Shown here one piece after another: positions 1-64,000 of a stretch of 64,000 nucleotides of DNA. Positions within the stretch are counted from its first letter, which is position 1; each line of letters begins with the position of its first letter. The DNA comes from Aeromicrobium sp. A1-2 (GTDB lineage Bacteria; Actinomycetota; Actinomycetes; Propionibacteriales; Nocardioidaceae), in NCBI RefSeq assembly GCF_003443875.1, contig NZ_CP027482.1:62001-126000 (forward strand), read 5' to 3'. Position numbers and translations under genes: made by a program. A model generated the notes under the pieces. That model ran no database searches, was not told the origin of the DNA, and saw only the letters and a list, made by a program, of their open reading frames with translations.

Positions 1-1647
1 CGGGCTCTCGCAGCGGGCGATTCCGGCGGTGAACGCCTCGAGCACGATGCGCTCGATGTGGACCCGCCCCGCACGGATGACGTGGTCCTGGGCGGAGTTG
101 AACACCGTGAAGGCCTCGGCCTTGTCGCTCCCCGCGCGGCGCAGGCGACGGGCGGCGGTCTCGAGCACGTGCTCCTCACGGTCCTCGAACAGGCTGAGCT
201 GGGTGCCGCGGTCGAGCAGGTCGTGGTCATCGTCACTCTTGCCGGGGCGGGCATCGATCAGTCGCTGGATCAGCTGCGACGCGGCGGTGCGCTCCTTGAC
301 GACATCGGCGACCGTGCTGGCCGCGAAACGTACGAGCCCGACCGGATCGAGTCCACCGACCTCGGCGGCGTACGCCGTGAGCAGCTCCTTGGCCACGAGT
401 TGGAACAGCACGTGGTTGTCACCCTCGAACGTCGTGAAAACGTCGGTGTCGCCCTTGAGCGTCGTGAGCCGGTTCTCGGCAAGGTAGCCCGCGCCGCCGC
501 AGGCCTCGCGGGCCTCCTGGATGGCCTTGGTCGCATGCCACGTCTGGGCTGCCTTGAGGCCTGCGGCCCGGCTCTCGAGCTCACGCTGCTGGTGCGGCGG
601 GGGCGGCTCCTCCGAGCTCTGGATGCGGTCCATGCGCGCCACGAGCTGGTTCTGGGCGAAGCGATAGGCGTACGACCGGGCGATCAGCGGCAGAAGGCGT
701 CGCTGGTGCATCCGGTAGTCCATCAGCAGCACCTCCTGACCTGGCTCGGAGCTGAACTGGCGCCGCTTCAGGGCGTAGCGGCCGGCGATGCTGAGGGCCA
801 CCTCGGTTGCCGCGCTGGCCGAGCCGCCCACGCTGACCCGGCCTCGCACCAGCGTGCCGAGCATCGTGAAGAAGCGGGCGTTCGCGTTGTCGATCGGCGA
901 GGAGTAGGTGCCTCCCTCATCGACGTGGCCGTACTTGTTGAGCAGGTTCTCGCGCGGGATGCGCACCTGGTCGAAGACGAGGCGACCGTTGTCGACCGCG
1001 CCGAGGCCACCCTTGTGCTTGTCGTCCGACGTCGTGACGCCGGGAAGGTCGTTGCCCTTGTCGTCCCGCAGCGGCACGAGGAAGCAGTGGACGCCGTGGT
1101 TCTCACCCTTCGTGACGAGCTGGGCGAACACAGCCCCGACCTGCGCGTGCGCGGCGGCTCCGCCGATGTAGTCCTTGCGCGAGGAGGGTGTCGGCGAGTG
1201 GATCACGAACTCCTCGGTCGCCGGATCGAAGGTCGCGGTGGTCTCCAGACTCTGCACGTCGCTGCCGTGGCCGGTCTCGGTCATCGCGAAGCAACCGAGG
1301 ATGTCCAGGTTGATCAGCCCGGGGATGTACGCCTGGTGGTGCTTGTCGGTGCCGAGGTTCTCGATCGCCCCGCCGAACAGGCCCCACTGCACGCCGGCCT
1401 TGACCATCAGCGAGAGGTCGAACTGCGCCAGCATCTCGATGCCGGTCACCGCCATGCCGGGATCGCCCGTGCCGCGTTGGCACCGGCGGGATCGGCACGA
1501 GCTGCTGCGGACCCGTGCCCGGGCCTGGTCGAGCGTCAGGTCGTGGTCGAAGGCCAGATCCAGGGCTGCGAGGTCCTTGCGGGACTGCTCGCGCACGTGG
1601 CGCCACTTGCCGTCGAGAGCGATGCGGACGTCGTCACTGAGTGCCAT
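1..1647 (-). CDS. Acyl-CoA oxidase/dehydrogenase family protein (3' end beyond window)
   Basis: Flavoprotein of the acyl-CoA oxidase type, which introduces the alpha-beta double bond during fatty acid beta-oxidation. Reading leftward from the ATG at 1647, the first 549 codons are in the window and stay in one frame to base 1. Family landmarks are a middle-domain block reading MAVTGIEMLAQFDLSLMVKA, then GVQWGLFGGAIENLGT, the FAMTETGHGSDV flavin-site motif and a C-terminal helical region containing EACGGAGY. Oddity: between about 1530 and 1480 the residues (RSSSCRSRRCQRGTGDPG) do not resemble the family loop and the segment looks about ten residues short, so sequence error or a small deletion there is possible. 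The neighbouring B12 operon is divergent, and its riboswitch lies in the shared 5' region. The family is clear; the substrate is unknown. Confidence 0.85.
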   Translation of the reverse strand, partial: MALSDDVRIALDGKWRHVREQSRKDLAALDLAFDHDLTLDQARARVRSSSCRSRRCQRGTGDPGMAVTGIEMLAQFDLSLMVKAGVQWGLFGGAIENLGTDKHHQAYIPGLINLDILGCFAMTETGHGSDVQSLETTATFDPATEEFVIHSPTPSSRKDYIGGAAAHAQVGAVFAQLVTKGENHGVHCFLVPLRDDKGNDLPGVTTSDDKHKGGLGAVDNGRLVFDQVRIPRENLLNKYGHVDEGGTYSSPIDNANARFFTMLGTLVRGRVSVGGSASAATEVALSIAGRYALKRRQFSSEPGQEVLLMDYRMHQRRLLPLIARSYAYRFAQNQLVARMDRIQSSEEPPPPHQQRELESRAAGLKAAQTWHATKAIQEAREACGGAGYLAENRLTTLKGDTDVFTTFEGDNHVLFQLVAKELLTAYAAEVGGLDPVGLVRFAASTVADVVKERTAASQLIQRLIDARPGKSDDDHDLLDRGTQLSLFEDREEHVLETAARRLRRAGSDKAEAFTVFNSAQDHVIRAGRVHIERIVLEAFTAGIARCESP

Positions 1648-1744
1648 GGAGAAACCGTACTCGGATCGCGGGCTCGCGGCAGGGGATGCGCACCGTATCG
1701 CTCCGGAGGGCGTCGAAGTGTTAGATTTCACCTGCCATTCGGCA

Positions 1745-1846
1745 CAACTCCATTCGCCCGCATGCCAGGGAAAGCCGGTCAAATTCCGGCGCTGACCCGC
1801 AACCGTAGGCCACCGAGAGGTGGTGAGCCGGAGCACCTGCTGTGGG
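1745..1846 (+). promoter_or_regulatory. Cobalamin riboswitch (AdoCbl/B12 element)
   Basis: Conserved core on the + strand: CCAGGGAAAGCCGGT, then AAATTCCGGCGCTGACCCGCAA, and a 3' B12-box-like segment GAGCCGGAGCACCTGCTG at about 1825-1842. It ends about 75 bases before the ATG at 1923, whose ribosome site is GAGAAGG. By family behaviour it should switch the downstream surface protein/ECF transporter/cobQ/cobK operon off when cobalamin is plentiful. Boundaries are approximate. Confidence 0.88.
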
Positions 1847-1922
1847 AGACACCAATCCACGCTGTCGAGGAACAACACGTGACGGGCATCGAGCCTCTCC
1901 GTGCTGCAGCGAGAAGGAATCC

Positions 1923-2699
1923 ATGCTGACGCGTATCCGGCGTATCCGGCGTATCCGGCGTATCCGGCGTGTGCTGCTGGCTCCGATCGTGATGCTCCCG
2001 GTCGCCGTCCTGGTCTCCGTCGTGCCGGCCAGCCCTGCGGCCGCCGCCGCGTGCTCGTCGGGCACGGGAGTCACCGTGGTCGTGGGATCGAACGTGCAGT
2101 GTGTGGGAGGCGGCGGCCGCTCGGCTGGGTCGGCACTGTCCGCCCGCCACTCGGTGACCCGGGTGCAACGCCAGCCCGGGTTCATCTGCCAGGTGGACGG
2201 CTATCCGTCCAGCTCCTGCGTCAACACGCCACCGGCCGATGCGTACTGGGGGGTGTTCTGGTCCGACGGCAAGTCCGGCCGGTGGTCATACGCCTCGGTC
2301 GGCGTCGACTCGCTCAACATCCCCGCGGGAGGTTGGGTCGGGCTCGCCTTCCAGACCTCGTCGTCGCGCACCTCGCCGGGCGCGACTCCCTACGTCAAGC
2401 CGGCGCCGCGCACGACGTCCCCACCGGCGAAGTCGCCCTCGACTCAGCAGTCGGCCACGCCGGGCAAAACCGCCCCGCCGGCTTCCACGGCCACGCCGAA
2501 GGCTGGTTCCACGTCTTCGTCCACGCCGGCACCGACGGCGACCGCTGACGCTGCGGACGAGCCGGTGAGGTCCGCGTCGCAGACCGTGCAGCGCGGGTCC
2601 GGGACCGCGGGCTGGGTCGCGGCCGCACTCGCCGTCAGCCTCCTGATCGGGATGTGGACGCTCCTGTGGCGGCGCCGCGCCCGAGCGGGGTCGAGCTGA
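1923..2699 (+). CDS. Secreted, C-terminally membrane-anchored beta-domain protein (DUF4430/transcobalamin-C-like), riboswitch-controlled
   Basis: Predicted 258-residue exported protein. An Arg-rich n-region (RIRRIRRIRR) precedes a hydrophobic core and an AAAA-type signal cleavage site near residue 42. A small folded domain (about residues 45-145) carries four cysteines and the segments YWGVFWSDGKSGRWSYASVG and SLNIPAGGWVGLAFQ. A long Ser/Thr/Pro/Ala linker, a transmembrane helix (GWVAAALAVSLLIGMWTLLW) and a positive tail follow. The W-x-G-x-W...G pattern and a terminal strand after a GG turn recall DUF4430 and the beta domain of intrinsic factor/transcobalamin; that likeness is by eye only. 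The start at 1923 has GAGAAGG seven bases upstream and keeps the signal peptide at the N-terminus; an earlier ATG at 1842 lies inside the riboswitch. It is the first gene after the riboswitch and its stop touches the next reading frame. Inferred role: surface capture of corrinoid. Confidence 0.72.
   Translation: MLTRIRRIRRIRRIRRVLLAPIVMLPVAVLVSVVPASPAAAAACSSGTGVTVVVGSNVQCVGGGGRSAGSALSARHSVTRVQRQPGFICQVDGYPSSSCVNTPPADAYWGVFWSDGKSGRWSYASVGVDSLNIPAGGWVGLAFQTSSSRTSPGATPYVKPAPRTTSPPAKSPSTQQSATPGKTAPPASTATPKAGSTSSSTPAPTATADAADEPVRSASQTVQRGSGTAGWVAAALAVSLLIGMWTLLWRRRARAGSS
1932..1967 (+). repeat. Four in-frame 9-bp tandem units coding Arg-Ile-Arg
   Basis: The unit CGTATCCGG occurs four times without interruption directly after the third codon of the first operon gene. 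It encodes the charged start of its signal peptide. Copy-number change would alter the signal charge without shifting the frame. Confidence 0.95.
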
Positions 2700-2755
2700 T
2701 GACCGCGCCGGCAGCACTGCTCCTCCCGACAGTTCGTCCCGACCAGAAAGCCCTC

Positions 2756-4165
2756 ATGTCCCGTCGCATCGTCCGTCGCCTGCTCGCCCTCACCGTCGCG
2801 ATCCCGCTGGCCGTCCTGACGGTCTCCCCGGCCGCGGCGGCTCCCACGCCAGCCGCCAGCTCGGCCGCCGCGTGGTTGAGCGGCGAGCTCACCGGCGGGC
2901 TCGCCCACAATCCCAACTACGGGGGGTTCGACGACTACGGCCTGAGTCTGGACATCTTCTTCGCACTCGACTCACTGGGTGCCGAGCAGGGAGCCGCGGC
3001 CTCGATCCTCGATGCCGTCGCGAGCAATCCGGCGGCGTACATCGGCTACGAACCGTCCATCTACGCGGGGGCGCTCGGCAAGCTCGCGACGGCGGTCGAC
3101 CTCGGGGGCCGGGACCCACGTGCGTTCGGAGGAGCCGACCTGATCGACCGGGCGGAGAAGCGGGTCATGCTCGACGGACCGGCCGCGGGCCGGGCCACGG
3201 ATGCCTTCGACCCTGAGGACCCGTGGGGCGGCGACTACTCCAACTCGATCGGACAGGCGTGGGTCGTCCGTGCCCTGGCCGCAGCCGACAGTCCGCTCGC
3301 CGACGATGTCACCGACTACCTGATCAAGCAGCAGTGCGACGACGGGTCGGTGCGCGTCACGATGAGCGACGACCCGTGCACTGCGGGCTCGGGGACCGTC
3401 GATGGCACAGCCTTCGCCGTCCAGGCCCTTGCGGTCGCCGACGAGAAGGGTCAGGCCGGTCTCGCCGACAGCATCAGCGCGGGTGTCACCTGGTTGCTGG
3501 GTCAGCAGAAGTCCGACGGCTCATTCGACGACGAGGGCAGCGCCAACACCAACAGCACCGGGCTGGCGGCGGCGACGCTGGCTCAGGTTGGCCAGAAGAC
3601 CAGCGCCCAGAAGGCTGCGGCGTGGATCCTGAGCCGCCAGGTCACCACCAAGAACTCCTCCGGCACTGCGCTCAAGAAGCAGATCGGGGCGATCGCCTTC
3701 GACCAGGCCGCGCTGACCGCCGGCAAGGCTGACGGGATCACCGATGCCACGAGCGACCAGTGGAGACGCGCCTCTGCCCAGGCTGCGATCGGCCTGAACA
3801 TCGCGATCCCCGCGACCCCGGACGACTCGACCGCGGGCGGGTCGACGACGGGCGGGTCGACCGCGGGCGGTTCGGCGTCGAGCGACTCGTCCACCAGTGG
3901 AGGCACAACGACGGGCGGCCCGGCGGCGGCCGGTGTCGCGGTGGGAGCGGCGGCCGAGCCCGAGCCCACGCCGACCCCGACGCCCGAGCCGACCGCCACG
4001 CCGACCCCGGTCGACGACAGCGCGGACACCGTTGTCGCGGAGCCGACCAGCGCATCGACGGATGGCTCGATGACGGGCTGGATCGTGGCCGGCATCGCCG
4101 CGGTGCTCATGCTCGGCACCGCCGGAGCGGTCGGGATCGGCCGGCTGCGAGGCGGAGGCGTCTGA
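2756..4165 (+). CDS. Secreted alpha/alpha-toroid (prenyltransferase/squalene-oxidase repeat) protein, membrane anchored, B12-operon member
   Basis: 469-residue exported protein: signal peptide (MSRRIVRRLL... to AAAA, about 29 residues), then roughly 320 residues of helical-hairpin repeats, a Thr/Pro/Gly-rich stalk (TPTPTPEPTATPTP) and a C-terminal transmembrane helix (GWIVAGIAAVLMLGTAGAVG). Repeat signatures include DYGLSLDIFFALDSLG, NSIGQAWVVRALAAAD, DGTAFAVQALAVAD, LLGQQKSDGSFDD and NSTGLAAATLAQVG. This is the alpha6/alpha6 toroid pattern shared by prenyltransferase-repeat proteins and the N-terminal domain of transcobalamins. A terpene-cyclase role is unlikely because it is exported and no DxDD-type catalytic motif is visible. 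The start at 2756 is chosen for the signal peptide; an in-frame ATG at 2699 overlaps the previous stop (ATGA) and is a real alternative. Inferred role: the second half of an extracellular corrinoid-binding module. Confidence 0.78.
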   Translation: MSRRIVRRLLALTVAIPLAVLTVSPAAAAPTPAASSAAAWLSGELTGGLAHNPNYGGFDDYGLSLDIFFALDSLGAEQGAAASILDAVASNPAAYIGYEPSIYAGALGKLATAVDLGGRDPRAFGGADLIDRAEKRVMLDGPAAGRATDAFDPEDPWGGDYSNSIGQAWVVRALAAADSPLADDVTDYLIKQQCDDGSVRVTMSDDPCTAGSGTVDGTAFAVQALAVADEKGQAGLADSISAGVTWLLGQQKSDGSFDDEGSANTNSTGLAAATLAQVGQKTSAQKAAAWILSRQVTTKNSSGTALKKQIGAIAFDQAALTAGKADGITDATSDQWRRASAQAAIGLNIAIPATPDDSTAGGSTTGGSTAGGSASSDSSTSGGTTTGGPAAAGVAVGAAAEPEPTPTPTPEPTATPTPVDDSADTVVAEPTSASTDGSMTGWIVAGIAAVLMLGTAGAVGIGRLRGGGV

Positions 4166-5247
4166 TAGCCGTCCACCCGCGTGACCTGCACCCGGGGGCT
4201 TGGTGGATCTGGGCTCTCGGGCTGTCGGCTGCCGTCTCACGCCTGACCAATCCGTGGCTCGTGGCACTCATCGTGCTGGTCGCGGGATTCGTGGTGCTGG
4301 CGCGGCGGACGGATGCGCCGTGGGCGTTGTCGTTCCGGTTCTACCTCTACCTCGGTCTGCTGATCATCGTGATCCGGGTCGTGTTTCGGATCGTGTTCGG
4401 CGGAGCTGGCGGCGGGCACGTCCTGTTCACGCTGCCCGAGGTCCCGCTCCCGGACTTCGCCGCAGGCCTGCGACTGTTCGGCCCCGTGACGTCGGAGTCG
4501 CTGCTCGCCGGGCTCTACGACGGTATGCGCCTGGCCGGGATCATCATTTGCGTCGGCGCTGCTAATGCGCTGGCCAACCCCAAGCGCCTGCTCAAGTCGA
4601 TGCCGCCGGCGCTGTACGAGATCGGGACCGCGGTCGTCGTGGCGATGTCGGTGTTCCCCCAGCTCGCCGAGAGCATCCAGCGGGTGCGGCGGGCGCGCCG
4701 GCTGCGCGGCGACCCCGGCTCGGGGATCGGTGCCCTGCGTCGTCTGGTCGTGCCCGTCCTGGAGGACGCGCTCGAGCGTTCGATGGCGCTGGCCGCCGGC
4801 ATGGACGCCCGGGGCTACGGGCGCACCGGAAGCGCGACCCGCCAGGAGCGGCGGCTGACCGGCGGGCTGATGCTGGCGGGACTGCTCGGGCTGTGCGTCG
4901 GCACCTACGGTCTGCTCGACTCGACCGCACCGAAGCTGCTGACCTGGCCGATGCTGGTGCTGGGGGTCGGACTCTCCGTGCTGGGATTTGTGACCGCGGG
5001 CCGGCGGGTGCAGCGCACGCGCTATCGCCCCGACCGCTGGCGGGCGGGTGAGGCGGTGTGTGTCGTGTCGGGCGTCGCCACGGTCGTGTTGACGTACGTT
5101 GTAGCGAACCGTCAGCCCGAGGTCGTCAATCCTGGCCTGTCGGCGTTGCCGCCGCTGTCGATCTCGGCGCTGCTGGCTGTCATGATCGGGATCGTGCCGG
5201 CCTTCCTGACGCCGCCTCCCGCCCTGGAGTCGGAGGTGGTCCGATGA
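4162..5247 (+). CDS. ECF transporter T component (energy coupling)
   Basis: Membrane coupling subunit that joins the ABC ATPases to a substrate-binding S component. Several hydrophobic spans run through LVALIVLVAGFVVLA, LYLGLLIIVIRVVFRIVF and LAGIIICVGAANAL. A cytoplasmic coupling region carries an Ala-Arg-Gly motif in AAGMDARGYGR, preceded by an RVRRARRLRG segment. About 361 residues. No ATG or GTG lies near the natural N-terminus. The likeliest start is CTG at 4162, which overlaps the preceding TGA (CTGA); this is not certain. Downstream it overlaps the ATPase gene by ATGA. It sits in the riboswitch-controlled operon between the secreted proteins and the ATPase. Confidence 0.85.
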   Translation: MIAVHPRDLHPGAWWIWALGLSAAVSRLTNPWLVALIVLVAGFVVLARRTDAPWALSFRFYLYLGLLIIVIRVVFRIVFGGAGGGHVLFTLPEVPLPDFAAGLRLFGPVTSESLLAGLYDGMRLAGIIICVGAANALANPKRLLKSMPPALYEIGTAVVVAMSVFPQLAESIQRVRRARRLRGDPGSGIGALRRLVVPVLEDALERSMALAAGMDARGYGRTGSATRQERRLTGGLMLAGLLGLCVGTYGLLDSTAPKLLTWPMLVLGVGLSVLGFVTAGRRVQRTRYRPDRWRAGEAVCVVSGVATVVLTYVVANRQPEVVNPGLSALPPLSISALLAVMIGIVPAFLTPPPALESEVVR

Positions 5248-6827
5248 TCGAGCTGCGTGGCGTGTCGTTCCAGTACGACGGGGCCTCCCGTCCGGTTCTG
5301 CGCGGCGTCGACCTGACGCTCCCCGAGGCCGAGCTCGTGCTGGTCGCGGGTCGCACCGGATCGGGCAAGTCGACGCTGCTGGGGATGTTCAACGGACTGG
5401 TGCCGCACTTCAGCGGGGGGACACTCGAGGGTCATGTGCTGGTCGACGGCGAGGACATCCGTCGCCGGCCACCGCGAGAGCTTGCGGACGTGATCGGCTA
5501 CGTCGGCCAGGACCCGCTCGCCGGATTCGTCAGCGACATCGTCGAGGACGAGCTCGCGTACGGCATGGAGCAGCTGGGCCTCGACGCGCGGACGATGCGT
5601 CGCCGGGTCGAGGAGACCCTTGACCTGCTCGGCATCGCCGCGCTTCGGTCGCGGCCGCTCCGGACGTTGTCGGGCGGACAGCAGCAGCGGGTCGCGATCG
5701 GCGCGGTGCTGACGATGCACCCGCGGGTTCTGGTGCTCGACGAGCCGACGTCTGCGCTCGACCCGACTGCCGCCGAGGAGGTGCTCGCGACGTTGGCGCG
5801 ACTGGTCGACGACCTCGGCCTGACGGTCGTGCTGGCCGAGCACCGCCTGGAGCGGGTCATCCCGTTCGCGGACCGACTGGTGCTGGTCGAGGGCGGCCGG
5901 GTGCGCGATGGCGCGCCGGTCGACCTGCTTGTCGACTCCGAGGTCGCCCCACCGCTGATCGAGCTGGGCCGGCTCGCCGGATGGACCCCTTTGCCGCTCT
6001 CGGTGCGCGAGGCGCGTCGGGCCCGTGGATCGCTCGGGGAGCTGACACTGGACCCCACCCCGCTGCCCGACGCCGACGAGCCGGCCCTCAGCGCGACCGG
6101 CATCTCCGTGGCGTACGGCACGACGATCGCGGTGAAGGAGGTCGACATCGTGGTACCGGCGGGCCGGGTCGTGGCGCTGATGGGACGTAACGGCTCGGGC
6201 AAGTCCTCGCTGCTGTGGGCGTTGCAGGGCACGGGGCGTCGTCGCGCCGGGACCGTCGATGTCGACGGCTCCGATCCGGCGAAGCTGTCCAGCGACGACG
6301 CCCGGGCACTCGTCGGACTCGTGCCGCAGACGGCGAGCGATCTGCTCTACCTGGAGTCGGTCGACGAGGAGTGTGCAGCGGCGGACGCGCAGACCTCGGT
6401 CGAGTCAGGATCGTGCCGCGGCATCCTCGACCGGTTGGCACCGGGCGTCCACGGCGCGTCCCACCCCCGGGACCTCTCGGAGGGTCAGCGACTCGCGCTC
6501 GTCCTGTCGATCGTCCTGACTGCCGAGCCGCGCGTCATCGCGCTGGACGAGCCGACCCGCGGGCTGGACTACACGGCCAAGCGTGAGCTCAGCCAGATCC
6601 TGCGTGACCTCGCCGCCAAGGGCCACGGCGTCCTGCTGGCGACCCATGATGTCGAGTTCGTGGCGCAGGTCGTCGACTCGTGCGTCGTGCTCGCCGAGGG
6701 CGAGGTCGTGTCGTCCGGCCCAACCGCCCGGGTGCTCGCGGAGTCGCCCGCGTTCGCGCCGCAGATGTCCAAGATCCTGGGCCCGGGCTGGCTGACCGTC
6801 GATCAGGTTGCCGAGGCGATGGCATGA
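5244..6827 (+). CDS. ECF transporter ATPase, two fused ABC domains (A-A')
   Basis: 527-residue duplicated ABC ATPase that powers the ECF transporter. Domain 1 has Walker A GRTGSGKST (residues 36-44), signature LSGGQQQR and Walker B VLVLDEPTSALD. Domain 2, from about residue 280, has Walker A GRNGSGKSS, a variant signature LSEGQRLA, Walker B VIALDEPTRGLD and H-loop ATHD. The fused arrangement is common for CbrV/YkoD-like ECF ATPases. ATG 5244 overlaps the T-component stop and has GGAGGTGG upstream. The S component follows with another ATGA overlap, so T, A and S should be made in fixed ratio. Confidence 0.95.
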   Translation: MIELRGVSFQYDGASRPVLRGVDLTLPEAELVLVAGRTGSGKSTLLGMFNGLVPHFSGGTLEGHVLVDGEDIRRRPPRELADVIGYVGQDPLAGFVSDIVEDELAYGMEQLGLDARTMRRRVEETLDLLGIAALRSRPLRTLSGGQQQRVAIGAVLTMHPRVLVLDEPTSALDPTAAEEVLATLARLVDDLGLTVVLAEHRLERVIPFADRLVLVEGGRVRDGAPVDLLVDSEVAPPLIELGRLAGWTPLPLSVREARRARGSLGELTLDPTPLPDADEPALSATGISVAYGTTIAVKEVDIVVPAGRVVALMGRNGSGKSSLLWALQGTGRRRAGTVDVDGSDPAKLSSDDARALVGLVPQTASDLLYLESVDEECAAADAQTSVESGSCRGILDRLAPGVHGASHPRDLSEGQRLALVLSIVLTAEPRVIALDEPTRGLDYTAKRELSQILRDLAAKGHGVLLATHDVEFVAQVVDSCVVLAEGEVVSSGPTARVLAESPAFAPQMSKILGPGWLTVDQVAEAMA

Positions 6828-7666
6828 GCATGACCCAGCAACGCAACGCTGCGGTGCCGATCAGCCGCCGGTCCATTGCGGTCCTGCTCGTCGCGTCGCT
6901 CGCCGGCCTGATGATGTTCGCCTGGCCGCTGCTGCTCAACCCCGACCCGGCCTCGGCGCGGGTCGATCCGCCGTTCTTCTTCCTCCTGCTCCTGCCGCTC
7001 GTCGTGGGCGTCGTGGTTGCCGAGCTGACCGAGGGCGGTATGGACTCCAAGGCGCTCGCGATGCTCGGTGTGCTCACCGCGATCAACGCCGCGCTGCGCG
7101 GGCTCGGCGCGGGCGTTGCTGGCGTCGAGATGGTGTTCTTCCTGCTGATCATCGCGGGCCGGGTGTTTGGCGCCGGCTTCGGTTTCGTGCTCGGCTGCAC
7201 CTCGCTGTTCGCCTCGTCGCTGCTCACCTCGGGCGTGGGTCCGTGGCTGCCGTTCCAGATGCTGGCCTCGGCCTGGATCGGGATGGGCGCAGGGCTCCTG
7301 CCACGCCGGATCTCCGGGCGGCTCGAGATCGCGATGCTCGTGGCGTACGGCATCGTCGCGGCCTATGCCTTCGGCATCTTGATGAACCTGTCGGGCTGGC
7401 CGTTCATCCTGGGCATCGAGCTGCCGGGACATGAGGGCTCGCTGTCGTACGTCGCCGGCGGGCCCCTGCTGGACAACGTGCACCGCTTCGGGATCTACAC
7501 GCTCCTGACCTCGACCGGCAGCTGGGACACCGGCCGAGCGATCACCAACTCGATCGCGCTCGTCGTGCTCGGGCCGGCGGTCCTGGCCACGCTGCGCCGC
7601 GCCGCCCGGCGAGCCCGGTACGGCCCGGTGGCCACGGCATCGCCCGGCCCTACGCTGGAACCATGA
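6824..7666 (+). CDS. ECF transporter S component, probable cobalamin binder (CbrT-like)
   Basis: 280-residue polytopic membrane protein with about six hydrophobic spans (LLVASLAGLMMFAWPLLL, FFFLLLLPLVVGVVVAELT, MVFFLLIIAGRVFGAGFGF, LEIAMLVAYGIVAAYAFGIL and others). It is placed directly after the ECF ATPase. S components fix substrate specificity. Cobalamin is inferred from the upstream cobalamin riboswitch, cobQ/cobK downstream, and the fact that cobalt already has its own CbiMNQO system in this window. The start ATG 6824 overlaps the ATPase stop (ATGAGCATG); the second ATG at 6830 is possible. A cobalt or other corrinoid-precursor substrate is not excluded. Confidence 0.8.
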   Translation: MSMTQQRNAAVPISRRSIAVLLVASLAGLMMFAWPLLLNPDPASARVDPPFFFLLLLPLVVGVVVAELTEGGMDSKALAMLGVLTAINAALRGLGAGVAGVEMVFFLLIIAGRVFGAGFGFVLGCTSLFASSLLTSGVGPWLPFQMLASAWIGMGAGLLPRRISGRLEIAMLVAYGIVAAYAFGILMNLSGWPFILGIELPGHEGSLSYVAGGPLLDNVHRFGIYTLLTSTGSWDTGRAITNSIALVVLGPAVLATLRRAARRARYGPVATASPGPTLEP

Positions 7667-8229
7667 CCGGACCCGTCACCGTCTCGATCACCCGACAGGT
7701 CGATCCCTCCCAGGCGGACCAGATGCTGGCCTGGCTGCGGGCCGGCATAGAGCTGGCGGAGCGGTTCGACGGATTCCTCGGATCCGGGTGGGTGCGCCCC
7801 GACGTGGCCTCGACGCAATGGCACATGCTCTATCGCTTCGCATCGCAGGAGGCACTCGAGGCATGGGAGCTGTCGGCCCAGCGACGCTGGTGGCTGGACT
7901 CCGCCCAGGGTTTCGTCGACGAGTCGTCCCGCGAGCACCGCACCGGCATCGAGGGCTGGTTCGACGAGCCGACCAGCGTCGACGTGCAGGACCTGCGGGC
8001 GCCGGCCGTCGCTCCACCGCGGTGGAAGCAGATGTGCGCGATCTTTCTGGTGTTCTTCCCGCTGAGCGTCGCCGCGAACTACGCCGGCAAGGACCTCGCG
8101 GCCGACTGGTGGCTGCCACTGCGGGTGCTCGCGACGGTTGCGGTCATGACGCCGGTCATGACGTATCTCGCACTACCGTGGATCACCCGCCTGCTGCAAC
8201 CGTGGCTCAACGCGGCGCGCCGCCCGTGA
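7663..8229 (+). CDS. ABM (antibiotic biosynthesis monooxygenase-like) domain protein with C-terminal membrane segments
   Basis: 188 residues. The first roughly 110 form a dimeric alpha/beta-barrel ABM-like domain (VSITRQVDPSQADQMLAWL, RFDGFLGSGWVRP, WHMLYRFASQEALEAWELS). A basic linker and two hydrophobic spans follow (MCAIFLVFFPLSVAANYAG; LRVLATVAVMTPVMTYLAL). The family is found as a stand-alone membrane protein in many bacteria without an assigned reaction. Here it overlaps both neighbours by four bases (ATGA in, GTGA out), locking it into the B12 operon between the ECF S component and cobQ. Its function is not known; a corrin- or haem-related oxidation is only a contextual guess. Confidence 0.75.
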   Translation: MTGPVTVSITRQVDPSQADQMLAWLRAGIELAERFDGFLGSGWVRPDVASTQWHMLYRFASQEALEAWELSAQRRWWLDSAQGFVDESSREHRTGIEGWFDEPTSVDVQDLRAPAVAPPRWKQMCAIFLVFFPLSVAANYAGKDLAADWWLPLRVLATVAVMTPVMTYLALPWITRLLQPWLNAARRP

Positions 8230-9719
8230 GCGGCTCGCTCCTGGTGGCCGGCACGACGTCAGACGCCGGCAAGAGCATCGTCACGACCGGGTTGTGCCGG
8301 GCGTTTGCCCGCCGCGGACTCAAGGTCGCGCCGTACAAGGCGCAGAACATGTCGAACAACTCGATGGTCTGTCAGGGGCCGGACGGGATCGCGGCGGAGA
8401 TCGGTCGGGCGCAGTGGATCCAGGCGCTCGCGGCTCGCGCCACGCCCGAGGCCGCGATGAACCCTGTCCTGCTCAAGCCCGGCGGTGACCGCGCGAGCCA
8501 CGTCGTCGTGATGGGCCAACCGGCCGGGGAGATCTCGTCGGCGGAGTTCATCGGTGGCCGGACCCACCTCGCGTCGGCGGCCCACGCGGCGTACGACGAC
8601 CTGGCCGCCCGCTTCGAGATCGTCGTGAGCGAGGGCGCCGGCAGCCCGACCGAGATCAACCTGCGGGCCGGCGACTACGTCAACATGGGTCTGGCCCGGC
8701 ACGCCGACATCCCGACGATCGTGGTCGGCGACATCGACCGGGGCGGGGTGTTCGCCGCGATGTACGGCACGGTCGCGCTGCTCGAACCGGCCGACCAGCG
8801 GCTCATCGCCGGCTTCGTGGTCAACAAGTTCCGCGGCGACGAGTCACTCCTGGCTCCGGGACTCGACCGGTTGGCCGAGCTGACCGGGCGACGGGTCTTT
8901 GGGGTTCTCCCTTGGAGCCCTGACCTCTGGCTGGACTCCGAGGACGCGCTGGACCTGCAGGGCCGTCGATCGGCCGACCGCGAAGCGGGTCTGCGGGTCG
9001 CGGTCGTCAGGCTGCCGCGGATCAGCAACTTCACCGATGTCGATGCTCTGGGCCTCGAGCCCGACGTCGACGTCGTGTTCGCGAGCCGTCCCCAGGACCT
9101 CGACGGCGCTGACGTCATCGTGCTGCCGGGCACGCGGGCCACGATCTCGGACCTGGCCTGGCTGCGATCGCGGGGGCTCGACCGGGCGATCGTCCGGCAC
9201 GCGGGTGCTGGACGTGCGGTGCTCGGCATCTGCGGTGGCTTCCAGATGCTGGGCCGGACCGTGAGCGATCCTGACGGGGTTGAGGGCTCGGCCGACGCCT
9301 CGGTCGACGGCCTCGGCCTGCTCGACGTCACGACGTCGTTCGCTGCCGACAAGGTGCTTCGCCTGCCGACCGGCACAGCGCTGGGCACCGAAGTGTCGGG
9401 CTACGAGATCCATCACGGCCGGATCACGCCCGGGGGTGACGAGTCATTCCTCGGTGGGGCCCGCTCGACCAACGTTTTCGGCACGATGTGGCACGGCAGC
9501 CTGGAGTCCGACGAGTTCCGCCGCGCGCTGCTGGGCGAGGCGGCCTCGCTGGCCGGTCGGTCGTACGAGCCCTCTGACGTGAGCTTCGCGCAGCGACGCG
9601 AGGCACGGCTGGACCTGCTCGGCGACCTGATGGAGCGTCACCTCGACGTAGACGCCCTGCTCACGCTGTCCACCGCCGGGGCGCCGACTGGCCTGACTGT
9701 CCTGCCCCCGGGCGCATGA
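8226..9719 (+). CDS. cobQ: Cobyric acid synthase (adenosylcobyrinate amidotransferase)
   Basis: Catalyses the four glutamine- and ATP-dependent amidations that turn adenosylcobyrinic acid a,c-diamide into adenosylcobyric acid. The N-terminal dethiobiotin-synthetase-like domain has the modified P-loop [10 protein letters not shown], then [12 protein letters not shown] and [11 protein letters not shown]. The C-terminal class I-like glutaminase domain has the nucleophile in [10 protein letters not shown] and the histidine in GYEIHHG. 497 residues, normal for the family. It starts at GTG 8226 overlapping the preceding stop, and its stop overlaps cobK by ATGA. Confidence 0.97.
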
Positions 9720-10456
9720 CCGTCCTGGTGCTCGGCGGGACGGCCGAGGCGCGCGAGCTGGCGGTGCTGCTGCAGGACGCCCAGGTCCGGTTCCTGTCGT
9801 CGTTGGCGGGTCGGGTCGCGCGACCCCGGCTGCCGGTCGGTGCGGTCCAGATCGGTGGGTTCGGCGGGGTGCCGGGCCTGCGGTCGTACCTCATGGAGAT
9901 GCGCATCGCAGCGGTCGTTGACGCGACCCACCCGTTCGCGACGGGCATGAGCGCGAACGCGCTGGCTGCGTGCACCGCGGACGGCATCCCGCTGCTCCGG
10001 CTCGAGCGCCCGGGCTGGGCCGGAGCGGTCGGCGCAGACCGTTGGCACTGGGTCGACGACCACGACGCGGCGGCTGCCCTGACGGCGACGCTCGGGCGCC
10101 GGCCCTTCCTCACAGTGGGGCGGCAGTCGTTGGGTCGGTTCGTCGGGCCGCTGGCCGAGCAACGGGCGCTGGTCCGCGTGGTCGACGAGCCAGACCTCGC
10201 GCTCCCGGAGCCATGGACGTTGCTGCTGAGTCGCGGGCCGTACGACCTGGCTGGTGAGCGCGCGCTGATGGCCGATGTCGACGTGCTGGTCACCAAGGAC
10301 TCCGGGGGCAGCCACACCTGGGCCAAGATGCAGGTCGCCGACGAGACGGATCTGCCGGTCGTGATCGTCCGCCGTCAGGCCACGGCGGCCGGGGCCGAGG
10401 TCGTCAGCGACCCGAGCGCCGCGGCCGCGTGGGTCGTCGCGCGATCAGGACGCTGA
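9716..10456 (+). CDS. cobK: Precorrin-6A reductase
   Basis: NADPH-dependent reductase giving precorrin-6B from precorrin-6A in the aerobic pathway. Family marks in order are [14 protein letters not shown] at the N-terminus, [39 protein letters not shown] and [16 protein letters not shown]. 246 residues, full length. It is the last gene of the riboswitch-led + strand operon, and its 3' end overlaps the convergent cobD by 53 bases. No terminator hairpin is evident there. Confidence 0.96.
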
Positions 10457-11354
10457 CCGCGAGAGCGCCGAGGCCTACCGCGTCGGCCAGACGTACCGCC
10501 CGGTCGATGTCGTCGGGCAGGGCGACGGGTCCGTCGCCGAGCGTCGGCCGGTGCTCGACCCGGTCCCCGTACGTGTTGGTGCCGCCGAGCTGGACGCCGA
10601 GGGCGCCGGCGAATGCCGCCTCGACCGGGCCGGCATTCGGGCTGGGGTGCCGGCGGGCGTCGCGGGTCCAGATGCGCAGGGCCTCGGTGGGACGACCGCC
10701 GACGAGGGGGGCGAAGGTCGCGGCGAGGAGCGCGGCGAACCGGGCTGGCACGAGATTGAGCACGTCGTCGAGCCGCGCCGAGGCCCAGCCGAACTCACGG
10801 TGGCGGGGGCTCAGGTGGCCGACCATCGCGTCGAGCGTGTTGGCCGCGCGATAGGCCAGCAGCCCGCCGGTGCCGCCGAGCGCCCCGGCCAGCAGGGGTG
10901 CCACGACGGCGTCCGAGGTGTTCTCCGCGACCGACTCGACGGTCGCTCGGGAGATCTCGCGGACGTCCAGGTGCGAGGGATCGCGACCGACCAGATGGGT
11001 GAGCTGCTGGCGGGCTGCGGGCAGGTCGTCGGCGTCGAGCCAGCACTGCACCTGGGTTGCCTCCCGCCCGAGTGAGCGCCCGCCGAGCACCGACCAGGTC
11101 GCGGCGGCCGTGACGACTGTCCGGAGGAGGGGCCGGGCCGTGGTCGTCCGATCCGTGAGCAGCCCGGCCACGGCCGGGAGCCCGACGAGGGCGGCGGTGT
11201 AGGCGACCCCTCGACCGCGGTCGTCACGATGCACCCGGCGCTCGACGGCGTACGCGATGGTGCCGAAGCCGGCGACGGGATGGAACCGCGAGGGATCGCC
11301 GAAGGCCCGGTCCGCGGCGAAACCGAGGACGAGTCCTGCCGCGCGTGCGCGCAT
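10404..11354 (-). CDS. cobD: Adenosylcobinamide-phosphate synthase (CbiB/CobD)
   Basis: Membrane enzyme attaching (R)-1-amino-2-propanol O-2-phosphate to adenosylcobyric acid. Recognisable by [21 protein letters not shown] near the start, [38 protein letters not shown] and a C-terminal [19 protein letters not shown]; several hydrophobic helices. 316 residues. It is transcribed alone, divergent from cobU with about 50 bases between the starts, and overlaps the cobK 3' end. No riboswitch is visible in that short gap. Confidence 0.96.
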
Positions 11355-11404
11355 CGGGCCTCCTGAGTGGGTCGGTAGGGTGAGATTGACACTAACGAGG
11401 TGCG

Positions 11405-11935
11405 ATGAAGGTCCTGATCACGGGCGGCGTCCGTTCCGGTAAGTCATTCCATGCCGAGTCGCTGTTGCTGGCCGAGCCGCGGGTCACGTATGTCGCGCCC
11501 GGTCCTCCGGCCGATGCCGACGCCGATCCAGAGTGGGCCGCACGGATCACGATCCACCAGGATCGCCGCCCTTCGCACTGGACCACGGTCGAGACGACCG
11601 ACCTCGCCACGGCCATATCGGAGGCAGAGGGGGCCGTGCTGATCGACTGTCTCGGCACCTGGGTCACGGCGATGATCGACGAGCTCGACGGCTGGGCCTC
11701 GGTCCGCGAGGACTGGGAGCCCGTGCTGTTCGAGCGGCTCGACGAGGCCCTGGCGGCGATCTCGGCGCACGACGGCACGGTCGTCGCGGTGACCAACGAG
11801 GTCGGCATGAGCGTCGTCCCCGAACGCCGCTCCGGGCGAGTCTTCCGTGACGTGCTCGGCACCGTCAACCAACGCGTCGCCGAGGAGTGCGAAGACGTCC
11901 TGCTGGTCGTTGCTGGACGTGTGCTCAAGCTCTGA
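11405..11935 (+). CDS. cobU: Adenosylcobinamide kinase / adenosylcobinamide-phosphate guanylyltransferase
   Basis: Bifunctional enzyme of nucleotide loop assembly: it phosphorylates adenosylcobinamide and then guanylylates it. The P-loop is GGVRSGKS at residues 7-14. Other marks are TYVAPGPPAD, IDCLGTWVTAM and VVAVTNEVGMSVVP ahead of the conserved FRDVLGTVNQ. 176 residues. The start ATG 11405 follows AACGAGGT. The gene is monocistronic here and faces cobS, with a hairpin-bearing spacer between the two. Confidence 0.96.
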   Translation: MKVLITGGVRSGKSFHAESLLLAEPRVTYVAPGPPADADADPEWAARITIHQDRRPSHWTTVETTDLATAISEAEGAVLIDCLGTWVTAMIDELDGWASVREDWEPVLFERLDEALAAISAHDGTVVAVTNEVGMSVVPERRSGRVFRDVLGTVNQRVAEECEDVLLVVAGRVLKL

Positions 11936-11948
11936 CCACCCCTGCAGC

Positions 11949-12056
11949 GGTTTACCAGGTTCTCCAGGTAACTCATCACTTATCCAGGCTGACGACGACT
12001 CCTCCGGGTGAATTTGCCCGGGGAAGAGAGGGTTTACCAGGTTCTCCTGGTAAACC
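11949..12056. terminator. Two related hairpins between convergent cobU and cobS (probable bidirectional terminator)
   Basis: 12031-12056 is a perfect inverted repeat (arms GGTTTACCAGG and CCTGGTAAACC, loop TTCT). 11949-11971 is a diverged copy beginning with the same GGTTTACCAGGTTCTCC. A third small repeat, CCGGG...CCCGG, lies at 12004-12021. No T-tract follows, so the terminator role rests on position between converging genes; a small mobile palindrome family is the alternative. Confidence 0.6.
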
Positions 12057-12066
12057 GCGGATGTCG

Positions 12067-12822
12067 TCAAGAGGCGGCGACAAGCAGGGCCGCGAGGCTG
12101 ATCTCGACGCAGGCGCCGAAGATGTCACCCGTCACCCCGCCGAGGCGGCTCATGGCGCGACGGATCACGGCGGTCACGATGAGCAGCGCAACGCCGGCGC
12201 ACACGAGCCCGCGCCACCACGGCTCGTCGACCAGCACGAACGCGCCGCACATCAGGGCCGTCAGAACGGTCCACGACGCCACCGTCACCACGGGGTGGAT
12301 GCTCTCGACGTACGTCGCCCCGAGGCCGTCGCTGCGGGCGCCGGGCACACCGCGCATGCACGTCACGACGACGGCCCCGCGCGAGACGCACACCAGCAGG
12401 GCGGCGAGCCAGGGCCCGTTCGGCATCGCGGCGATCGACACCAGCGCGCCGGCCTGCGCGCCGAGCACCACGACGAGCGCACCCGCTCCGGCCGGGCCTG
12501 TGTCGCCGGTCTTCATGACCGCGAGGGAGCGCTCGCGGTCGTACGACGCGGTGAGGCCGTCGGCGGTGTCGGCGAGTCCGTCAAGGTGGAACGCCCGACT
12601 GCCCAGAGCCAGCGCACCGACAGCGACCGCGGCGACGCCGAGGGGAGCCAGCGACAGCTCGCGCCCGCCCCACAGGACGAGCGCGACGAGGAGGCCGAGC
12701 GGCACGACGGCCAGCGGTGCCAGCACCATCGACGGACCGGTGATCTCCCGGGCGGCGCTGCGCGGGGGCTTGACCGGGATCGCGGTCAGGGTGCCGACAG
12801 CGAAACGCCAGGACTCGATCAT
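12067..12822 (-). CDS. cobS: Adenosylcobinamide-GDP ribazoletransferase (cobalamin synthase)
   Basis: Integral membrane enzyme joining adenosylcobinamide-GDP to alpha-ribazole (phosphate), the last assembly step. Marks are WRFAVGTLTAIPV at the N-terminus, the metal/substrate motif FHLDGLADTADGL and VMKTGDTGPAGAGALVVVL, with hydrophobic spans throughout. 251 residues. Its ATG overlaps the cobT stop (ATGA). It is the last gene of the cbiMNQO-cobT-cobS operon controlled by the riboswitch at 16.6 kb. Confidence 0.96.
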   Translation of the reverse strand: MIESWRFAVGTLTAIPVKPPRSAAREITGPSMVLAPLAVVPLGLLVALVLWGGRELSLAPLGVAAVAVGALALGSRAFHLDGLADTADGLTASYDRERSLAVMKTGDTGPAGAGALVVVLGAQAGALVSIAAMPNGPWLAALLVCVSRGAVVVTCMRGVPGARSDGLGATYVESIHPVVTVASWTVLTALMCGAFVLVDEPWWRGLVCAGVALLIVTAVIRRAMSRLGGVTGDIFGACVEISLAALLVAAS

Positions 12823-13847
12823 GCGAGCTCGGAGAGCAGCAGGACGTCAGCGAGCAGCAGGGCCGCCGAGCGGATCAGCGGCACCGCCGCGACAGCGCCG
12901 CTTCCCTCACCGAGCCGCATCCCCAGATCGAGGACGGGCTCAAGACCCAGCTTGTCCAGCGCCAGTATCTGCGCGGGCTCGGTCGAGCGGTGCCCGGCGG
13001 CGAACCACGCAGCGGCCCCGGGCGCGAGTCGGTCCGCGACGACTGCGGCGGCGACCGAGATGACGCCGTCAAGCAGCACCGGGACGCCGGCGCGAGCGGC
13101 TGCGGCCATGAATCCTGCGGCCGCGGCCAGATCGGCACTGCCCAGAGCCGTCAGCATCTCGACCGGGTCGGCCGACCGGTCGCCGGCGCGGTCGAGGGCT
13201 TGCTGGACGATCGCGACCTTGTGATCGAGCGCTCGCTCGTCGATCCCGGTGCCGCGGCCCGTGACCTCGACGGCCGGGAGCCCCAGCGATGCGGCAATCA
13301 GGGCCGCGGCGGGAGTCGTGTTGCCGATGCCCATGTCGCCACTGATCAGCAGCTGTGCGCCCGCCGCGATCTCCTCGGCGGCGATCGATTGGCCTGCTGC
13401 GATGGCCTGGCGGGTCTCGTCGGGCGTGAGCGCATCCTCGAGGTGGATCGCGCCACTGCCGCGGCGCACCTTGTACGCCGTGACCTCGGGGGCCACACCG
13501 TGCAGGTCGTCATCGACGGCGATGTCGAGGACCCGGACGGTCACGCCGTGCTGGGCAGCGAGCACCGAGACACCGGCCCGGCCGGCGAGGAACGTGCGCA
13601 CCATCGCCGGGGTGATCTCCTTGGGGAAGGCCGACACGCCGTGGTCGGCGACACCGTGGTCGCCTGCGAAGATCACGGCTCTGACCCGGTCGACCGGCGC
13701 AGGCGGGACTTGGCCCTGCGTCGCGGCAACCCAGACGGCCAGGTCGCCGAGTCGTCCGAGGGCGCCGGGCGGGGTCGCGAGGCCGGCGAGACGTTCCGCG
13801 GCGGCATCGCGTAGGGACTTCGAGGGGGGTGTCACGGGGGTGGTCAT
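12819..13847 (-). CDS. cobT: Nicotinate-nucleotide--dimethylbenzimidazole phosphoribosyltransferase
   Basis: Activates the lower ligand by forming alpha-ribazole phosphate. Family blocks are [62 protein letters not shown] and a C-terminal [21 protein letters not shown] with the catalytic Glu. 342 residues from ATG 13847; upstream in-frame extensions are non-coding by content. It overlaps the end of the cbiO-type ATPase gene by four bases and cobS at its own end. Confidence 0.96.
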
Positions 13848-14707
13848 GTGCGCTCCTGGTGGGATGGGCGGGCCGACGCGTGCTCGCGCACCGCGGCATG
13901 GATCTCGGCCAGTGACGTGGCGCGGGTCTCGGTCGTCACGAGGCCGTCTGCGGCGAGACGACGGCTCAGGTCGAGCGGCCAGGGCATCCGCAGTCGGGCC
14001 GACTGCAGCAGCTCGGCATCTCCGAGCAGCTCGACCGGATCGCCCTGGACGATCATCCGGTCGTGCGCAACGGCGACGGAGTCCGCCCACGCGACCGCGA
14101 GCGAGACGTCATGGGTCGACAGGACGACCGTCGTGTCGTGCTGCTCGAGCCGCTCCAGCGCGACCATCAGCTCGTCGACGCCGGCCGGGTCGAGCCCGGC
14201 TGTCGGCTCGTCGAGCAGCAGCACGCACGGGCGCATCGCCACCGCGCCGGCCGTCGCGACGCGCTTGCGCTCGCCGTACGAGAGCTGGTGGGTCGGCCGG
14301 CGGCGCAGGTGCTCGATGCCCAGCAGGGACAGGGCCTCGTCGACACGGGAGCGGACCTCTGCGTCATCGAGACCCAGATTCATCGGACCGAAGGAGACGT
14401 CCTGGAAGACATCTGCGGAGAACAGCTGGTCGTCGGGATCCTGCAGGACCAGTTGCACTTCTTGGCGGTGGCGCCGTAGTCCCTTGCGGTCGTACGAGAT
14501 CGGCTTGTCGTCGAGCAGGACCTGGCCGGCATCGGGACGGAGGCTGCCGGCCAGGCAACGCAGAATCGTGGTCTTGCCCGAGCCGTTGGCCCCCAGGAGG
14601 GCCAGGCGCGTCGCCGGAGCGATCTCGAGGGTCGTGCCCGCCAGGACGGTGCCGGTCCCGGTGTAGGCCACCGTCACGGCATCGGCGCGCAGGCTGCGAT
14701 GGCTCAT
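13844..14707 (-). CDS. cbiO: Cobalt ECF transporter ATPase CbiO
   Basis: 287-residue single ABC ATPase for cobalt import. Walker [10 protein letters not shown] (about residues 37-45), Q-loop [22 protein letters not shown], signature LSYGERKR, Walker [14 protein letters not shown] and H-loop STHD. The DPDDQLF Q-loop is typical of metal ECF ATPases. The start ATG 14707 overlaps the cbiQ stop and the gene runs into cobT with a further overlap, linking cobalt supply to loop assembly. Confidence 0.95.
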
Positions 14708-15462
14708 GCGGCGATGCCCGTGGTGAGGGCGGCGAGCGACACGAGGGCGACGAGCGTTGCGCCGCCCGCGACGAGGAACGCCGGAGAGCTTGGCGTCGGA
14801 TCGTCGAGCGTGCGCAACGATGCCGTCAGCTCTCGGCCTGCGAGCCCCTGCTCGAGCCGTCGGGCGCGGGACCACGACCTGGTCAGGATGGCGGCGGTCA
14901 GCATCCCGGCTGAACGCAGCGATCGCCGCAGCGAGCTGTAGCCCAGCCGCGCGGCCTGTGATTCTCGAATCGTCCCGACCGAGTCGAGCAGAATGAACAG
15001 CATCCGGTAGATGAGCCCCGCGACCTCGACGCACGCCTCCGGCAGACGCAATCGGCGCAGGCCGGCCAGCAGGTCGACCATCGGGGTCGTCATCGCGAGG
15101 AGCAGCATCGCCGATGTGCCGGCGATCGCGTGGCCGGCCACACCGAGGGCACGATGCGTGCTCTCGGCGGTCACGGTGAGTCCCAGCCCGTCGCCCGTTG
15201 TGAGCACGACGGCCACCGAGATGCACCCGATCACGATGAACAGTGCCGGTCCCCGCAGGGCTCGGGCCACGAGTCCTGCGGGCGTGCCCGCCCGGGTGAC
15301 GAGCAGCCCCAGGGCGACCGCAGCAACCAGCGGGCTGGTCGGCCAGGGCGGCAGCACCGCGGCCGTCAGCAGCAGTCCGAGGCTCAGGCACGCCTTGTCA
15401 CGCACCGCGCGTTCGCGCCACCGGCTCGACCAGGCGGCATCGTCGATCGCGAGGCCCTTCAT
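14704..15462 (-). CDS. cbiQ: Cobalt ECF transporter T component CbiQ
   Basis: 252-residue membrane coupling protein with spans such as [33 protein letters not shown] and [19 protein letters not shown]. Cytoplasmic helices contain [20 protein letters not shown] and [14 protein letters not shown], the latter resembling the Ala-Arg-Gly coupling motif (here LAGRE). The start ATG 15462 ([11 protein letters not shown]) overlaps the cbiN stop. Order M-N-Q-O is the classical cobalt system. Confidence 0.93.
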
Positions 15463-15800
15463 GGTTGGCCGGGCGTGGGCGAGGACGCTCGGGCGATGAT
15501 CGCCTCGGCCCGCCGTCGACCTCGCAGCGCGCCGAGGCAGTAGCCGAGCGCCATCCCGCCGAGTGCGGCCTGGATCGCGAACAGCCCCGACTCGACCTCG
15601 CCGGATGAGGGGGTGAAGACCGAAGTGAACCACGGCTCGTAGTCGGGGTTGTCCTTCTCGATCTGCGAAGTTGCCGCGCTGTCGCTGCCGACGAAACGGT
15701 CGCCGGAGACGCTGCGACGTGAGTCCAGGACGAGGGCAACACCGACGATCGCGACGATCCCGGTGATCAGCAGCATCGTGATGGCTGTGGAGCGACGCAT
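15459..15800 (-). CDS. cbiN: Cobalt transport protein CbiN
   Basis: 113-residue small auxiliary membrane protein required with CbiM for cobalt uptake. One helix at the N-terminus (ITMLLITGIVAIVGVALVL), an exposed loop with FVGSDSAA and NPDYEPWF that matches the CbiN family, a second helix (LFAIQAALGGMALGYCLGAL) and a basic tail. It starts one base before the cbiM stop codon and overlaps cbiQ. Confidence 0.93.
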   Translation of the reverse strand: MRRSTAITMLLITGIVAIVGVALVLDSRRSVSGDRFVGSDSAATSQIEKDNPDYEPWFTSVFTPSSGEVESGLFAIQAALGGMALGYCLGALRGRRRAEAIIARASSPTPGQP

Positions 15801-15801
15801 G

Positions 15802-16497
15802 TCAGGCCCCCGTCGTTTCGGTCGGGCTGGGCGCTGGCGCCTTGAGCACACCGAGCCGGATGAGCTCAGGTGCTGCGAGGTCGCGCAGCAGGCGGAAGAC
15901 CAGCACGCCGAGCAGGCCCTCGGCGATCGCCAGCGGGATCTGGGTGACGGCGAAGATCGACAGGAACTTGGTCGCTGCGCCGAGCACCCCACTGCTGGGG
16001 TCGGGGAAGGCCAGAGCCAGTTGCATCGACGTGACGCAGTACGTCGACAGGTCGGCCAGGGCCATGGCCGCGAAGACCGACGCCGACAGGCCACCGCCGA
16101 TCAGCCCGACGAGCCGGTAGGCGCCGTAGCCGACCCACGGGCCGACGACCGCCATCGAGAAGGCGTTCGCCCCCAGGGTCGTGATGCCGCCGTGGCCCAG
16201 GAGGAGGGCCTGGAACAGCAGGACGACCGTGCCCAGGAAGGCCATGACGGGGGGTTTGAAGAGCACCGCCCCGAAGCCCGTCCCGGTGGGGTGGCTCGAG
16301 CTGCCCGTGACGGACGGGAGCTTGATGGCCGACAGGACGAAGGTGAACGCCCCGGCGGCTCCGAGCAACAGCTTGGTCTCGGGATCGTCCCGCACCTGGC
16401 GGACGACGGACCGGCCGCCGTGGATGACGAACGGGGCTGCGGCCAGGGTCCAGACTGCGGCGTGGACCGGGGGCAGGAAGCCTTCGGCGATGTGCAT
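15802..16497 (-). CDS. cbiM: Cobalt transport protein CbiM (S component)
   Basis: 231 residues. The mature-like N-terminus [10 protein letters not shown] supplies the Met1/His2 metal ligands typical of CbiM/NikM, and [20 protein letters not shown] is the conserved metal-binding loop. Multiple transmembrane spans. First gene of the cbiMNQO-cobT-cobS operon, with TAGGAG just upstream and a cobalamin riboswitch about 40 bases further. Cobalt rather than nickel follows from the context and the CbiN/CbiQ partners. Confidence 0.96.
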
Positions 16498-16534
16498 GTA
16501 ACTCTCCTAGGATGACGCGTCCAGATGAGCGAGG

Positions 16535-16640
16535 CAGCGGTGAAGTCTCTGACTTCCGGATCGTGATTCGACCCGGTCACAGTGGCGCGACCGTCCCGGA
16601 TTTTCGCCGGGTTCCTTGCACCGTTGCCTTGAGCTCGCTC
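16535..16640 (-). promoter_or_regulatory. Cobalamin riboswitch upstream of cbiM
   Basis: Read on the - strand: GGTGCAAGGAACCCGGCG, AAAATCCGGGACGGTCGCG, CCACTGTGACCGGG and, at the 3' side, GGAAGTCAGAGACTTCACCGC (B12-box region). All parts of the class I cobalamin riboswitch core are present in order. It controls the cobalt transporter operon. Ends are approximate. Confidence 0.93.
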
Positions 16641-16675
16641 AGTTTGGCACAGAGTTGAGGGTGGGAACGGGGTGT

Positions 16676-17137
16676 TCATGTGGCCGGCAGGCGGACGGTC
16701 ACCTCCTGGTTGTCCGGGTCGATGTGTGTGATCGAGCCGTTGGCAGGGAGCTCGGGGCGTTGCCCGCTGAGCAGGCCCACGGCGAGGCCGATCGTGTCGC
16801 CGTGGCTGACCACGACGGTGTGGTCGGGGAGGTCGCGGTCCAGGATTTGTCGCACCCTGACGAGCACTCCGACCATCGACTCCTCGAGCCCCTTCTCCAG
16901 CAGCATGGCGTCCTCCTCGACCTCGAGCCCCAGGCGTGCGGCGATGATGTCGGCGGTCTCGCGCGCTCGGACGGCGGGCGAGGTCAGGACGCGTACGACG
17001 CCGTGCCCCACCAGTGCCTCGGCGGCATCGGTGGCCTGTTCACGACCCAGCTCGGTCAGCGGAGGACTCAGCTCGTGGCCCTGCATGCGGTCGATGACGT
17101 TCCACGTGGACTGGCCGTGGCGTACCCAGAAGATCAT
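16676..17137 (-). CDS. Histidine phosphatase family protein, candidate alpha-ribazole phosphatase
   Basis: 153-residue phosphoglycerate-mutase-like phosphatase. The phosphohistidine motif is FWVRHGQSTWN (residues 3-13), then LTELGREQA, VLTSPAVRARETADIIA and the second catalytic His in VVVSHGDT. Its ATG overlaps the stop of cobA, so it closes the riboswitch-controlled - strand cob operon. That placement makes removal of the 5'-phosphate from alpha-ribazole phosphate or cobalamin phosphate the likeliest role (CobC of enteric nomenclature). It is shorter than many family members, and substrate cannot be read from the sequence. Confidence 0.8.
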   Translation of the reverse strand: MIFWVRHGQSTWNVIDRMQGHELSPPLTELGREQATDAAEALVGHGVVRVLTSPAVRARETADIIAARLGLEVEEDAMLLEKGLEESMVGVLVRVRQILDRDLPDHTVVVSHGDTIGLAVGLLSGQRPELPANGSITHIDPDNQEVTVRLPAT

Positions 17138-18126
17138 GCGCGGTGTCCATCCGTGAGGCCGGCAATCTGCGCCACGTCGCCGATGACAGCGACGGCGGGC
17201 GGTTTGATGCCGGCTGTGGTGTCGGCGATCGTTCCGAGGGTCGCCCGGACGACGTGCTGACTGGGCAACGAGCCGTCGGCGACCACCGCCGCGGGTGTGT
17301 CGGCGGGGAGTCCACCGGACACCAGCGCGGCGCAGATCGCGCCGAGCGTACGGACGCCCATCAGCACGACGATCGTCGTGCCGGACGCGGCGAGCGCGGC
17401 GTAGTCGATCGTGGATTCGGGGTGCCCGGGCGGGACGTGGCCCGAGACGACAGTGAATCCCTGGGTCAGGCCGCGATGCGTGACGGGGATGCCGGCCAGG
17501 GCTGGCGCGGCGATCGCCGAGGTCACTCCGGGGATCACGCGAGTCTGGATGCCCGCGTCATGACAGGCCAGCAGCTCTTCGCCGCCACGCCCGAACACGA
17601 AGTTGTCGCCGCCCTTGAGCCGCACGACGTGCCGGCCGGACTTGGCCTGCTCGACCAGGATCTGGTTGATGTCGGCCTGGCTCGTCGAACGTCCGCCGGG
17701 GATCTTGGCGACGTCGACGACCTCGACGTCCGGGCGGGCCCAGGCCAGCGCCGCCAGCGGGGCGAGTCGGTCGGTCACGATGACGTCGGCGGTCTCGATC
17801 GCGGCCCGCCCGGCAACCGTGATGAGGCCCGGATCGCCGGGCCCGCCGCCCACCAGCGTCACGCTGCCGGTGCCCAGGATGCGACGCTCGTCGGGGTCCA
17901 CGACCTGCTGGGTCAGCACGATGCCGGCGCGACTCACGTCGGCCAGCTCGACCTCACGGGCGTGCCACGTGATCAGTCCACGATCGGCCAGATCCTCCAA
18001 CGACGCGGTCACGCGCGATGCCACCACCGTGACAACGGCGCGGGCATCCAGCAGGGCAGCGGCCTGACCCGCGGCACGGGCGTCGCCGCCGACCACGAGT
18101 GCCGGGGTCCCGGGGGTCACGTCCAT
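17134..18126 (-). CDS. cobA: Uroporphyrinogen-III C-methyltransferase with reduced siroheme-synthase-like N-terminus
   Basis: SAM-dependent enzyme making precorrin-2, the entry to corrin synthesis. The SUMT domain occupies residues about 86-330: VTLVGGGPGDPGLITVAG, DVIVTDRLAP, VRLKGGDNFVFGRGGEE, VIPGVTSAIAAPALAGIPVTHRG and VVLMGVRTLG. Residues 1-85 (ALVVGGDARAAGQAAALL, VVTVVASRVTASLEDLA) look like the nucleotide-binding start of a CysG-type dehydrogenase/chelatase domain but are far shorter than a complete one. The protein is therefore probably a pure methyltransferase. It overlaps the cobB-cobC fusion by about ten bases and the phosphatase gene by four. Confidence 0.93.
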   Translation of the reverse strand: MDVTPGTPALVVGGDARAAGQAAALLDARAVVTVVASRVTASLEDLADRGLITWHAREVELADVSRAGIVLTQQVVDPDERRILGTGSVTLVGGGPGDPGLITVAGRAAIETADVIVTDRLAPLAALAWARPDVEVVDVAKIPGGRSTSQADINQILVEQAKSGRHVVRLKGGDNFVFGRGGEELLACHDAGIQTRVIPGVTSAIAAPALAGIPVTHRGLTQGFTVVSGHVPPGHPESTIDYAALAASGTTIVVLMGVRTLGAICAALVSGGLPADTPAAVVADGSLPSQHVVRATLGTIADTTAGIKPPAVAVIGDVAQIAGLTDGHRA

Positions 18127-20651
18127 GGCTCCTCGATCCTGAGCGTCGCGAGCAGCTTGCGGGTCGTCTCGGGTCGACGGACCGCGATGCGTATCCATGA
18201 GTCGTCGAGACCGGGGAACGTGTCGGCCCGACGTACGGCATAGCCGACTTCCCGGAGCCGGTCGTGGGCGCCGAGACCGACCCTGGCGAGGACGAACGGG
18301 GCCGCCGGTGTGACGTGCTGGACGCCGAGCTCGGTCAGACCGTCGGTCAGGACCGCGCGGTGCTGGACGATGCGGGTCGTGCGTCGCGCGGCCTCCGCGA
18401 GTGCCTCGGGCGTCGACGTCGCGAGCATCGCTGCCAGAGCGGTCGACGAGACCGACCACGGCGGCTGGTGCCGGCGCAGGTCAGCGAGCAGGTCGGGAGC
18501 ACCCAGGACGTAGCCGGCCCGGATACCCGGGATCGACCAGAGCTTGGTCAGGCTGCGGACGACCAGGAGGCCGGGCAGGGGAGCGCCGGCGACCGAGTGG
18601 CGTTCACCCGGTACGGAGTCCATGAAGGCCTCGTCGACCACGACGACCCGTCCTGGCCGGAGCAGCTGCCGCACGGTCTGCTCGGCGTGCAGCACGCTGG
18701 TCGGGTTGGTCGGGTTGCCCAGGACGACCAGGTCCGCGTCCTCGGGCACCGCGGCCGGATCGAGCACGAAACCGTTGCCGGCATCGGTCAGGACGTGCTC
18801 CGGCGTGTGACCTGCTGCGGCAAGCGCCACGTCGGGCTCGGTGAACTGTGGATGCACCACGAACGGGCGGCGCCAGTCCCTGGCCCGGGCGATCAGCCCG
18901 AAGGCCTCGGCCGCGCCCGCCGTGGCGAGGGCCTCGTCCGGCCGGCGGCCGTGGCGCCGGGCAATGGCGTGCTCGGCGTCGATCGGGTCCGGATAGGCGC
19001 CGATGTCGTCGAGGCTCGCGCGCAGTGCGGTGTCGAGCCAGTCCGGACGGGGTCCATCGTGGATGTTGACCGCGAAGTCCACGAGCCCCTCGGCCAGCTC
19101 CCGATCCCCATGCCACGTCCAGGCCTCCGGCCTGGTGCCGGACTTCGTCCGCCCTGCGCTCCGCGCAGACGTGTGACCTCGCTCTGCTCGGCCCTTCGTC
19201 CGCCCTGCGCTCCGCGCAGACGTGTGACCTCGCTCTGCTCGGCCCTTCGGCTCGCTGTGCGCCGTGGTCGTTGTTGGGTGGTAGGCGTGGACGGCTTCGG
19301 CGAAGCGTTGGGCCATCTGCGGGTGGCCGGCCCAGTGCGTGTGGACGTACGACGCGTGCAGCGTCGCGGTGCCGAATCCGTGCGGCTTCCCGTCGACGAG
19401 CCACGCGGGGTCGCCGGCGGCGGGAGTGACGGTCGTCCGGTGGAACTCGTGCCCTGTCACCCGGGTCCCCGCGACGCCGGTGAGCTGGTCGGCGGGCACG
19501 ATCGCGGTCCGGTACGACAGGGTCAGCTTCGGCGTCATGATCGCGTCGGCGTCGAGCGCTCCGACCATCGGCATGCCGTCGACGGTGCGGCACAGGTAGA
19601 GCAGTCCGGCGCACTCGGCGTGGGTCGGCATGCCCGACGTGACAGCAACGCGGAGCGCTTCCCGAAGGGGCGCGTTGGCGGCCAGCCCCGCGGCGTGGAC
19701 CTCGGGAAACCCGCCACCGAGATACAGGCCGGCGGTGCCGTCGGGCAGCGCCTCGTCGGTGAGCGGGTCGAACGTCACGACGTCGCAGCCGGCGGCACGC
19801 AGGAGCTCCTCGGTCTCGGCGTAGCGGAAGGTGAAGGCCCGTCCGCCAGCCATGGCGACCACAGGGCGGGATTCCTGGGGCTCGCCGACAGGACTGATCT
19901 CGCGCCCGGCGTCCCACGGCTCGGCGTCGAGGGCGGGAGCCGTGCGGGCCAGGGCGAGCAGCTCGACCAGATCGATCTTCTCGGCGATCTGCGCGGCCAG
20001 CCGGTCGAGTGCGTGGGCGGCATCGTCTCGTTCGTCGGCCGGCACGAGGCCGAGATGCCGGGACGGCGCGACGATCCCGTCGTCGCGCTGGAGCACCCCG
20101 AGAACCGGGAGGCCGGTGGACTCCAGCGCGCTGACGACCTCGGTCGCGTGGCGTTCGGAGCCGGCCTTGTTGAGGATCACGCCGACGATGCGGACCGACG
20201 GGTCGAACGCGACCATGCCCTGCACGAGTGCGGCGATCGACCGCGAGGCGTGCGAGATGTCGACGACGAGCACGACCGGCGTACGCGTGACGGTCGCGAC
20301 GTGAGCGGTCGAGGCGAATCCCTCTCCACCGATCTGCCCGTCGTACAGCCCCATGACGCCTTCGATGATCGCCAGGTCGGCGCCGCCGGCACCGTGGAGC
20401 AGAAGCGGGACGAGTCGCTGCTCACCGACCAGGTGCGGGTCGAGGTTGCGGCCGGGCTTGCCGGTCGCGAGCGCGTGATATCCCGGGTCGATGTAGTCGG
20501 GTCCGACCTTGTGGCCCGAGACGTCGTGGCCGGCCCGGGACAGCGCTGCCATCAGGCCCGTGGCGACCGTCGTCTTGCCGTGGCCCGATGCCGGAGCGGC
20601 GATCATGAGCCGCGGCAGACTGGTCGTGGCCGAACGACCCTCGCCTACCAC
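18117..20651 (-). CDS. cobB-cobC: Fusion: cobyrinic acid a,c-diamide synthase (CobB) plus L-threonine-O-3-phosphate decarboxylase (CobC)
   Basis: 844 residues. The CobB half (1 to about 465): P-loop APASGHGKTTVATGLMAAL, KVGPDYIDPGYH, EGVMGLYDG, LGLVPADE, glutaminase nucleophile THAECAGLLYL and GHEFHRTT; it amidates the a and c side chains. The CobC half (about 510-844) is a PLP enzyme: FAVNIHDGPRPDWL, NPTNPTSVL, VVVDEAFMDSVPGE, the PLP lysine in RSLTKLWSIPGIRAGY and RIAVRRPE; it makes aminopropanol phosphate. No stop separates the halves. The linker holds a perfect duplication of KGRAERGHTSARSAGRT. The start is probably GTG 20651, overlapping the cobO stop; the next in-frame Met (20606) would cut into PRLMIAAP. 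Separate proteins are the norm, so the fusion is notable. Confidence 0.93.
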   Translation of the reverse strand: MVGEGRSATTSLPRLMIAAPASGHGKTTVATGLMAALSRAGHDVSGHKVGPDYIDPGYHALATGKPGRNLDPHLVGEQRLVPLLLHGAGGADLAIIEGVMGLYDGQIGGEGFASTAHVATVTRTPVVLVVDISHASRSIAALVQGMVAFDPSVRIVGVILNKAGSERHATEVVSALESTGLPVLGVLQRDDGIVAPSRHLGLVPADERDDAAHALDRLAAQIAEKIDLVELLALARTAPALDAEPWDAGREISPVGEPQESRPVVAMAGGRAFTFRYAETEELLRAAGCDVVTFDPLTDEALPDGTAGLYLGGGFPEVHAAGLAANAPLREALRVAVTSGMPTHAECAGLLYLCRTVDGMPMVGALDADAIMTPKLTLSYRTAIVPADQLTGVAGTRVTGHEFHRTTVTPAAGDPAWLVDGKPHGFGTATLHASYVHTHWAGHPQMAQRFAEAVHAYHPTTTTAHSEPKGRAERGHTSARSAGRTKGRAERGHTSARSAGRTKSGTRPEAWTWHGDRELAEGLVDFAVNIHDGPRPDWLDTALRASLDDIGAYPDPIDAEHAIARRHGRRPDEALATAGAAEAFGLIARARDWRRPFVVHPQFTEPDVALAAAGHTPEHVLTDAGNGFVLDPAAVPEDADLVVLGNPTNPTSVLHAEQTVRQLLRPGRVVVVDEAFMDSVPGERHSVAGAPLPGLLVVRSLTKLWSIPGIRAGYVLGAPDLLADLRRHQPPWSVSSTALAAMLATSTPEALAEAARRTTRIVQHRAVLTDGLTELGVQHVTPAAPFVLARVGLGAHDRLREVGYAVRRADTFPGLDDSWIRIAVRRPETTRKLLATLRIEEPWT
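19143..19244 (-). repeat. Perfect 51-bp tandem duplication in the CobB-CobC linker
   Basis: Two identical 51-bp units (19143-19193 and 19194-19244). Each contains the hairpin CTGCGCTCCGCGCAG and encodes 17 residues, KGRAERGHTSARSAGRT. A fragment (CTTCG) of a third unit follows. The unit length is a multiple of three, so the frame is kept. Confidence 0.97.
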
Positions 20652-21259
20652 TCGATGCCTCGCTGACCCTTCTGCCCGTTGTCGAACGGGTGCTTGACGT
20701 GGGTCATCTCGGTGACGAGATCGGCGATCTCGATGAGTCGCGGGTCTGCGTGACGGCCCGTGATGACGACGTACTGGCGACCGGGGCGGTTGGTCAGGGC
20801 CTCGACGACGTCCTCGACGTCGATCCAGCCCCACTTGGTGAGGTAGGTGAACTCGTCCAGCACGTAGAGGTCGTGGGTCTCGGTGGCGAGGCGGCGCTTG
20901 ACCTCGGCCCAGCCCTCGGCGGCATCGGCGGCGTGGTCCTCGTCGGTGCCCTCCTTGCGTGACCACGACCAGCCGGAGCCCATCTTGTGCCACTCGACGG
21001 GCCCGCCCTCGCCGGTCTCGGTGTGCAGCTCGCCGAGGCGCTCGAGGACGGTCTGCTCGCCGATGCGCCACTTGGCGGACTTGACGAACTGGAAGACCCC
21101 GACGTTCCAGCCCTGGTTCCACGACCGGATCGCGAGGCCGAACGCAGCGGTCGACTTGCCCTTGCCGTTGCCGGTGTGGACCATCACGAGCGGGCGGTTG
21201 CGACGCTGCCGGGTGGTGAGACCGTCGTCGGGGACCGTGAGCGGCTGACCCTGAGGCAT
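20645..21259 (-). CDS. cobO: Cob(I)yrinic acid a,c-diamide adenosyltransferase
   Basis: Transfers the adenosyl group from ATP to reduced corrinoid (CobO/BtuR/CobA family). P-loop VHTGNGKGKSTAAFGLA at residues 27-43, then QFVKSAKWRIGEQ, WHKMGSGWSW, LYVLDEFTYLTKWGW, GRQYVVITGRHA and the C-terminal HPFDNGQKGQRGIEW. 204 residues. Its ATG overlaps the chelatase stop and its stop overlaps the GTG of the cobB-cobC fusion. Confidence 0.97.
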   Translation of the reverse strand: MPQGQPLTVPDDGLTTRQRRNRPLVMVHTGNGKGKSTAAFGLAIRSWNQGWNVGVFQFVKSAKWRIGEQTVLERLGELHTETGEGGPVEWHKMGSGWSWSRKEGTDEDHAADAAEGWAEVKRRLATETHDLYVLDEFTYLTKWGWIDVEDVVEALTNRPGRQYVVITGRHADPRLIEIADLVTEMTHVKHPFDNGQKGQRGIEW

Positions 21260-23304
21260 CAGGCGGCTCCCTTGACGACGTCGGTCAGCGCGCTCGCGCT
21301 CACCTCTCCCAGCGGTACGTACTCGGCCAGCAGATGATCGGCGAGCCGGCGGGCCAGACCCATCCGGAACGAGCCGGTCTCGCAGTCGATGACCAGGGCA
21401 GCCACGCCGGTCGCGCCGAGGTGTGCGGCGACCCGGTGCGCGCGGGCCACGGCGTCGTCGCCGTACGTCGCGCGGCCGTCGGTGATGACGACCAGCAGCG
21501 GACGACGTCGCGGATCGCGTACGCGTTCGAGCCGGAGGACGTCGGCGGTCTTGAGCAGCGCCTCGGCCAGCGGCGTACGTCCACCGGCGGGCAGCTCGGC
21601 CAGCCGGGTGGCGGCGATGTCGATCGAGCCGGTCGGAGGCAGCGCCAGCTCGGCTCCGTCCTGGCGGAAGGTGATGAGTCCGACCTTGTCGCGGCGCTGG
21701 TAGGCGTCCATCAGCAGCGACAGGATCGCGGTCTTGACCTGCTCCATGCGCTTGCGGGCGGCCATTGATCCGGACGCATCGACGCAGAACAGGATCAGGT
21801 TGGACTCGTGACCTTCCTTGACCGCGAGCCGCAGGTCGTCGGCGCGGAACGCGAGACCCTGGCCCGTACGTCCGCGGGTTCGCTGGTGCGGGGCAGCAGC
21901 GCGGATCGTCTCCATGAGGTGGATCGAGCCGCCCTGGCCCGCACGCCGTTCGGCGCCGATTCGTCTGCCGGAATCGGTGATCGCGCGCGACCGTCGTCCG
22001 GACTCCCCGGCCCCCGTGCCGCCAACTGTGAACAGCCGTGGCCGGTAGGGCTGCTCGGCGCCGACCGTCGTCGTCTGACCTTCGCCCTGAGTGTGACGTT
22101 CGCGGGGCAAATCGTCTTCGGCATCCGCGTTGACGTCGCTCTCGGCCGGACCTGAGCCTGGCTCGGAGGGTGGCTCGGACCCGGAGGTCTGGGACTCGGA
22201 CGTCGAGGGGGCTTCGGAGCCCGGAGCTTCGGAGGAGTCGGCTTCGGGGGTGTGGGTCTCGTCCTCCGGGTCACCCTCTGGCGGGGGCGGGGGTTCGTCG
22301 TCGCCGAGGATCGCGTCGAGCAGGTCCTCGTCGATGCCGGGTGCGTCGAACGGGTTGCGACGGCGACGGTGCGGCAGGGCCAGACGAGCCGCGGCACGCA
22401 CGTCCTCACGCCGTACGTCGGTCCGCCCGTGCCACGCGGCGTGCGCGGCGGCGGCGCGGGCCGTGACGATGTCCGCGCGCATGCCGTCGACCTCGAACGC
22501 GGCGCAGATCTCGGCGATCTTGAGCAGCGCCCAGTCGCTCAGGTGGACCTGCTCGACGAGTTTCTGCGCCGACTGGATGCGGTCGGTCAGGGCTGCCTCG
22601 TCCTCGGCGAAGCGCTCGCCGAACGCGTCGGGATCGGTCTCGTACGCCAGTCGTCGGCGGACGACCTCGACCCGGGTCTGCGGATCTCGTGGCGCGGCGA
22701 CCTCGACGGTCAGCCCGAACCGGTCGAGCAGTTGTGGTCGGAGCTCGCCCTCCTCGGGGTTCATGGTGCCGACCAGGACGAACCGGGCGGCGTGCTCGAC
22801 CGAGACGCCGTCGCGCTCGACCGTCGAGCGGCCCATCGCGGCGGCGTCGAGCAGCAGGTCGACCAGGTGATCGTGCAGCAGGTTGACCTCGTCGACGTAG
22901 AGGATGCCGCGGTGCGCGCGGGCCAGCAGCCCGGGCTCGTACTCGGTGACGCCCTCGGACAGTGCCTTCTCGAGGTGCAGCGATCCCAGCACCCGGTCCT
23001 CGGTCGCGCCGACCGGCAGCTCGACCAGGCGCACGGGCCGGGTCTCGACCTCGGCGTCAGCGGCGAACGGTCCGTCGGGCGACAGCGGGCTGCGCTCGCG
23101 AGGGTCGGTCGAGAACCGGTCACCCGCGATGACATCGATCGGCGGCAGGACTGCGGCCAGCGCGCGGACCATGGTCGACTTCGCGGTGCCCTTCTCGCCG
23201 CGCACCAGGACTCCACCGATGGCCGGCGAGATCGTGGACAGGGTCAGGGCCAGCGCCATGTCGTCGGAACCGACGACGGCGCAAAACGGATAGTGCTGTG
23301 GCAT
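21259..23304 (-). CDS. ChlI/ChlD-type AAA+ and VWA chelatase subunit, cobaltochelatase partner of CobN
   Basis: 681 residues. The N-terminal AAA+ domain has Walker A RGEKGTAKSTMVRAL (about residues 36-50), GILYVDEVNLLHDH, FVLVGTMNPEEGELRPQLLDRFG and an arginine/sensor region up to about 320. An acidic Pro/Glu/Ser linker with EPPPPPEGDPEDE follows. The C-terminal integrin-I/VWA domain has MIDAS FCVDASGSMAARKRM and VVITDGRATYG. These ATPase subunits energise metal insertion by the large subunit; with cobN in the same locus and no chlorophyll genes, cobalt insertion into hydrogenobyrinic acid a,c-diamide is the expected role. No separate cobS/cobT chelatase genes are present. First gene after the riboswitch at 23.4 kb. 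Confidence 0.93.
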   Translation of the reverse strand: MPQHYPFCAVVGSDDMALALTLSTISPAIGGVLVRGEKGTAKSTMVRALAAVLPPIDVIAGDRFSTDPRERSPLSPDGPFAADAEVETRPVRLVELPVGATEDRVLGSLHLEKALSEGVTEYEPGLLARAHRGILYVDEVNLLHDHLVDLLLDAAAMGRSTVERDGVSVEHAARFVLVGTMNPEEGELRPQLLDRFGLTVEVAAPRDPQTRVEVVRRRLAYETDPDAFGERFAEDEAALTDRIQSAQKLVEQVHLSDWALLKIAEICAAFEVDGMRADIVTARAAAAHAAWHGRTDVRREDVRAAARLALPHRRRRNPFDAPGIDEDLLDAILGDDEPPPPPEGDPEDETHTPEADSSEAPGSEAPSTSESQTSGSEPPSEPGSGPAESDVNADAEDDLPRERHTQGEGQTTTVGAEQPYRPRLFTVGGTGAGESGRRSRAITDSGRRIGAERRAGQGGSIHLMETIRAAAPHQRTRGRTGQGLAFRADDLRLAVKEGHESNLILFCVDASGSMAARKRMEQVKTAILSLLMDAYQRRDKVGLITFRQDGAELALPPTGSIDIAATRLAELPAGGRTPLAEALLKTADVLRLERVRDPRRRPLLVVITDGRATYGDDAVARAHRVAAHLGATGVAALVIDCETGSFRMGLARRLADHLLAEYVPLGEVSASALTDVVKGAA

Positions 23305-23359
23305 GTGGGGCTCCCGCTCGACTGCCGACGTACGGCGGACGCGGCTGCGCCCACCTGTC

Positions 23360-23485
23360 AGGCGCGAGGCCGGTCTTCGGACTTCCCAGATCTAGGTCTG
23401 GGTCACCGCAGCGGGCCCTGTGCCGGATTCTCACCGGCTTCCCGATTCTCCCCTTGCGGGGCACCTCGAGCCTTGTGGTCGCAAG
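23360..23485 (-). promoter_or_regulatory. Cobalamin riboswitch upstream of the chelatase-cobO-cobB/C-cobA operon
   Basis: On the - strand: GGTGCCCCGCAAGGGGAGAA, GGGAAGCCGGTGAGAATCC, GGCACAGGGCCCGCTGCGG and GGAAGTCCGAAGACCGGCC (B12-box region). The order and spacing match a class I cobalamin riboswitch, ending about 55-75 bases before the ATG at 23304. Limits are approximate. Confidence 0.93.
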
Positions 23486-23563
23486 AGTAGCGGCCCGCCT
23501 CGGCGGCCGATCGGCCCGTCTCGTCCGGGCGAGCCATCGCCCACGTCGGCAGGCGGACCGGTC

Positions 23564-23590
23564 GCCGGGTGGCGGTCATGGTCACCCGGC
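23564..23590. promoter_or_regulatory. Inverted repeat ahead of cobL
   Basis: Arms GCCGGGTG and CACCCGGC separated by 11 bases, centred about 35 bases before the cobL start, followed by an AT-richer AGATATCG. It may be an operator or a 5'-leader hairpin. No riboswitch lies on the + strand here, so cobL-cobM must be controlled differently from the divergent operon. Confidence 0.35.
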
Positions 23591-23612
23591 GCGGCAGATA
23601 TCGTCACCCACC

Positions 23613-24840
23613 ATGAGCACTCAGGTCACGGTCGTCGGTATCGGCGCTGACGGATGGTCCGGCCTGGTGGCCCATGCCCGCGAGCTGGTCGAGGCCGCGG
23701 ACGCCGTCCTCGGCGGCGGGCGGCACCTCGCGATGCTTCCTGAGCGTGGTGACCAGATCCGCGAAGCGTGGCCGTCGCCGCTGCGCGACGCGCTCCCGGC
23801 CCTGCTGGAACGCTTCGACGGTCAGCGCGTCGTCGCGCTCGCCTCGGGCGATCCGCTGGTGTCGGGCATCGCCACGACGCTCGTCGAGGTGCTCGGCGCC
23901 GACGCCGTCGAGGTTGTCCCGGCCCTCTCGTCGGTCGCCCTGGCTCGTGCCCGGATGCGCTGGTCGGCCGAGTCGACCGAGGTCGTGACACTGGTCGGCC
24001 GGGACCCGCACCTGGTCGCCCGCTCGCTGGCGCCGGGGCTGCGGCTGCTGGTCCTTTCGTCGGACGAGACGACCCCGGGCGAGGTCGCGTCGCTGCTGAC
24101 CTCGGCCGGATACGGCGGGAGCCCCATGAGCGTCCTGGCCGATCTCGGCTCGGCGGCGGAGTCGCGTACGGACGGGATCGCCGCGGCGTGGGGCAGCCAG
24201 CCGGTGCCCGCGCTCAACGTCATAGCGGTCGAGCTGGTCAGCTCCGGCGCCCGCGCGCTGGGCTTCACCGCGGGCCTGCCCGACGACGCCTACGACCACG
24301 ACGGCCAGATCACCAAGCGCGATGTCCGCGCCTCGGCGATGGCCCGGCTCGTGCCGATGCCCGGCCAGCTCCTGTGGGACGTCGGCGCCGGCGCAGGCTC
24401 GGTGGCGATCGAGTGGATGCGTGCACACCCGACCTGCCGGGCGGTCGCGGTCGAGGCGAAGGACGACCGAGCTGCACGCATCACCGGAAACGCCGAGACC
24501 CTCGGCGTTCCTGCACTGCGGGTCGTGACGGGCCGCGCCCCCGAGGCGCTGGAGGGCCTGGACGCGCCCCACGCGATCTTCGTCGGCGGGGCTCGACCGT
24601 CGACGGCGTCCTCGAAGCCTGCTGGGAGGCGTTACGTCCCGGGGACGGCTCGTGGTGCACGGCGTGACCCTGCAGACCGAGTCCGTCCTCGCGCTGCGCT
24701 TCGCGCGCCACGGCGGCGAGCTGACCAGGCTGCACGTCGAGCACGCGGCACCGATCGGCACGTTCACCGGGTGGACACCCGCGCGTGCCGTCACGCAGTG
24801 GGCCGTGACCAAGAGCGACAACCAGGAGGCCGGCGCATGA
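23613..24840 (+). CDS. cobL: Precorrin-6B C5,15-methyltransferase (decarboxylating), with two apparent sequence frameshifts
   Basis: Bifunctional enzyme methylating C-5 and C-15 and decarboxylating the C-12 acetate. The CobE-like half (residues 1 to about 210) carries VTVVGIGADGWSGL and LASGDPLVSGIATTLVEVLG. The CobT/CbiT-like half begins QITKRDVRASAMARLVPMPG with SAM motif LLWDVGAGAGSVAIEWMRAHP and ends at LQTESVLALRF...VTKSDNQEAGA. The frame breaks twice in G runs at 24588-24591 and 24641-24644. One extra G at each site restores IFVGGGSTVDGVLEACWEAL and RPGGRLVVHGVT and a 409-residue protein of normal length. Both halves are intact, so consensus error is more likely than a pseudogene. It overlaps cobM by ATGA. 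Confidence 0.9.
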
Positions 24841-25604
24841 CCGTTCACTTCGTCGGTGCCGGACCGGGCGCAGCGGACCTCCTGACGTTGCGTGCCGTGG
24901 CACTGCTCAACGTCGCCGACGTGTGCGTCTACGCCGGCACGTACCTCGACCACGCAGTGCTGAGCCACTGCCCCGAGGGCGTGCAGCTGGTCGACACACA
25001 GGACCTCGATCTCGACCAGATCATCGCGCGCATCGTCAACGCGCACGCCGCGGGCCTGGAGGTCGTACGCCTGTGCAGCGGCGACCCGTCGGTCTACTCG
25101 GCGTTGCACGAGCAGGCCCGCCGGCTCGACGCGCACGGCGTGCCGTGGGACGTGACGCCCGGCGTCCCGGCGTACGCCGCCGCGGCAGCCCGCCTCGGTG
25201 CTGAGCTGACGGTCCCGGAGGTCGTGCAGTCGGTCGTGCTGACCCGCACGCAGGCGCGATCGACCGCGATGCCGGACGGCGAGGCGCTGGCGGGATTCGC
25301 GGCGACCGGCGCGACCCTCGTGCTGCACCTCGCGATAACCCGCACCCGGGCGCTCGCCGCCGAGCTCGCCGAGTCGTACGGCGCGGACTGCCCGGTCGCG
25401 GTGGTCGGCAACGCGAGCCGGCCGACCGAGGTCGTGCTGCGCGGCACGCTCGGCGACATCGCCGACCAGGTCGAGGCCGCCGGACTGCGGCAGGCTGCCG
25501 TCATCCTGGTCGGCAAGGCGCTGGCCGAGGACGTACGCGGTGGTGAGTCCTACCTCTACGACCCCGCGCGTGACCGCTCGGCGAAGCGTGGCGTCCAGAC
25601 CTGA
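24837..25604 (+). CDS. cobM: Precorrin-4 C11-methyltransferase
   Basis: SAM-dependent ring methylase acting on precorrin-4. Blocks: VHFVGAGPGAADLLTLRAV at the N-terminus, DVCVYAGTYLD, VVRLCSGDPSVYSALHEQ, WDVTPGVPAYAAAAARLG, LVLHLAITRTRALAAEL and VVGNASRPTE. 255 residues. Translationally coupled to cobL. Its last 49 bases overlap the 3' end of the convergent cobJ, so the two transcripts share their ends with no obvious terminator. Confidence 0.96.
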   Translation: MTVHFVGAGPGAADLLTLRAVALLNVADVCVYAGTYLDHAVLSHCPEGVQLVDTQDLDLDQIIARIVNAHAAGLEVVRLCSGDPSVYSALHEQARRLDAHGVPWDVTPGVPAYAAAAARLGAELTVPEVVQSVVLTRTQARSTAMPDGEALAGFAATGATLVLHLAITRTRALAAELAESYGADCPVAVVGNASRPTEVVLRGTLGDIADQVEAAGLRQAAVILVGKALAEDVRGGESYLYDPARDRSAKRGVQT

Positions 25605-26322
25605 CCTGCCCCGGTCACCCGGGTGCCGGACGCGCCGATGATCAGCAGGCACTTCATGTCGATCGAGCTGGCGTCCAGATCGGCCAGCGTCGTGACGGTC
25701 AGTGACTCCTCGGCCCGGCCGACGTCGCGCCCGATCACCACGACGGTGTCCGGCGAGCGGTGCTGGAGCAGCAGCGCCTGCGCATCGGCGACCTGGGTCG
25801 TGCGCGAGCGCGAGGCTGGGTTGTAGATCGCCAGCACCAGATCAGCCTCGGCGACGGCGCGCAGCCGCTGCTCGACGAGTGACCACGGCTTGAGCCGGTC
25901 CGACAGGCTCATGACCGCGAAGTCACCGCCGATCGGAGCGCCGGCACGGGCCGCGACGACCTGCACCGCGGACATTCCGGGCACGACCCGGATCGGCACG
26001 CCGGCGTACGCCTCGTCCTCGGCGGCCTCGAACACGGCTGCCGCCATGCCGAAGATGCCGGCGTCGCCACCCGACACGACCGCGACCCGCTCGCCCGCGA
26101 GTGCCAGGTCGAGCGCGAGTCGGGCCCGGTCGACCTCGACGGTGTTGCCCGAGGCATGCCGGGTCAGGCCCTCGCGCTGCGGGACCCGGTTGACGTACGG
26201 CCCGTAGCCGACCACGTGCTGCACGTCCGCGAGCACCTCGGCGACCTCGGGCGTGATCCACCGGTCGGGACCGGGTCCGAGCCCGACGACCAGCAGCTCG
26301 GCGGGGACTCGGACTCGGTCAG
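25556..26322 (-). CDS. cobJ: Precorrin-3B C17-methyltransferase, with one apparent frameshift near the start
   Basis: Ring-contracting methylase. Visible blocks: ELLVVGLGPGPDRWITPEV, DVQHVVGYGPYVNRV, RVAVVSGGDAGIFGMAAAV, VRVVPGMSAVQVVAARAGAP, VLAIYNPASRSRTTQVADA and SSIDMKCLLIIGASGTRV. The first 25 or so codons and the rest are in different frames. One extra base in the G run 26303-26306 joins them, giving 255 residues from a CTG at 26322 that overlaps the cobI stop (CTGA). No ATG/GTG fits in that spot, so a rare CTG start or another base error is possible. It is the last gene of the fhuF-like/cobGHIJ run. Confidence 0.88.
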
Positions 26323-27074
26323 GACGCGCTCGGGAGGGCCGGCTTGGTGTCGCCGGGCACGACGATCAGCGAGAAGTACGGCACCGAGTCGGCTTCGACG
26401 TCGGCGACCGGGAGCCAGCGCTCCTGCGGCATCGAGGCCCGCTCGACGTACAGCGCGCCGTCGAGCCGGCCGGCCTGCCGAAGGGCCGAGACGACGGCCG
26501 GGAACGTGCGGCCGAGCTTCATGATGATCGCGCCGTCGGTGTCGGCGAGGCGACGAGCGAGCTCGGCCTCGGGCAGCGTTCCGGGCAGGATCGTCAGGAC
26601 GTCGGTCAGTCGCACCAAGGGCGAGGCGACGGTCGCGGTGGCGGCGGCGAACGCCGGGATACCGGGCACGACCTCGGTCTCGAAGCGGTCCGCGAGCCGG
26701 TCGTGCATGTACATGTACGAGCCGTAGAACAGCGGATCGCCCTCGGCGAGGATCACGACGGTCCGGCCGACCTCGAGGTGGGTCGCGAGCCGCGCCGCGC
26801 ACTCCTCGTAGAACTCGGCCATCGCGCCGGCATAGCCGCCGGGGTGCTCGGTCGTCCCGGTTGTCACGGGATATTGCAGGACTTCCTCGATCACGCCGTC
26901 GGGGAACTGTGCCGCGGCGATTCGGCGGGCGTTCGACGACTTGCCGACGCCCTGGTGATACGCCACCACATCGGCCGAGCCGATCAGCCGGGCCGCCTTG
27001 AGGGTCATGAGCTCGGGATCGCCGGGACCGACCCCGACGCCGTAGAGCCGTCCCGCGCCGGGCCGGCTGGTCAT
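26319..27074 (-). CDS. cobI: Precorrin-2 C20-methyltransferase
   Basis: Methylates precorrin-2 to precorrin-3A. Blocks: LYGVGVGPGDPELMTLKAAR, ADVVAYHQGVGKSSNARRIA, VVILAEGDPLFYGSYMYMHDR, VVPGIPAFAAATATVASPL and IIMKLGRTFPAVVSALRQAG. 251 residues, a full-length protein from ATG 27074, which overlaps the cobH stop. It lies between cobH and cobJ in one direction with overlapping ends. Confidence 0.96.
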   Translation of the reverse strand: MTSRPGAGRLYGVGVGPGDPELMTLKAARLIGSADVVAYHQGVGKSSNARRIAAAQFPDGVIEEVLQYPVTTGTTEHPGGYAGAMAEFYEECAARLATHLEVGRTVVILAEGDPLFYGSYMYMHDRLADRFETEVVPGIPAFAAATATVASPLVRLTDVLTILPGTLPEAELARRLADTDGAIIMKLGRTFPAVVSALRQAGRLDGALYVERASMPQERWLPVADVEADSVPYFSLIVVPGDTKPALPSAS

Positions 27075-27721
27075 TCGCGCTCCTGGGCGAGCGCGTTGAG
27101 CGCCGACGCGGCCATCGCGGACCCGCCGCGGCGTCCGTGCACCGTGAGGTACGGGATGTCCAGTGCGAACGTGGCGAGCGCCTGCTTGGACTCGGCCGCG
27201 CCGATGAAGCCGACCGGGGTGCCGATGATGGCGGCCGGGCGGGGCGCGCCGTCGAGCAGCAGCTCGAGCAGGTGGAACAGCGCGGTCGGCGCGTTGCCGA
27301 AGGCGACCACAGCGCCGTCGAGCCGGTCGGCCCACAGCGAGACCGCAGCGGCGGAACGGGTCGTCTCCCACTCCTGGGCCAGCGCCGGCACCCGCTCGTC
27401 GCGCAGCAGGCACAGCACCTCGTTGTCCTTCGGCAGCCGCGCCCGGGTGACTCCGGAGGCGACCATCGTGGCGTCGGTCAGGATCGGGGCGCCGGACTCG
27501 AGCGCTCCGCGGGCGGCGGCGACGAGATCGGGATGGATGTCCAGGTCGCGGGTCAGGTCGACCTGGCCGCACGCGTGCACCATGCGCACCGCGACCTTCT
27601 CGGCGTCTGCGGGCAGGTGGACCAGCTCGGCCTCGCTGCGGATCGTGGCGAAGGAGTCGACATAGATCGCGGGGCCGTCGTCGACGTACTCGAAGTGGCG
27701 GGTCGGACGCTTGATGCTCAC
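27071..27721 (-). CDS. cobH: Precorrin-8X methylmutase
   Basis: Moves the methyl group from C-11 to C-12, forming hydrogenobyrinic acid. Marks: RMVHACGQVDLTRDL with the catalytic His, APILTDATMVASGVTRARLP, VAFGNAPTALFHLLELL, AAIIGTPVGFIGAAESK and TVHGRRGGSAMAASALNAL. 216 residues from GTG 27721, which overlaps the cobG stop (GTGA). This start gives the usual family N-terminus; the longer open frame upstream runs back into cobG. Confidence 0.96.
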   Translation of the reverse strand: MSIKRPTRHFEYVDDGPAIYVDSFATIRSEAELVHLPADAEKVAVRMVHACGQVDLTRDLDIHPDLVAAARGALESGAPILTDATMVASGVTRARLPKDNEVLCLLRDERVPALAQEWETTRSAAAVSLWADRLDGAVVAFGNAPTALFHLLELLLDGAPRPAAIIGTPVGFIGAAESKQALATFALDIPYLTVHGRRGGSAMAASALNALAQERE

Positions 27722-28594
27722 TGGCTCTCCAGGTCGGGGATGGCGATGCTGCGCCATGGCGTCACGATCACCTCGGTGCCGGCGCGATCGAGGACTTCCG
27801 TGGCGATCTCGGGGTGATGAGGCCTTCCGGCACCGCGAGGTGCTCGGTCAGCCGCTCATCGTCCTGCGCGATGATGCCGTACGGCAGCGGGAGGGCCGTG
27901 ACGTGGGTGCGCAGATCGCGGGCGAAGTGGGTGCCCAGCAGCTCCGCCCCGGAGTCGGGCAGCTCGTCGACGTGCCACAGGGCGGTGTCGCCCTCGCCCC
28001 GCCGGTCCAGGAAGTCCCGGGCGTACGCCAGCAGCGTCTCGGGCGCCCGGTCCAGCGGGGTCAGCGGACCCCAGTGCTGTGATCCGATGCGCAGCTGGAC
28101 GGTCTCGTGATCGACCGCCATGAGGCCCAGGTCGAGTGATCGTTGGGCGACATCCCCGCGCCCGTCGTCGAGGACGAACAAGAATCGGCCGGCGAGGTCG
28201 CCGAAGGCCGGGTCGTCGCACAGCAGTCGGTCCAGCTCGCGCGCCGTCGACCGCAGATCGGCCTGGCCCCCACCCGTCCGGTCAACGGCGACACCATGAT
28301 GTTGCGCACCAGCTCGTGGCTCGGCGACGGGAGCAGCCCGGTCGCGGTCAGCGCCGAGACGAGCTCGTCGGGGACGGATCCGTCGGTGTGCGCGATGCCG
28401 CGCAGCTGAAGGTTGGTGCGCTTGGTCAGGTGGATCGTCCCGTCGGCGAATCGGTCCGCGATCTCGACGAGCGCGCGCAAGGCGGTGGTCGGCAGCACGC
28501 CGCCGATCAGCCGGACGCGGATGAGTGCGCCGTCGTCGGCGATCCACGGCCGCAGCACACCCGGGCAGCGGTCATGGTGGGAACGTTTCGTCAC
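27718..28594 (-). CDS. cobG: Precorrin-3B synthase-like protein (CobG), short form lacking the C-terminal Fe-S region; two apparent frameshifts
   Basis: CobG oxidises precorrin-3A to precorrin-3B with a [4Fe-4S] centre and is related to nitrite/sulfite reductases. Seen here: DRCPGVLRPWIADDGALIRV, IHLTKRTNLQLRG, VRNIMVSPLTG, FLFVLDDGRGDV and VIVTPWRSIAIPDLES. Adding one base in C run 28267-28271 and one in G run 27811-27814 (+ strand) gives 292 residues from GTG 28594. The protein ends right after the PWR block, where family members continue with a cysteine-rich Fe-S segment; only two cysteines remain. The stop overlaps the cobH start (GTGA), so there is no room for the missing part. Activity by the usual mechanism is therefore doubtful, or needs a partner. 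Confidence 0.8.
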
Positions 28595-28632
28595 CGGGTC
28601 ATCGTGACACGAGCGTCTCCGCCGACCGCGGG

Positions 28633-29019
28633 CTAGCGCTGCGCCCGACGGCGGGCGCGATCGAGACGCGCCTTGACCCGTTTGGCCTCGAACTCGCTCG
28701 ACGGGACCACCGCGTCGAGGTTCGCGTCCTTGAGCAGGGTGGGGAGCCCGATGTCGACCGACGGGAAGGCCTCGACCGGCTCGCCCCGTGAAAGCACGAT
28801 CCACACCGGCTCGCCACCGTGCTGCTGGCGGAGTACGGCGCCGTCGAGGACGGTCGCCGCCTTGGCGAACGCCTTGCGCCGCTGCAGCTGTGACTGCGCG
28901 GTCTTGGCCGCCGTCTCGGCCGCCGGCTTGCCGGCCCGCTCCCAGGCGACCTTTGCGTGCGGGCCGTACTTCGCCGCGAGTCGGGCGCCGTTCTTGGCCG
29001 TGGGTCCGATCCAGCTCAT
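28633..29019 (-). CDS. Small hypothetical protein in the cob gene run
   Basis: 128 residues from ATG 29019, which overlaps the stop of the FhuF-like gene. The N-terminus MSWIGPTAKNGARLAAKYG is followed by an Ala/Lys-rich helical part (AKTAQSQLQRRKAFAKAA), then a strand-rich part with QQHGGEPVWIVLSRGEPV and a basic C-terminus (RVKARLDRARRRAQR). No signal peptide or membrane span. I do not recognise the family. It ends 38 bases before cobG, so it is probably co-transcribed with the corrin genes. Confidence 0.7.
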   Translation of the reverse strand: MSWIGPTAKNGARLAAKYGPHAKVAWERAGKPAAETAAKTAQSQLQRRKAFAKAATVLDGAVLRQQHGGEPVWIVLSRGEPVEAFPSVDIGLPTLLKDANLDAVVPSSEFEAKRVKARLDRARRRAQR

Positions 29020-29776
29020 CGTGGTCCTCCCGGAGTCTGTGGCCCCATGCTGCCACGCGGAGCAGGCGACGGGGCGCGGTCGAGCACGCAGTCGCCACAC
29101 ACGCCGGCGCTGGGCAGGCGGTAGAACAGGCAGCACGACCGCCGGACGAATCCCGGCCGTACGCCGTGCAGGTCGCCGGTTCCGTGCAGCACGCCCTGGT
29201 CCAGCAGCCCGCCGATGATCCGCCCGCCGGCGGCGGCCCGGTCGGGTCGTGCGGCAGCGAGCATCGTCTGGGCGCCCGAAAGGCTCGACGCGACATTGCC
29301 CCACAGCACCTGGGTCGAGAGCGCGAACGTCGACGCGAACGCCGCCAGGATGGGGGCGACGATGGGCGCGAGGATTCGGCGGTCGAGCTCGTGTGCGAGG
29401 TCGGCGGAGGAGGCGCCAGTGCCGGTGGAGGTGCTGGCGAGCGGCCAGGGTCCCCCGGTGACGGGTTGCCACCACATGTTGCCGAGTCGCAGGTCCGGGA
29501 CCCGGCGGGCGAGTGCCGCGCAGCCGAAGGCGGGGACACCAGTCGGGCGGCCAGACCGAGGAACACGATCGACGCGGTGGCCCGCTCCTCGACCTCCTCG
29601 ACCGGCACGCCGGACCGATCGGCGAGCAGTTTGCGGGTCGTCACGACGCGCTCGATCAGCACGTCGGGCCGTTCGGCCAGCTCGGCGAGGGGACGCCAGC
29701 CCGAGCCTGCCGACCACCGGCCCATGCCGAAGAACGGACCGAGCTGCGCGGCGAGGTCCAGAGCGGCGTCGTCCAT
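29016..29776 (-). CDS. FhuF-like [2Fe-2S] protein, one apparent frameshift
   Basis: About 253 residues after restoring one base in the G run 29532-29535. The C-terminal motif RRSCCLFYRLPSAGVCGDCV (C-C-x10-C-x2-C) is the FhuF-type iron-sulfur signature of ferric-siderophore reductases. The N-terminal part (LGPFFGMGRWSAGSGWRPL, ERATASIVFLGLAARLV) and the middle NMWWQPVTGGPWPLA block match the helical fold of that family. FhuF itself reduces Fe(III)-siderophores in the cytosol. Here it heads the - strand run into cobG-H-I-J and is divergent from cobN. A role in electron supply to cobalt/corrin chemistry is a contextual inference; iron-siderophore reduction is the default alternative. Confidence 0.82.
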
Positions 29777-29817
29777 GCCCGCGATTATCCCTGCTCGACT
29801 CCCAGTACGCTGACCGT

Positions 29818-29925
29818 GTTCGCCTCGCCGCGAGCTTCAGGAACCCGGTGCGAGTCCGGGGCGGTTCCGCCACTGTGTACGCCGAGCGAGCTCGGCCAGC
29901 CAGACACTGACCGCGGCGAGTCCCA
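29818..29925 (+). promoter_or_regulatory. Cobalamin riboswitch upstream of cobN
   Basis: GCTTCAGGAACCCGGTGCGA, GTCCGGGGCGGTTCCGCCAC, TGTGTACGCC and GCCAGCCAGACACTGACCGC give the cobalamin riboswitch core and B12 box. It is followed by a short CCCAATGTTGGG palindrome, a GGGG...CCCC pair (about 29930-29946) and the cobN ribosome site GGAGGAG, an arrangement suited to hiding the ribosome site. Confidence 0.93.
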
Positions 29926-29959
29926 ATGTTGGGGCGTGAAACCCCCTGGAGGAGCTCGC

Positions 29960-32900
29960 ATGACGCGCATCGCCCTGCTGTCCACGTCCGACACCGATCT
30001 GCTGTCGGCCCGCGCGAGCGGTGCGGACTACACGTACGCCAACCCGGCCCGACCCGGGCACCAGGAGATGGCCGCGGCGATCGAGGCCGCAGACCTCGTG
30101 GTGGCCCGCATCCTCGGATCACCGCAGGACCTGTGCGAGGGCTTCGCCCGCATCCGCGCGACCGGCAAGCCCATGATCGTGCTGGGCGGCGAGCAGTCGC
30201 CGAACGCCGAGCTGATGGAGCAGTCGACCGTGCCGATCGGCATCTGCGCCGACGCCCACGTCTACCTCGCGGAGGGCGGCCCGGCCAACCTGGCCCAGCT
30301 GCACGCGTTCCTCTCCGACACCGTCCTGCTGACCGGCGAGGGCTTCGAGCCGCCGGCCGTGCTGCCGGAGTGGGGGTCGCCGAGCGTCCGGTCGTGGCGC
30401 CCGATCTGCCGAGGATCGGAGTCCTGTACTACCGGGCGCACGAGGCTTCTGGCAACAACGGCTTCGCGCACTCCCTCGCCGACGCGATCGATGCGACCGG
30501 CGAGGCGGTCGGCGTGCCGATCTTCAGCTCGTCGCTGCGGGCCGCGCCGGACGACCTGTTCGTCGAGCTCGCAAACCTCGACGCCCTGATCGTCACGGTG
30601 CTCGCCGCCGGCGGCACCAAGCCCGGCACCGTGAGCGCCGGCGGCGACGACGAGGCGTGGGACGTCGAACGCATGAAGGCGCTCGACATCCCGATCCTGC
30701 AGGGCCTGTGCCTGACGTCGAGCCGCGCCGACTGGGAGGCATCCGACGACGGCGTGACCCCGCTGGACTCGGCCAGCCAGATCGCGATCCCGGAGTTCGA
30801 CGGCCGCCTCATCACGGCACCGTTCTCGTTCAAGGAGATCGACCGCGACGGCCTGCCGCGCTACGTCGCCGACGCCGAGCGGTGTGAGCGGGTCGCCGGC
30901 ATCGCGGTCGCCCACGCCCGCCTGCGCCACGTGGCGCCCGCTGACCGCAAGATCGCGATCATGCTGTCGGCCTACCCGACCAAGCACTCGCGCGTCGGCA
31001 ACGCGGTGGGTCTCGACACCCCGGTCTCGGCCGTACGCCTGCTGCGCGCGATGCGCCACGCGGGCTACGACCTCGGCGCCCCCGGCGACATCCCCGGGCT
31101 CGACCTCGAGGACGACACCGAGGCCGGCAACGCCCTGATCCACGCCCTGATCGCCGCGGGCGGCCAGGACGAGGAGTGGCTGACCAACGCCCAGCTGAGC
31201 GACAGCCACGTGCGGATCGACGCCGACGACTATCGCGCGTGGACCGCGCACCTACCCGCCTCGTTGACCGACGCCATGACGCAGACGTGGGGCCCCGCGC
31301 CCGGCGAGCTGTTCGTCAATGACGCGCAGGAGATCGTGCTGGCGACGATCACGGCGGGCAACCTGGTGATCCTGATCCAGCCGCCCCGCGCTTCGGTGAG
31401 AACCCCGTCGCGATCTACCACGATCCCGACATGGCGCCGTCGCACCACTACCTCGCGGCGTACCGCTGGCTGGAGAACCAGCCGGAGCGTGGCGGCTTCG
31501 GCGCCCACGCCGTCGTGCACCTGGGCAAGCACGGGTCGATGGAGTGGCTGCCGGGCAAGAATGCCGCGCTTTCGGCCGCGTGCGCGACCGATGCCGCGAT
31601 CGGCAACCTGCCGTTGATCTACCCGTTCCTGATCAACGATCCGGGCGAGGGGGCGCAGGCCAAGCGCCGCGCGCACGCCACGATCATCGACCACCTGATC
31701 CCGCCGATGGCGCGGGCCGAGTCGTACGGCGACATCGCCCGGCTCGAGCAGCTGCTCGACGAGTACGCCAACATCGCCGCGATGGACCCGGCCAAGCTGC
31801 CGGCGATCCGCGCCCAGATCTGGACCCACATGCGGGCCGCCCAGATGCACCAGGACCTCGGCCTGGAGGAGCGCCCCGACGACGAGGAGTTCGACGACTT
31901 CATCCTGCACGTCGACGGCTGGCTGTGCGAGATCAAGGACGCCCAGATCCGCGACGGTCTGCACATCCTCGGTCAGGCGCCCGAGGGCGAGGCGCGGGTC
32001 AACCTCGTGCTCGCGATCCTGCGCGCGACGCAGATCTGGGGTGGCGAGACCGGCTCGCTCCCGGGGCTGCGCGCTGCATTGGGGCTCAAGGAGGGCGAGT
32101 CCGCCACGGCGGTTGACGCGATCGAGGTCGAGGCCAAGGCTCTGGTGCAGGCCATGGAAGACGGCGGCTGGGATGCGGCAACCGCATCGACCCTCCATGA
32201 CGACGCAGCCGTGATCGGCATCCTGGAGTTCGCCGCGACCGAGGTCGTGCCGCGGCTCGCCAAGACGTCCGACGAGCTCGACGCGATCCTGCACGCGCTG
32301 GACGGCGGCTTCATCCCGGCGGGACCCTCCGGCTCGCCGCTGCGGGCCTGGTCAACGTGCTGCCGACCGGCCGCAACTTCTACACCGTCGACCCCAAGGC
32401 CGTGCCGTCGCGACTGGCCTGGGAGACCGGCCGGGCGATGGCCGACTCCCTGATCGAGCGGCACCTGGCCGACACAGGGAGTACCCGCGCTCGGTGGGCC
32501 TCTCGGTGTGGGGCACGTCCGCGATGCGCACATCGGGCGACGACATCGCCGAGGTGCTCGCACTGATCGGCGCCGAGCCGGAGTGGGACGAGGCCTCGCG
32601 ACGTGTCAACGGACTGCGGATCGTGCCGCTCGACGAGCTGGGACGCCCGCGCATCGACGTCACGGTGCGCATCTCGGGCTTCTTCCGCGACGCGTTCCCC
32701 CACGTCATCGCGATCCTCGACGACGCGATCCGTCAGGTCGCCGACCTCGACGAGCCCGATGACCGCAACTACGTACGCGCCCACGCGCAGCGCGATCTCG
32801 CCGAGCACGGTGACGAACGCCGGGCCACGACCCGCATCTTCGGCTCGAAGCCCGGCTCGTACGGCGCGGGCATCCTGCAGGTCATCGAGGCCGGCAACTG

Positions 32901-33552
32901 GCGCGACGACAACGACCTCGCCGAGGTCTACACGGCGTGGGGCGGCTTTGCGTACGGCCGCGACCTCGACGGTGCACCCGCCGCCGACGACATGCGCGCC
33001 AACTACCGCCGCATCGCCGTCGCGGCCAAGAACATCGACACCCGCGAGCACGACATCGCCGACTCTGACGACTACTTCCAGTACCACGGCGGCATGGTCG
33101 CGACGGTCCGCGCGCTGACCGGCGCGGAGCCCAGGGCGTACGTCGGGGACTCGACGACGCCCGACGCCGTGCGGACGAGGACCCTGCAGGAGGAGACCAC
33201 GCGGGTCTTCCGTGCCCGCGTCGTCAACCCGCGCTGGATCGGAGCGATGCAGCGGCACGGCTACAAGGGTGCGTTCGAGCTCGCCGCGACGGTCGACTAC
33301 CTGTATGGCTTTGATGCGACGACGGGTGTCGTGCACGACTGGATGTACGAGACGCTGGCCAAGGAGTACGTCCTGGACGAGGCCAACCAAGCCTTCATGA
33401 AGGACGCCAACCCGTGGGCGCTGCGCGGCATCATCGAGCGGCTCAACGAAGCGGCCGACCGCGACCTGTGGGCCGACCCGGATCCCGAGGTTCTCGCCGC
33501 GATGCAGCAGGTCTACCTCGACGTCGAGGGCGATCTGGAGGATCGCGGCTGA
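29960..33552 (+). CDS. cobN: Cobaltochelatase large subunit CobN, four apparent frameshifts
   Basis: Porphyrin-binding large subunit that inserts cobalt into hydrogenobyrinic acid a,c-diamide with ChlI/ChlD-type ATPases. Seen in order: [156 protein letters not shown] and [20 protein letters not shown]. The frame slips by one base at about 30372-30376, 31388-31391, 32344-32346 and 32477-32479. Restoring one G at each gives exactly 1199 codons, normal for CobN. ATG 29960 has GGAGGAG upstream. The stop overlaps the cobF start. Confidence 0.92.
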
Positions 33553-34322
33553 TGCGCAGGATCCGGGTCATCGGCATCGGCTCGGGCGGTCTCGACCAGG
33601 TCACCGTCGAAGCCGTGCGCGCGATGAACGAGGTCGCCTACTTCCTGGTCACGGACAAGCGGGGCAAGGACGGCGCGCCGGACCCGCTGGTCGTGGCACG
33701 CGGCGAGATCCTCGCGCGGCACCTCGACCACGAGCCCGTGCTCGTCATCGTCGACGACCCCGAACGGGACCGCAGCGCCGACGGCACAAGGAGCGCGGCC
33801 GACTACGACCGCGCCGTCAGCGACTGGCACGCGGCGCGCACCGACGCGTGGGAGCAGGCCCTGCTCGATCACGACGGCGACGCCGGATTCCTGGTCTGGG
33901 GCGACCCGGCCTTCTACGACTCCGCCATCCGGATGCTCGACCGGGTCCTGGCCCGTGGACGGGTCGAAGGCGAGGTCGACGTGCTGCCCGGCATCTCGAG
34001 CCTGCAGGTGCTCGCTGCCCGTCACCGCATCGTGCTGCACGAGGTCGGCCAGCCCGTGCATGTGACAACAGGCCGCCGGCTGGCCGAAGCGGTCGAGCAG
34101 GGTCAGCCCAATATCGCGGTGATGCTCAACCGCTCGCTGGAGCCGCTCGATGACCTGCCGGACTGGCAGATCTGGTGGGGCGCCAACCTCGGCACGGAGC
34201 ACGAGCGGCTCGTCGCTGGCCGGGTCGATGACGTGCGCGCCGAGCTCGAGCGGGCCCGGGCCGAGGTCAAGGCTGCTGCGGGCTGGGTCATGGACGCCTA
34301 CCTGCTGCGTCGCCCGTCCTGA
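33552..34322 (+). CDS. cobF: Precorrin-6A synthase (deacetylating)
   Basis: C-1 methyltransferase that extrudes acetate, diagnostic of the aerobic pathway. Blocks: IRVIGIGSGGLDQVTVEAV, EVAYFLVTDKRG, GFLVWGDPAFYDSAIRML, VLPGISSLQVLAARHRI, VHVTTGRRLAEAV and a C-terminal WVMDAYLLRRPS. 256 residues. It shares one base with the cobN stop (TGATG) and so is co-expressed from the riboswitch at 29.8 kb. Last gene of the B12 locus. Confidence 0.95.
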   Translation: MRRIRVIGIGSGGLDQVTVEAVRAMNEVAYFLVTDKRGKDGAPDPLVVARGEILARHLDHEPVLVIVDDPERDRSADGTRSAADYDRAVSDWHAARTDAWEQALLDHDGDAGFLVWGDPAFYDSAIRMLDRVLARGRVEGEVDVLPGISSLQVLAARHRIVLHEVGQPVHVTTGRRLAEAVEQGQPNIAVMLNRSLEPLDDLPDWQIWWGANLGTEHERLVAGRVDDVRAELERARAEVKAAAGWVMDAYLLRRPS

Positions 34323-34338
34323 CCGACGGCGAGGACCA

Positions 34339-34968
34339 TCAGGGCTGCGCAGTCCCGGTGACGAACCAGCCGAATGGTCGGGACGGCCACAACCCGGAGG
34401 CGTAGCGCTGCTTCAGGTCCGGAACGGTGAATCCGGCTTCTGCGAGCAGTCCGGGGATGTCGCGGTTCAGGTGGCACCCACCCGCTGCGCGACCCCACGT
34501 GGGCTGGATCGTGTGCTGGATGCGGGCGATCCGCTTCGTGGGAGCGAGTGAGTGCTCCACGAAGTGCAGGGTGCCGCCGGGTCGAAGCACCCGCCGGGTC
34601 TCGGCCAGGGCGTCGGCGAGGTGCGGGATGGTGCACATCGTCCACGTGGAGACGACGGCGTCGACACTGGCGTCGGGGAGATCCAGACGGGCGCCGTCCA
34701 GGCCGATGCGGTCCACCGGACGTCCGAACTCGATGATGCGATCCTGGGCGATCTCCCACGCCCGGTCGGACGGTTCGACGGCGAGGACGCGCGTGACGCC
34801 GTCACCGTAGTGGCCCAGGTTGGTACCCGAGCCGAAGCCGATCTCGAGCACCTCGCCGGAGAGCTCGCCGCACACGCGTTCGCGCCAGCCCCCGGTCATC
34901 CGGTCTCCGAGGACGATGTCGATCAGTCGGGGGAGGACGTGCTCGTCCCAGCGCTCAGCAAGGTTCAT
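34339..34968 (-). CDS. Class I SAM-dependent methyltransferase
   Basis: 209 residues. SAM motif I EVLEIGFGSGTNLGHYG (about residues 39-55), acidic motif VLAVEPSDRA, DGARLDLPDASVDAVVSTWT and RRVLRPGGTLHFVEHSL are typical of the UbiE/Methyltransf_11 group. The substrate cannot be told; small hydrophobic acceptors or phospholipids are possible for this type. It is convergent with cobF, 16 bases apart, and unrelated in direction to the B12 operon. Confidence 0.88.
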   Translation of the reverse strand: MNLAERWDEHVLPRLIDIVLGDRMTGGWRERVCGELSGEVLEIGFGSGTNLGHYGDGVTRVLAVEPSDRAWEIAQDRIIEFGRPVDRIGLDGARLDLPDASVDAVVSTWTMCTIPHLADALAETRRVLRPGGTLHFVEHSLAPTKRIARIQHTIQPTWGRAAGGCHLNRDIPGLLAEAGFTVPDLKQRYASGLWPSRPFGWFVTGTAQP

Positions 34969-35017
34969 GGGTCAGTCTCGCGTACGACGATGCGCACCCG
35001 CGTGCGAGGATCGGCGG

Positions 35018-35750
35018 ATGACCGCCCGACCTGTCGTGATCCTGGATGACGTGGCGCTCCCGGGTGGCCCCGTCGACGACGCGCTGTTGGGTCCGTTGCT
35101 GCTGGCGCAGGGGATGGACGGAGCGGACGAGATCGTCCGGATCCACCGGCCCGAGCCGACCGCGGCCTTCAGCCGGCGGGACTCGCGTCTGCCGGGCTTC
35201 GAGCGAGCGGCGGAGGGTTGTCGCGCCGCGGGCTTCACGCCCGTGATCCGTCCGCAGGGGGGCAAACTGGCGGCGTACCACCGAGGCAGCGTCGTGATCG
35301 ATCACGTGGTCCGGGTCGCCGATCCCACGACGGGCCTGAAGGGCCGGTTCGAGCGGTTCTCCCGCCTGCACGCCGACGTCCTGACCGGCTTCGGTCTGGA
35401 TGCACGGATCGGCGAGCTGGCGGGGAGTACTGCCCGGGGAGTTCAGCATCAACGCGGCCGGCACCACGAAGATCGTCGGCTCGGCCCAGCGCATCACCCG
35501 CGACGGCTGGCTGTTCAGCACAATCATCCAAGTCTCAGACTCGGCCTCGATCCGGGCCGTGCTCACCAGGGCGTACGTCGACATCGGTTACGACCTCGAT
35601 CCGTCGACGATCGGATCGATCGAGGACTACCGGTCCGGGGTCACGTCCGAGGCGGTCCAGACGGCTCTGATTGAGGCGTACGGCGCCGGAGCCGTGCGTG
35701 CACCGCTCTCACAGAGCATCCTCCAGTCACTGTCGACCGGGTCTCCTTGA
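35018..35750 (+). CDS. Lipoate/octanoate ligase-like protein (BPL/LplA fold), two apparent frameshifts
   Basis: Restoring one G in each of the runs 35422-35425 and 35436-35439 gives 244 residues. The BPL/LplA catalytic fold is suggested by RIHRPEPTAAFSRRDSRLPG, RPQGGKLAAYHRGSVVIDHV and the rejoined EYCPGEFSINAAGTTKIVGS with the conserved Lys followed by AQRI. These proteins ligate or transfer lipoyl/octanoyl groups to carrier lysines; the exact activity is unknown. ATG 35018 is the first Met with a coding-like frame. It is isolated between a methyltransferase and an HNH gene. Confidence 0.8.
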
Positions 35751-35826
35751 GCCTGACATTTCTGCTGTCATCCCAGTGAAATAGTTGGGTCGAGCGCTTG
35801 ATTTTCACGGGTCGAATCGGTTAGAA

Positions 35827-35842
35827 TCGAACATACGTTCTA
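35827..35842. promoter_or_regulatory. LexA/SOS-box-like operator upstream of the DUF222-HNH gene
   Basis: TCGAACATACGTTCTA matches the actinobacterial LexA consensus TCGAAC-N4-GTTCGA with one mismatch in the right arm. It ends 22 bases before the GTG start at 35865. Mycobacterial 13E12-family genes of this type are known to carry SOS boxes. Confidence 0.75.
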
Positions 35843-35864
35843 GTCGACTCCGGAGGTGGTCACC

Positions 35865-37159
35865 GTGCTGGTCGAGCAGCTCTCCTCGGTCTCCGACGAC
35901 CTCGCCGGGCTGGAGCCGTGGCGTTCCACGGGCGCCGAGGTGCGTGAGCTGGTGACCTCGGTCCAACGAGCCAGGACCTGCCTGGACGCGGCGATGTCCC
36001 GGCTGTCCGGTGCCGCCGATGACATGGGGCTGCCGACCGATGACGGCGCGACGTCGATCACGACCTGGTTGGCCAACCTGACCGGGATGTCCAGGGCGAG
36101 GCTGCCAGGCTGGCCGGGCTGGCACGGGTGTCCACCGATCACACCGAGACCACCCGGGCCGCATGGGCCGCGGGTCGGTTGTCGACCGACCAGGCCAGCG
36201 TGATCATGAAGGCCATCGATGCGCTGCCCGACTGGGTCGACGACGAGCCGCGCGCCGACGCCGAGGCCCATCTGATCGCCCTGGCCGCCGAGCACAACCT
36301 CGACGACCTCAAGCGACTGGCCAACCATGTGCTGGAGGTCATCGATCCCGACGGCGCCGACGAGGTCCTCGGCGAGAAGCTTCGCCGTGAGGAACAGCGC
36401 GCCTGGGGTGCGACCAGGCTGTCGATGAGCCGCCGGGGTGATGGCACCACGAAGGGGTCGTTCACGGTCCCGGACCACGACGCCGACACGCTCCGCGCCG
36501 CGATCGAGGGCATCATTGCCCCGCGCCGCAACCGGGCCAACGCCGATCGGCACGGCCTGGACGTCGGCGACTTCGCGGCGCTGCCGCGGGACCACAAGAT
36601 GGGGCTGGCGTTCATCGAGCTCGTCGGGCACCTGCCCACCGAAGCGCTTCCCAAAGCCGGCGGACTGGCCGCGACCGTTGCCGTCACGATCGACATCGAC
36701 GACCTGCGCACCGGACAGGGCACCGCGACCAGCACGTCAGGCACGACGATGTCCGCGACCCAGGCCCAGCGGTTGGCCTGCAATGCCCAGCTCGTCGCCC
36801 TCTACCTAGACAGCGAGTCCCGCGTCATCGATCACGGCATGACGAGGCGGCTGTTCGACCGGCACCAACGCCTCGCCCTGGCCGTCCGTGACGGTGGCTG
36901 CGTCTGGTCGGGATGCGACCGGCCGCCGGCCTGGTGCGAGGCGCACCACCTCGACTTCTGGTCCGAGGACGGGCCGACCGACCTGGACAACGCAGCCCTG
37001 TTCTGCCACTTCCACCACTTCATGCTCCACGAAGGCCAATGGACCGCCCGCATGGCGAACGACGGCATTGTCGAAGTGATCCCACCGGTCAGGGTCGACC
37101 CACACCAGGCACCCCGACGCCACGCCAGATTCACCCGACGACAACCCCGCGCCGCATGA
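35865..37159 (+). CDS. DUF222 / HNH endonuclease domain protein (13E12 repeat family), one apparent frameshift
   Basis: About 431 residues after adding one G in run 36094-36096 (restores LTGMSRGEAARLAGLARV). The DUF222 region (residues about 1-300) includes VRELVTSVQRARTCLDAAMS, WAAGRLSTDQASVIMKAIDA and RLSMSRRGDGTTKGSFTVPD. The C-terminal HNH nuclease has GCVWSGCDRPPAWCEAHHLD and ALFCHFHHFMLHEGQW. Start GTG 35865 has GGAGGT seven bases upstream. These proteins are abundant in actinobacteria and their cellular job is unclear. The SOS-like box suggests DNA-damage induction. Confidence 0.88.
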
Positions 37160-37218
37160 CCAAGACCCGAGCCAGGTGAACACAAGCCGGCTTAACAGCA
37201 GTTTGTTAATGTACCTAG

Positions 37219-38619
37219 ATGATTCGCACGGCGATGTACGCACGCATTTCTCAGGACCGGCACGGCGACGGTCTGAGCATTGAGCGACAGCGTGCTGATT
37301 GTGAGAAGGTTGCGGCCGATCGCCAGTGGGCGATCACGGGCGAATACGTGGACAACGACATTTCGGCCTATTCCGGCAAACTGCGTCCGGGCTTCGAGGC
37401 AATGTTGGCCGACATCGAGGCGGGCCAGTTCGATGCAGTGGTGGCGTATCACCAAGATCGGCTAACGCGACGCCCTGCGGAGTTTGAGACGTTCTTGGCA
37501 ACTTGTCAGCGTGCGGGAGTGAAGTTGTTTGCGACGGCTCGAGGCGACACGAACATTGGCGAGGGTGACGGCATCATGACGGCCCGCATTTATGCAGCGG
37601 TCGCAGCCAATCAGTCAGATGCGGCATCGCGCAGGATCAAACGCAAGAACGAAGAACGAGCAGCAGCGGGCATGCCTCATGTGACGGGCCAGCGTGCGTA
37701 TGGGTACGAGTTGGACAAGATGACAGTAGTTGAGTCAGAGGCGATCGTGATCCGCAAATTGGTGTCGAAGTTTCTGGCTGGGGACTCGCTGATCTCGCTG
37801 GCGCGTTGGTTGCAGGCCGAGGGGATCAAGACCGCGACGGGCAAGCACGAGTGGCGCGTGCCCACTGTTCGGAACTTGTTGTGGACTGGTCGGATCGCTG
37901 GCCTGTTGGAACGCAATGGGGAGTTGGTTGGCCCGGGGAAGTGGCCAGCGATCATCACTGTGGCGCAGCACGAGCAGATTCGTCATCGCCTGACCCAGAA
38001 CGCTCAGACCAAGCGGCGCAGCCCGAGGCGGTATCTGCTGGCTGGAAAGGTCTACTGCGGTGCATGCGGCACGAAGATGGTTTCCTCACCTGACGGCGAC
38101 CGAACCCGCTACGGGTGCCGCAAGGGTCCCGATCATGGCGGGTGCAACAAGGTGTTCATCGCTGGTGGTGCACTCGATGATCTGATCGCTGATGCGGTGT
38201 TGACGCGGTTGGACGCTCCTGAGTTGGCAAAGGCGCTGGCTGAGCAGCCCGACGATGATGCTGAGGCAGTGGCGCTGACCCGACAAATCGTGGCCGACAC
38301 CGAGCATAAGAATCAGCTGGCACAAGCGTTCGGACAACGCTTGATCGACCAAAGCGATTGGTTCAACGCATTGAAGCCGATAGTGGAACGGTTGGAGGTA
38401 GCCAAGATGCGTTTGGGCCGACTGAACTCCCACAACGGTTTAGCTCAGCACGTCGGCAACGGTGCCAAGCTGCGCGAGGCTTGGACCACGCCGGAGATGA
38501 CGTTGCAGACCCAAGCCGCGATTGTGGCATCGATCTTGGACCGAGTGATCATCCTGCCTGCTACGCAGCGATCGAACCGGTTGGACGTGAGCCGAGTTCG
38601 GCCGGTTTGGTCGCTATGA
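37219..38619 (+). CDS. Large serine recombinase (site-specific integrase)
   Basis: 466 residues. The resolvase/invertase catalytic domain starts at once: MIRTAMYARISQDRHGDGLS with Ser20 in GLSIERQ, and DAVVAYHQDRLTRRPAEFE with the paired arginines. A Recombinase domain follows (GQRAYGYELD, LARWLQAEGIKTATGKHEWR), a zinc-ribbon (VYCGACGTKM, RYGCRKGPDHGGCNKV) and a coiled-coil tail. This is the layout of phage and ICE integrases of the phiC31 type. The start ATG 37219 lies 59 bases after the HNH stop. Base composition differs clearly from the chromosome, consistent with transfer. Confidence 0.95.
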   Translation: MIRTAMYARISQDRHGDGLSIERQRADCEKVAADRQWAITGEYVDNDISAYSGKLRPGFEAMLADIEAGQFDAVVAYHQDRLTRRPAEFETFLATCQRAGVKLFATARGDTNIGEGDGIMTARIYAAVAANQSDAASRRIKRKNEERAAAGMPHVTGQRAYGYELDKMTVVESEAIVIRKLVSKFLAGDSLISLARWLQAEGIKTATGKHEWRVPTVRNLLWTGRIAGLLERNGELVGPGKWPAIITVAQHEQIRHRLTQNAQTKRRSPRRYLLAGKVYCGACGTKMVSSPDGDRTRYGCRKGPDHGGCNKVFIAGGALDDLIADAVLTRLDAPELAKALAEQPDDDAEAVALTRQIVADTEHKNQLAQAFGQRLIDQSDWFNALKPIVERLEVAKMRLGRLNSHNGLAQHVGNGAKLREAWTTPEMTLQTQAAIVASILDRVIILPATQRSNRLDVSRVRPVWSL

Positions 38620-38811
38620 GGCGCGTCGGGCGCGGTCCGTGCTCGGCGCTGGCGCGCCTTGCGCGCGGTCCGTACCCGCCCCGCCCAGTAGCCGGCCGAC
38701 CCGTGACAGAACCTCGAGGTCACTGACCACAACCGCAACGCCAGAAGCCAGGCAGGACGCTTCGAGCCAAGCCATGAACACGTCATCTGGGATACGCCGC
38801 TCTAGTCCCAT
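38614..38811 (-). CDS. Small hypothetical protein downstream of rep
   Basis: 65 residues from ATG 38811, overlapping the last ten bases of rep. The first 40 residues (GLERRIPDDVFMAWLEASCL, ASGVAVVVSDLEVLSRVGRL) look like a compact folded alpha/beta or helical unit; the tail is Pro/Ala/Arg rich. Overlap with rep in the same direction suggests co-expression, and its end meets the integrase 3' end. Family not recognised; a copy-control or accessory role is only a guess. Confidence 0.5.
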   Translation of the reverse strand: MGLERRIPDDVFMAWLEASCLASGVAVVVSDLEVLSRVGRLLGGAGTDRAQGAPAPSTDRARRAS

Positions 38812-39554
38812 TGGTACGACCTCGCTGGAGGCGCGAGCCAATTGGAGGCGTCGTCCGACGACCATCGAAAGATCGGTCGTGAACCGATAAAGTCACACGC
38901 AGCATCCAGCGCCTGACCCTCGTGCGTCCCCGTGAACTCAACCGCTCGGGGGTGGAACCCTTGGGCAACCTCATATCGGTGCAGACCACCGAGGTCCGGT
39001 CGGTCAAAAGTCTTGGCGAGATACTTCGACAGATAGCCAGCTGCAATCCGGGAGGCTTCGACCTCCGGAGCACCATGGCGGATTCCCGAGTGCCGATTGA
39101 TGAACACATGGCCGTGCCCCCACACCCGCCGTATCAACGTTTGGCGAACGAATCGACCCACACCGAGATGCAGGTGCAGCCTTTCCTCGTCCTTGTGCCA
39201 TTCCGGCACCCAGACGTACGGGAGAGGCCTGCCACCGAGTTCGCGCCGGATCGATCGGATGAATTGCGCAACGTCGTCCCGTGCTTGACGCGGATCGAGG
39301 CAAAACGGCGGCGCATGCGTCAGCGTGACCATCCGGTCGAGTCGATTTGCCACTGCATACCGGCGCAATTTTGCTCTGGCACGGCGAGCAGCCTCGGCTC
39401 GTGCCCGCTGCGGATCTGCGGCGTAGCCCGGCGGAACGTACATGCGAGGTGACCGAAGCGACGGACGGAACACGCACGACGCTTCAAGTGCGTCGGGATA
39501 CAACACAAGACGCCAACCGGCGTCAGGGGTGAACAACTTGGAATTGGGAAGCAC
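38802..39554 (-). CDS. HUH-type replication initiator (rolling-circle Rep-like)
   Basis: 250 residues with the three ordered motifs of HUH endonucleases: motif 1 RMVTLTHAPP (about residue 75), motif 2 EERLHLHLGVGRF with the His-x-His metal pair, and motif 3 AGYLSKYLAKTF with the active-site Tyr and Lys. Such proteins nick the double-strand origin to start rolling-circle replication of plasmids or integrative elements. The start is GTG 39554. The AT-rich and palindromic region behind it (39.56-39.86 kb) is the natural place for the origin. Length and motif spacing fit small plasmid Reps rather than relaxases. Confidence 0.82.
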   Translation of the reverse strand: MLPNSKLFTPDAGWRLVLYPDALEASCVFRPSLRSPRMYVPPGYAADPQRARAEAARRARAKLRRYAVANRLDRMVTLTHAPPFCLDPRQARDDVAQFIRSIRRELGGRPLPYVWVPEWHKDEERLHLHLGVGRFVRQTLIRRVWGHGHVFINRHSGIRHGAPEVEASRIAAGYLSKYLAKTFDRPDLGGLHRYEVAQGFHPRAVEFTGTHEGQALDAACDFIGSRPIFRWSSDDASNWLAPPARSYQWD

Positions 39555-40063
39555 AAGAACCTGCCATTTGGCGCGTCGGGATAGGACCCGATCTGCGAAA
39601 AAGCTCTTCGCTTTGCCAATGGCGGCGCGCCGCCCCGCATCTATTTAAATACCGACTGGCCTCTGCCCCCGCGTGGGGCCCGCGTCGCTCCGAGGAAGAA
39701 CTTCATTTTTAGGTTGGTGTGCTCGGCTGGATCGTCAGCCGATGTCGGTTTCCACTACCCAAGCTAGCCGACCGGCCCGACAAAATGGCGATACGAGTTA
39801 CGTTGCTTTATCAAGTCAAGAGCGGCCCTCCGGGCCGCCAAGCGGGCCTACGGCCCGCCGGACGCGCGACGTCACGAATGCCGCCCCTCCAAACGCCGCA
39901 AACCCCGGCGGCGTTCGGAGCCTCTGCGACACCCCCCGCACACCCGCACCGCCGCGCGCCCGGAACCGCTGTGGTCGGGTCACAGACGCGGGCTTGACGA
40001 CACGGCTGGAATGCAATCGACGGATCTCGAATCGACGCCTGTTGCCAGGTGTCCTTGCGGGAA
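39555..40063. other. Non-coding segment with palindromes, candidate replication origin region
   Basis: No convincing gene. It holds the 14-bp palindrome GGCGGCGCGCCGCC (39621-39634), an AT-rich ATTTAAAT (39643-39650), and two adjacent hairpins with matching layout: GCGGCCC-TCC-GGGCCGC (39822-39838) and GCGGGCC-TAC-GGCCCGC (39842-39858). Position directly upstream of rep suggests origin and promoter functions. 39.86-40.06 kb shows nothing recognisable. Confidence 0.4.
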
Positions 40064-40483
40064 CTAGTCCTCGCTCAAGCCAGGGGTGGAGCAGACCGCA
40101 ATCAGTAGCCCATCTGAGGCTTGGAATCGAGCGATTGTCTGCTGCCAAGGCTCAGTCCGGGTGGGATGGACGAGGGTGTAGCCGCGACCTACCAGTTCCT
40201 GGGCGGCACCTTCGACGTCTGCTACCTCGAATTCGATTGTTGCCTGAGGAACGGGGTGCGAATCGGGCCACGCATCTTTGCCAAAGCAGGACTGTGCGGC
40301 GTCACTGAGAGGCCAGACTCCCAGGTGCTTTGCTCCTGGGATCGACTCTGAGTAAACGTACTCTGAGTCAGGCATTCCTGGCGGAGGCTGCAACGGTAGG
40401 CCCAGTGCCTCCACGAACAAGTCCTTCTCGGCCCCAGGATCAGTGGTAATGACGGAGAAGCCGGCAACGAAGAGGATGTCCAT
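40064..40483 (-). CDS. VOC (glyoxalase/bleomycin-resistance fold) family protein
   Basis: 139 residues with the paired beta-alpha-beta-beta-beta units of the VOC superfamily: FSVITTDPGAEKDLFVEALG in the first module, and ATIEFEVADVEGAAQELVGR followed by GYTLVHPTRTEPW and ARFQASDGLLIAVC in the second. Metal ligands cannot be assigned with confidence. Members range from dioxygenases to drug-binding resistance proteins. It sits inside the integrated element as cargo, with lower GC than the chromosome. Confidence 0.85.
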   Translation of the reverse strand: MDILFVAGFSVITTDPGAEKDLFVEALGLPLQPPPGMPDSEYVYSESIPGAKHLGVWPLSDAAQSCFGKDAWPDSHPVPQATIEFEVADVEGAAQELVGRGYTLVHPTRTEPWQQTIARFQASDGLLIAVCSTPGLSED

Positions 40484-40582
40484 TTTCTAAATATAGGTCC
40501 CACGCAGACCGCGGCACCGACGTCCTTGGTCCGCCTTAGATCCCTGGAGCGGCCTGCGATCGAACGAGGGACGATTTCCACT

Positions 40583-40607
40583 AGGTGTATTGGGAGTTTG
40601 CAGGCTT
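40583..40607 (+). repeat. 25-bp direct repeat, copy 1
   Basis: AGGTGTATTGGGAGTTTGCA followed by GGCTT. It is repeated with one mismatch at 41004-41028. The two copies bracket the small ABM gene. Confidence 0.9.
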
Positions 40608-40693
40608 GGCGATCAGATACTGGGCCCACGCGCCTGGTCGGGCGCGGCGCGACTCACCGAACACTCTTTGGCTCCGCAGCTAGAGTGCACTCG

Positions 40694-40987
40694 ATGATCA
40701 TCATTGCCGGACATATCCGTGTTGCCGCCGCCGAACGGAACCGCTATCTGAGTGCGGTGGAGGGTGTGGCCGCTCAGGCCCGAGCGACGACGGGATGCCA
40801 CGACTTCATTCAATCGGCAGACCCAATCGAACCTGAGCGGATCAACATCTACGAACGCTGGGAAAGTGATGAGGATCTGATTTCATTCCGGACCTCCGGC
40901 AACGATGAGAACGAACCGCCAAGTCTGCCCGACGTTCTTGGTGCTGAGGTTTCGAAGTACCGGATCTCTTCCGTCGAAAGCCCGTAG
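40694..40987 (+). CDS. Small ABM-domain (putative quinol monooxygenase-like) protein
   Basis: 97 residues forming a single dimeric alpha/beta-barrel domain: IIIAGHIRVAAAERNRYLSA, a GCHDFIQSADPIEP turn, then RINIYERWESDEDLISF. The YgiN/ABM family includes quinol monooxygenases and haem-degrading enzymes; the reaction here is unknown. The ATG at 40694 gives the normal family start. It is cargo of the integrated element, flanked by the 25-bp direct repeats, and carries no signal or membrane segment, unlike the ABM protein at 7.7 kb. Confidence 0.82.
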   Translation: MIIIAGHIRVAAAERNRYLSAVEGVAAQARATTGCHDFIQSADPIEPERINIYERWESDEDLISFRTSGNDENEPPSLPDVLGAEVSKYRISSVESP

Positions 40988-41003
40988 CCCATCACACGCC
41001 ACC

Positions 41004-41028
41004 AGGTGTATTGGGAGTTTGCGGGCTT
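41004..41028 (+). repeat. 25-bp direct repeat, copy 2
   Basis: AGGTGTATTGGGAGTTTGCG followed by GGCTT, one mismatch from copy 1 at 40583-40607. It lies about 95 bases from the end of the ligD-type gene. Confidence 0.9.
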
Positions 41029-41120
41029 AGCCGTGAACTGGGCCAGTCGGCGGTCGCACATTCGGCCATTCGGCGCCTGAAGGCCGACTCACTCACCGCT
41101 GACTGTTGGCGGCAAGAGCC

Positions 41121-42083
41121 TCAGTCGGGATCCACCGGCGGCTCGGCGCCCTCGTGCTCGTCGCGGTCGGCCCACTCCAGCAGCGGCACGAGGTCGAACA
41201 CCGCCTCGTCGATCCCGGCGTGCAGGTCACCGATCTCGGCGAACCGGCCCGGCACGGTCGCGATCGTGAAGTCGTGCGGATCGACGTCGTCGACCTCGTC
41301 CCAGCGGATCGGTGTCGAGACCCGACCGTCGGGGGCTCCGCGCACCGAGTACGCCGCCGCGATCGTGTGGTCGCGGGCGTTCTGGTTGTAGTCGACGAAC
41401 AGCTTGGCCGGGTCGCGATCCTTGCGCCACCACGTCGTCGTGACGTCATCGGGGGCCCGCCGCTCGACCTCGCGCGCGAAGGCCAGCGCCGCCCGGCGTA
41501 CGTCGTGGAACCCGTGGTCCGGCGCGATCCGCACGTAGACGTGCATCCCGGATCCACCGGACGTCTTCGGGAAGCCCGTCGCGCCGAGCTCTGCGAGCAC
41601 CTCCTCGGCGACCCGGGCGACCCGACGCACCGTCGCGAAGTCGCACTCCGGGCCCGGGTCGAGGTCGATGCGCCACTCGTCGGGCTTCTCGACGTCGGCG
41701 CGCCTGCTGTTCCACGGGTGGAACTCGACGGTCGACATCTGCACGGCCCAGACGACCGCAGCGAGCTCCGTCACACACAGCTCGTCAGCGGTCCGGTCGT
41801 AGCGGGGGAACGTCACCCGCACGGTCTCCAGCCACGGGGGCGCGCCGCTGGGCACCCGCTTCTGGTGCACCTTGTCGCCGCTCAGTCCTTTGGGGAAGCG
41901 GTGCAGCATGCACGGCCGCTCCAACAGCGCGTTGACGATGCCGTCGCCCACCGCGAGGTAGTAGTCGACGAGGTCAAGCTTGGTCCAGCCGTGATCAGGG
42001 AAGTAGACCCGGTCGGGGCTGCTGACGCGAACCACACGGGAGTCGACCTCGATCTCCACGGCGGGAGCGGACGCCTGGGCCAT
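41121..42083 (-). CDS. LigD-type polymerase domain protein (NHEJ archaeo-eukaryotic primase fold)
   Basis: 320 residues, the stand-alone PolDom of LigD used in non-homologous end joining to fill gaps with NTPs. Seen: RVSSPDRVYFPDHGWTKLDL, CMLHRFPKGLSGDKVHQKRV, AVQMSTVEFHPWNSRRADVE, WRIDLDPGPECDF with the catalytic acidic pair, GFPKTSGGSGMHVYVRI and KLFVDYNQNARDHTIAAAYS. Start ATG 42083. No ligase or nuclease domain is attached and no ku gene is in the window. It marks return to chromosomal sequence after the integrated element. Confidence 0.92.
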   Translation of the reverse strand: MAQASAPAVEIEVDSRVVRVSSPDRVYFPDHGWTKLDLVDYYLAVGDGIVNALLERPCMLHRFPKGLSGDKVHQKRVPSGAPPWLETVRVTFPRYDRTADELCVTELAAVVWAVQMSTVEFHPWNSRRADVEKPDEWRIDLDPGPECDFATVRRVARVAEEVLAELGATGFPKTSGGSGMHVYVRIAPDHGFHDVRRAALAFAREVERRAPDDVTTTWWRKDRDPAKLFVDYNQNARDHTIAAAYSVRGAPDGRVSTPIRWDEVDDVDPHDFTIATVPGRFAEIGDLHAGIDEAVFDLVPLLEWADRDEHEGAEPPVDPD

Positions 42084-42108
42084 GTACCAACGGTAGGCCC
42101 ACGATCGC

Positions 42109-42948
42109 CTAGGGGCGAGGTACGCCGGTGGGATTGGGGAAGACCGCGGCCCCGGATGCCTCGAGCGCCCGGGCGAGCTCAAGCAGCGGCTGCTCGATGG
42201 TGATCGTGCGCCCCGTCGCCTCGCGGTCCAGCCCGGCCGCGCAGACGCGGTCGGTGGCGTCCTCGATCTGCTGACGGGCCGAGCGTCCGCTCTCGGTGAT
42301 CGTGCCGTCGGCGTCGACCCAGCCGCGGGTCGCGAGCCGGCTGGTCGCGGCGGCCCAGTCGTCCTCGGTCCAACCGCGCATGCCCCGCTGCTGCTCCCCG
42401 ACCAGCCCGGCCGCGATCGCCAGGGCGTTGGCGGTCACGCCGTCCAGGCCTGCAGCGGTCAGGACCGCGATGTGGCAGTCGCCGCGGTACTCCCGGATGA
42501 CCGTCGCGGCGTGCCACAGCAGGCCCGCGTCGTCAGCGGGTTCCGGCAGCGAGAAGTGGGCCGCGGCGAGCGGCTTGCCGGCGAAGTCGATGCCGCGGGT
42601 GATCAGCGACAGCTCCTTGGCCAGGCGGGCGGTGTCGGCCTCAGCCAGGGCGGGGGCCAGCGCGTCGCGGGCGATGTCGTACCGGACGGCGAGGATGTCG
42701 TCGCGGGAGGCGAGCCCCCAGGCGTCCGGCAGGGCACGGCCGACGATGCTCGGCGAGAAACCGTGGAACGTCGCGACGACGAGCGCCGGAGGCGGCGTGC
42801 CGAGGGCCGCGGAGCGAGACGCCATGTAGCCCATCCAGTAGCCCTTGAGTCCGATCGCCGCGAAGCGCTCCTTGGCATCCGGGGCGAAGTAGACGACGTC
42901 GTGGATGGCCTCGATCGAACGCCAGAAGGTCGGGGTGGTCTCGGTCAT
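42109..42948 (-). CDS. SCO6745-like protein
   Basis: 279 residues. FAPDAKERFAAIGLKGYWMG, YMASRSAALGTPPPALVVAT, FHGFSPSIVGRALPDAWGLA and a C-terminal winged-helix-like part (WAAATSRLATRGWVDADGTI) match the actinobacterial SCO6745/EvbL family, whose function is unknown. Start ATG 42948. It is divergent from the MDR oxidoreductase at 42994, with only 45 bases for both promoters, and ends 25 bases from the ligD-type start in the same direction. Confidence 0.8.
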   Translation of the reverse strand: MTETTPTFWRSIEAIHDVVYFAPDAKERFAAIGLKGYWMGYMASRSAALGTPPPALVVATFHGFSPSIVGRALPDAWGLASRDDILAVRYDIARDALAPALAEADTARLAKELSLITRGIDFAGKPLAAAHFSLPEPADDAGLLWHAATVIREYRGDCHIAVLTAAGLDGVTANALAIAAGLVGEQQRGMRGWTEDDWAAATSRLATRGWVDADGTITESGRSARQQIEDATDRVCAAGLDREATGRTITIEQPLLELARALEASGAAVFPNPTGVPRP

Positions 42949-42993
42949 GCCGCCACGGTATCGGTGTGGTTCCCGCCAGTAGGCTCGACGGTG

Positions 42994-44031
42994 ATGACTG
43001 ACACCACGCAGAACACCCGAATCCTGCTCGCCTCGCGCCCCCACGGCGAGCCCACCTCCGACAACTTCCGCATCGAGACCGCTCCGATGCCGCAGCCCGC
43101 CGACGGCGAGGTCCTGCTCCGCACCGTCTACATGTCGCTCGATCCCTACATGCGTGGCCGCATGAACGACGCGAAGTCGTACGCGGCTCCGGTCGAGCTC
43201 GGCTCGGTCATGGAGGGCGGCACGGTCGCCGAGGTTGTGGAGTCCCGCGACCCGTCGCTGCAGGCCGGCGACATCGTCCTGTCCCACCTGGGTTGGCAGT
43301 CGCACGGTGTGCAGCAGGCCAAGCACGTCCGCAAGCTCGACGCCGACCGTGCCCCGATCTCCACGGCCGTCGGTGTCCTGGGCATGCCGGGCTTCACGGC
43401 GTACGCGGGTCTGCTCGAGATCGGCAAGCCGCAGCCCGGTGAGACTGTTGTCGTCGCCGCTGCGGCCGGACCCGTCGGCTCGGCCGTCGGCCAGATCGCC
43501 CGCATCAAGGGCGCTCGTGCGGTCGGCATCGCCGGCGGACCCGAGAAGGTCGCCTGGCTCAAGGAGCTCGGCTTCGACGTCGCCCTCGACCACCGCTCAC
43601 CGACCTTCAAGGAAGACCTCAAGGCCGCAGTGCCCGACGGCATCGACGTGTACTTCGAGAATGTCGGCGGACACGTGTGGGACGCGGTCCTGCCGCTGCT
43701 CAACACGTACGCCCGGGTGCCGGTCTGCGGCCTAGTCGCGCACTACAACGAGACCGCGCTGCCCGACGGACCGGACCGTTCGGCCCGGCTGATGTCCTCG
43801 ATCCTGACCAAGAGCATCACGGTCCGCGGATTCATCCAGACCGAGTTCGTCAAGAGCCACTACAAGCAGTTCCAGGCCGACGCGGCCGAGTGGATCGCCG
43901 ACGGCAGCCTGCGCTACCGCGAGGACATCGTCGAGGGTCTGGAGAATGCGCCCGACGCCTTCTTCGGCATGCTCACCGGCAAGAACTTCGGCAAGCTCCT
44001 GGTGCAGGTCGGGGCCGACCCGACCCGCTGA
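42994..44031 (+). CDS. NADP-dependent MDR oxidoreductase (curcumin/prostaglandin reductase-like)
   Basis: 345 residues of the zinc-free medium-chain dehydrogenase/reductase type. N-terminal catalytic part: RTVYMSLDPYMRGRMNDAKS; hinge GVLGMPGFTAYAGLLEIGKP; Rossmann motif VVAAAAGPVGSAVGQIARIK; DVYFENVGGHVWDAVLPLLN; C-terminal GKNFGKLLVQVG. Such enzymes reduce alpha,beta-unsaturated ketones and aldehydes. ATG 42994 is preceded in frame by GTG 42991. It is followed within 35 bases by a strong hairpin. Confidence 0.92.
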   Translation: MTDTTQNTRILLASRPHGEPTSDNFRIETAPMPQPADGEVLLRTVYMSLDPYMRGRMNDAKSYAAPVELGSVMEGGTVAEVVESRDPSLQAGDIVLSHLGWQSHGVQQAKHVRKLDADRAPISTAVGVLGMPGFTAYAGLLEIGKPQPGETVVVAAAAGPVGSAVGQIARIKGARAVGIAGGPEKVAWLKELGFDVALDHRSPTFKEDLKAAVPDGIDVYFENVGGHVWDAVLPLLNTYARVPVCGLVAHYNETALPDGPDRSARLMSSILTKSITVRGFIQTEFVKSHYKQFQADAAEWIADGSLRYREDIVEGLENAPDAFFGMLTGKNFGKLLVQVGADPTR

Positions 44032-44056
44032 GACGAACGGTGCTGCTGCGGCAGAC

Positions 44057-46576
44057 TCAGGTGGGGCCCGGTCGTCGGCGACCGGGCCCCGTCGTCGGTG
44101 GCGCCGACCACGGATCCTCCGGCCAGGCGTGCTTGGGATAGCGGCCGCGTAGCTCGGCCCGTACCTGTTGGTACGGCCCCGACCAGAACGACTCGAGGTC
44201 GGCCGTGACGGCGGCCGGGCGACGCGCCGGCGTGAGCAGGTGCAGCAGCACCGGGACCCGGCCGTCGCCGATGCGTGGCGTCGCCGACCAGCCGAACGCC
44301 TCCTGGATGCGGACCGACAGCACCGGCTGCTCGCTCCCGGTGGCGCCGTACTCGACGCGCACCGCGGAGCCGCTCGGCACCGTGAGCCGCTCGGGCGCGA
44401 GCTCGTCGAGGCGGCCCGCGGCGGGCCAGGGCAGCAGGCGACGCAGGGCCGACAGCATGTCGATGCGCCGCAGGTCGCGCGTGCTCCGGACCCGGGCGAG
44501 CTCGCCGCCGAGCCAGGTCTGGATCGAGTCGAGCAGCGCCGCGTCGCTGACATCGGGCCACGGTTCGCCCAGCGCGTGGTGCAGGAAGCCGAGCCGGGCG
44601 CGCAGGGCGGTCGCGGCCTCGCTCCACGGCAGCATCGCGAGACCGTCGGTGGCCAGCGCATCCTGCACCGCGGCAGCCACCTGGTCGGGAGCCGGATCGG
44701 TGATCGGCGCGGACGAGAGCTCGACCGCGCCGAGCCGAGTGACACGACGAGCGACGAGCCTGCCTTCGGTCCAGGTGACCTCGTCGACCTCGCGCCACAG
44801 GCTTGCGGCGGCTTCCAGGGCAAGGTCCTCGTCGAGGGGAGCGGCCGACCGGATCTGGGCGTCGGTGGCCCGGGGGCGCCGCTCAGCGTCGGCGATCGCG
44901 ATCCACGAGACCCCCGTCAGCGCGGGATCGCCGCGCCGGAACGACGCGCCGGTCCCGCCCACCATCAGATAGGCCGATCCGCCCGGCCGAAGGCGTGCGA
45001 TGCGACCGGGATGGGCCAGCGCGACGACGGCACCCACGGCCAGGTCGTCGGTCAGCTCGGTACGGTCGACCCGTTGCACCGAACGTTCGAGACGTCCGGC
45101 GGTGTCCTTCCACGATCCCGTGCCCTGACCACCCCGGCGCATGGCCCGGAGCGCCGCGACGAGATCGCCTCCCGGGGCGCGGACCTCGTCGGCCAGCAGG
45201 GCGACGACCTCGGCCGATCGACGGGACCCGACCAGCGCGGCGCCGTCGAGCAGGGCCCGGGCCAGTCGAGGGTCGACCGGGACCCGGGCCATCTGCCGGC
45301 CACGGTCGGTGATCGCGCCGGACTCCTCGACGGCGCCGAGCCCCAGCAGTGTCTGGCGTGCCGCGGCCATCGAGGCGACCGGCGGTGGATCGAGCAGGGC
45401 AAGGCCCTCGCCGTCAGGCGCTCCCCACGCAGCGAGCTCGAGTCCGAAGGCGGTCAGGTCGGCGACCAGGATCTCCGGCGCCGGATGGTCCGGCAGGTGC
45501 GCGTGGTCCGCGCGAGCCCAGCACCGGTGCACCGCACCAGGTGCTTCGCGGCCGGCCCGTCCGGCCCGCTGCTCGGCCGATGCCTTGCTGACGCGGACCG
45601 TCACGAGGGCCGGCAGGCCGCGGCGCTGGTCGGTGCGCGGCTCGCGCGACAGGCCTGCGTCGACCACGATCCGTACGCCGGGGACGGTCAGGGACGACTC
45701 CGCCACCGCGGTCGACACCACGATGCGGCGACGCGCACCCCGCGACAGGGCGAGGTCCTGCTCACGGGTCGGGAGGCGACCGTGCAGGGGCAGTACGTCG
45801 ACGTCATCGACACCCGACAACCTGCGCACGAGTCCTGCGACCTCACCGACACCGGGCATGAACGCCAGCAGGTCGCCCTCGTTGGTCGCGAGCGCATGCC
45901 GCACGGTCGCGGCGACATGGTCCAGGAAGCGCGGGGGGACACCCCGCTCGTCGGTCGGCAGGACGCCGGGTGGCGGCGGCGCCCAATGTGTCGTGATGTC
46001 GTACAGGCTCCCGGGCACGGCGACGATCGGGACCGGCCGCTCGCCACCCAGCACGGCGGCCGTCCGTTCGGCCTCGATCGTGGCCGACATCGCGACGAGG
46101 CGCAGGTCCTCGCGCAAGGTGGCACGTACGTCGAGCAGGAAGGCCAGGGTCAGGTCGGCGTCGAGCTGACGTTCGTGCACCTCGTCGAGGATCACCGCAT
46201 CGACGCCCGCGAGCTCGGGGTCGCGTTGCAACCGCCGCAGCAGCACCCCGGTCGTCACGAACTCGATCCGCGTGTCCGCCCCGACCTGGCGATCGCCGCG
46301 GACGCTGTACCCGACGGTGTTCCCGACCGGCTCGCCCAGCAGGCCCGCAAGCCGGCGCGCTGCCGCGCGTGCGGCAATGCGCCGTGGTTGGGTGACCACG
46401 ACACGGCCGGCCACCTGGGCTGCCACGGCCGGCGGGACCATGGTCGTCTTGCCGGTGCCCGGCGGAGCCTGCACCACGACCACGCCGTCGCCGGACAGCG
46501 CTGCCTGCACGGCAGCGAGTCCGGCGACGACCGGGAGATTGGGTGGCTGGGCCAGCAGACGCTCGATCGGATCCAT
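44057..46576 (-). CDS. hrpB: ATP-dependent RNA helicase HrpB
   Basis: 839-residue DEAH-family helicase. Walker A QAPPGTGKTTMVPP (about residues 37-50), motif Ia VVVTQPRRIAARAAARRLA, DEVHERQLDADL, MSATI, STAVAESSLTVPGV and QRAGRAGREAPG, followed by helicase-associated domains and the HrpB C-terminal block. The cellular role of HrpB is poorly known. Start ATG 46576; a GTG two codons upstream is possible. Its last codons lie inside the terminator-like hairpin at 44063-44090. Confidence 0.94.
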   Translation of the reverse strand: MDPIERLLAQPPNLPVVAGLAAVQAALSGDGVVVVQAPPGTGKTTMVPPAVAAQVAGRVVVTQPRRIAARAAARRLAGLLGEPVGNTVGYSVRGDRQVGADTRIEFVTTGVLLRRLQRDPELAGVDAVILDEVHERQLDADLTLAFLLDVRATLREDLRLVAMSATIEAERTAAVLGGERPVPIVAVPGSLYDITTHWAPPPPGVLPTDERGVPPRFLDHVAATVRHALATNEGDLLAFMPGVGEVAGLVRRLSGVDDVDVLPLHGRLPTREQDLALSRGARRRIVVSTAVAESSLTVPGVRIVVDAGLSREPRTDQRRGLPALVTVRVSKASAEQRAGRAGREAPGAVHRCWARADHAHLPDHPAPEILVADLTAFGLELAAWGAPDGEGLALLDPPPVASMAAARQTLLGLGAVEESGAITDRGRQMARVPVDPRLARALLDGAALVGSRRSAEVVALLADEVRAPGGDLVAALRAMRRGGQGTGSWKDTAGRLERSVQRVDRTELTDDLAVGAVVALAHPGRIARLRPGGSAYLMVGGTGASFRRGDPALTGVSWIAIADAERRPRATDAQIRSAAPLDEDLALEAAASLWREVDEVTWTEGRLVARRVTRLGAVELSSAPITDPAPDQVAAAVQDALATDGLAMLPWSEAATALRARLGFLHHALGEPWPDVSDAALLDSIQTWLGGELARVRSTRDLRRIDMLSALRRLLPWPAAGRLDELAPERLTVPSGSAVRVEYGATGSEQPVLSVRIQEAFGWSATPRIGDGRVPVLLHLLTPARRPAAVTADLESFWSGPYQQVRAELRGRYPKHAWPEDPWSAPPTTGPGRRRPGPT
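44063..44090. terminator. Strong GC hairpin, probable bidirectional terminator, inside the hrpB 3' end
   Basis: Perfect 12-bp arms GGGGCCCGGTCG and CGACCGGGCCCC with loop TCGG, 32 bases after the oxidoreductase stop. The same bases encode the final residues of HrpB. There is no U-tract, as is common in high-GC actinobacteria. Confidence 0.7.
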
Positions 46577-46614
46577 GGCCACCGACCCAGTCTGACCCGC
46601 CGGGACGGCGCTGC

Positions 46615-47829
46615 CTACTGCAGCGTCATCTTGGGCTCGCCGAGTGAGGTGAGGCCGGTGCCGGTCCGCACGCAGCTACCGCTCTTCGGCGTACCGGAGT
46701 TGTAGGCCTGGCGCACGCACGACCGGGTGGCCATCTGGCCCCAGTAGTTGGGGTGCAACGACTCCTGGATGTAGTACGGGCTGCTGCCCGAGGTCGTGAC
46801 GGTCCGGATCTGGTTGACCCACTCCGTCCGGTCGACGGCCGTGGGCGCGGTCCAGTTGGCAAGCCCGACCTCCTCGTACAGGCCGACGCCGCTCTCGCAC
46901 AGCCGGCGACCGTTGAACGTCGACGTCAGGTTGAGCGTCCTGGCGTTGGTGATGCCGGCCTGGCTGATCGCACCGGTCACGGTGTTGTTGATCGTCGGGA
47001 GTGCCGTGGAGTTGGCCCAGTTGGCGTCTGCGTCCCAGAAGCCGCAGCCGCCCGTGCTCTGCCGGGTGTATCCGCTCTGGCTGTAGCGGAAGCCCGAGGC
47101 ATTGGGGATCGGCGAGGGGTAGTTCTGCACCAGCAGGGTCCACGAGCTGTCGGCATAGCCGGCATTGCGCATCGCGGTGCGGATGTTGGCGTAAGCGGTG
47201 GCGATCCTGGTCTTGACCGCGGCGACGTTGCTGCTGGTGAAGTTGGCCTTGACGCTGTTGTCGTCGTAGCAGTAGTCCTTCCACCATGACGGCGAGCCGA
47301 GGAAGTCCACGACGCACGACTGCACGACGTCGGCGAAGTTGAAGTCGTTGCCGCCGATCGAGACCGTGACCATCTTGACGCTATGGGTCGCCGCGAACTG
47401 CTGCAGCATCTTGGCCTGGCCGAGCTTGCCGCCCCCGTTGTCGTAGAAGTCCAGACCCGGCTTGAACTCGCTGCCGTTGGTCGTTGCCGCTGTCGCGCCG
47501 GAGCACGCGAGGTTGAGCCCCTGGACTCCACCGCCGAGGTAGATCTCGGCGGACTTGCTGCGGTGGCACCGGTTGATCTGCTCGGCATTGTTGGCGGCGT
47601 TGTCGAAGTACGCCGTGCTGCCCAGCCGGTCGGCTCGGGACGCGCTGTTGTTGGACGAACCGGCCCAGCGGCCGGCCTCCCCGGAGATGTACGAGTCGCC
47701 GACCGACACGACGTACGGCGTGCCGGATCCGGGGCCGTCGGCCTGCGCGGCGGACGGGATGAAGGTCGAAGCGGCGAGTGCGAGACTCACTGCTGCGACG
47801 AGTGGGCGTGCTCGGGTGAACAGCGACAT
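46615..47829 (-). CDS. Secreted SGNH/GDSL-type esterase
   Basis: 404 residues. Signal peptide of about 30 residues (ARPLVAAVSLALAASTFIPS, AQA/DG cleavage). Block I VVSVGDSYISGEAGRW with the catalytic Ser, block III VSIGGNDFNFADVV, block V SLHPNYWGQMATRSC with Asp/His-type residues. Several cysteines (HRCHRSKSA, LACSGATAA, SCVVDFLG, DYCYDD, CGFWDAD, LCESGVG, SCVRQA, SCVRTG) could form disulfides outside the cell. Start ATG 47829 with an AGGAGG ribosome site. Likely an extracellular lipase/esterase; the substrate is not known. Confidence 0.9.
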   Translation of the reverse strand: MSLFTRARPLVAAVSLALAASTFIPSAAQADGPGSGTPYVVSVGDSYISGEAGRWAGSSNNSASRADRLGSTAYFDNAANNAEQINRCHRSKSAEIYLGGGVQGLNLACSGATAATTNGSEFKPGLDFYDNGGGKLGQAKMLQQFAATHSVKMVTVSIGGNDFNFADVVQSCVVDFLGSPSWWKDYCYDDNSVKANFTSSNVAAVKTRIATAYANIRTAMRNAGYADSSWTLLVQNYPSPIPNASGFRYSQSGYTRQSTGGCGFWDADANWANSTALPTINNTVTGAISQAGITNARTLNLTSTFNGRRLCESGVGLYEEVGLANWTAPTAVDRTEWVNQIRTVTTSGSSPYYIQESLHPNYWGQMATRSCVRQAYNSGTPKSGSCVRTGTGLTSLGEPKMTLQ

Positions 47830-47944
47830 TGCGGTGCCTCCTAGGCGGACGTGCTCCCTCCGACCCAGCGGGCCCGGACCGAACCTAGTGGTGCAGGTCA
47901 CACCGTGTATATAGCGCGATGGCACGAATTCACAGGTTCCACAC

Positions 47945-47984
47945 ATGTTCGGGCCAGCGGAGTCACTGACCGGCCCCCGAACAT
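47945..47984. promoter_or_regulatory. Inverted repeat just before the efflux operon
   Basis: Arms ATGTTCGGG (47945-47953) and CCCGAACAT (47976-47984), seven bases before the GTG start at 47991. It could be an operator or a leader hairpin; it is too close to the start for a normal -35/-10 in between. Confidence 0.4.
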
Positions 47985-47990
47985 CAGGGT

Positions 47991-49184
47991 GTGTCCCTAT
48001 CGTTGAGTCCTCGTCATCTCGCCTCCCGGCTCCGGCCGAGATCTCGGCGCCAATACATCGCCACCGGCATCGCGGTGGTCCTCGTGCTGGGTGGTGCGGG
48101 TTACTGGGGATTCGGTCGAGCCGACAGCGCCGTTGCGAACTCGGTCATCGCGACCGTCGCGACCGGCACCTTCCAGCAGACCGTCACGGGCTCGGGCACG
48201 ATCCAGCCGGCGCGGCAGGACGATCTCGCCTTCGGTGTCTCCGGCCGGGTGACCAGCGTGCGGGTCGAGGCTGGCGACAAGGTCGGCAAGGGCGACGTCG
48301 TGGCCAAGCTCGACACCGTGTCGCTGGACGCCGCGCTTGCCTCGGCGGAGGCTCAGCTCGAGGCCGCAGTGACCACTGCGGCGAACGACGGCAGCGAGTC
48401 GAGCACCCAGCGGGCGGCCAACGATGCAAGCCTGGCCAGCACACGAGCCGACGTGGCGCAGGCCGAGGACGACCTTGCTTCCGCGACGCTGCGCGCGACG
48501 TTCGCCGGGACGGTCGCCAGCGTCGACGTCGCGGTGGGTGATCAGACCAGCGGTTCCTCGTCATCGACCTCGGGCTCAGGAGGCTCTGCCCAAGGTGCGG
48601 CGACGACGACCTCGACCGCCGCCGTCACGGTCATCGACCCGACGACGTTCGTGGTCGAGGCGGAGGTCGCCGCGGCCGACGTGACGAGCGTCAAGAAGGG
48701 CCTGCAGGTCACCATCACGCCGACCGGGGCGACCGAGCCGGTCTTCGGCACGGTCGAGGACGTCGGGCTGATCGCGACGACGAACAACTCCGGGGTTGCT
48801 GCGTTCTCCGTGACGGTCGCGGTGACGGGGGAGCAGAAGGATCTCTACCCCGGGACGACCGCTGACATATCGATCATCGTCAAGCAGGTCGACGACATCG
48901 TGACGGTGCCGACGCAGGCGCTCACGACGACGGACGGTAAGACGTACGTCACGAAGGTCGACGGCTCATCGAGGAAGAAGACCGCTGTCACGGTCGGCGA
49001 GACCTATGGCGCATCGACCGAGGTGAAGACCGGCCTGGTGGTCGGCGACCAGGTCGAGATCACCAGCATCGCAGTCAACCGCGTGGGCAACACCGCGGGC
49101 GGGGGAGGAGCCGGAACTGGCCAGCGAGGTCAAGGCGGCGGGGACTTCCCGGCCGGTGGCCGCCCCGGCGGAGCCGGCCAGTGA
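47991..49184 (+). CDS. HlyD/MacA-like periplasmic-type adaptor, membrane anchored
   Basis: 397 residues. One N-terminal helix (YIATGIAVVLVLGGAGYWGF), then a barrel-sandwich half with VTGSGTIQPARQDDLAFGVS and VEAGDKVGKGDVVAKLDTVS, a short helical hairpin (LEAAVTTAAND...), the second lipoyl half ATLRATFAGTVASVDVAVGD, beta-barrel and membrane-proximal domains with IVTVPTQALTTTDGKTYVTK, and a Gly-rich tail. In Gram-positives such adaptors work with MacB-like ABC transporters. It starts at GTG 47991; the stop overlaps the ATPase start (GTGA). Confidence 0.92.
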   Translation: MSLSLSPRHLASRLRPRSRRQYIATGIAVVLVLGGAGYWGFGRADSAVANSVIATVATGTFQQTVTGSGTIQPARQDDLAFGVSGRVTSVRVEAGDKVGKGDVVAKLDTVSLDAALASAEAQLEAAVTTAANDGSESSTQRAANDASLASTRADVAQAEDDLASATLRATFAGTVASVDVAVGDQTSGSSSSTSGSGGSAQGAATTTSTAAVTVIDPTTFVVEAEVAAADVTSVKKGLQVTITPTGATEPVFGTVEDVGLIATTNNSGVAAFSVTVAVTGEQKDLYPGTTADISIIVKQVDDIVTVPTQALTTTDGKTYVTKVDGSSRKKTAVTVGETYGASTEVKTGLVVGDQVEITSIAVNRVGNTAGGGGAGTGQRGQGGGDFPAGGRPGGAGQ

Positions 49185-49870
49185 GCGCGATCATCGAGCT
49201 CTCGCAGGTCTGGAAGTCCTACGAGACCGGGGCGGTACGCGTCGACGCACTGCGTGGGATCGACGCCACGATCGGCGAGGGAGAGTACGTCTCCGTGATC
49301 GGGCCGTCGGGTTCCGGCAAATCGACGCTGATGCACATCCTGGGTTGTCTCGACACACCCACCAGCGGTGAGTACCACCTGGCCGGCCAGGACGTGTCGA
49401 CGATGACCGAGGCCGAGCTCGCCGAAATCCGCAACCGGCGGATCGGGTTCGTGTTCCAGCAGTTCAACCTGCTCGCGAGCATGGCGGCCTGGCGGAACGT
49501 CGAGCTGCCGCTGGTCTACGCCGGTGTCCCGCGACCTGAGCGCCGCGAACGAGCACTGGCCGCCCTGGCCAGGGTCGGTCTCGCCGAACGGGCTGACCAC
49601 AAGCCCGGTGAGCTCTCCGGAGGCCAGCAGCAGCGGGTCGCGGTCGCACGTGCCCTCGTCACCGAACCGGCTCTGATCCTCGCGGACGAGCCGACCGGCA
49701 ACCTCGACTCGGACTCGACCCGCGACATCCTCGAGCTGTTCGACGAGCTGTCGTCCGTTGGCCGGACCATCGTGCTCATCACTCACGAGCACGACGTCGC
49801 GGCTCGGGCTGGCAGGCAGCTTGTTGTCCGCGACGGGGAGATCATGCCGATGACGGTGGGTGCGTCATGA
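49181..49870 (+). CDS. MacB/LolD-type ABC transporter ATPase
   Basis: 229 residues. Walker [21 protein letters not shown]-loop [20 protein letters not shown], signature [15 protein letters not shown], Walker [18 protein letters not shown] and H-loop LITHEHDVA: the standard MacB/FtsE/LolD ATPase pattern. Start GTG 49181 overlaps the adaptor stop and the gene overlaps the permease by ATGA. With its neighbours it forms an exporter for drugs, peptides or lipids. Confidence 0.96.
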
Positions 49871-51090
49871 ATTGGCACGAGACAGTCCGCACGGGGGCCG
49901 AGGCCGTTCAGGCGCACCGCCTGCGATCCGTCCTCACGATGCTCGGCATCATCATCGGTGTCTCGTCGGTCATCCTGACGGTCGGGCTCGGCCAGGGCGC
50001 GCAGGACGAGGTCAAGTCGCAGATCGACTCGCTGGGCAGCAACCTGCTCGTCGTGTCGCCCGGCAGCACGACGTCGTCCACGGGGGTCCGTGGTGGCTTC
50101 GGCTCGGCGTCGACGCTGACGATGTCGGACGCCCTGGCCATCGACGACTCCTCGGTCGCACCCGACGTCAAGCGGGTCGCGCCGGTGACGACGTCTTCGG
50201 TCGCCCTGGTCAACGGCACGACCAACTGGACCACCTCGCTGGTCGGGTCGACCGTCGACTGGCTTGAGGTGCGCAACCGCACGCTGTCCAGCGGACGTTT
50301 CCTGACCGCGGGCGAGGTGGAGTCGAGTGCGCCGGTCGTGGTGCTGGGCGCCGACACCGCTGGCAAGCTGTTCACCAGCTCGCCGGTAGGCGAGACGGTT
50401 GCGATCAACGGCACCGCGCTGACTGTGATCGGGGTGCTCGCGACCTCGGGCTCTTCCTCCGCAGACACCAGCCAGGACGACACCGCGGTCACCTCGCTGG
50501 GCACCGCGGGCTCGGTCGCCGGCACCGGCGGGGTGTCCATCTCCTCGATCTATGTCGAGGGGGTGTCCGAGCAGACCCTCGGTGCGGCATACCAGGAGAT
50601 CAACGCCCTGCTGCTGAACCTGCACGGCGTCCAGAGCGAGGACGCGGATTTCACGATCACCAGCCAGGAAGCGTTGATCGAGACGGCGAACTCGACCAAC
50701 CGCACCCTCACGGTCCTGCTCGGCGGGGTCGCCGGAATCTCCCTGCTCGTCGGGGGGATCGGCGTCATGAACATCATGCTGGTCTCGGTGACCGAGCGGA
50801 TCCGCGAGATCGGACTGCGCAAGGCGCTCGGCGCGACACCCCAATCGATCCGACGACAGTTCCTCGTCGAGGCTTCGATGCTGGGCTTCGCAGGCGGGAT
50901 CTTGGGAGTCCTGCTCGGCGTCGCCGGGGCGTACGCGCTTCCACCCCTGATCGACCAACCGGTATCGATCTCGCTGCTGGCGACCTTCACGGCACTTCTC
51001 ACAGCCCTCGCGCTCGGCATCGGCTTCGGGGTCTACCCCGCCAGCCGCGCCGCGCGTCTCACCCCCATCCAAGCGCTTCGCAGCGAATGA
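49867..51090 (+). CDS. MacB-like ABC transporter permease (FtsX domain)
   Basis: 407 residues. N-terminal helix with AHRLRSVLTMLGIIIGVSSV, a large extracellular MacB_PCD domain (LVVSPGSTTSSTGVRGGFG to LLLNLHGVQSEDADFTI) and three C-terminal helices in the FtsX region (LTVLLGGVAGISLLVGGIGV, MNIMLVSVTERIREIGLRKA, LGVLLGVAGAYALPPL). These transporters act by mechanotransmission with adaptor proteins. It is translationally coupled to the ATPase and followed by a lipoprotein and a second adaptor. Confidence 0.95.
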   Translation: MNWHETVRTGAEAVQAHRLRSVLTMLGIIIGVSSVILTVGLGQGAQDEVKSQIDSLGSNLLVVSPGSTTSSTGVRGGFGSASTLTMSDALAIDDSSVAPDVKRVAPVTTSSVALVNGTTNWTTSLVGSTVDWLEVRNRTLSSGRFLTAGEVESSAPVVVLGADTAGKLFTSSPVGETVAINGTALTVIGVLATSGSSSADTSQDDTAVTSLGTAGSVAGTGGVSISSIYVEGVSEQTLGAAYQEINALLLNLHGVQSEDADFTITSQEALIETANSTNRTLTVLLGGVAGISLLVGGIGVMNIMLVSVTERIREIGLRKALGATPQSIRRQFLVEASMLGFAGGILGVLLGVAGAYALPPLIDQPVSISLLATFTALLTALALGIGFGVYPASRAARLTPIQALRSE

Positions 51091-51110
51091 ACCCCACCAG
51101 GAGTTACCCC

Positions 51111-51929
51111 ATGAGACGTACCATCGCCAGCTCTGTCCTGCTTTGCACGATCGGACTCGCCGCAGCAGGATGCGGAGGGTCCGACTCCACGAGCGCAGCC
51201 GCCGACGACCAGCAGGCCGCGGGTCAGGGCGCCGCTCGCGGCGCAGGCCAGGGTGGGTCGGGCCTGGTCAACGCGGTTTCTGGCAGCACGGCCCAGGTAC
51301 AGGGCCGGACTTCGCAGGTCGCGGTCTCGTGGACCGACAGCACGACGTTCACCCAGCAGGTCAGCGCCGAGGCGGCGGACGTGACAGTCGGATCGTGCGT
51401 CGTCGTCTCCGCCAGCGAGTCCACCGACGCCGCATCGACCGACACCATCGCGGCAGCCACCGTGCGGGTCACCGAGGCCGTCGACGGCTCGTGCACCGTG
51501 GCAGGCGGGACGGGCGGACGCGCCGGAGGTGGTCAGCAGGGCGCGCAGGGTGAGGATTCGGCAGATCGACCCACCGACCGACCGACCGACCGGCCGAACG
51601 GCGCTGCCGGCGGACGTGCCGGTGGTGGCCTCGCCTCGGGTGAGGTCACGGCGGTCTCCGACACGGGCTTCACGGTGGCGTCGCGGCAGCCGGGGTCGGA
51701 TGGTGCGGCGACACCTGTCACGGTGACGACCTCGTCCGACACGAAGTACACCGCGACGGCGGCCGCCAAGGCCTCCGACGTCAAGGTCGGCATGTGCGTC
51801 ACGAGCCTGGGCGAGACTGACGACACCGGCGCGCTCACCGCGACCAGCATCGCCGTTGCGGATGCCGTCGACGGCGAGTGCGCCGTCGCCGGCGGCGGTC
51901 GGCCGGGTCAGACGGCGGACCAGTCATGA
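51111..51929 (+). CDS. Lipoprotein with duplicated DUF5666-like domain
   Basis: 272 residues. The lipobox LAAAGC (IGLAAAGCGG) ends the signal peptide. Two homologous domains of about 80 residues follow: VNAVSGSTAQVQGRTSQVAV...VGSCVVV...DGSCTVAGG and VTAVSDTGFTVASRQPGSDG...VGMCVTS...DGECAVAGG, each with one pair of cysteines at equal spacing. The spacer between them contains PTDRPTDRPTDR-type repeats. Start ATG 51111 has AGGAG nine bases upstream; an earlier ATG at 51087 overlaps the permease stop. Placed between permease and second adaptor, it is likely a surface partner of the exporter. Function unknown. Confidence 0.82.
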   Translation: MRRTIASSVLLCTIGLAAAGCGGSDSTSAAADDQQAAGQGAARGAGQGGSGLVNAVSGSTAQVQGRTSQVAVSWTDSTTFTQQVSAEAADVTVGSCVVVSASESTDAASTDTIAAATVRVTEAVDGSCTVAGGTGGRAGGGQQGAQGEDSADRPTDRPTDRPNGAAGGRAGGGLASGEVTAVSDTGFTVASRQPGSDGAATPVTVTTSSDTKYTATAAAKASDVKVGMCVTSLGETDDTGALTATSIAVADAVDGECAVAGGGRPGQTADQS

Positions 51930-53608
51930 GGGGCCGCGCGCTGACCGCGATCGCGGTGGCCGGTGCGGTCCTCCTCGCAGGAGGTGGGGTCGCCTACGCG
52001 CAGGTGCAGGGTGGCTCCGGCTCGTACCGCACGGCGACCGCCGCTGCCGGTGATGTGGACCGGACGATCGAGCTGTCGGGCACGATCTCGGCCTCGGCCC
52101 GGCGGGACCTGTCCTTCGGTGTCGCCGGCACGATCGCCGATGTCTCCGTCGCGGCTGGAGACACGGTCCGGTCCGGCGCCGATCTCGCGAGCCTCGATCC
52201 GACCGCCTTGGAAGCATCGGTCACCCGGGCGAAAGCCGCCCTGGCGAAGGCTCTGGCCCAGCTGGAGTCCGACCAGACGAGTCAGTCCGAGACCGTCTCG
52301 GCCAGCGTCGCGACGACGAGTCAGAGCTCCGGCTCCAGCGCGTCGAAGGACTCGGCTGCGGCCGCCCCGGCGAGCCCTGCGTCGCCGTCGCCAGCCCTGA
52401 AGCAGGCCCTGGCCCAGCTCGCGGTGCAGCAGCAGGCGGTGACCGAGGCGAAGACAGCGGCCACCTCGGCCATCTCTGCCGCGAAGGAGGCGCTGGTCGC
52501 CCAGGTTGCGGCGTGCGAGATCTCGACGACCGAGGACTCGACAGATCCTGATTCGTCGGAGGACTCGACGGATGCCGGCAGTGGGGACGGGACCGAGGCG
52601 GACGCCACCGCAGCACTCCCCACCGAGTGCACTGCGGCCCTCGACGCGGTCCAGGCGGCGCAAGACGTCGTGGCGGATCGGCAAGACGACCTCCAGGCGG
52701 CGCTGGAGAGCCTCTCCAAGACTCTGACCGATGCAATGGCTGCCGTGCAGGACTCCTCGAAGTCGGCTGGCTCCTCGAGCACCCCGTCGGCCGGTGCGTC
52801 TGCGAGTGCCGATGTCTCGGGTGCGGACACCTCGAGAGCGTCCAGCGACTCCTCGTCCGCAGGAGGTGGCGGATCCGGTGGTGCGGTCGTCACGGCGGCC
52901 ACCCTGGCGCGGGACCAGGCCGCGATCGACACCTCGCGGGCCGCCCTGACGGAGGCCGAGCGGTCGCTCGAAGCGGCCACGATGACGGCGCCGTTCGCGG
53001 GCCGGGTCCTGTCGGTCTCGGTCGAGAAGGGTGACGCCACCGGAGCGAGTGACGTCGTGATCGTGATCGTGGGCAACGGTGACACGACCGCGACCACGAC
53101 GGTCACGACCGACCAGATCCCGGACGTCGCCAAGGGGCAGGCCGCTCTGGTGACGCCCGCGGGTGCGACGGAGCCCGTGGAGGGCACCGTGACGTCGATC
53201 GGCCTGTTGCCGGACAGCAGCAGCGACACGACGACCTATCCGGTCACGATCGACCTGACCGGCACGGTGGCTGCCCCCGAAGGGTCGACTGCCGGCATCG
53301 CACTGGTCACCGGAACGGCGAAGGGTGTCGTGACGGTCCCGTCGTCGGCGGTGTCGACCGTGCGGGGCACGGCGGTGACGGTCCTGAGCGATGGTGAGCC
53401 GGTTCGTACGACCGTGACGGTCGGCGTCGTCGGATCTGCGCGGACCGAGATCACCTCCGGTCTGAAGGCGGGGCAGGAGATCGTGCTGGCGGATCTTGAC
53501 GTCGCGTTGCCGTCGGGTGACGGGGCGACGACGCTGCCCGGCGCAGGCGGGGGTCGCGGAGGTCCGGGCGGTGCCGGTGGTGCCGGCGGGGGAGGCCGCG
53601 GCAGATGA
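51926..53608 (+). CDS. Second HlyD-like adaptor with long helical hairpin
   Basis: 560 residues. N-terminal hydrophobic helix (LTAIAVAGAVLLAGGGVAYA), first lipoyl half with IELSGTISASARRDLSFGVA and VAAGDTVRSGADLASLDPTA, then about 200 residues of Ala/Gln-rich coiled coil interrupted by low-complexity Ser/Asp stretches, second lipoyl half ATMTAPFAGRVLSVSVEKGD, beta-barrel domain and a Gly-rich tail. It is longer than the first adaptor of the operon and not a close copy. ATG 51926 overlaps the lipoprotein stop. Two unlike adaptors for one MacB pump is unusual. Confidence 0.9.
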   Translation: MRGRALTAIAVAGAVLLAGGGVAYAQVQGGSGSYRTATAAAGDVDRTIELSGTISASARRDLSFGVAGTIADVSVAAGDTVRSGADLASLDPTALEASVTRAKAALAKALAQLESDQTSQSETVSASVATTSQSSGSSASKDSAAAAPASPASPSPALKQALAQLAVQQQAVTEAKTAATSAISAAKEALVAQVAACEISTTEDSTDPDSSEDSTDAGSGDGTEADATAALPTECTAALDAVQAAQDVVADRQDDLQAALESLSKTLTDAMAAVQDSSKSAGSSSTPSAGASASADVSGADTSRASSDSSSAGGGGSGGAVVTAATLARDQAAIDTSRAALTEAERSLEAATMTAPFAGRVLSVSVEKGDATGASDVVIVIVGNGDTTATTTVTTDQIPDVAKGQAALVTPAGATEPVEGTVTSIGLLPDSSSDTTTYPVTIDLTGTVAAPEGSTAGIALVTGTAKGVVTVPSSAVSTVRGTAVTVLSDGEPVRTTVTVGVVGSARTEITSGLKAGQEIVLADLDVALPSGDGATTLPGAGGGRGGPGGAGGAGGGGRGR

Positions 53609-53609
53609 C

Positions 53610-53640
53610 TTGACCTGGAGCGCGCTCCAGGGGTCATGCT
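53610..53640 (+). promoter_or_regulatory. MerR-type promoter/operator
   Basis: TTGACC (-35, 53610-53615) and CATGCT (-10, 53635-53640) are 19 bases apart, with the perfect palindrome CCTGGAGCGCGCTCCAGG (53614-53631) between them. The over-long spacer and central dyad are the hallmark of MerR-activated promoters. The regulator gene starts seven bases downstream, so its transcript is probably leaderless or nearly so. Confidence 0.85.
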
Positions 53641-53646
53641 GGGTGC

Positions 53647-54033
53647 ATGACAGTGACAGACGTCCCCGCTGGGGGGCTGACCATCAGCGGCGCCGCCGAG
53701 ATGAGCGGATTGAGCGTCGACACCCTGCGCTACTACGAGAAGGAAGGTCTGTCGCTGCACCGGCCCGAGCGATCGGCGTCGGGCCAGCGGCGCTACACCG
53801 AGGCCGACGTCCGCTGGCTCGGCACTCTCGTGATGCTGCGCAGGACCGGGATGCCGATCCGTGACATCCGCCGGTTCGTCGACCTCTACCGGGTCGACGA
53901 CAGTGAGCCGGAGCGGCTCGCGATCCTGCAGGCACATCGCGAGCACGTGCTCGAGCAGCTCGCCGAGGTGCAGACGCACCTCGCGGCGATCAACCGCAAG
54001 ATCGACTACTACCAGGATCAGGTGAACCAATGA
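53647..54033 (+). CDS. MerR family transcriptional regulator
   Basis: 128 residues. The N-terminal winged helix-turn-helix shows ISGAAEMSGLSVDTLRYYEK and EGLSL, followed by SASGQRRYTEADVRWLGTLV, MLRRTGMPIRDIRRFVDLYR and a dimerisation coiled coil (REHVLEQLAEVQTHLAAINR). There are no conserved cysteines, so an organic or redox-independent signal is more likely than a metal. It overlaps the aldo/keto reductase by ATGA and is preceded by a matching dyad promoter, so it probably controls its own operon. Confidence 0.94.
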   Translation: MTVTDVPAGGLTISGAAEMSGLSVDTLRYYEKEGLSLHRPERSASGQRRYTEADVRWLGTLVMLRRTGMPIRDIRRFVDLYRVDDSEPERLAILQAHREHVLEQLAEVQTHLAAINRKIDYYQDQVNQ

Positions 54034-55016
54034 AGAGCACGACATGGGGCAGTCAGGGACTCGAGGCGTCGGTCCAGGGGCTGGGCGCGAGGGGGATGTC
54101 GGCGTTCTACGGTGAGCGCGATGACGTCGAGTCCGCCGCGACGCTGAACCGGGCCCTCGATCTGGGGATCACCCTGATCGACACCGCCGAGATCTACGGT
54201 CCGTGGACCAACGAGATTCTGATCGCCTCGGCGATCGGGCACCGGCGCGACGAGTTCGCGATCGCGACGAAGTTCGCCTCCGAGATCTCCGAGGCGGGTG
54301 AGCGGGGACCGGTCAACGGGAGCCCGGCCTACGCGCGGACTGCGCTCGAGCGTTCGCTGCGCCACCTCGGCATGGAGACCATCGACCTGTACTACCTGCA
54401 CCGGATCGACCCCCATGTGCCGATCGAGGAGACGATCGGGGCGATGGCCGAGTTCGTCACGGAGGGCAAGGTTCGCTATCTGGGTGTCTCCGAGGCGGCA
54501 CCCGACACGATCCGTCGTGCCCACGCAACGCACCCACTGACCGCGGTGCAGACCGAGTACTCGCTGTTCGAGCGGAGCCCCGAGGTCAACGGTGTGCTCG
54601 ACACGACGCGTGAGCTCGGCATCGAGTTCGTCGCGTACTCCCCGCTGGGGCGCGGACTCCTGACCGGCGCGATCGCCTCGGCCGACGAGCTCGCGGCTGA
54701 CGACTTCCGCAGGGCTAGCCCGCGATTCGCCGACGGCAACATGGCCCAGAACCTCGCCGTGGTCCAGCAGGTCAGGGCGCTCGCCGAGGCCAAGGGGGTC
54801 ACGCCGGCCCAGCTTGCGCTGGCCTGGCTGGCGCACCAGGACGGGGTCGTGTCGATACCAGGAACGAAGCGGCGCAAGTACCTCGAGGAGAACGCCGCGG
54901 CCGTCGACGTGGACCTGTCCGGCGACGAGCTGGCGGCCCTGGCTGATGCGGCGCCGGTCGGAGTGAGCGCGGGTGAGCGCTATCCCGAGGCGGGCATGAA
55001 GCAGGTCCACATCTGA
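54030..55016 (+). CDS. Aldo/keto reductase
   Basis: 328 residues, NADPH-dependent (alpha/beta)8 barrel. Catalytic residues appear in TLIDTAEIYGPWTNE (Asp and Tyr), IATKFASEI (Lys) and DLYYLHRIDPHVPIEETIGA (His). The cofactor end is VSIPGTKRRKYLEENAAAVD. AKR13/YakC-like type. Co-transcribed with the MerR regulator, so aldehyde or ketone stress is a plausible inducer. Confidence 0.95.
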   Translation: MKSTTWGSQGLEASVQGLGARGMSAFYGERDDVESAATLNRALDLGITLIDTAEIYGPWTNEILIASAIGHRRDEFAIATKFASEISEAGERGPVNGSPAYARTALERSLRHLGMETIDLYYLHRIDPHVPIEETIGAMAEFVTEGKVRYLGVSEAAPDTIRRAHATHPLTAVQTEYSLFERSPEVNGVLDTTRELGIEFVAYSPLGRGLLTGAIASADELAADDFRRASPRFADGNMAQNLAVVQQVRALAEAKGVTPAQLALAWLAHQDGVVSIPGTKRRKYLEENAAAVDVDLSGDELAALADAAPVGVSAGERYPEAGMKQVHI

Positions 55017-55652
55017 TCAGCCCTTGGCGTGGCGCAGGACCCAGTCGACGAAGGGGCCTGCGTCGCGCCAGTCGGCGCGCACCCGGTCCAGCAGCTCCGG
55101 GGTGTGGATGATCGGCTCGAAGCCGTAGTCCTTGGACAGATTCATCGACTTGTGCCGCAGGAGCGCGATGCGCGGATGGTCGACGTCGTAGCCGCGGGGC
55201 GCGGTCTTGAGCCTGTCGCCGCCGAGCTCCCACCCGTGGGCCTGCATCGTGGCCAGGATCTCCTCGAGCTCGCCGCCGCGCCGCTTCTCGACGATCGCGT
55301 CGCGGATGCTGGCCAGGCGCGCAGGGGACGCGTCGTAGTAGCCGACCCCGACCCGCACACCGGGCGCCCCGACCTGCACGTAGTAGCCCGTCGACGGGCC
55401 CTTCGGCACGAATGCGCCCTGATGTGTCTTGTAGGGCGTCTTGTCCTTGGCGAACCGCACGTCGCGGTAGGGGCGGAAGATCTTCGGGTCCCCGAACTCG
55501 TCAGCGAGTGCCGTGGTCAACGCCTTCATGGGGGCGGCGACCGCGGCATCGTACGTCGGCTTGTGGGCCTCCCAGAACAGCTTCGTGTTGTCCATCTCGA
55601 GATCGTCGTAGAAGTCGAGGGCAGCCTCGGGGAAGCCAGTGAAGTCGGGCAC
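55017..55652 (-). CDS. DUF2461 family protein
   Basis: 211 residues: PDFTGFPEAALDFYDDLEMD, NTKLFWEAHKPTYDAAV, KIFRPYRDVRFAKDKTPYKT, GAFVPKGPSTGYYVQVGAPG and YDVDHPRIALLRHKSMNLSK are the conserved blocks of DUF2461, whose function is unknown. The start is the GTG at 55652, which gives the usual family length. It is convergent with the aldo/keto reductase (stops adjacent), with a hairpin repeat upstream. Confidence 0.88.
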   Translation of the reverse strand: MPDFTGFPEAALDFYDDLEMDNTKLFWEAHKPTYDAAVAAPMKALTTALADEFGDPKIFRPYRDVRFAKDKTPYKTHQGAFVPKGPSTGYYVQVGAPGVRVGVGYYDASPARLASIRDAIVEKRRGGELEEILATMQAHGWELGGDRLKTAPRGYDVDHPRIALLRHKSMNLSKDYGFEPIIHTPELLDRVRADWRDAGPFVDWVLRHAKG

Positions 55653-55689
55653 ATTGTCGAGGATACGGACCCCCGACCCGCCCTCCCCA

Positions 55690-55751
55690 AGATGTGGGCA
55701 CTTCCCGGGTTTTGGGGGCGACCGTTTCCCCGAGACGTGCCCGCATCTGCG
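55690..55751. repeat. Long imperfect hairpin repeat, copy 1 (upstream of the DUF559-like gene)
   Basis: AGATGTGGGCACTTCCCGGG is followed by a GC-rich middle and ends ACGTGCCCGCATCT, so the two ends pair (GATGTGGGCAC with GTGCCCGCATC). The first 20 bases recur exactly in copy 2 at 56788-56849. Confidence 0.85.
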
Positions 55752-55828
55752 GTTGTGCACACATCTGGAGGCGCTGGTAGGTCGTCAACAGGCTGGGCCG
55801 GGCAGGCTGGTTCCGTACGCCCTGGCGG

Positions 55829-56761
55829 GTGACGGTCGACGTCATGTACGCGATCCCGCCCCATCTGCTCGACGGCCCGTTCAGGGTTGCGGACGCCGTG
55901 GGTTCCGGACTGCCGGAGGACGTGCTCCGCGGGGCGCGATTCACCCGCCTGCTCAGAGGCGTCTACGTCCGGGCTGGTCACCCGATGAACCTGCCCACCT
56001 GGCTCCGGGCTGCGCTTCTCGTCCTGCCCGCCGACGCCGTCGTGAGCCACGTGACGGCGATGCATCTCTACGGACTCGACGTCGGGCCAGCCTGGCCGCT
56101 CCACTTCTCGACGAATGGATCCACCCACACGCGGCACCAGCAGCTGCGACTTCATCGTCGCAAAGGACGGCTGACACCCCACGACATCCGCGGCCTGCCG
56201 GTCACGGGACCCGATCGGACGTTGGTCGACATTGCCACGAAGGTCGGGCTCGTCGAGCTGATCCAGGCGATCGAATGGATGCTGCACCAACGCCTCACGA
56301 CGCTCGACGAGCTGGTCTCGTACGCGCACGCCCGGCACCTCGACGGCGTGCGACGCGTGCGCAGGTTGCTTCCCCTGGTGAGGGTGGGGGTGGAGTCGCC
56401 ACTTGAGACCGTTGTGCGTCTCATGATCGTGTTCGCGCGGCTGCCCGAGCCGGAGTGCAACGTGCAGATCCGGTCTACCGATGGTCGGTTCCTGGCGCGC
56501 GGCGATCTGGTCTACCTGCGCTGGAAGGTCTTGGTCGAGTACGACGGCTGGCAGCACGAGCGCGATGGGGGTCAGCGGCAGCACGACCGCGAGCGGCGCG
56601 AACGACTCGAGGCAGAGGGCTGGCGCGTCATCGTGGTGACCGCCGAGGACCTGAAGGACAAGGCCGAGGTCGTCCGGCGGATCCATGCTGCGCTGGCGCA
56701 GCGCGGCTATGCGGGCTCGGCGCCGGTGCTCAGCATCATGTGGACCCGCTGGTTCGCTTGA
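55829..56761 (+). CDS. DUF559/Vsr-like endonuclease-domain protein with AbiEi-like N-terminus
   Basis: 310 residues from GTG 55829 (ATG 55844 possible). The N-terminal part (FTRLLRGVYVRAGHPMNLPT, AVVSHVTAMHLYGLD, RGLPVTGPDRTLVDIATKVG) resembles the AbiEi/type IV antitoxin-like proteins common in actinobacteria. The C-terminus carries a PD-(D/E)xK-like core: FLARGDLVYLRWKVLVEYDG, WQHERDGGQRQHDRERRERL, GWRVIVVTAEDL. The biological role of this family is not established. It stands alone between two copies of a hairpin repeat. Confidence 0.8.
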   Translation: MTVDVMYAIPPHLLDGPFRVADAVGSGLPEDVLRGARFTRLLRGVYVRAGHPMNLPTWLRAALLVLPADAVVSHVTAMHLYGLDVGPAWPLHFSTNGSTHTRHQQLRLHRRKGRLTPHDIRGLPVTGPDRTLVDIATKVGLVELIQAIEWMLHQRLTTLDELVSYAHARHLDGVRRVRRLLPLVRVGVESPLETVVRLMIVFARLPEPECNVQIRSTDGRFLARGDLVYLRWKVLVEYDGWQHERDGGQRQHDRERRERLEAEGWRVIVVTAEDLKDKAEVVRRIHAALAQRGYAGSAPVLSIMWTRWFA

Positions 56762-56770
56762 CCCACCGCA

Positions 56771-56850
56771 CGATGTGGGCACATCCCAGATGTGGGCACT
56801 TCCCGGGTATTCCGCGCGGCGGAATCCCCGGCTTGTGCCCACATCTTGCG
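56771..56850. repeat. Long hairpin repeat, copy 2 (downstream of the DUF559-like gene), with an extra half unit
   Basis: AGATGTGGGCACTTCCCGGG (56788-56807) pairs with CTTGTGCCCACATCT near 56849, and an inner stem ATTCCGC...GCGGAAT adds to it. A further GATGTGGGCACATCCC half unit lies at 56772-56787. It probably also ends transcription between the two convergent genes. Confidence 0.85.
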
Positions 56851-56858
56851 GAGGGCGG

Positions 56859-57818
56859 TCAGGGGACGAGCAGGACCTTGCCGGTGGCGCGGCGCTCGTC
56901 GAGCGTCAGCAGCGCTTGGGCGGTCTCCTCGAGCGGGAACGTCGGGCCGACGACAGGCTGCAGTGCTCCGCTCTCCAGGTGCGGGACGAGCGCGGCCCAC
57001 TCCTTGGCGATGTGACCGGGACGCTTGAACACGTAGGCCCCCCATCCGACGCCGACGACCGAGACGTTGTTGAGCAGCAGCCGGTTGACCTTGACCGTCG
57101 GGATCTCGCCGGCCGTGAAGCCGATGACCAGCAGGCGTCCGTCGTCGTCCAGACAGCGCAGCGAGTCGGTGAACCGGTCGCCGCCCACGGGGTCGACGAC
57201 GATGTCGACGCTGCCGGTCTCCTTGACGGCGTCCTTGAAGCCCTCGGCCAGCACGAACTCATCCGCTCCGGCCGCGAGCGCGATGGCGCCCTTCTCGGCG
57301 GTCGAGGTCACGGCGACGACCCGGCCGGCACCGAACGCCTTGGCGACCTGGATCGCGGCGGTGCCGATGCCTCCGGCCGCACCGTGCACGAGCACGGACT
57401 CGCCAGCCTGCATGTTCCCACGCTCGATCAGGGCGAAGTACGCAGTGCCGTAGTTGAAGATGATCGAAGCGCCCTGCTCGTACGAGATGGCGTCGGGCAG
57501 CGGGAATGTCATGTCCGCCGGTGCCAGCGCCTCCTCGGCGAAGCCGCCGAGCATGCACAGTGCGGCAACCCGGTCACCCGGCGCGAACCCGGATCCGTCC
57601 GGCGCGCTGATGACCTCGCCGGCGATCTCGGCACCCGGCGTGAACGGGAGATCTGGCTTGAGCTGGTAGAGCCCACGGCTCTGCAGCACCTCGGGAAACG
57701 CGACGCCGGCGGCGCGCACGCGGATCAAGACCTGGTCGGGACCGGCCTCGGGAGACGGGAGGTCGACGACCTCGACTGCGGAGGGACCTTCGAGCGTGGT
57801 GATCTGGACTGCCTTCAT
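56859..57818 (-). CDS. Quinone oxidoreductase-like NADPH dehydrogenase (MDR family)
   Basis: 319 residues. VRAAGVAFPEVLQSRGLYQL, FTPGAEIAGEVISAPDGSGF, GGFAEEALAPADMTFPLPD, NYGTAYFALIERGNMQAGES, Rossmann motif VLVHGAAGGIGTAAIQVAKA, VDIVVDPVGGDRFTDSLRCL and GKVLLVP place it with zinc-free quinone reductases. Start ATG 57818. A perfect TetR-type operator lies 20 bases upstream. Confidence 0.93.
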   Translation of the reverse strand: MKAVQITTLEGPSAVEVVDLPSPEAGPDQVLIRVRAAGVAFPEVLQSRGLYQLKPDLPFTPGAEIAGEVISAPDGSGFAPGDRVAALCMLGGFAEEALAPADMTFPLPDAISYEQGASIIFNYGTAYFALIERGNMQAGESVLVHGAAGGIGTAAIQVAKAFGAGRVVAVTSTAEKGAIALAAGADEFVLAEGFKDAVKETGSVDIVVDPVGGDRFTDSLRCLDDDGRLLVIGFTAGEIPTVKVNRLLLNNVSVVGVGWGAYVFKRPGHIAKEWAALVPHLESGALQPVVGPTFPLEETAQALLTLDERRATGKVLLVP

Positions 57819-57837
57819 GTCCGCGACCCTAGCGCAC

Positions 57838-57859
57838 CAACTAAGCGGATGCTTAGTTG
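57838..57859. promoter_or_regulatory. TetR-type operator between the quinone oxidoreductase and helicase genes
   Basis: CAACTAAGC-GGAT-GCTTAGTTG is a perfect 9-bp-arm inverted repeat, 20 bases before the - strand oxidoreductase start and about 60 before the + strand helicase start. ACTAAGC...GCTTAGT palindromes are typical TetR family targets in actinobacteria. No TetR gene is adjacent. Confidence 0.75.
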
Positions 57860-57917
57860 CGAGGTTCTGCGCCGATGCCCGCGGCGTGGCTCACGACCCG
57901 CAGGGGACAATGCAGGG

Positions 57918-60437
57918 ATGCGCCTCATCGACCTCCTGCCGTCCGGCACGACGACCGACGAGGATGTCGTCTACGACGCGATCACTCAGTGGGTCGACGA
58001 CCGCGGACTGACCCTCTATCCCGCGCAGGACGAGGCGATTCTGGAGTGCGTCGCCGGGTCCAACGTGATCCTCGCGACGCCGACCGGGTCAGGCAAGAGC
58101 CTCGTCGCAACCGGGGCGATGGCCGCCGCGCTCGCACGGGGGGAGTGCAGCGTCTACACCGCGCCGATCAAGGCGTTGGTGAGTGAAAAGTTCTTCGACC
58201 TGTGCGAGATATTCGGTGCAGACAACGTCGGCATGGTGACGGGTGACGCCGCGGTCAACGCCGACGCCCCGATCATCGCCGCCACCGCCGAGATCCTCGC
58301 CAACATGGCCCTGCGCGAAGGTGCCAGTGCCGACATCGGGCTCGTCGTGATGGATGAGTTCCACTTCTATGCCGACCCTGATCGCGGCTGGGCCTGGCAG
58401 GTCCCGCTGATCGAGCTGCCGCGCGCACAGTTCCTGCTGATGTCGGCGACGCTCGGCGACACGACGAAGCTCGAGGCCGATCTGGCCAGGCGTACGGGCC
58501 GCGAGACCACGGTCGTCGCCTCGAGCGAGCGGCCCGTGCCGCTGGTCAGCGAGTACGTCACCTCGCCCGTGCAGGAGACCCTCGAGCAGCTGATTGAGAC
58601 GGGTCAGACGCCGGTGTACGTCGTGCACTTCACCCAGCTCTCGGCCCTCGAGCGCGCGCAGGCGCTGACGAGCATCAAGGTCGCGACCCGCGAGGAACGC
58701 GACCTGATCGCCGAAGCGCTGGGCGACTTCCGGTTCTCGTCGGCATTCGGCAAGACACTCTCTCGGCTCATCCGGATGGGCGTCGGCGTCCACCACGCGG
58801 GCATGCTGCCCCGCTATCGCCGGCTCGTCGAGACGCTGACCCAGCGGGGCCTGCTCAAGGTCGTGTGCGGCACGGACACCCTCGGCGTGGGCATCAACGT
58901 CCCGATCCGGACCGTCCTGTTCAGTGGGCTCTCGAAGTACGACGGCACCCGGCAGCGGCAGCTCCAGGTGCGCGAGTTTCAGCAGATCGCCGGCCGGGCC
59001 GGTCGCGCCGGCTACGACACGATCGGTCACGTCGTCGTCGAGGCGCCCGAGCACGACATCGAGAACGCCCGACTGGTGCGCAAGGCCGGTGACGACCCGA
59101 AAAAGCTGCGCAGGGTCAACCGCAAGAAGGCCCCTGAAGGATTCGTCTCGTGGGGTCAGGGCACCTTCGAGAAGCTGTCGACCGGCACACCTGAGTCGCT
59201 CGTGTCCCGCATGAAGGTCAGCCACGCGATGGTGCTCGACGTCATCTCCCGACCCGGTGACGCGCGGGCTTCGCTCGAACGGCTCCTGCGCGAGAGTGGC
59301 GAGACCGAGGAGTCGCAGGATCGGATGCTCGCCGAGGTCGACGAGATCATTGCGGCGTTGCTGGCCGGGGAGGTCGTCGAGAGCATCGACCCACCCGACG
59401 CGGAGGGCCGTACGCTCCAGCTGACGATCGACCTGCAGGCCAACTTCGCCCTCAACCAGCCGCTGTCACCGTTCGCGGTCGCCGCGTTCGAGCTGTTCGA
59501 CCGGGAGTCGCCGACGTACGCGCTCGACATCGTCTCGGTCGTCGAGTCGACGCTGGATGATCCGCGTCCGATCGTCAATGCTCAGCGGCATCGCGCGCGG
59601 GGCGAGGCGATCAACGAGATGAAGATGGACGGCATCGAGTACGACGAGCGGATGGAGCTGCTCGAGGAGATCACGCACCCCAAGCCACTGGAGGAGATGC
59701 TGACCGCGGCGTACGAGACGTATCGCGGTGGTCATCCGTGGGTTGCTGACCACGAGCTCCGGCCCAAGTCGGTCGTCCGCGAGATGTGGGAGCGGGCGAT
59801 GACGTTCTCCGAGCTGATCGGCGACTATCAGCTCGCGCGATCCGAAGGGATGGTCCTGCGCTACCTCTCGGACGTCTACAAGACCCTGGGGCGGACGGTC
59901 CCCGAGCGAGTCCGCAATGATGAGCTGGAGGACCTGACCGAGTGGCTCGGCGAGCTCGTACGGCAGACCGACTCGAGCCTCCTGGACGAGTGGGAAGAGC
60001 TCATCAATCCCACGACTGACCCGGCCGAGGTCCGCGCCAAGGCCGACGGCAACGCTCCCCCGAGGCCCGTCACGGGCAACGCGCGGGCGTTCCGCGTCCT
60101 GGTCCGCAATGCGATGTTCCGCCGGGTCGAGCTCGCGGCCTTCGGCCGGTGGACCGCGCTGGCCGAGCTCGACGGCGAGGACGGCTGGGACGCCGCCGCG
60201 TGGATGGAGGCGATGGCGGCCTATCGCGAGGAGTACGACTCGATCGGCACCGGCCCGGGCTCGCGTGGCCCGGACCTGTTCATGGTCGAGGAGGGCGCGA
60301 CAACCTGGACCGTCCGGCAGACCTTCGACGACCCCGAGGGTGACCGGGACTGGGGCATCACGGCCCAGGTCGACCTGGCCGAGAGCGACGAGATCGGCGA
60401 AGCCGCCGTCACGGTCCTCGAAGTCGGCCCGCGCTGA
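57918..60437 (+). CDS. DEAD/DEAH-box helicase of the DUF3516 type
   Basis: 839 residues. Motif I ILATPTGSGKSLVATGAM (about residues 53-70), Ia YTAPIKALVSEKFFDL, motif II MDEFHFY, motif III LLMSATLGD, motif V/VI VVCGTDTLGVGINVPIRTVL and QIAGRAGRAGYDTIGHVV, then a long C-terminal DUF3516 region (KLRRVNRKKAPEGFVSWGQG onwards, RPVTGNARAFRVLVRNAMFR). It resembles Ski2/Mtr4-like RNA helicases. ATG 57918 is the first Met in frame after the operator region. The upstream open frame is only a GC artefact. Confidence 0.94.
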   Translation: MRLIDLLPSGTTTDEDVVYDAITQWVDDRGLTLYPAQDEAILECVAGSNVILATPTGSGKSLVATGAMAAALARGECSVYTAPIKALVSEKFFDLCEIFGADNVGMVTGDAAVNADAPIIAATAEILANMALREGASADIGLVVMDEFHFYADPDRGWAWQVPLIELPRAQFLLMSATLGDTTKLEADLARRTGRETTVVASSERPVPLVSEYVTSPVQETLEQLIETGQTPVYVVHFTQLSALERAQALTSIKVATREERDLIAEALGDFRFSSAFGKTLSRLIRMGVGVHHAGMLPRYRRLVETLTQRGLLKVVCGTDTLGVGINVPIRTVLFSGLSKYDGTRQRQLQVREFQQIAGRAGRAGYDTIGHVVVEAPEHDIENARLVRKAGDDPKKLRRVNRKKAPEGFVSWGQGTFEKLSTGTPESLVSRMKVSHAMVLDVISRPGDARASLERLLRESGETEESQDRMLAEVDEIIAALLAGEVVESIDPPDAEGRTLQLTIDLQANFALNQPLSPFAVAAFELFDRESPTYALDIVSVVESTLDDPRPIVNAQRHRARGEAINEMKMDGIEYDERMELLEEITHPKPLEEMLTAAYETYRGGHPWVADHELRPKSVVREMWERAMTFSELIGDYQLARSEGMVLRYLSDVYKTLGRTVPERVRNDELEDLTEWLGELVRQTDSSLLDEWEELINPTTDPAEVRAKADGNAPPRPVTGNARAFRVLVRNAMFRRVELAAFGRWTALAELDGEDGWDAAAWMEAMAAYREEYDSIGTGPGSRGPDLFMVEEGATTWTVRQTFDDPEGDRDWGITAQVDLAESDEIGEAAVTVLEVGPR

Positions 60438-60448
60438 TCACATCCCAC

Positions 60449-61771
60449 TCAGCGGGAAGTGAGCTGCAGCGGGGCCTTGTCACCGGGCACGTTGGTGATG
60501 TTGCGCAGGTAGTTGGGGGCAGGCTTGGTCGCCGACACCTCGTAGCGCTGCAGCACCTCGCGCAGCACGACGGTGCCTTCCATCAGCGAGAACGCCGCAC
60601 CGATGCACCGGCGCACGCCGCCGCCGAACGGCAGCCACATGTTGGGTGAGATCTTCTCGTCGATGAAGCGCTCCGGGATGTACTCGTGCGCGTCGGCCCA
60701 GTTCTCGTCGCGGCTGTGGGCCAGCATGATCGACGGCGCGACGGTGACGCCCCGGGGCAGCAGCCGGCCACCGACGACCTGGTCGCTCTTGAGAGTCCGG
60801 GCCACGAAGTCGATGATCGGGTGCACCCGCATGGCTTCCTTGAGGCAGGCCTCGAGGTACGCGTCGTCGCCGGTGTCCGCGGCGACCAGCGCCTTGGCCA
60901 GGACGTCCGGATGGCGACCGAGCTCGTGCAGCGTCCAGGACAGCGCAGACGCGGTGGTCTCGTGCCCCGCGAGCAGCAGCGTGATGAGCTGGTCGCGCAG
61001 CTCCTCGTCGGTCAGCGGCTGCTCGCCCGTCCCGTCCTCGGACGGCTCGGCGCCGACGCGCAGCAGACGTGACAGGACGTCGTCGCGACCCTCGAGGTCG
61101 TGTGCCTGGCGCCGTTCGGCGATCTCGGCGTAGAGCAGCTTGTCGACCTCGACCTGATTCTTGAAGTACGTGCTCCACGGCGGGAACTTGGTCAGCATCG
61201 GATACGACCAGGCCAGCAGCGTCTTGGCGCCGATGTTGACCATCGTGTTGACCTTGGGCCGCAGCACTGCGAGGCGTTCCTCATCGGTGACGCCGAACAC
61301 GACCTGCAGGATGATGTCGAGCGTGACGGCATTCATCCGATCGAGCGTGACCAGCGTGTCTCCGTCGCGCCAGGAGTCGATCTCGACCTTGGCGATGGCC
61401 TCGACCAGCGGGCGGTAGCCCCGCATCGACGGGCCGGTGAAGGCGGGCATCAACAGCTTGCGAGCCCGCGCGTGCTCGGCGTCGTCGGTGAGCAGGACCG
61501 AGTGCTTGCCCATGACCGGCTTGAGGATCGCATTCGCCTCGCCCGCATGGAACTGTGACGGGTCGGAGGCGAAGATCTCCTTGACGTCGACGGGGTCGCT
61601 GAAGATCACGAGCGTCTCCGGACCGGGCAGGAGCCGCATCGAGAACGTGTCGCCGTACTTCGCATGCAGCTTGGGCATGTCGGAGTAACGGTTGCGCAGG
61701 AACTTCCAGGTCGTGAGCCACGGTGGCGTGGTCGGACCGTCGGGGATGTCGTACGCGGGGGAGTCGCTCAT
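60449..61771 (-). CDS. Cytochrome P450
   Basis: 440 residues. Oxygen-activation helix LLLAGHETTASALSWTLHEL, the ExxR pair in CLKEAMRVHPIIDFVARTLK, PERFIDE and the haem-ligand loop LPFGGGVRRCIGAAFSLMEG with the Cys thiolate. No transmembrane anchor: a soluble class I-type bacterial enzyme needing external ferredoxin. Start ATG 61771, two bases after the monooxygenase stop, so the two are co-transcribed. Terpenoid, steroid or alkane-like substrates are possible; nothing in the sequence decides. Confidence 0.95.
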   Translation of the reverse strand: MSDSPAYDIPDGPTTPPWLTTWKFLRNRYSDMPKLHAKYGDTFSMRLLPGPETLVIFSDPVDVKEIFASDPSQFHAGEANAILKPVMGKHSVLLTDDAEHARARKLLMPAFTGPSMRGYRPLVEAIAKVEIDSWRDGDTLVTLDRMNAVTLDIILQVVFGVTDEERLAVLRPKVNTMVNIGAKTLLAWSYPMLTKFPPWSTYFKNQVEVDKLLYAEIAERRQAHDLEGRDDVLSRLLRVGAEPSEDGTGEQPLTDEELRDQLITLLLAGHETTASALSWTLHELGRHPDVLAKALVAADTGDDAYLEACLKEAMRVHPIIDFVARTLKSDQVVGGRLLPRGVTVAPSIMLAHSRDENWADAHEYIPERFIDEKISPNMWLPFGGGVRRCIGAAFSLMEGTVVLREVLQRYEVSATKPAPNYLRNITNVPGDKAPLQLTSR

Positions 61772-61773
61772 GG

Positions 61774-63237
61774 TCAGGCCGCCCGTTCCCACGCGAAGTC
61801 GGGCGCGTTGATCTTGCGGGTCTCCCACCAGTACTGGAAGGTGAACTTGGGCCAGATCGTGCGGTTCTTGCCCTGGCTGTCGAGGTACCACGACGTGCAC
61901 CCACCCTGCGTCCAGATGCCCTTCTCGACGAGCTTTTGGATCTCGACGTTGAAGGCGGTCTGGGCCTCCTTGGTGGGCTCGGCGGCGACCGCGCCGCGGC
62001 GATCCATCTCGTCGAGCATCAAGATGATGAACTTGGTCTGCTGCTCGATCATGAAGACCACCGAGTTGTGGCCGAGAGCTGTGTTGGGGCCGAGCATGAA
62101 GTACAGGTTCGGGAAGCCGTTGATCGTCATGCCCATGTACGTCTCGACGCCGTTGTCGCGGAACTGCGTCGCGAGGTCGACGCCGTCCTTGCCCTTGATG
62201 TCGAGGTAGTCGAAGGCATCGATGACGTGGAAGCCCGTGCCGTAGATGATCACGTCGGCCTCGTGCTTGACGCCGTTGCTGTCGATCACACCGTCGCTCA
62301 GGATCTCCCGGACGCCGTCGGTGTTGAGCTCGACGTTGTCCCGCATGAACGTCGGGTAGTACGTGTTGGACTGCAGGACGCGCTTGCAGCCCAGCCGGTA
62401 GTCCGGCGTCAGCTTGGCCCGCAGCTCGGGGTCCGGGATCGAGGTGGCGAGGTAGCGCTTGACGATCTTCTCGGCGAACGGCAGCACGTTGAGGTGGCCG
62501 TTGAACGCGATCGCGCGAGCCTCGAGCGTCCAGTAGAGGGCGTTGCGGTACGCCCGCTGCGCTCCCGGGATCGTCCCGAAGGCCTTCTTGCGCCACTCGG
62601 GCGTCGGCTTGTCCTTCTTGGGCAGCACCCAGGCCGGTGTGCGCTGGAAGACCGTGAGCTGGTCGACCTCCTGCGCGATGATCGGGACGAACTGGATCGC
62701 GCTGGCGCCCGTGCCGATCACGACGACCTTCTTGCCCTTGAGGTCGACAGAGTGGTCCCACTCGGCGGAGTGGAACCTGGGTCCCTCGAAGGAGTCCGCG
62801 CCGGCAATCTCCGGGACATTGGGGATGTGGAGCCCGCCGACGCCCGCGACGATCACCCGCGCCTGGTAGTCCTCACCGTTCGTGCGGATGGTCCACAGCT
62901 TCTGGTCCTCGTCCCACGTCGCGCCCGTGACCTCGACGCCGAAGCTGATGTAGGGGCGGATGCCCTGCTCGTCGGCAACCTTGCGCATGTACGACCAGAT
63001 CTCCTCCTGGCCGGAGAAGCTCTTGCTCCAGTCGGTGTTGAGCTCGTACGAGAACGAGTACATGTGGCTGGGGACGTCGCACTCGCAGCCGGGGTAGGTG
63101 TTGTCGCGCCACGTGCCGCCGACGTCGTGGGCCTTCTCGAGGACGACGAAGTCCTCACGCCCGGCCTTGCGGAGCTTCATGGCGGCGCCCATGCCGGAGA
63201 AGCCGGTGCCGATGATGACGATGTCCTTTTTGATCAC
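61774..63237 (-). CDS. Flavin-containing monooxygenase, Baeyer-Villiger type
   Basis: 487 residues. First Rossmann motif IVIIGTGFSGMGAAMKLRKA at the N-terminus, DVGGTWRDNTYPGCECDVPS, the Baeyer-Villiger fingerprint FEGPRFHSAEWDHS (about residues 149-162), second Rossmann motif VVVIGTGASAIQFVPIIAQE and IIYGTGFHVIDAFDYL. Such enzymes insert oxygen next to ketones with NADPH and FAD. It is divergent from a TetR regulator, with a perfect palindrome between them, and co-transcribed with the P450. Confidence 0.95.
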   Translation of the reverse strand: MIKKDIVIIGTGFSGMGAAMKLRKAGREDFVVLEKAHDVGGTWRDNTYPGCECDVPSHMYSFSYELNTDWSKSFSGQEEIWSYMRKVADEQGIRPYISFGVEVTGATWDEDQKLWTIRTNGEDYQARVIVAGVGGLHIPNVPEIAGADSFEGPRFHSAEWDHSVDLKGKKVVVIGTGASAIQFVPIIAQEVDQLTVFQRTPAWVLPKKDKPTPEWRKKAFGTIPGAQRAYRNALYWTLEARAIAFNGHLNVLPFAEKIVKRYLATSIPDPELRAKLTPDYRLGCKRVLQSNTYYPTFMRDNVELNTDGVREILSDGVIDSNGVKHEADVIIYGTGFHVIDAFDYLDIKGKDGVDLATQFRDNGVETYMGMTINGFPNLYFMLGPNTALGHNSVVFMIEQQTKFIILMLDEMDRRGAVAAEPTKEAQTAFNVEIQKLVEKGIWTQGGCTSWYLDSQGKNRTIWPKFTFQYWWETRKINAPDFAWERAA

Positions 63238-63240
63238 CTT

Positions 63241-63261
63241 TCAGATACTATCGGTATCTGA
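63241..63261. promoter_or_regulatory. Operator of the divergent TetR regulator / monooxygenase pair
   Basis: TCAGATAC-TATCG-GTATCTGA is a perfect 8-bp-arm inverted repeat. It begins four bases before the monooxygenase start on the - strand and lies about 55 bases before the regulator start. Position and symmetry fit the binding site of the adjacent TetR protein. Confidence 0.82.
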
Positions 63262-63315
63262 GCATGATGCAAGACTGTTTCGGACCAAGTGGTCCGACGG
63301 GCGAGGGAGTGGCGA

Positions 63316-63924
63316 GTGACGGTGGACGGCGTGCGGATCAGCAGGGCGGAGCGTCAGGCGCAGACGCGCGAGAGCCTGATTGCTGTCGCCCGGGAGATGT
63401 TCTTGTCGGATGGCTACGCAGCGACCTCGCTGGACAAGGTCGCGGTGCGCGCCGGCTTCTCCAAGGGCGCGGTCTACTCCAACTTCGCCGGCAAGGAACA
63501 GCTCTGCATGGCGGTGCTCGACAGCATTCACGAGGAGCAGATCGAAGGCGTCGTCATGGCGTTCACCGCCGACACCGATCTCGACGGGCGGATCGAGGCC
63601 TTCGCGGCCTGGGCCAGAGAAGGCCTGGGCCAGCCGCGCTGGACGGCCCTCGAGGTGGAATTCGGCGCGATCGCGCGGCAGAGCCCCTACGTCGCGACCG
63701 AGCTGGTCAAGCGGCACCGCGAGATCCGCGCGGCGATCGCCGACCTCGTCCGCCAGGTGACGGCGGAGGCCGGTCTGGGTGACTCGGTCGACGCTGACCA
63801 CGCCGCGACGGCACTGCTGAGCCTGGGCATCGGTCTGGGGACGCTACGGTCGCTGGACAGCACGATCGACGTCGGAGTGTTCGCCGACACGATGCGCGCG
63901 CTCCTCAAGAGCTCGACCGGCTGA
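63316..63924 (+). CDS. TetR family transcriptional regulator
   Basis: 202 residues. The DNA-binding domain is RAERQAQTRESLIAVAREMF, LSDGYAATSLDKVAVRAGFS, KGAVYSNFAGKEQLCMAVLD; the C-terminal ligand domain is helical (LDGRIEAFAAWAREGLGQPR, IGLGTLRSLDSTIDVGVFAD). GTG 63316 with GAGGGAG upstream gives the usual short arm; in-frame GTGs further upstream lack this. It is divergent from the Baeyer-Villiger monooxygenase/P450 operon, which it most likely represses until a substrate-like ligand is present. Confidence 0.93.
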   Translation: MTVDGVRISRAERQAQTRESLIAVAREMFLSDGYAATSLDKVAVRAGFSKGAVYSNFAGKEQLCMAVLDSIHEEQIEGVVMAFTADTDLDGRIEAFAAWAREGLGQPRWTALEVEFGAIARQSPYVATELVKRHREIRAAIADLVRQVTAEAGLGDSVDADHAATALLSLGIGLGTLRSLDSTIDVGVFADTMRALLKSSTG

Positions 63925-63955
63925 CCAGAGGCCGGCGGCCGAGCGGTGGCGTGAC

Positions 63956-64000
63956 TCAGTAGCCGCCGTTGGCCTTGAAGCGGTCGTACGAGGCCTGGAT
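63956..64000 (-). CDS. C-terminal end of an unidentified gene (runs off the right edge)
   Basis: Only 14 codons and the TGA (63956-63958) are visible, reading IQASYDRFKANGGY. Too short to assign. The frame and codon use look coding, and the gene converges on the TetR gene, ending about 30 bases from it. Confidence 0.5.
   Translation of the reverse strand: MQASYDRFKANGGY

Follow-up and report, generated by a model that had tools for sequence, protein, structure and literature searches.

The operon at 1718-7666 of the window (the whole 64,000-nt stretch of DNA that was analysed) is probably a corrinoid-capture and import system, in which a cobalamin riboswitch precedes the genes for two exported proteins and for an ECF transporter. 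The two exported proteins, hereafter the beta protein and the toroid protein, most likely serve the ECF importer by capturing corrinoid at the cell surface, which they would do by binding it and clamping around it; extracellular capture of B12-like molecules is probable because folds of the animal carriers, a B12-sensing RNA switch and an adjoining importer are found together. Compared with a system proposed in 2007, the operon is an actinobacterial variant, mostly split and linked to a riboswitch, and its relatives are the NCBIfam families SCO2321 and SCO2322, which are names without a function. The first-pass annotation had left it open whether such a system had been described; the general idea is not new, as Burroughs et al. 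2007 (PMC1796856) propose B12 scavenging for bacterial SLBB/toroid proteins encoded beside CbiO/CbiQ.

All the features lie on the + strand. The 5′ leader of the operon contains the cobalamin riboswitch aptamer (RF00174, 1718..1858) and is followed by the gene for the beta protein (1923..2699), which, according to fold prediction, hydropathy and a weak SCO2322_fam match, would consist of a transcobalamin C-domain-like beta-grasp fold (about 2034-2399), a Pro/Thr/Ser-rich linker, a C-terminal hydrophobic stretch and a basic tail. The toroid protein is encoded at 2756..4165, with ATG 2699 as an alternative start and the toroid domain at about 2846-3815. Downstream are the CbiQ-like ECF T component (about 4162..5247, start codon approximate), the fused double ATPase A-A' (5244..6827) and the putative S component, that is, the substrate-binding membrane protein (6824..7666). 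These coordinates agree with the gene order and the near-overlaps (beta, toroid, T, A-A', S) given by the first-pass annotation, and the operon layout is confirmed. Both the beta and the toroid protein had also been described as exported and C-terminally anchored, and the hydropathy profiles are in accordance with this, since each protein has an N-terminal hydrophobic segment, a C-terminal hydrophobic stretch and a basic tail.

The riboswitch claimed ahead of the pair was recovered in a search of 461 bases, where it matched RF00174 over the full model (positions 1-189 of 189) with 26.4 bits and E 6.9e-5. This is below the Rfam gathering score of 31.5, and for this reason the riboswitch was absent from the gathering scan of the whole window. 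It scored 104.3 bits against model R1, the window sequence itself being among those from which R1 was built. The operon of the nearest relative, L061, has two RF00174 elements of 42.3 and 37.6 bits, both over the curated 31.5, and their leaders share 86.7% and 87.9% identity with window positions 1718-1922 (195 and 199 aligned bases, respectively). To survey the relatives we considered the best 80 of 577 relatives of the S component, of which 67 had enough upstream DNA; because of this selection the counts are valid for close relatives. A riboswitch was upstream in 66 of these 67 S loci, and in all the 40 beta loci one was located at most 900 nt before the beta or toroid domain. Since there are 6 riboswitch matches in the whole of genome G000 (3.45 Mb), an association of this extent is unlikely to arise by chance. 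For loci L101-L180, 85 of the 91 riboswitch matches with at least 30 bits were at most 900 nt ahead of a beta, toroid, T or S domain.

The likeness of the beta domain to the C-terminal domain of transcobalamin was borne out by the predicted model (AlphaFold, pLDDT 89.9, pTM 0.84), which superposes on the C-domains of transcobalamin and intrinsic factor with both Foldseek and VIA, and the domain has, by prediction, the transcobalamin C-domain (SLBB, beta-grasp) fold. Precisely, 14 of the first 18 Foldseek matches were transcobalamin, haptocorrin, intrinsic factor or the bacterial entry 3u7z, with weak E-values (best 0.024, none <= 0.001). In the VIA run, a second look at the 596 chains ranked highest by Foldseek, the first 15 PDB entries all belonged to these same proteins (Z 8.6-10.1, rmsd 2.5-3.0, 88-90 residues), and the next entry had a Z of 6.1. 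In the model, strands 41-43 and 51-54 come after helix 31-38, the place at which the SLBB fold would have its beta-hairpin insert. A Pfam search with the beta protein gave no match at E<=1, and the beta profile retrieved no PDB sequence at E<=10, so that the fold is assigned through structure prediction. Pfam DUF4430 (PF14478) matched none of 64 beta domains with the threshold relaxed to E 1 and had no match in genome G000; as judged by these profile searches, the beta sequence of the window is outside this family. The match to NCBIfam SCO2322_fam (NF040672) was weak, with E 0.34 and 11.3 bits of the 85-bit cut-off.

As for the partner protein at 2756-4165, the proposal of an alpha/alpha toroid is upheld, for the window protein, by sequence matches and, for the fold, by the model of a relative, namely the beta-toroid fusion of L136, which was our structural basis. 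The window protein matches NCBIfam SCO2321_fam (NF053823) with E 5.5e-12 (45.3 bits of the 300-bit cut-off), and the profile of its family matches squalene-hopene cyclase chains with E 2.6e-32. The toroid of the L136 fusion model gave a Z of 25.8 to a terpene-cyclase toroid with VIA. Transcobalamin was at ranks 47-48 of the Foldseek list for this fusion and absent among the 50 matches listed by VIA, which were mainly toroid matches and gave no evidence of a different fold. At E<=1, Cobalamin_bind (PF01122) matched 10 of the 52 toroids, the lowest E-value being 0.035, and a PF01122 search gave the L164 toroid with E 0.0053 and 16.2 bits of 25, the window toroid not being among the three matches of that search. 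Given that squalene-hopene and drimenyl diphosphate cyclases head the list of profile matches, the toroid protein could be read as a secreted terpene-cyclase or prenyltransferase-like enzyme, which we consider highly improbable. In fact, the toroid resembles terpene cyclases and yet lacks the DXDD motif, which we take to be the catalytic (acid) motif of squalene-hopene cyclase: none of the 52 toroids aligned has Asp at its fourth position, and a role as prenyltransferase was rejected on this ground. Moreover, the protein is predicted to be exported and anchored, and its gene goes together with a cobalamin riboswitch and with ECF importer genes.

Regarding the importer, the T component has a PF02361 match of 39.8 bits against a cut-off of 25, and the A-A' protein has two PF00005 stretches (E 6.6e-49) and likewise exceeds its Pfam cut-off. 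The protein at 6824-7666 is called a putative S component from its position and from weak ECF-S matches (PF07155, E 7.6e-4, and TIGR04518, E 0.014, each below cut-off); it is 39-81% identical to its counterparts in 23 other loci. Its profile found no solved S component among PDB sequences, the search giving one chance-level row with E 7.1. The genome encodes many B12 synthesis enzymes, as the first-pass annotation had anticipated; the motive for corrinoid uptake is therefore questionable, and we counted this against the capture reading. It also favours the import of another B12-related ligand, such as cobinamide, other cobamides, a lower-ligand base or cobalt, in place of cobalamin itself, as do the facts that a riboswitch indicates no more than regulation by cobalamin and that the cobalt transport genes of the window, CbiM and CbiQ at 14707-16639, are likewise behind such a riboswitch. 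We regard this alternative as unlikely, since a transcobalamin-like fold suits a corrinoid and cobalt is already served by the riboswitch-linked CbiM and CbiQ.

The co-occurrence of the pair with cobalamin riboswitches and ECF genes, already seen for the riboswitch, holds at other loci as well: a beta domain was ahead of T in 64 of the 67 S loci (the exceptions being L110, L144 and L163) and a toroid in 53. The other 14 S operons comprised 6 with a toroid after S and 8 with none in the stretch examined. In genomes G138, G144 and G148 beta is present and no SCO2321-family match was found genome-wide at E <= 0.001. Both domains were in one reading frame in 12 cases among L061-L180, with fusions in either domain order (beta-toroid in L136, toroid-beta in L129). 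Hence the first-pass description of the two folds as separate anchored proteins stands for the window and for most relatives, but not for these fused frames; the window's own order, beta and then toroid, was found in 0 of the 80 layouts counted. In L108, L115, L116, L132, L136, L138, L154 and L175, toroid or fused genes form separate units near the operon, with a riboswitch of their own, and the separate toroid units are therefore tied to corrinoid. Overall, the importer seems to have its constant partner in beta, and in the toroid an accessory half that lineages have fused, duplicated, moved or lost.

The predicted folds and the B12-linked ECF context support the earlier proposal of a clamp made of two folds, but a strict two-part clamp cannot be general, because of the 14 S operons without a toroid before T and of the beta genomes without a SCO2321-family match. 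A corrinoid receptor without any clamp, in which beta alone feeds the ECF importer and the toroid provides a second binding site, wall tethering or another role, would explain these toroid-less genomes and the higher count of beta than of toroid before T, and PDB 5np4 is titled 'Beta domain of human transcobalamin bound to cyanocobalamin'. We consider this reading rather unlikely, since the two domains are fused in both orders and separate toroid units keep the cobalamin riboswitch. Our tentative proposal, to which we give somewhat less than even chances, is a split transcobalamin, in which two anchored proteins would close around one corrinoid and deliver it to a dedicated ECF importer, beta being the fixed dock and the toroid an exchangeable lid that can be duplicated, fused, moved or dropped; it may be used even by B12-making actinobacteria, perhaps for recapturing leaked or foreign corrinoids.

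According to this proposal, low intracellular cobalamin would permit expression, as expected for a riboswitch of this class, and the beta and toroid proteins, whose sequence features suggest export, would be attached to the outer face of the membrane. Either jointly, or with beta first and the toroid closing afterwards, they may bind a corrinoid in the way the domains of transcobalamin and intrinsic factor do, as their predicted folds suggest. The corrinoid would then be passed to S, which with T and A-A' would move it inside, consistently with the composition of the operon.

Burroughs et al. 2007 assign the transcobalamin-like clade to low-GC Gram-positives, planctomycetes and, more rarely, euryarchaea, and describe such bacteria as usually without key B12 synthesis enzymes; the main text of the paper does not contain the words riboswitch, B12 element or Streptomyces, and a Mycobacterium is abbreviated in Figure 2. 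The beta-grasp fold, a toroid in either order, the surface location, the CbiO/CbiQ neighbours and the proposed B12 scavenging are shared with the proteins described there, whereas here the proteins are mostly separate and anchored, beta is outside Pfam DUF4430 and B12 synthesis is encoded. Animal transcobalamin, haptocorrin and intrinsic factor have a toroid and a beta domain of like folds, as far as the models indicate, but carry them on one animal-specific chain; in the operons considered here there are usually two chains, anchored in the membrane and encoded next to an ECF importer. Members of SCO2321_fam (NF053823) and SCO2322_fam (NF040672) occupy matching places in the operons of other genomes from this class, although the window proteins are under both cut-offs. 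ECF-CbrT (eLife 2018, PMC5997447), a cobalamin transporter for which the part of the paper available describes no extracellular receptor pair, likewise joins S with T and two ATPases, the ligand in the window being presumed; unlike it, the window has an S whose profile retrieved no solved S component in a sequence search, and adds a candidate surface receptor pair. In the openly licensed PMC literature we found no paper on SCO2322/SCO2323 and none joining cobalamin riboswitch, prenyltransferase and ECF, both of which are weak negatives.

Two families without an assigned function, present in many Actinomycetota including Streptomyces, thus gain a testable one, and a route is suggested by which such bacteria acquire corrinoids. 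The bacterial relatives of animal B12 carriers are extended to a lineage with the domains mostly as separate genes, which offers a natural system for studying the role of each half and the origin of one-chain carriers. Through the riboswitch link, toroid and beta genes located elsewhere than in the ECF operon also become candidates for further corrinoid-binding proteins. True DUF4430 genes, which we found in 15 of 26 other actinobacterial genomes examined, are often in similar operons: 4 of these 15 loci had no S homologue, 11 had one, 11 had a riboswitch match and 7 had a toroid.

We considered the operon proposed in the first-pass annotation, in which a cobalamin riboswitch is followed by two anchored surface proteins and the T, A-A' and S components of an ECF transporter (CbiQ-like component, fused double ATPase and putative substrate-binding membrane protein, respectively), and it was confirmed by RF00174, gene coordinates and hydropathy. 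Precisely, the riboswitch lies at 1718-1858, where the whole RF00174 model was aligned with 26.4 bits, below the Rfam gathering score of 31.5. It was absent from the gathering-score list of the whole-window Rfam scan, in which three further riboswitches were present (16523-16639 and 23351-23483 on the minus strand, 29800-29929 on the plus strand). Downstream are the genes of the beta protein (1923-2699) and of the toroid protein (2756-4165), and those of T, A-A' and S complete the operon at 7666. On hydropathy, a hydrophobic segment near the N-terminus and a second hydrophobic stretch, with a basic tail, at the C-terminus were seen in each of the surface proteins. The genome (G000) is a single contig (C1) of 3.45 Mb with one beta match, and the window corresponds to C1:62001-126000. 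Among the matches listed, the closest named relatives of S had 76-78% identity in Nocardioides MAGs and, over a shorter length, 81% in an Aeromicrobium MAG, so that the bacterium probably belongs to the Nocardioidaceae. Just 3' of the beta start codon, the 9-base unit cgtatccgg is present four times in tandem (1932-1967), so that the signal peptide opens with an Ile-Arg-Arg repeat. Around the start of T (about 4162), none of ATG, GTG and TTG was seen near the toroid stop; CTG or another unusual start codon is possible.

For the beta protein of the window no Pfam match was obtained, DUF4430 (PF14478) had no Pfam match in 64 beta relatives, and a profile search of the PDB gave no match to the beta profile; the NCBIfam beta family, SCO2322_fam, matched it with E 0.34. 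The AlphaFold model, built from 64 aligned rows (one row present twice), had pLDDT 89.9 and pTM 0.84. Among its 18 top Foldseek matches, 14 were transcobalamin, haptocorrin, intrinsic factor or 3u7z, which we take to be a DUF4430 protein, with weak E-values (best 0.024, none <=0.001). In VIA-align, which re-examined the matches made by Foldseek, the 15 top entries were of this same type (Z 8.6-10.1), followed by a sulfur-carrier protein (Z 6.1). Since Z was about 10 over about 89 residues, well above the next entry, there is good evidence in the predicted structure for the transcobalamin C-domain-like fold that had been proposed; as a fold match alone, it says nothing of function.

The predicted toroid fold of the second surface protein is backed by a sequence profile and by a model of a relative. 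The profile of 52 toroids matched squalene-hopene cyclase chains (E 2.6e-32), and in the model of a beta-toroid fusion from another genome (L136; pLDDT 93.3, pTM 0.83) the toroid matched those of terpene cyclases (highest Z 25.8), with transcobalamin at Foldseek ranks 47-48; these structural matches come from the fusion and not from the window's toroid. The Pfam family Cobalamin_bind matched 10 of the 52 toroids at E<=1 (best 0.035), the window's toroid not being among them. The cyclase motif is DXDD; it is not conserved in the toroids, in which the third position is Asp in 52/52 and the fourth in 0/52.

Scanning the named genomes with the S alignment gave at least 592 stretches, 577 of them relatives, and the best 80 of these 577 (L101-L180) span many actinomycete genera and one Acidimicrobiia MAG. 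After removal of 13 loci that had <=4.5 kb before T or no T in the stretch, 67 were counted. In this subset of the best 80, beta was 5' of T in 64/67, a toroid in 53/67 and a riboswitch of >=30 bits upstream of T in 66/67. In 59 loci the distance between riboswitch and first gene was <=700 nt; of the remaining eight, seven had a first toroid gene 5' of the riboswitch, and L157 had no riboswitch. The 14 loci without a toroid before T had one after S (six) or none in the examined stretch (eight), and three of the 14 also lacked beta before T. Overall, of the 91 riboswitch matches, 85 lie no more than 900 nt 5' of a beta, toroid, T or S domain encoded on the same strand. The bare order beta-toroid-T-S occurred in 0/80 layouts; the window has beta before toroid and no toroid upstream, and our guess is that a toroid-beta-toroid-beta array, as in L061, was shortened by loss.

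We also started from beta, which was matched in 83 of 120 family genomes searched, while SCO2322_fam was over cut-off in 67 of 197 class genomes (any match in 87). From the 83 and from the 67, 20 each were chosen for spread, and the resulting 40 loci (L061-L100) share few genomes with the S-based set. In all 40, of which 13 gave sequences to the riboswitch model, a riboswitch was no more than 900 nt 5' of a beta or toroid domain; T and S were present in 38 and a toroid in 30. At the Rfam gathering score, it was found in 8/11 and 6/12 loci (23 of the 40 scanned). Because the 3.45-Mb window genome has six riboswitch matches, the linkage of a riboswitch to the operon genes (66/67 S loci, 40/40 beta loci) is far beyond chance. 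The expected co-occurrence of the pair with cobalamin riboswitches and ECF genes was also seen elsewhere.

The surface proteins probably bind corrinoid, the beta and toroid halves may cooperate as a clamp, and the corrinoid would then be passed on to S. Against a universal clamp are the 14/67 loci without a toroid before T and three genomes (G138, G144, G148) with beta and no match to the toroid family SCO2321_fam at E<=0.001. The two folds are separate proteins in the window, as annotated, but not always elsewhere, since 12 reading frames among L061-L180 encode the two domains together. The toroid comes first in L071, L076, L077, L129 (L077 and L129 being almost the same protein) and L165, which has a hydrophobic stretch between the domains, and the beta domain comes first in L112, L120, L136, L147, L167, L175 and L179. 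With these corrections, the first-pass interpretation is supported. Duplicated pairs are present in L061, L065 and others, and some toroid or fused genes are separate units near the ECF operon, each with its own riboswitch. Beta, ECF genes and a riboswitch, with no toroid found in the locus, were seen in L084-L088, L090, L094, L098 and L099; L088 and L090 belong to genomes of 1.3-1.4 Mb, and T of L088, L090 and L098 lacks most of the C-terminal extension (about 130 residues) of the window's T. An extra beta gene is directly 3' of S in L062, L063, L064, L072 and L110.

As a parallel set, PF14478 was over cut-off in 26/149 phylum genomes and absent from G000. Loci from 15 of the 26 had an S homologue in 11 (not found in L193, L196, L204 and L205), a toroid in seven and a riboswitch match in 11 (some weak). 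The order in L198 and L207 is riboswitch, PQQ/beta-propeller protein, DUF4430 protein, T, A, S, toroid; hence a Pfam-recognised DUF4430 protein occupies the usual position of beta, immediately before T. In the scanned loci L198, L207, L195 and L193 the first gene encodes a large PQQ-type beta-propeller protein, or a single protein with both DUF4430 and a weak propeller match, and L197, L199, L201 and L202 have a long ORF at that place. These first genes are mostly downstream of a riboswitch match (none in L193), and a propeller is reminiscent of BtuG of Bacteroides. In L205 (group f19/g44), a DUF4430 match and a cobalamin riboswitch (7222-7338, 78.9 bits) share a 13-kb stretch with no T, A or S match.

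The general concept is already known, as Burroughs et al. 2007 (PMC1796856), who defined the SLBB superfamily, reported bacterial SLBB-toroid fusions in both orders as well as operons that contain CbiO and CbiQ, and suggested a role in B12 scavenging and low-GC Gram-positives as the source of a transfer to animals. The words 'Riboswitch', 'B12 element' and 'Streptomyces' are absent from its main text, and a Mycobacterium appears in some capacity in its Figure 2. A Lacticaseibacillus proteome table (PMC9963975) has an entry 'additional lipoprotein component of putative cobalamin ECF transporter', which indicates that an extra component of such a system is already annotated elsewhere. For SCO2322 or SCO2323 no paper was found among the openly licensed PMC papers searched.

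Cobalt is unlikely as the substrate of the operon, because CbiM and CbiQ with a riboswitch are already at 14707-16639. The bacterium using this system would itself be a likely B12 producer, since the window encodes synthesis enzymes: cobyric acid synthase, precorrin-6A reductase, CbiB, CobU-type, CobBC, CobJ, precorrin-8X methylmutase and CobF were over cut-offs, and matches to CobS and to a chelatase were below them. CobN of the window (about 30074-33528) is in six pieces in changing frames, covering model positions 75-1225 with small gaps, and a second copy (C1:11805-15262) is in two overlapping pieces; these pieces reflect either assembly frameshifts or decaying genes.
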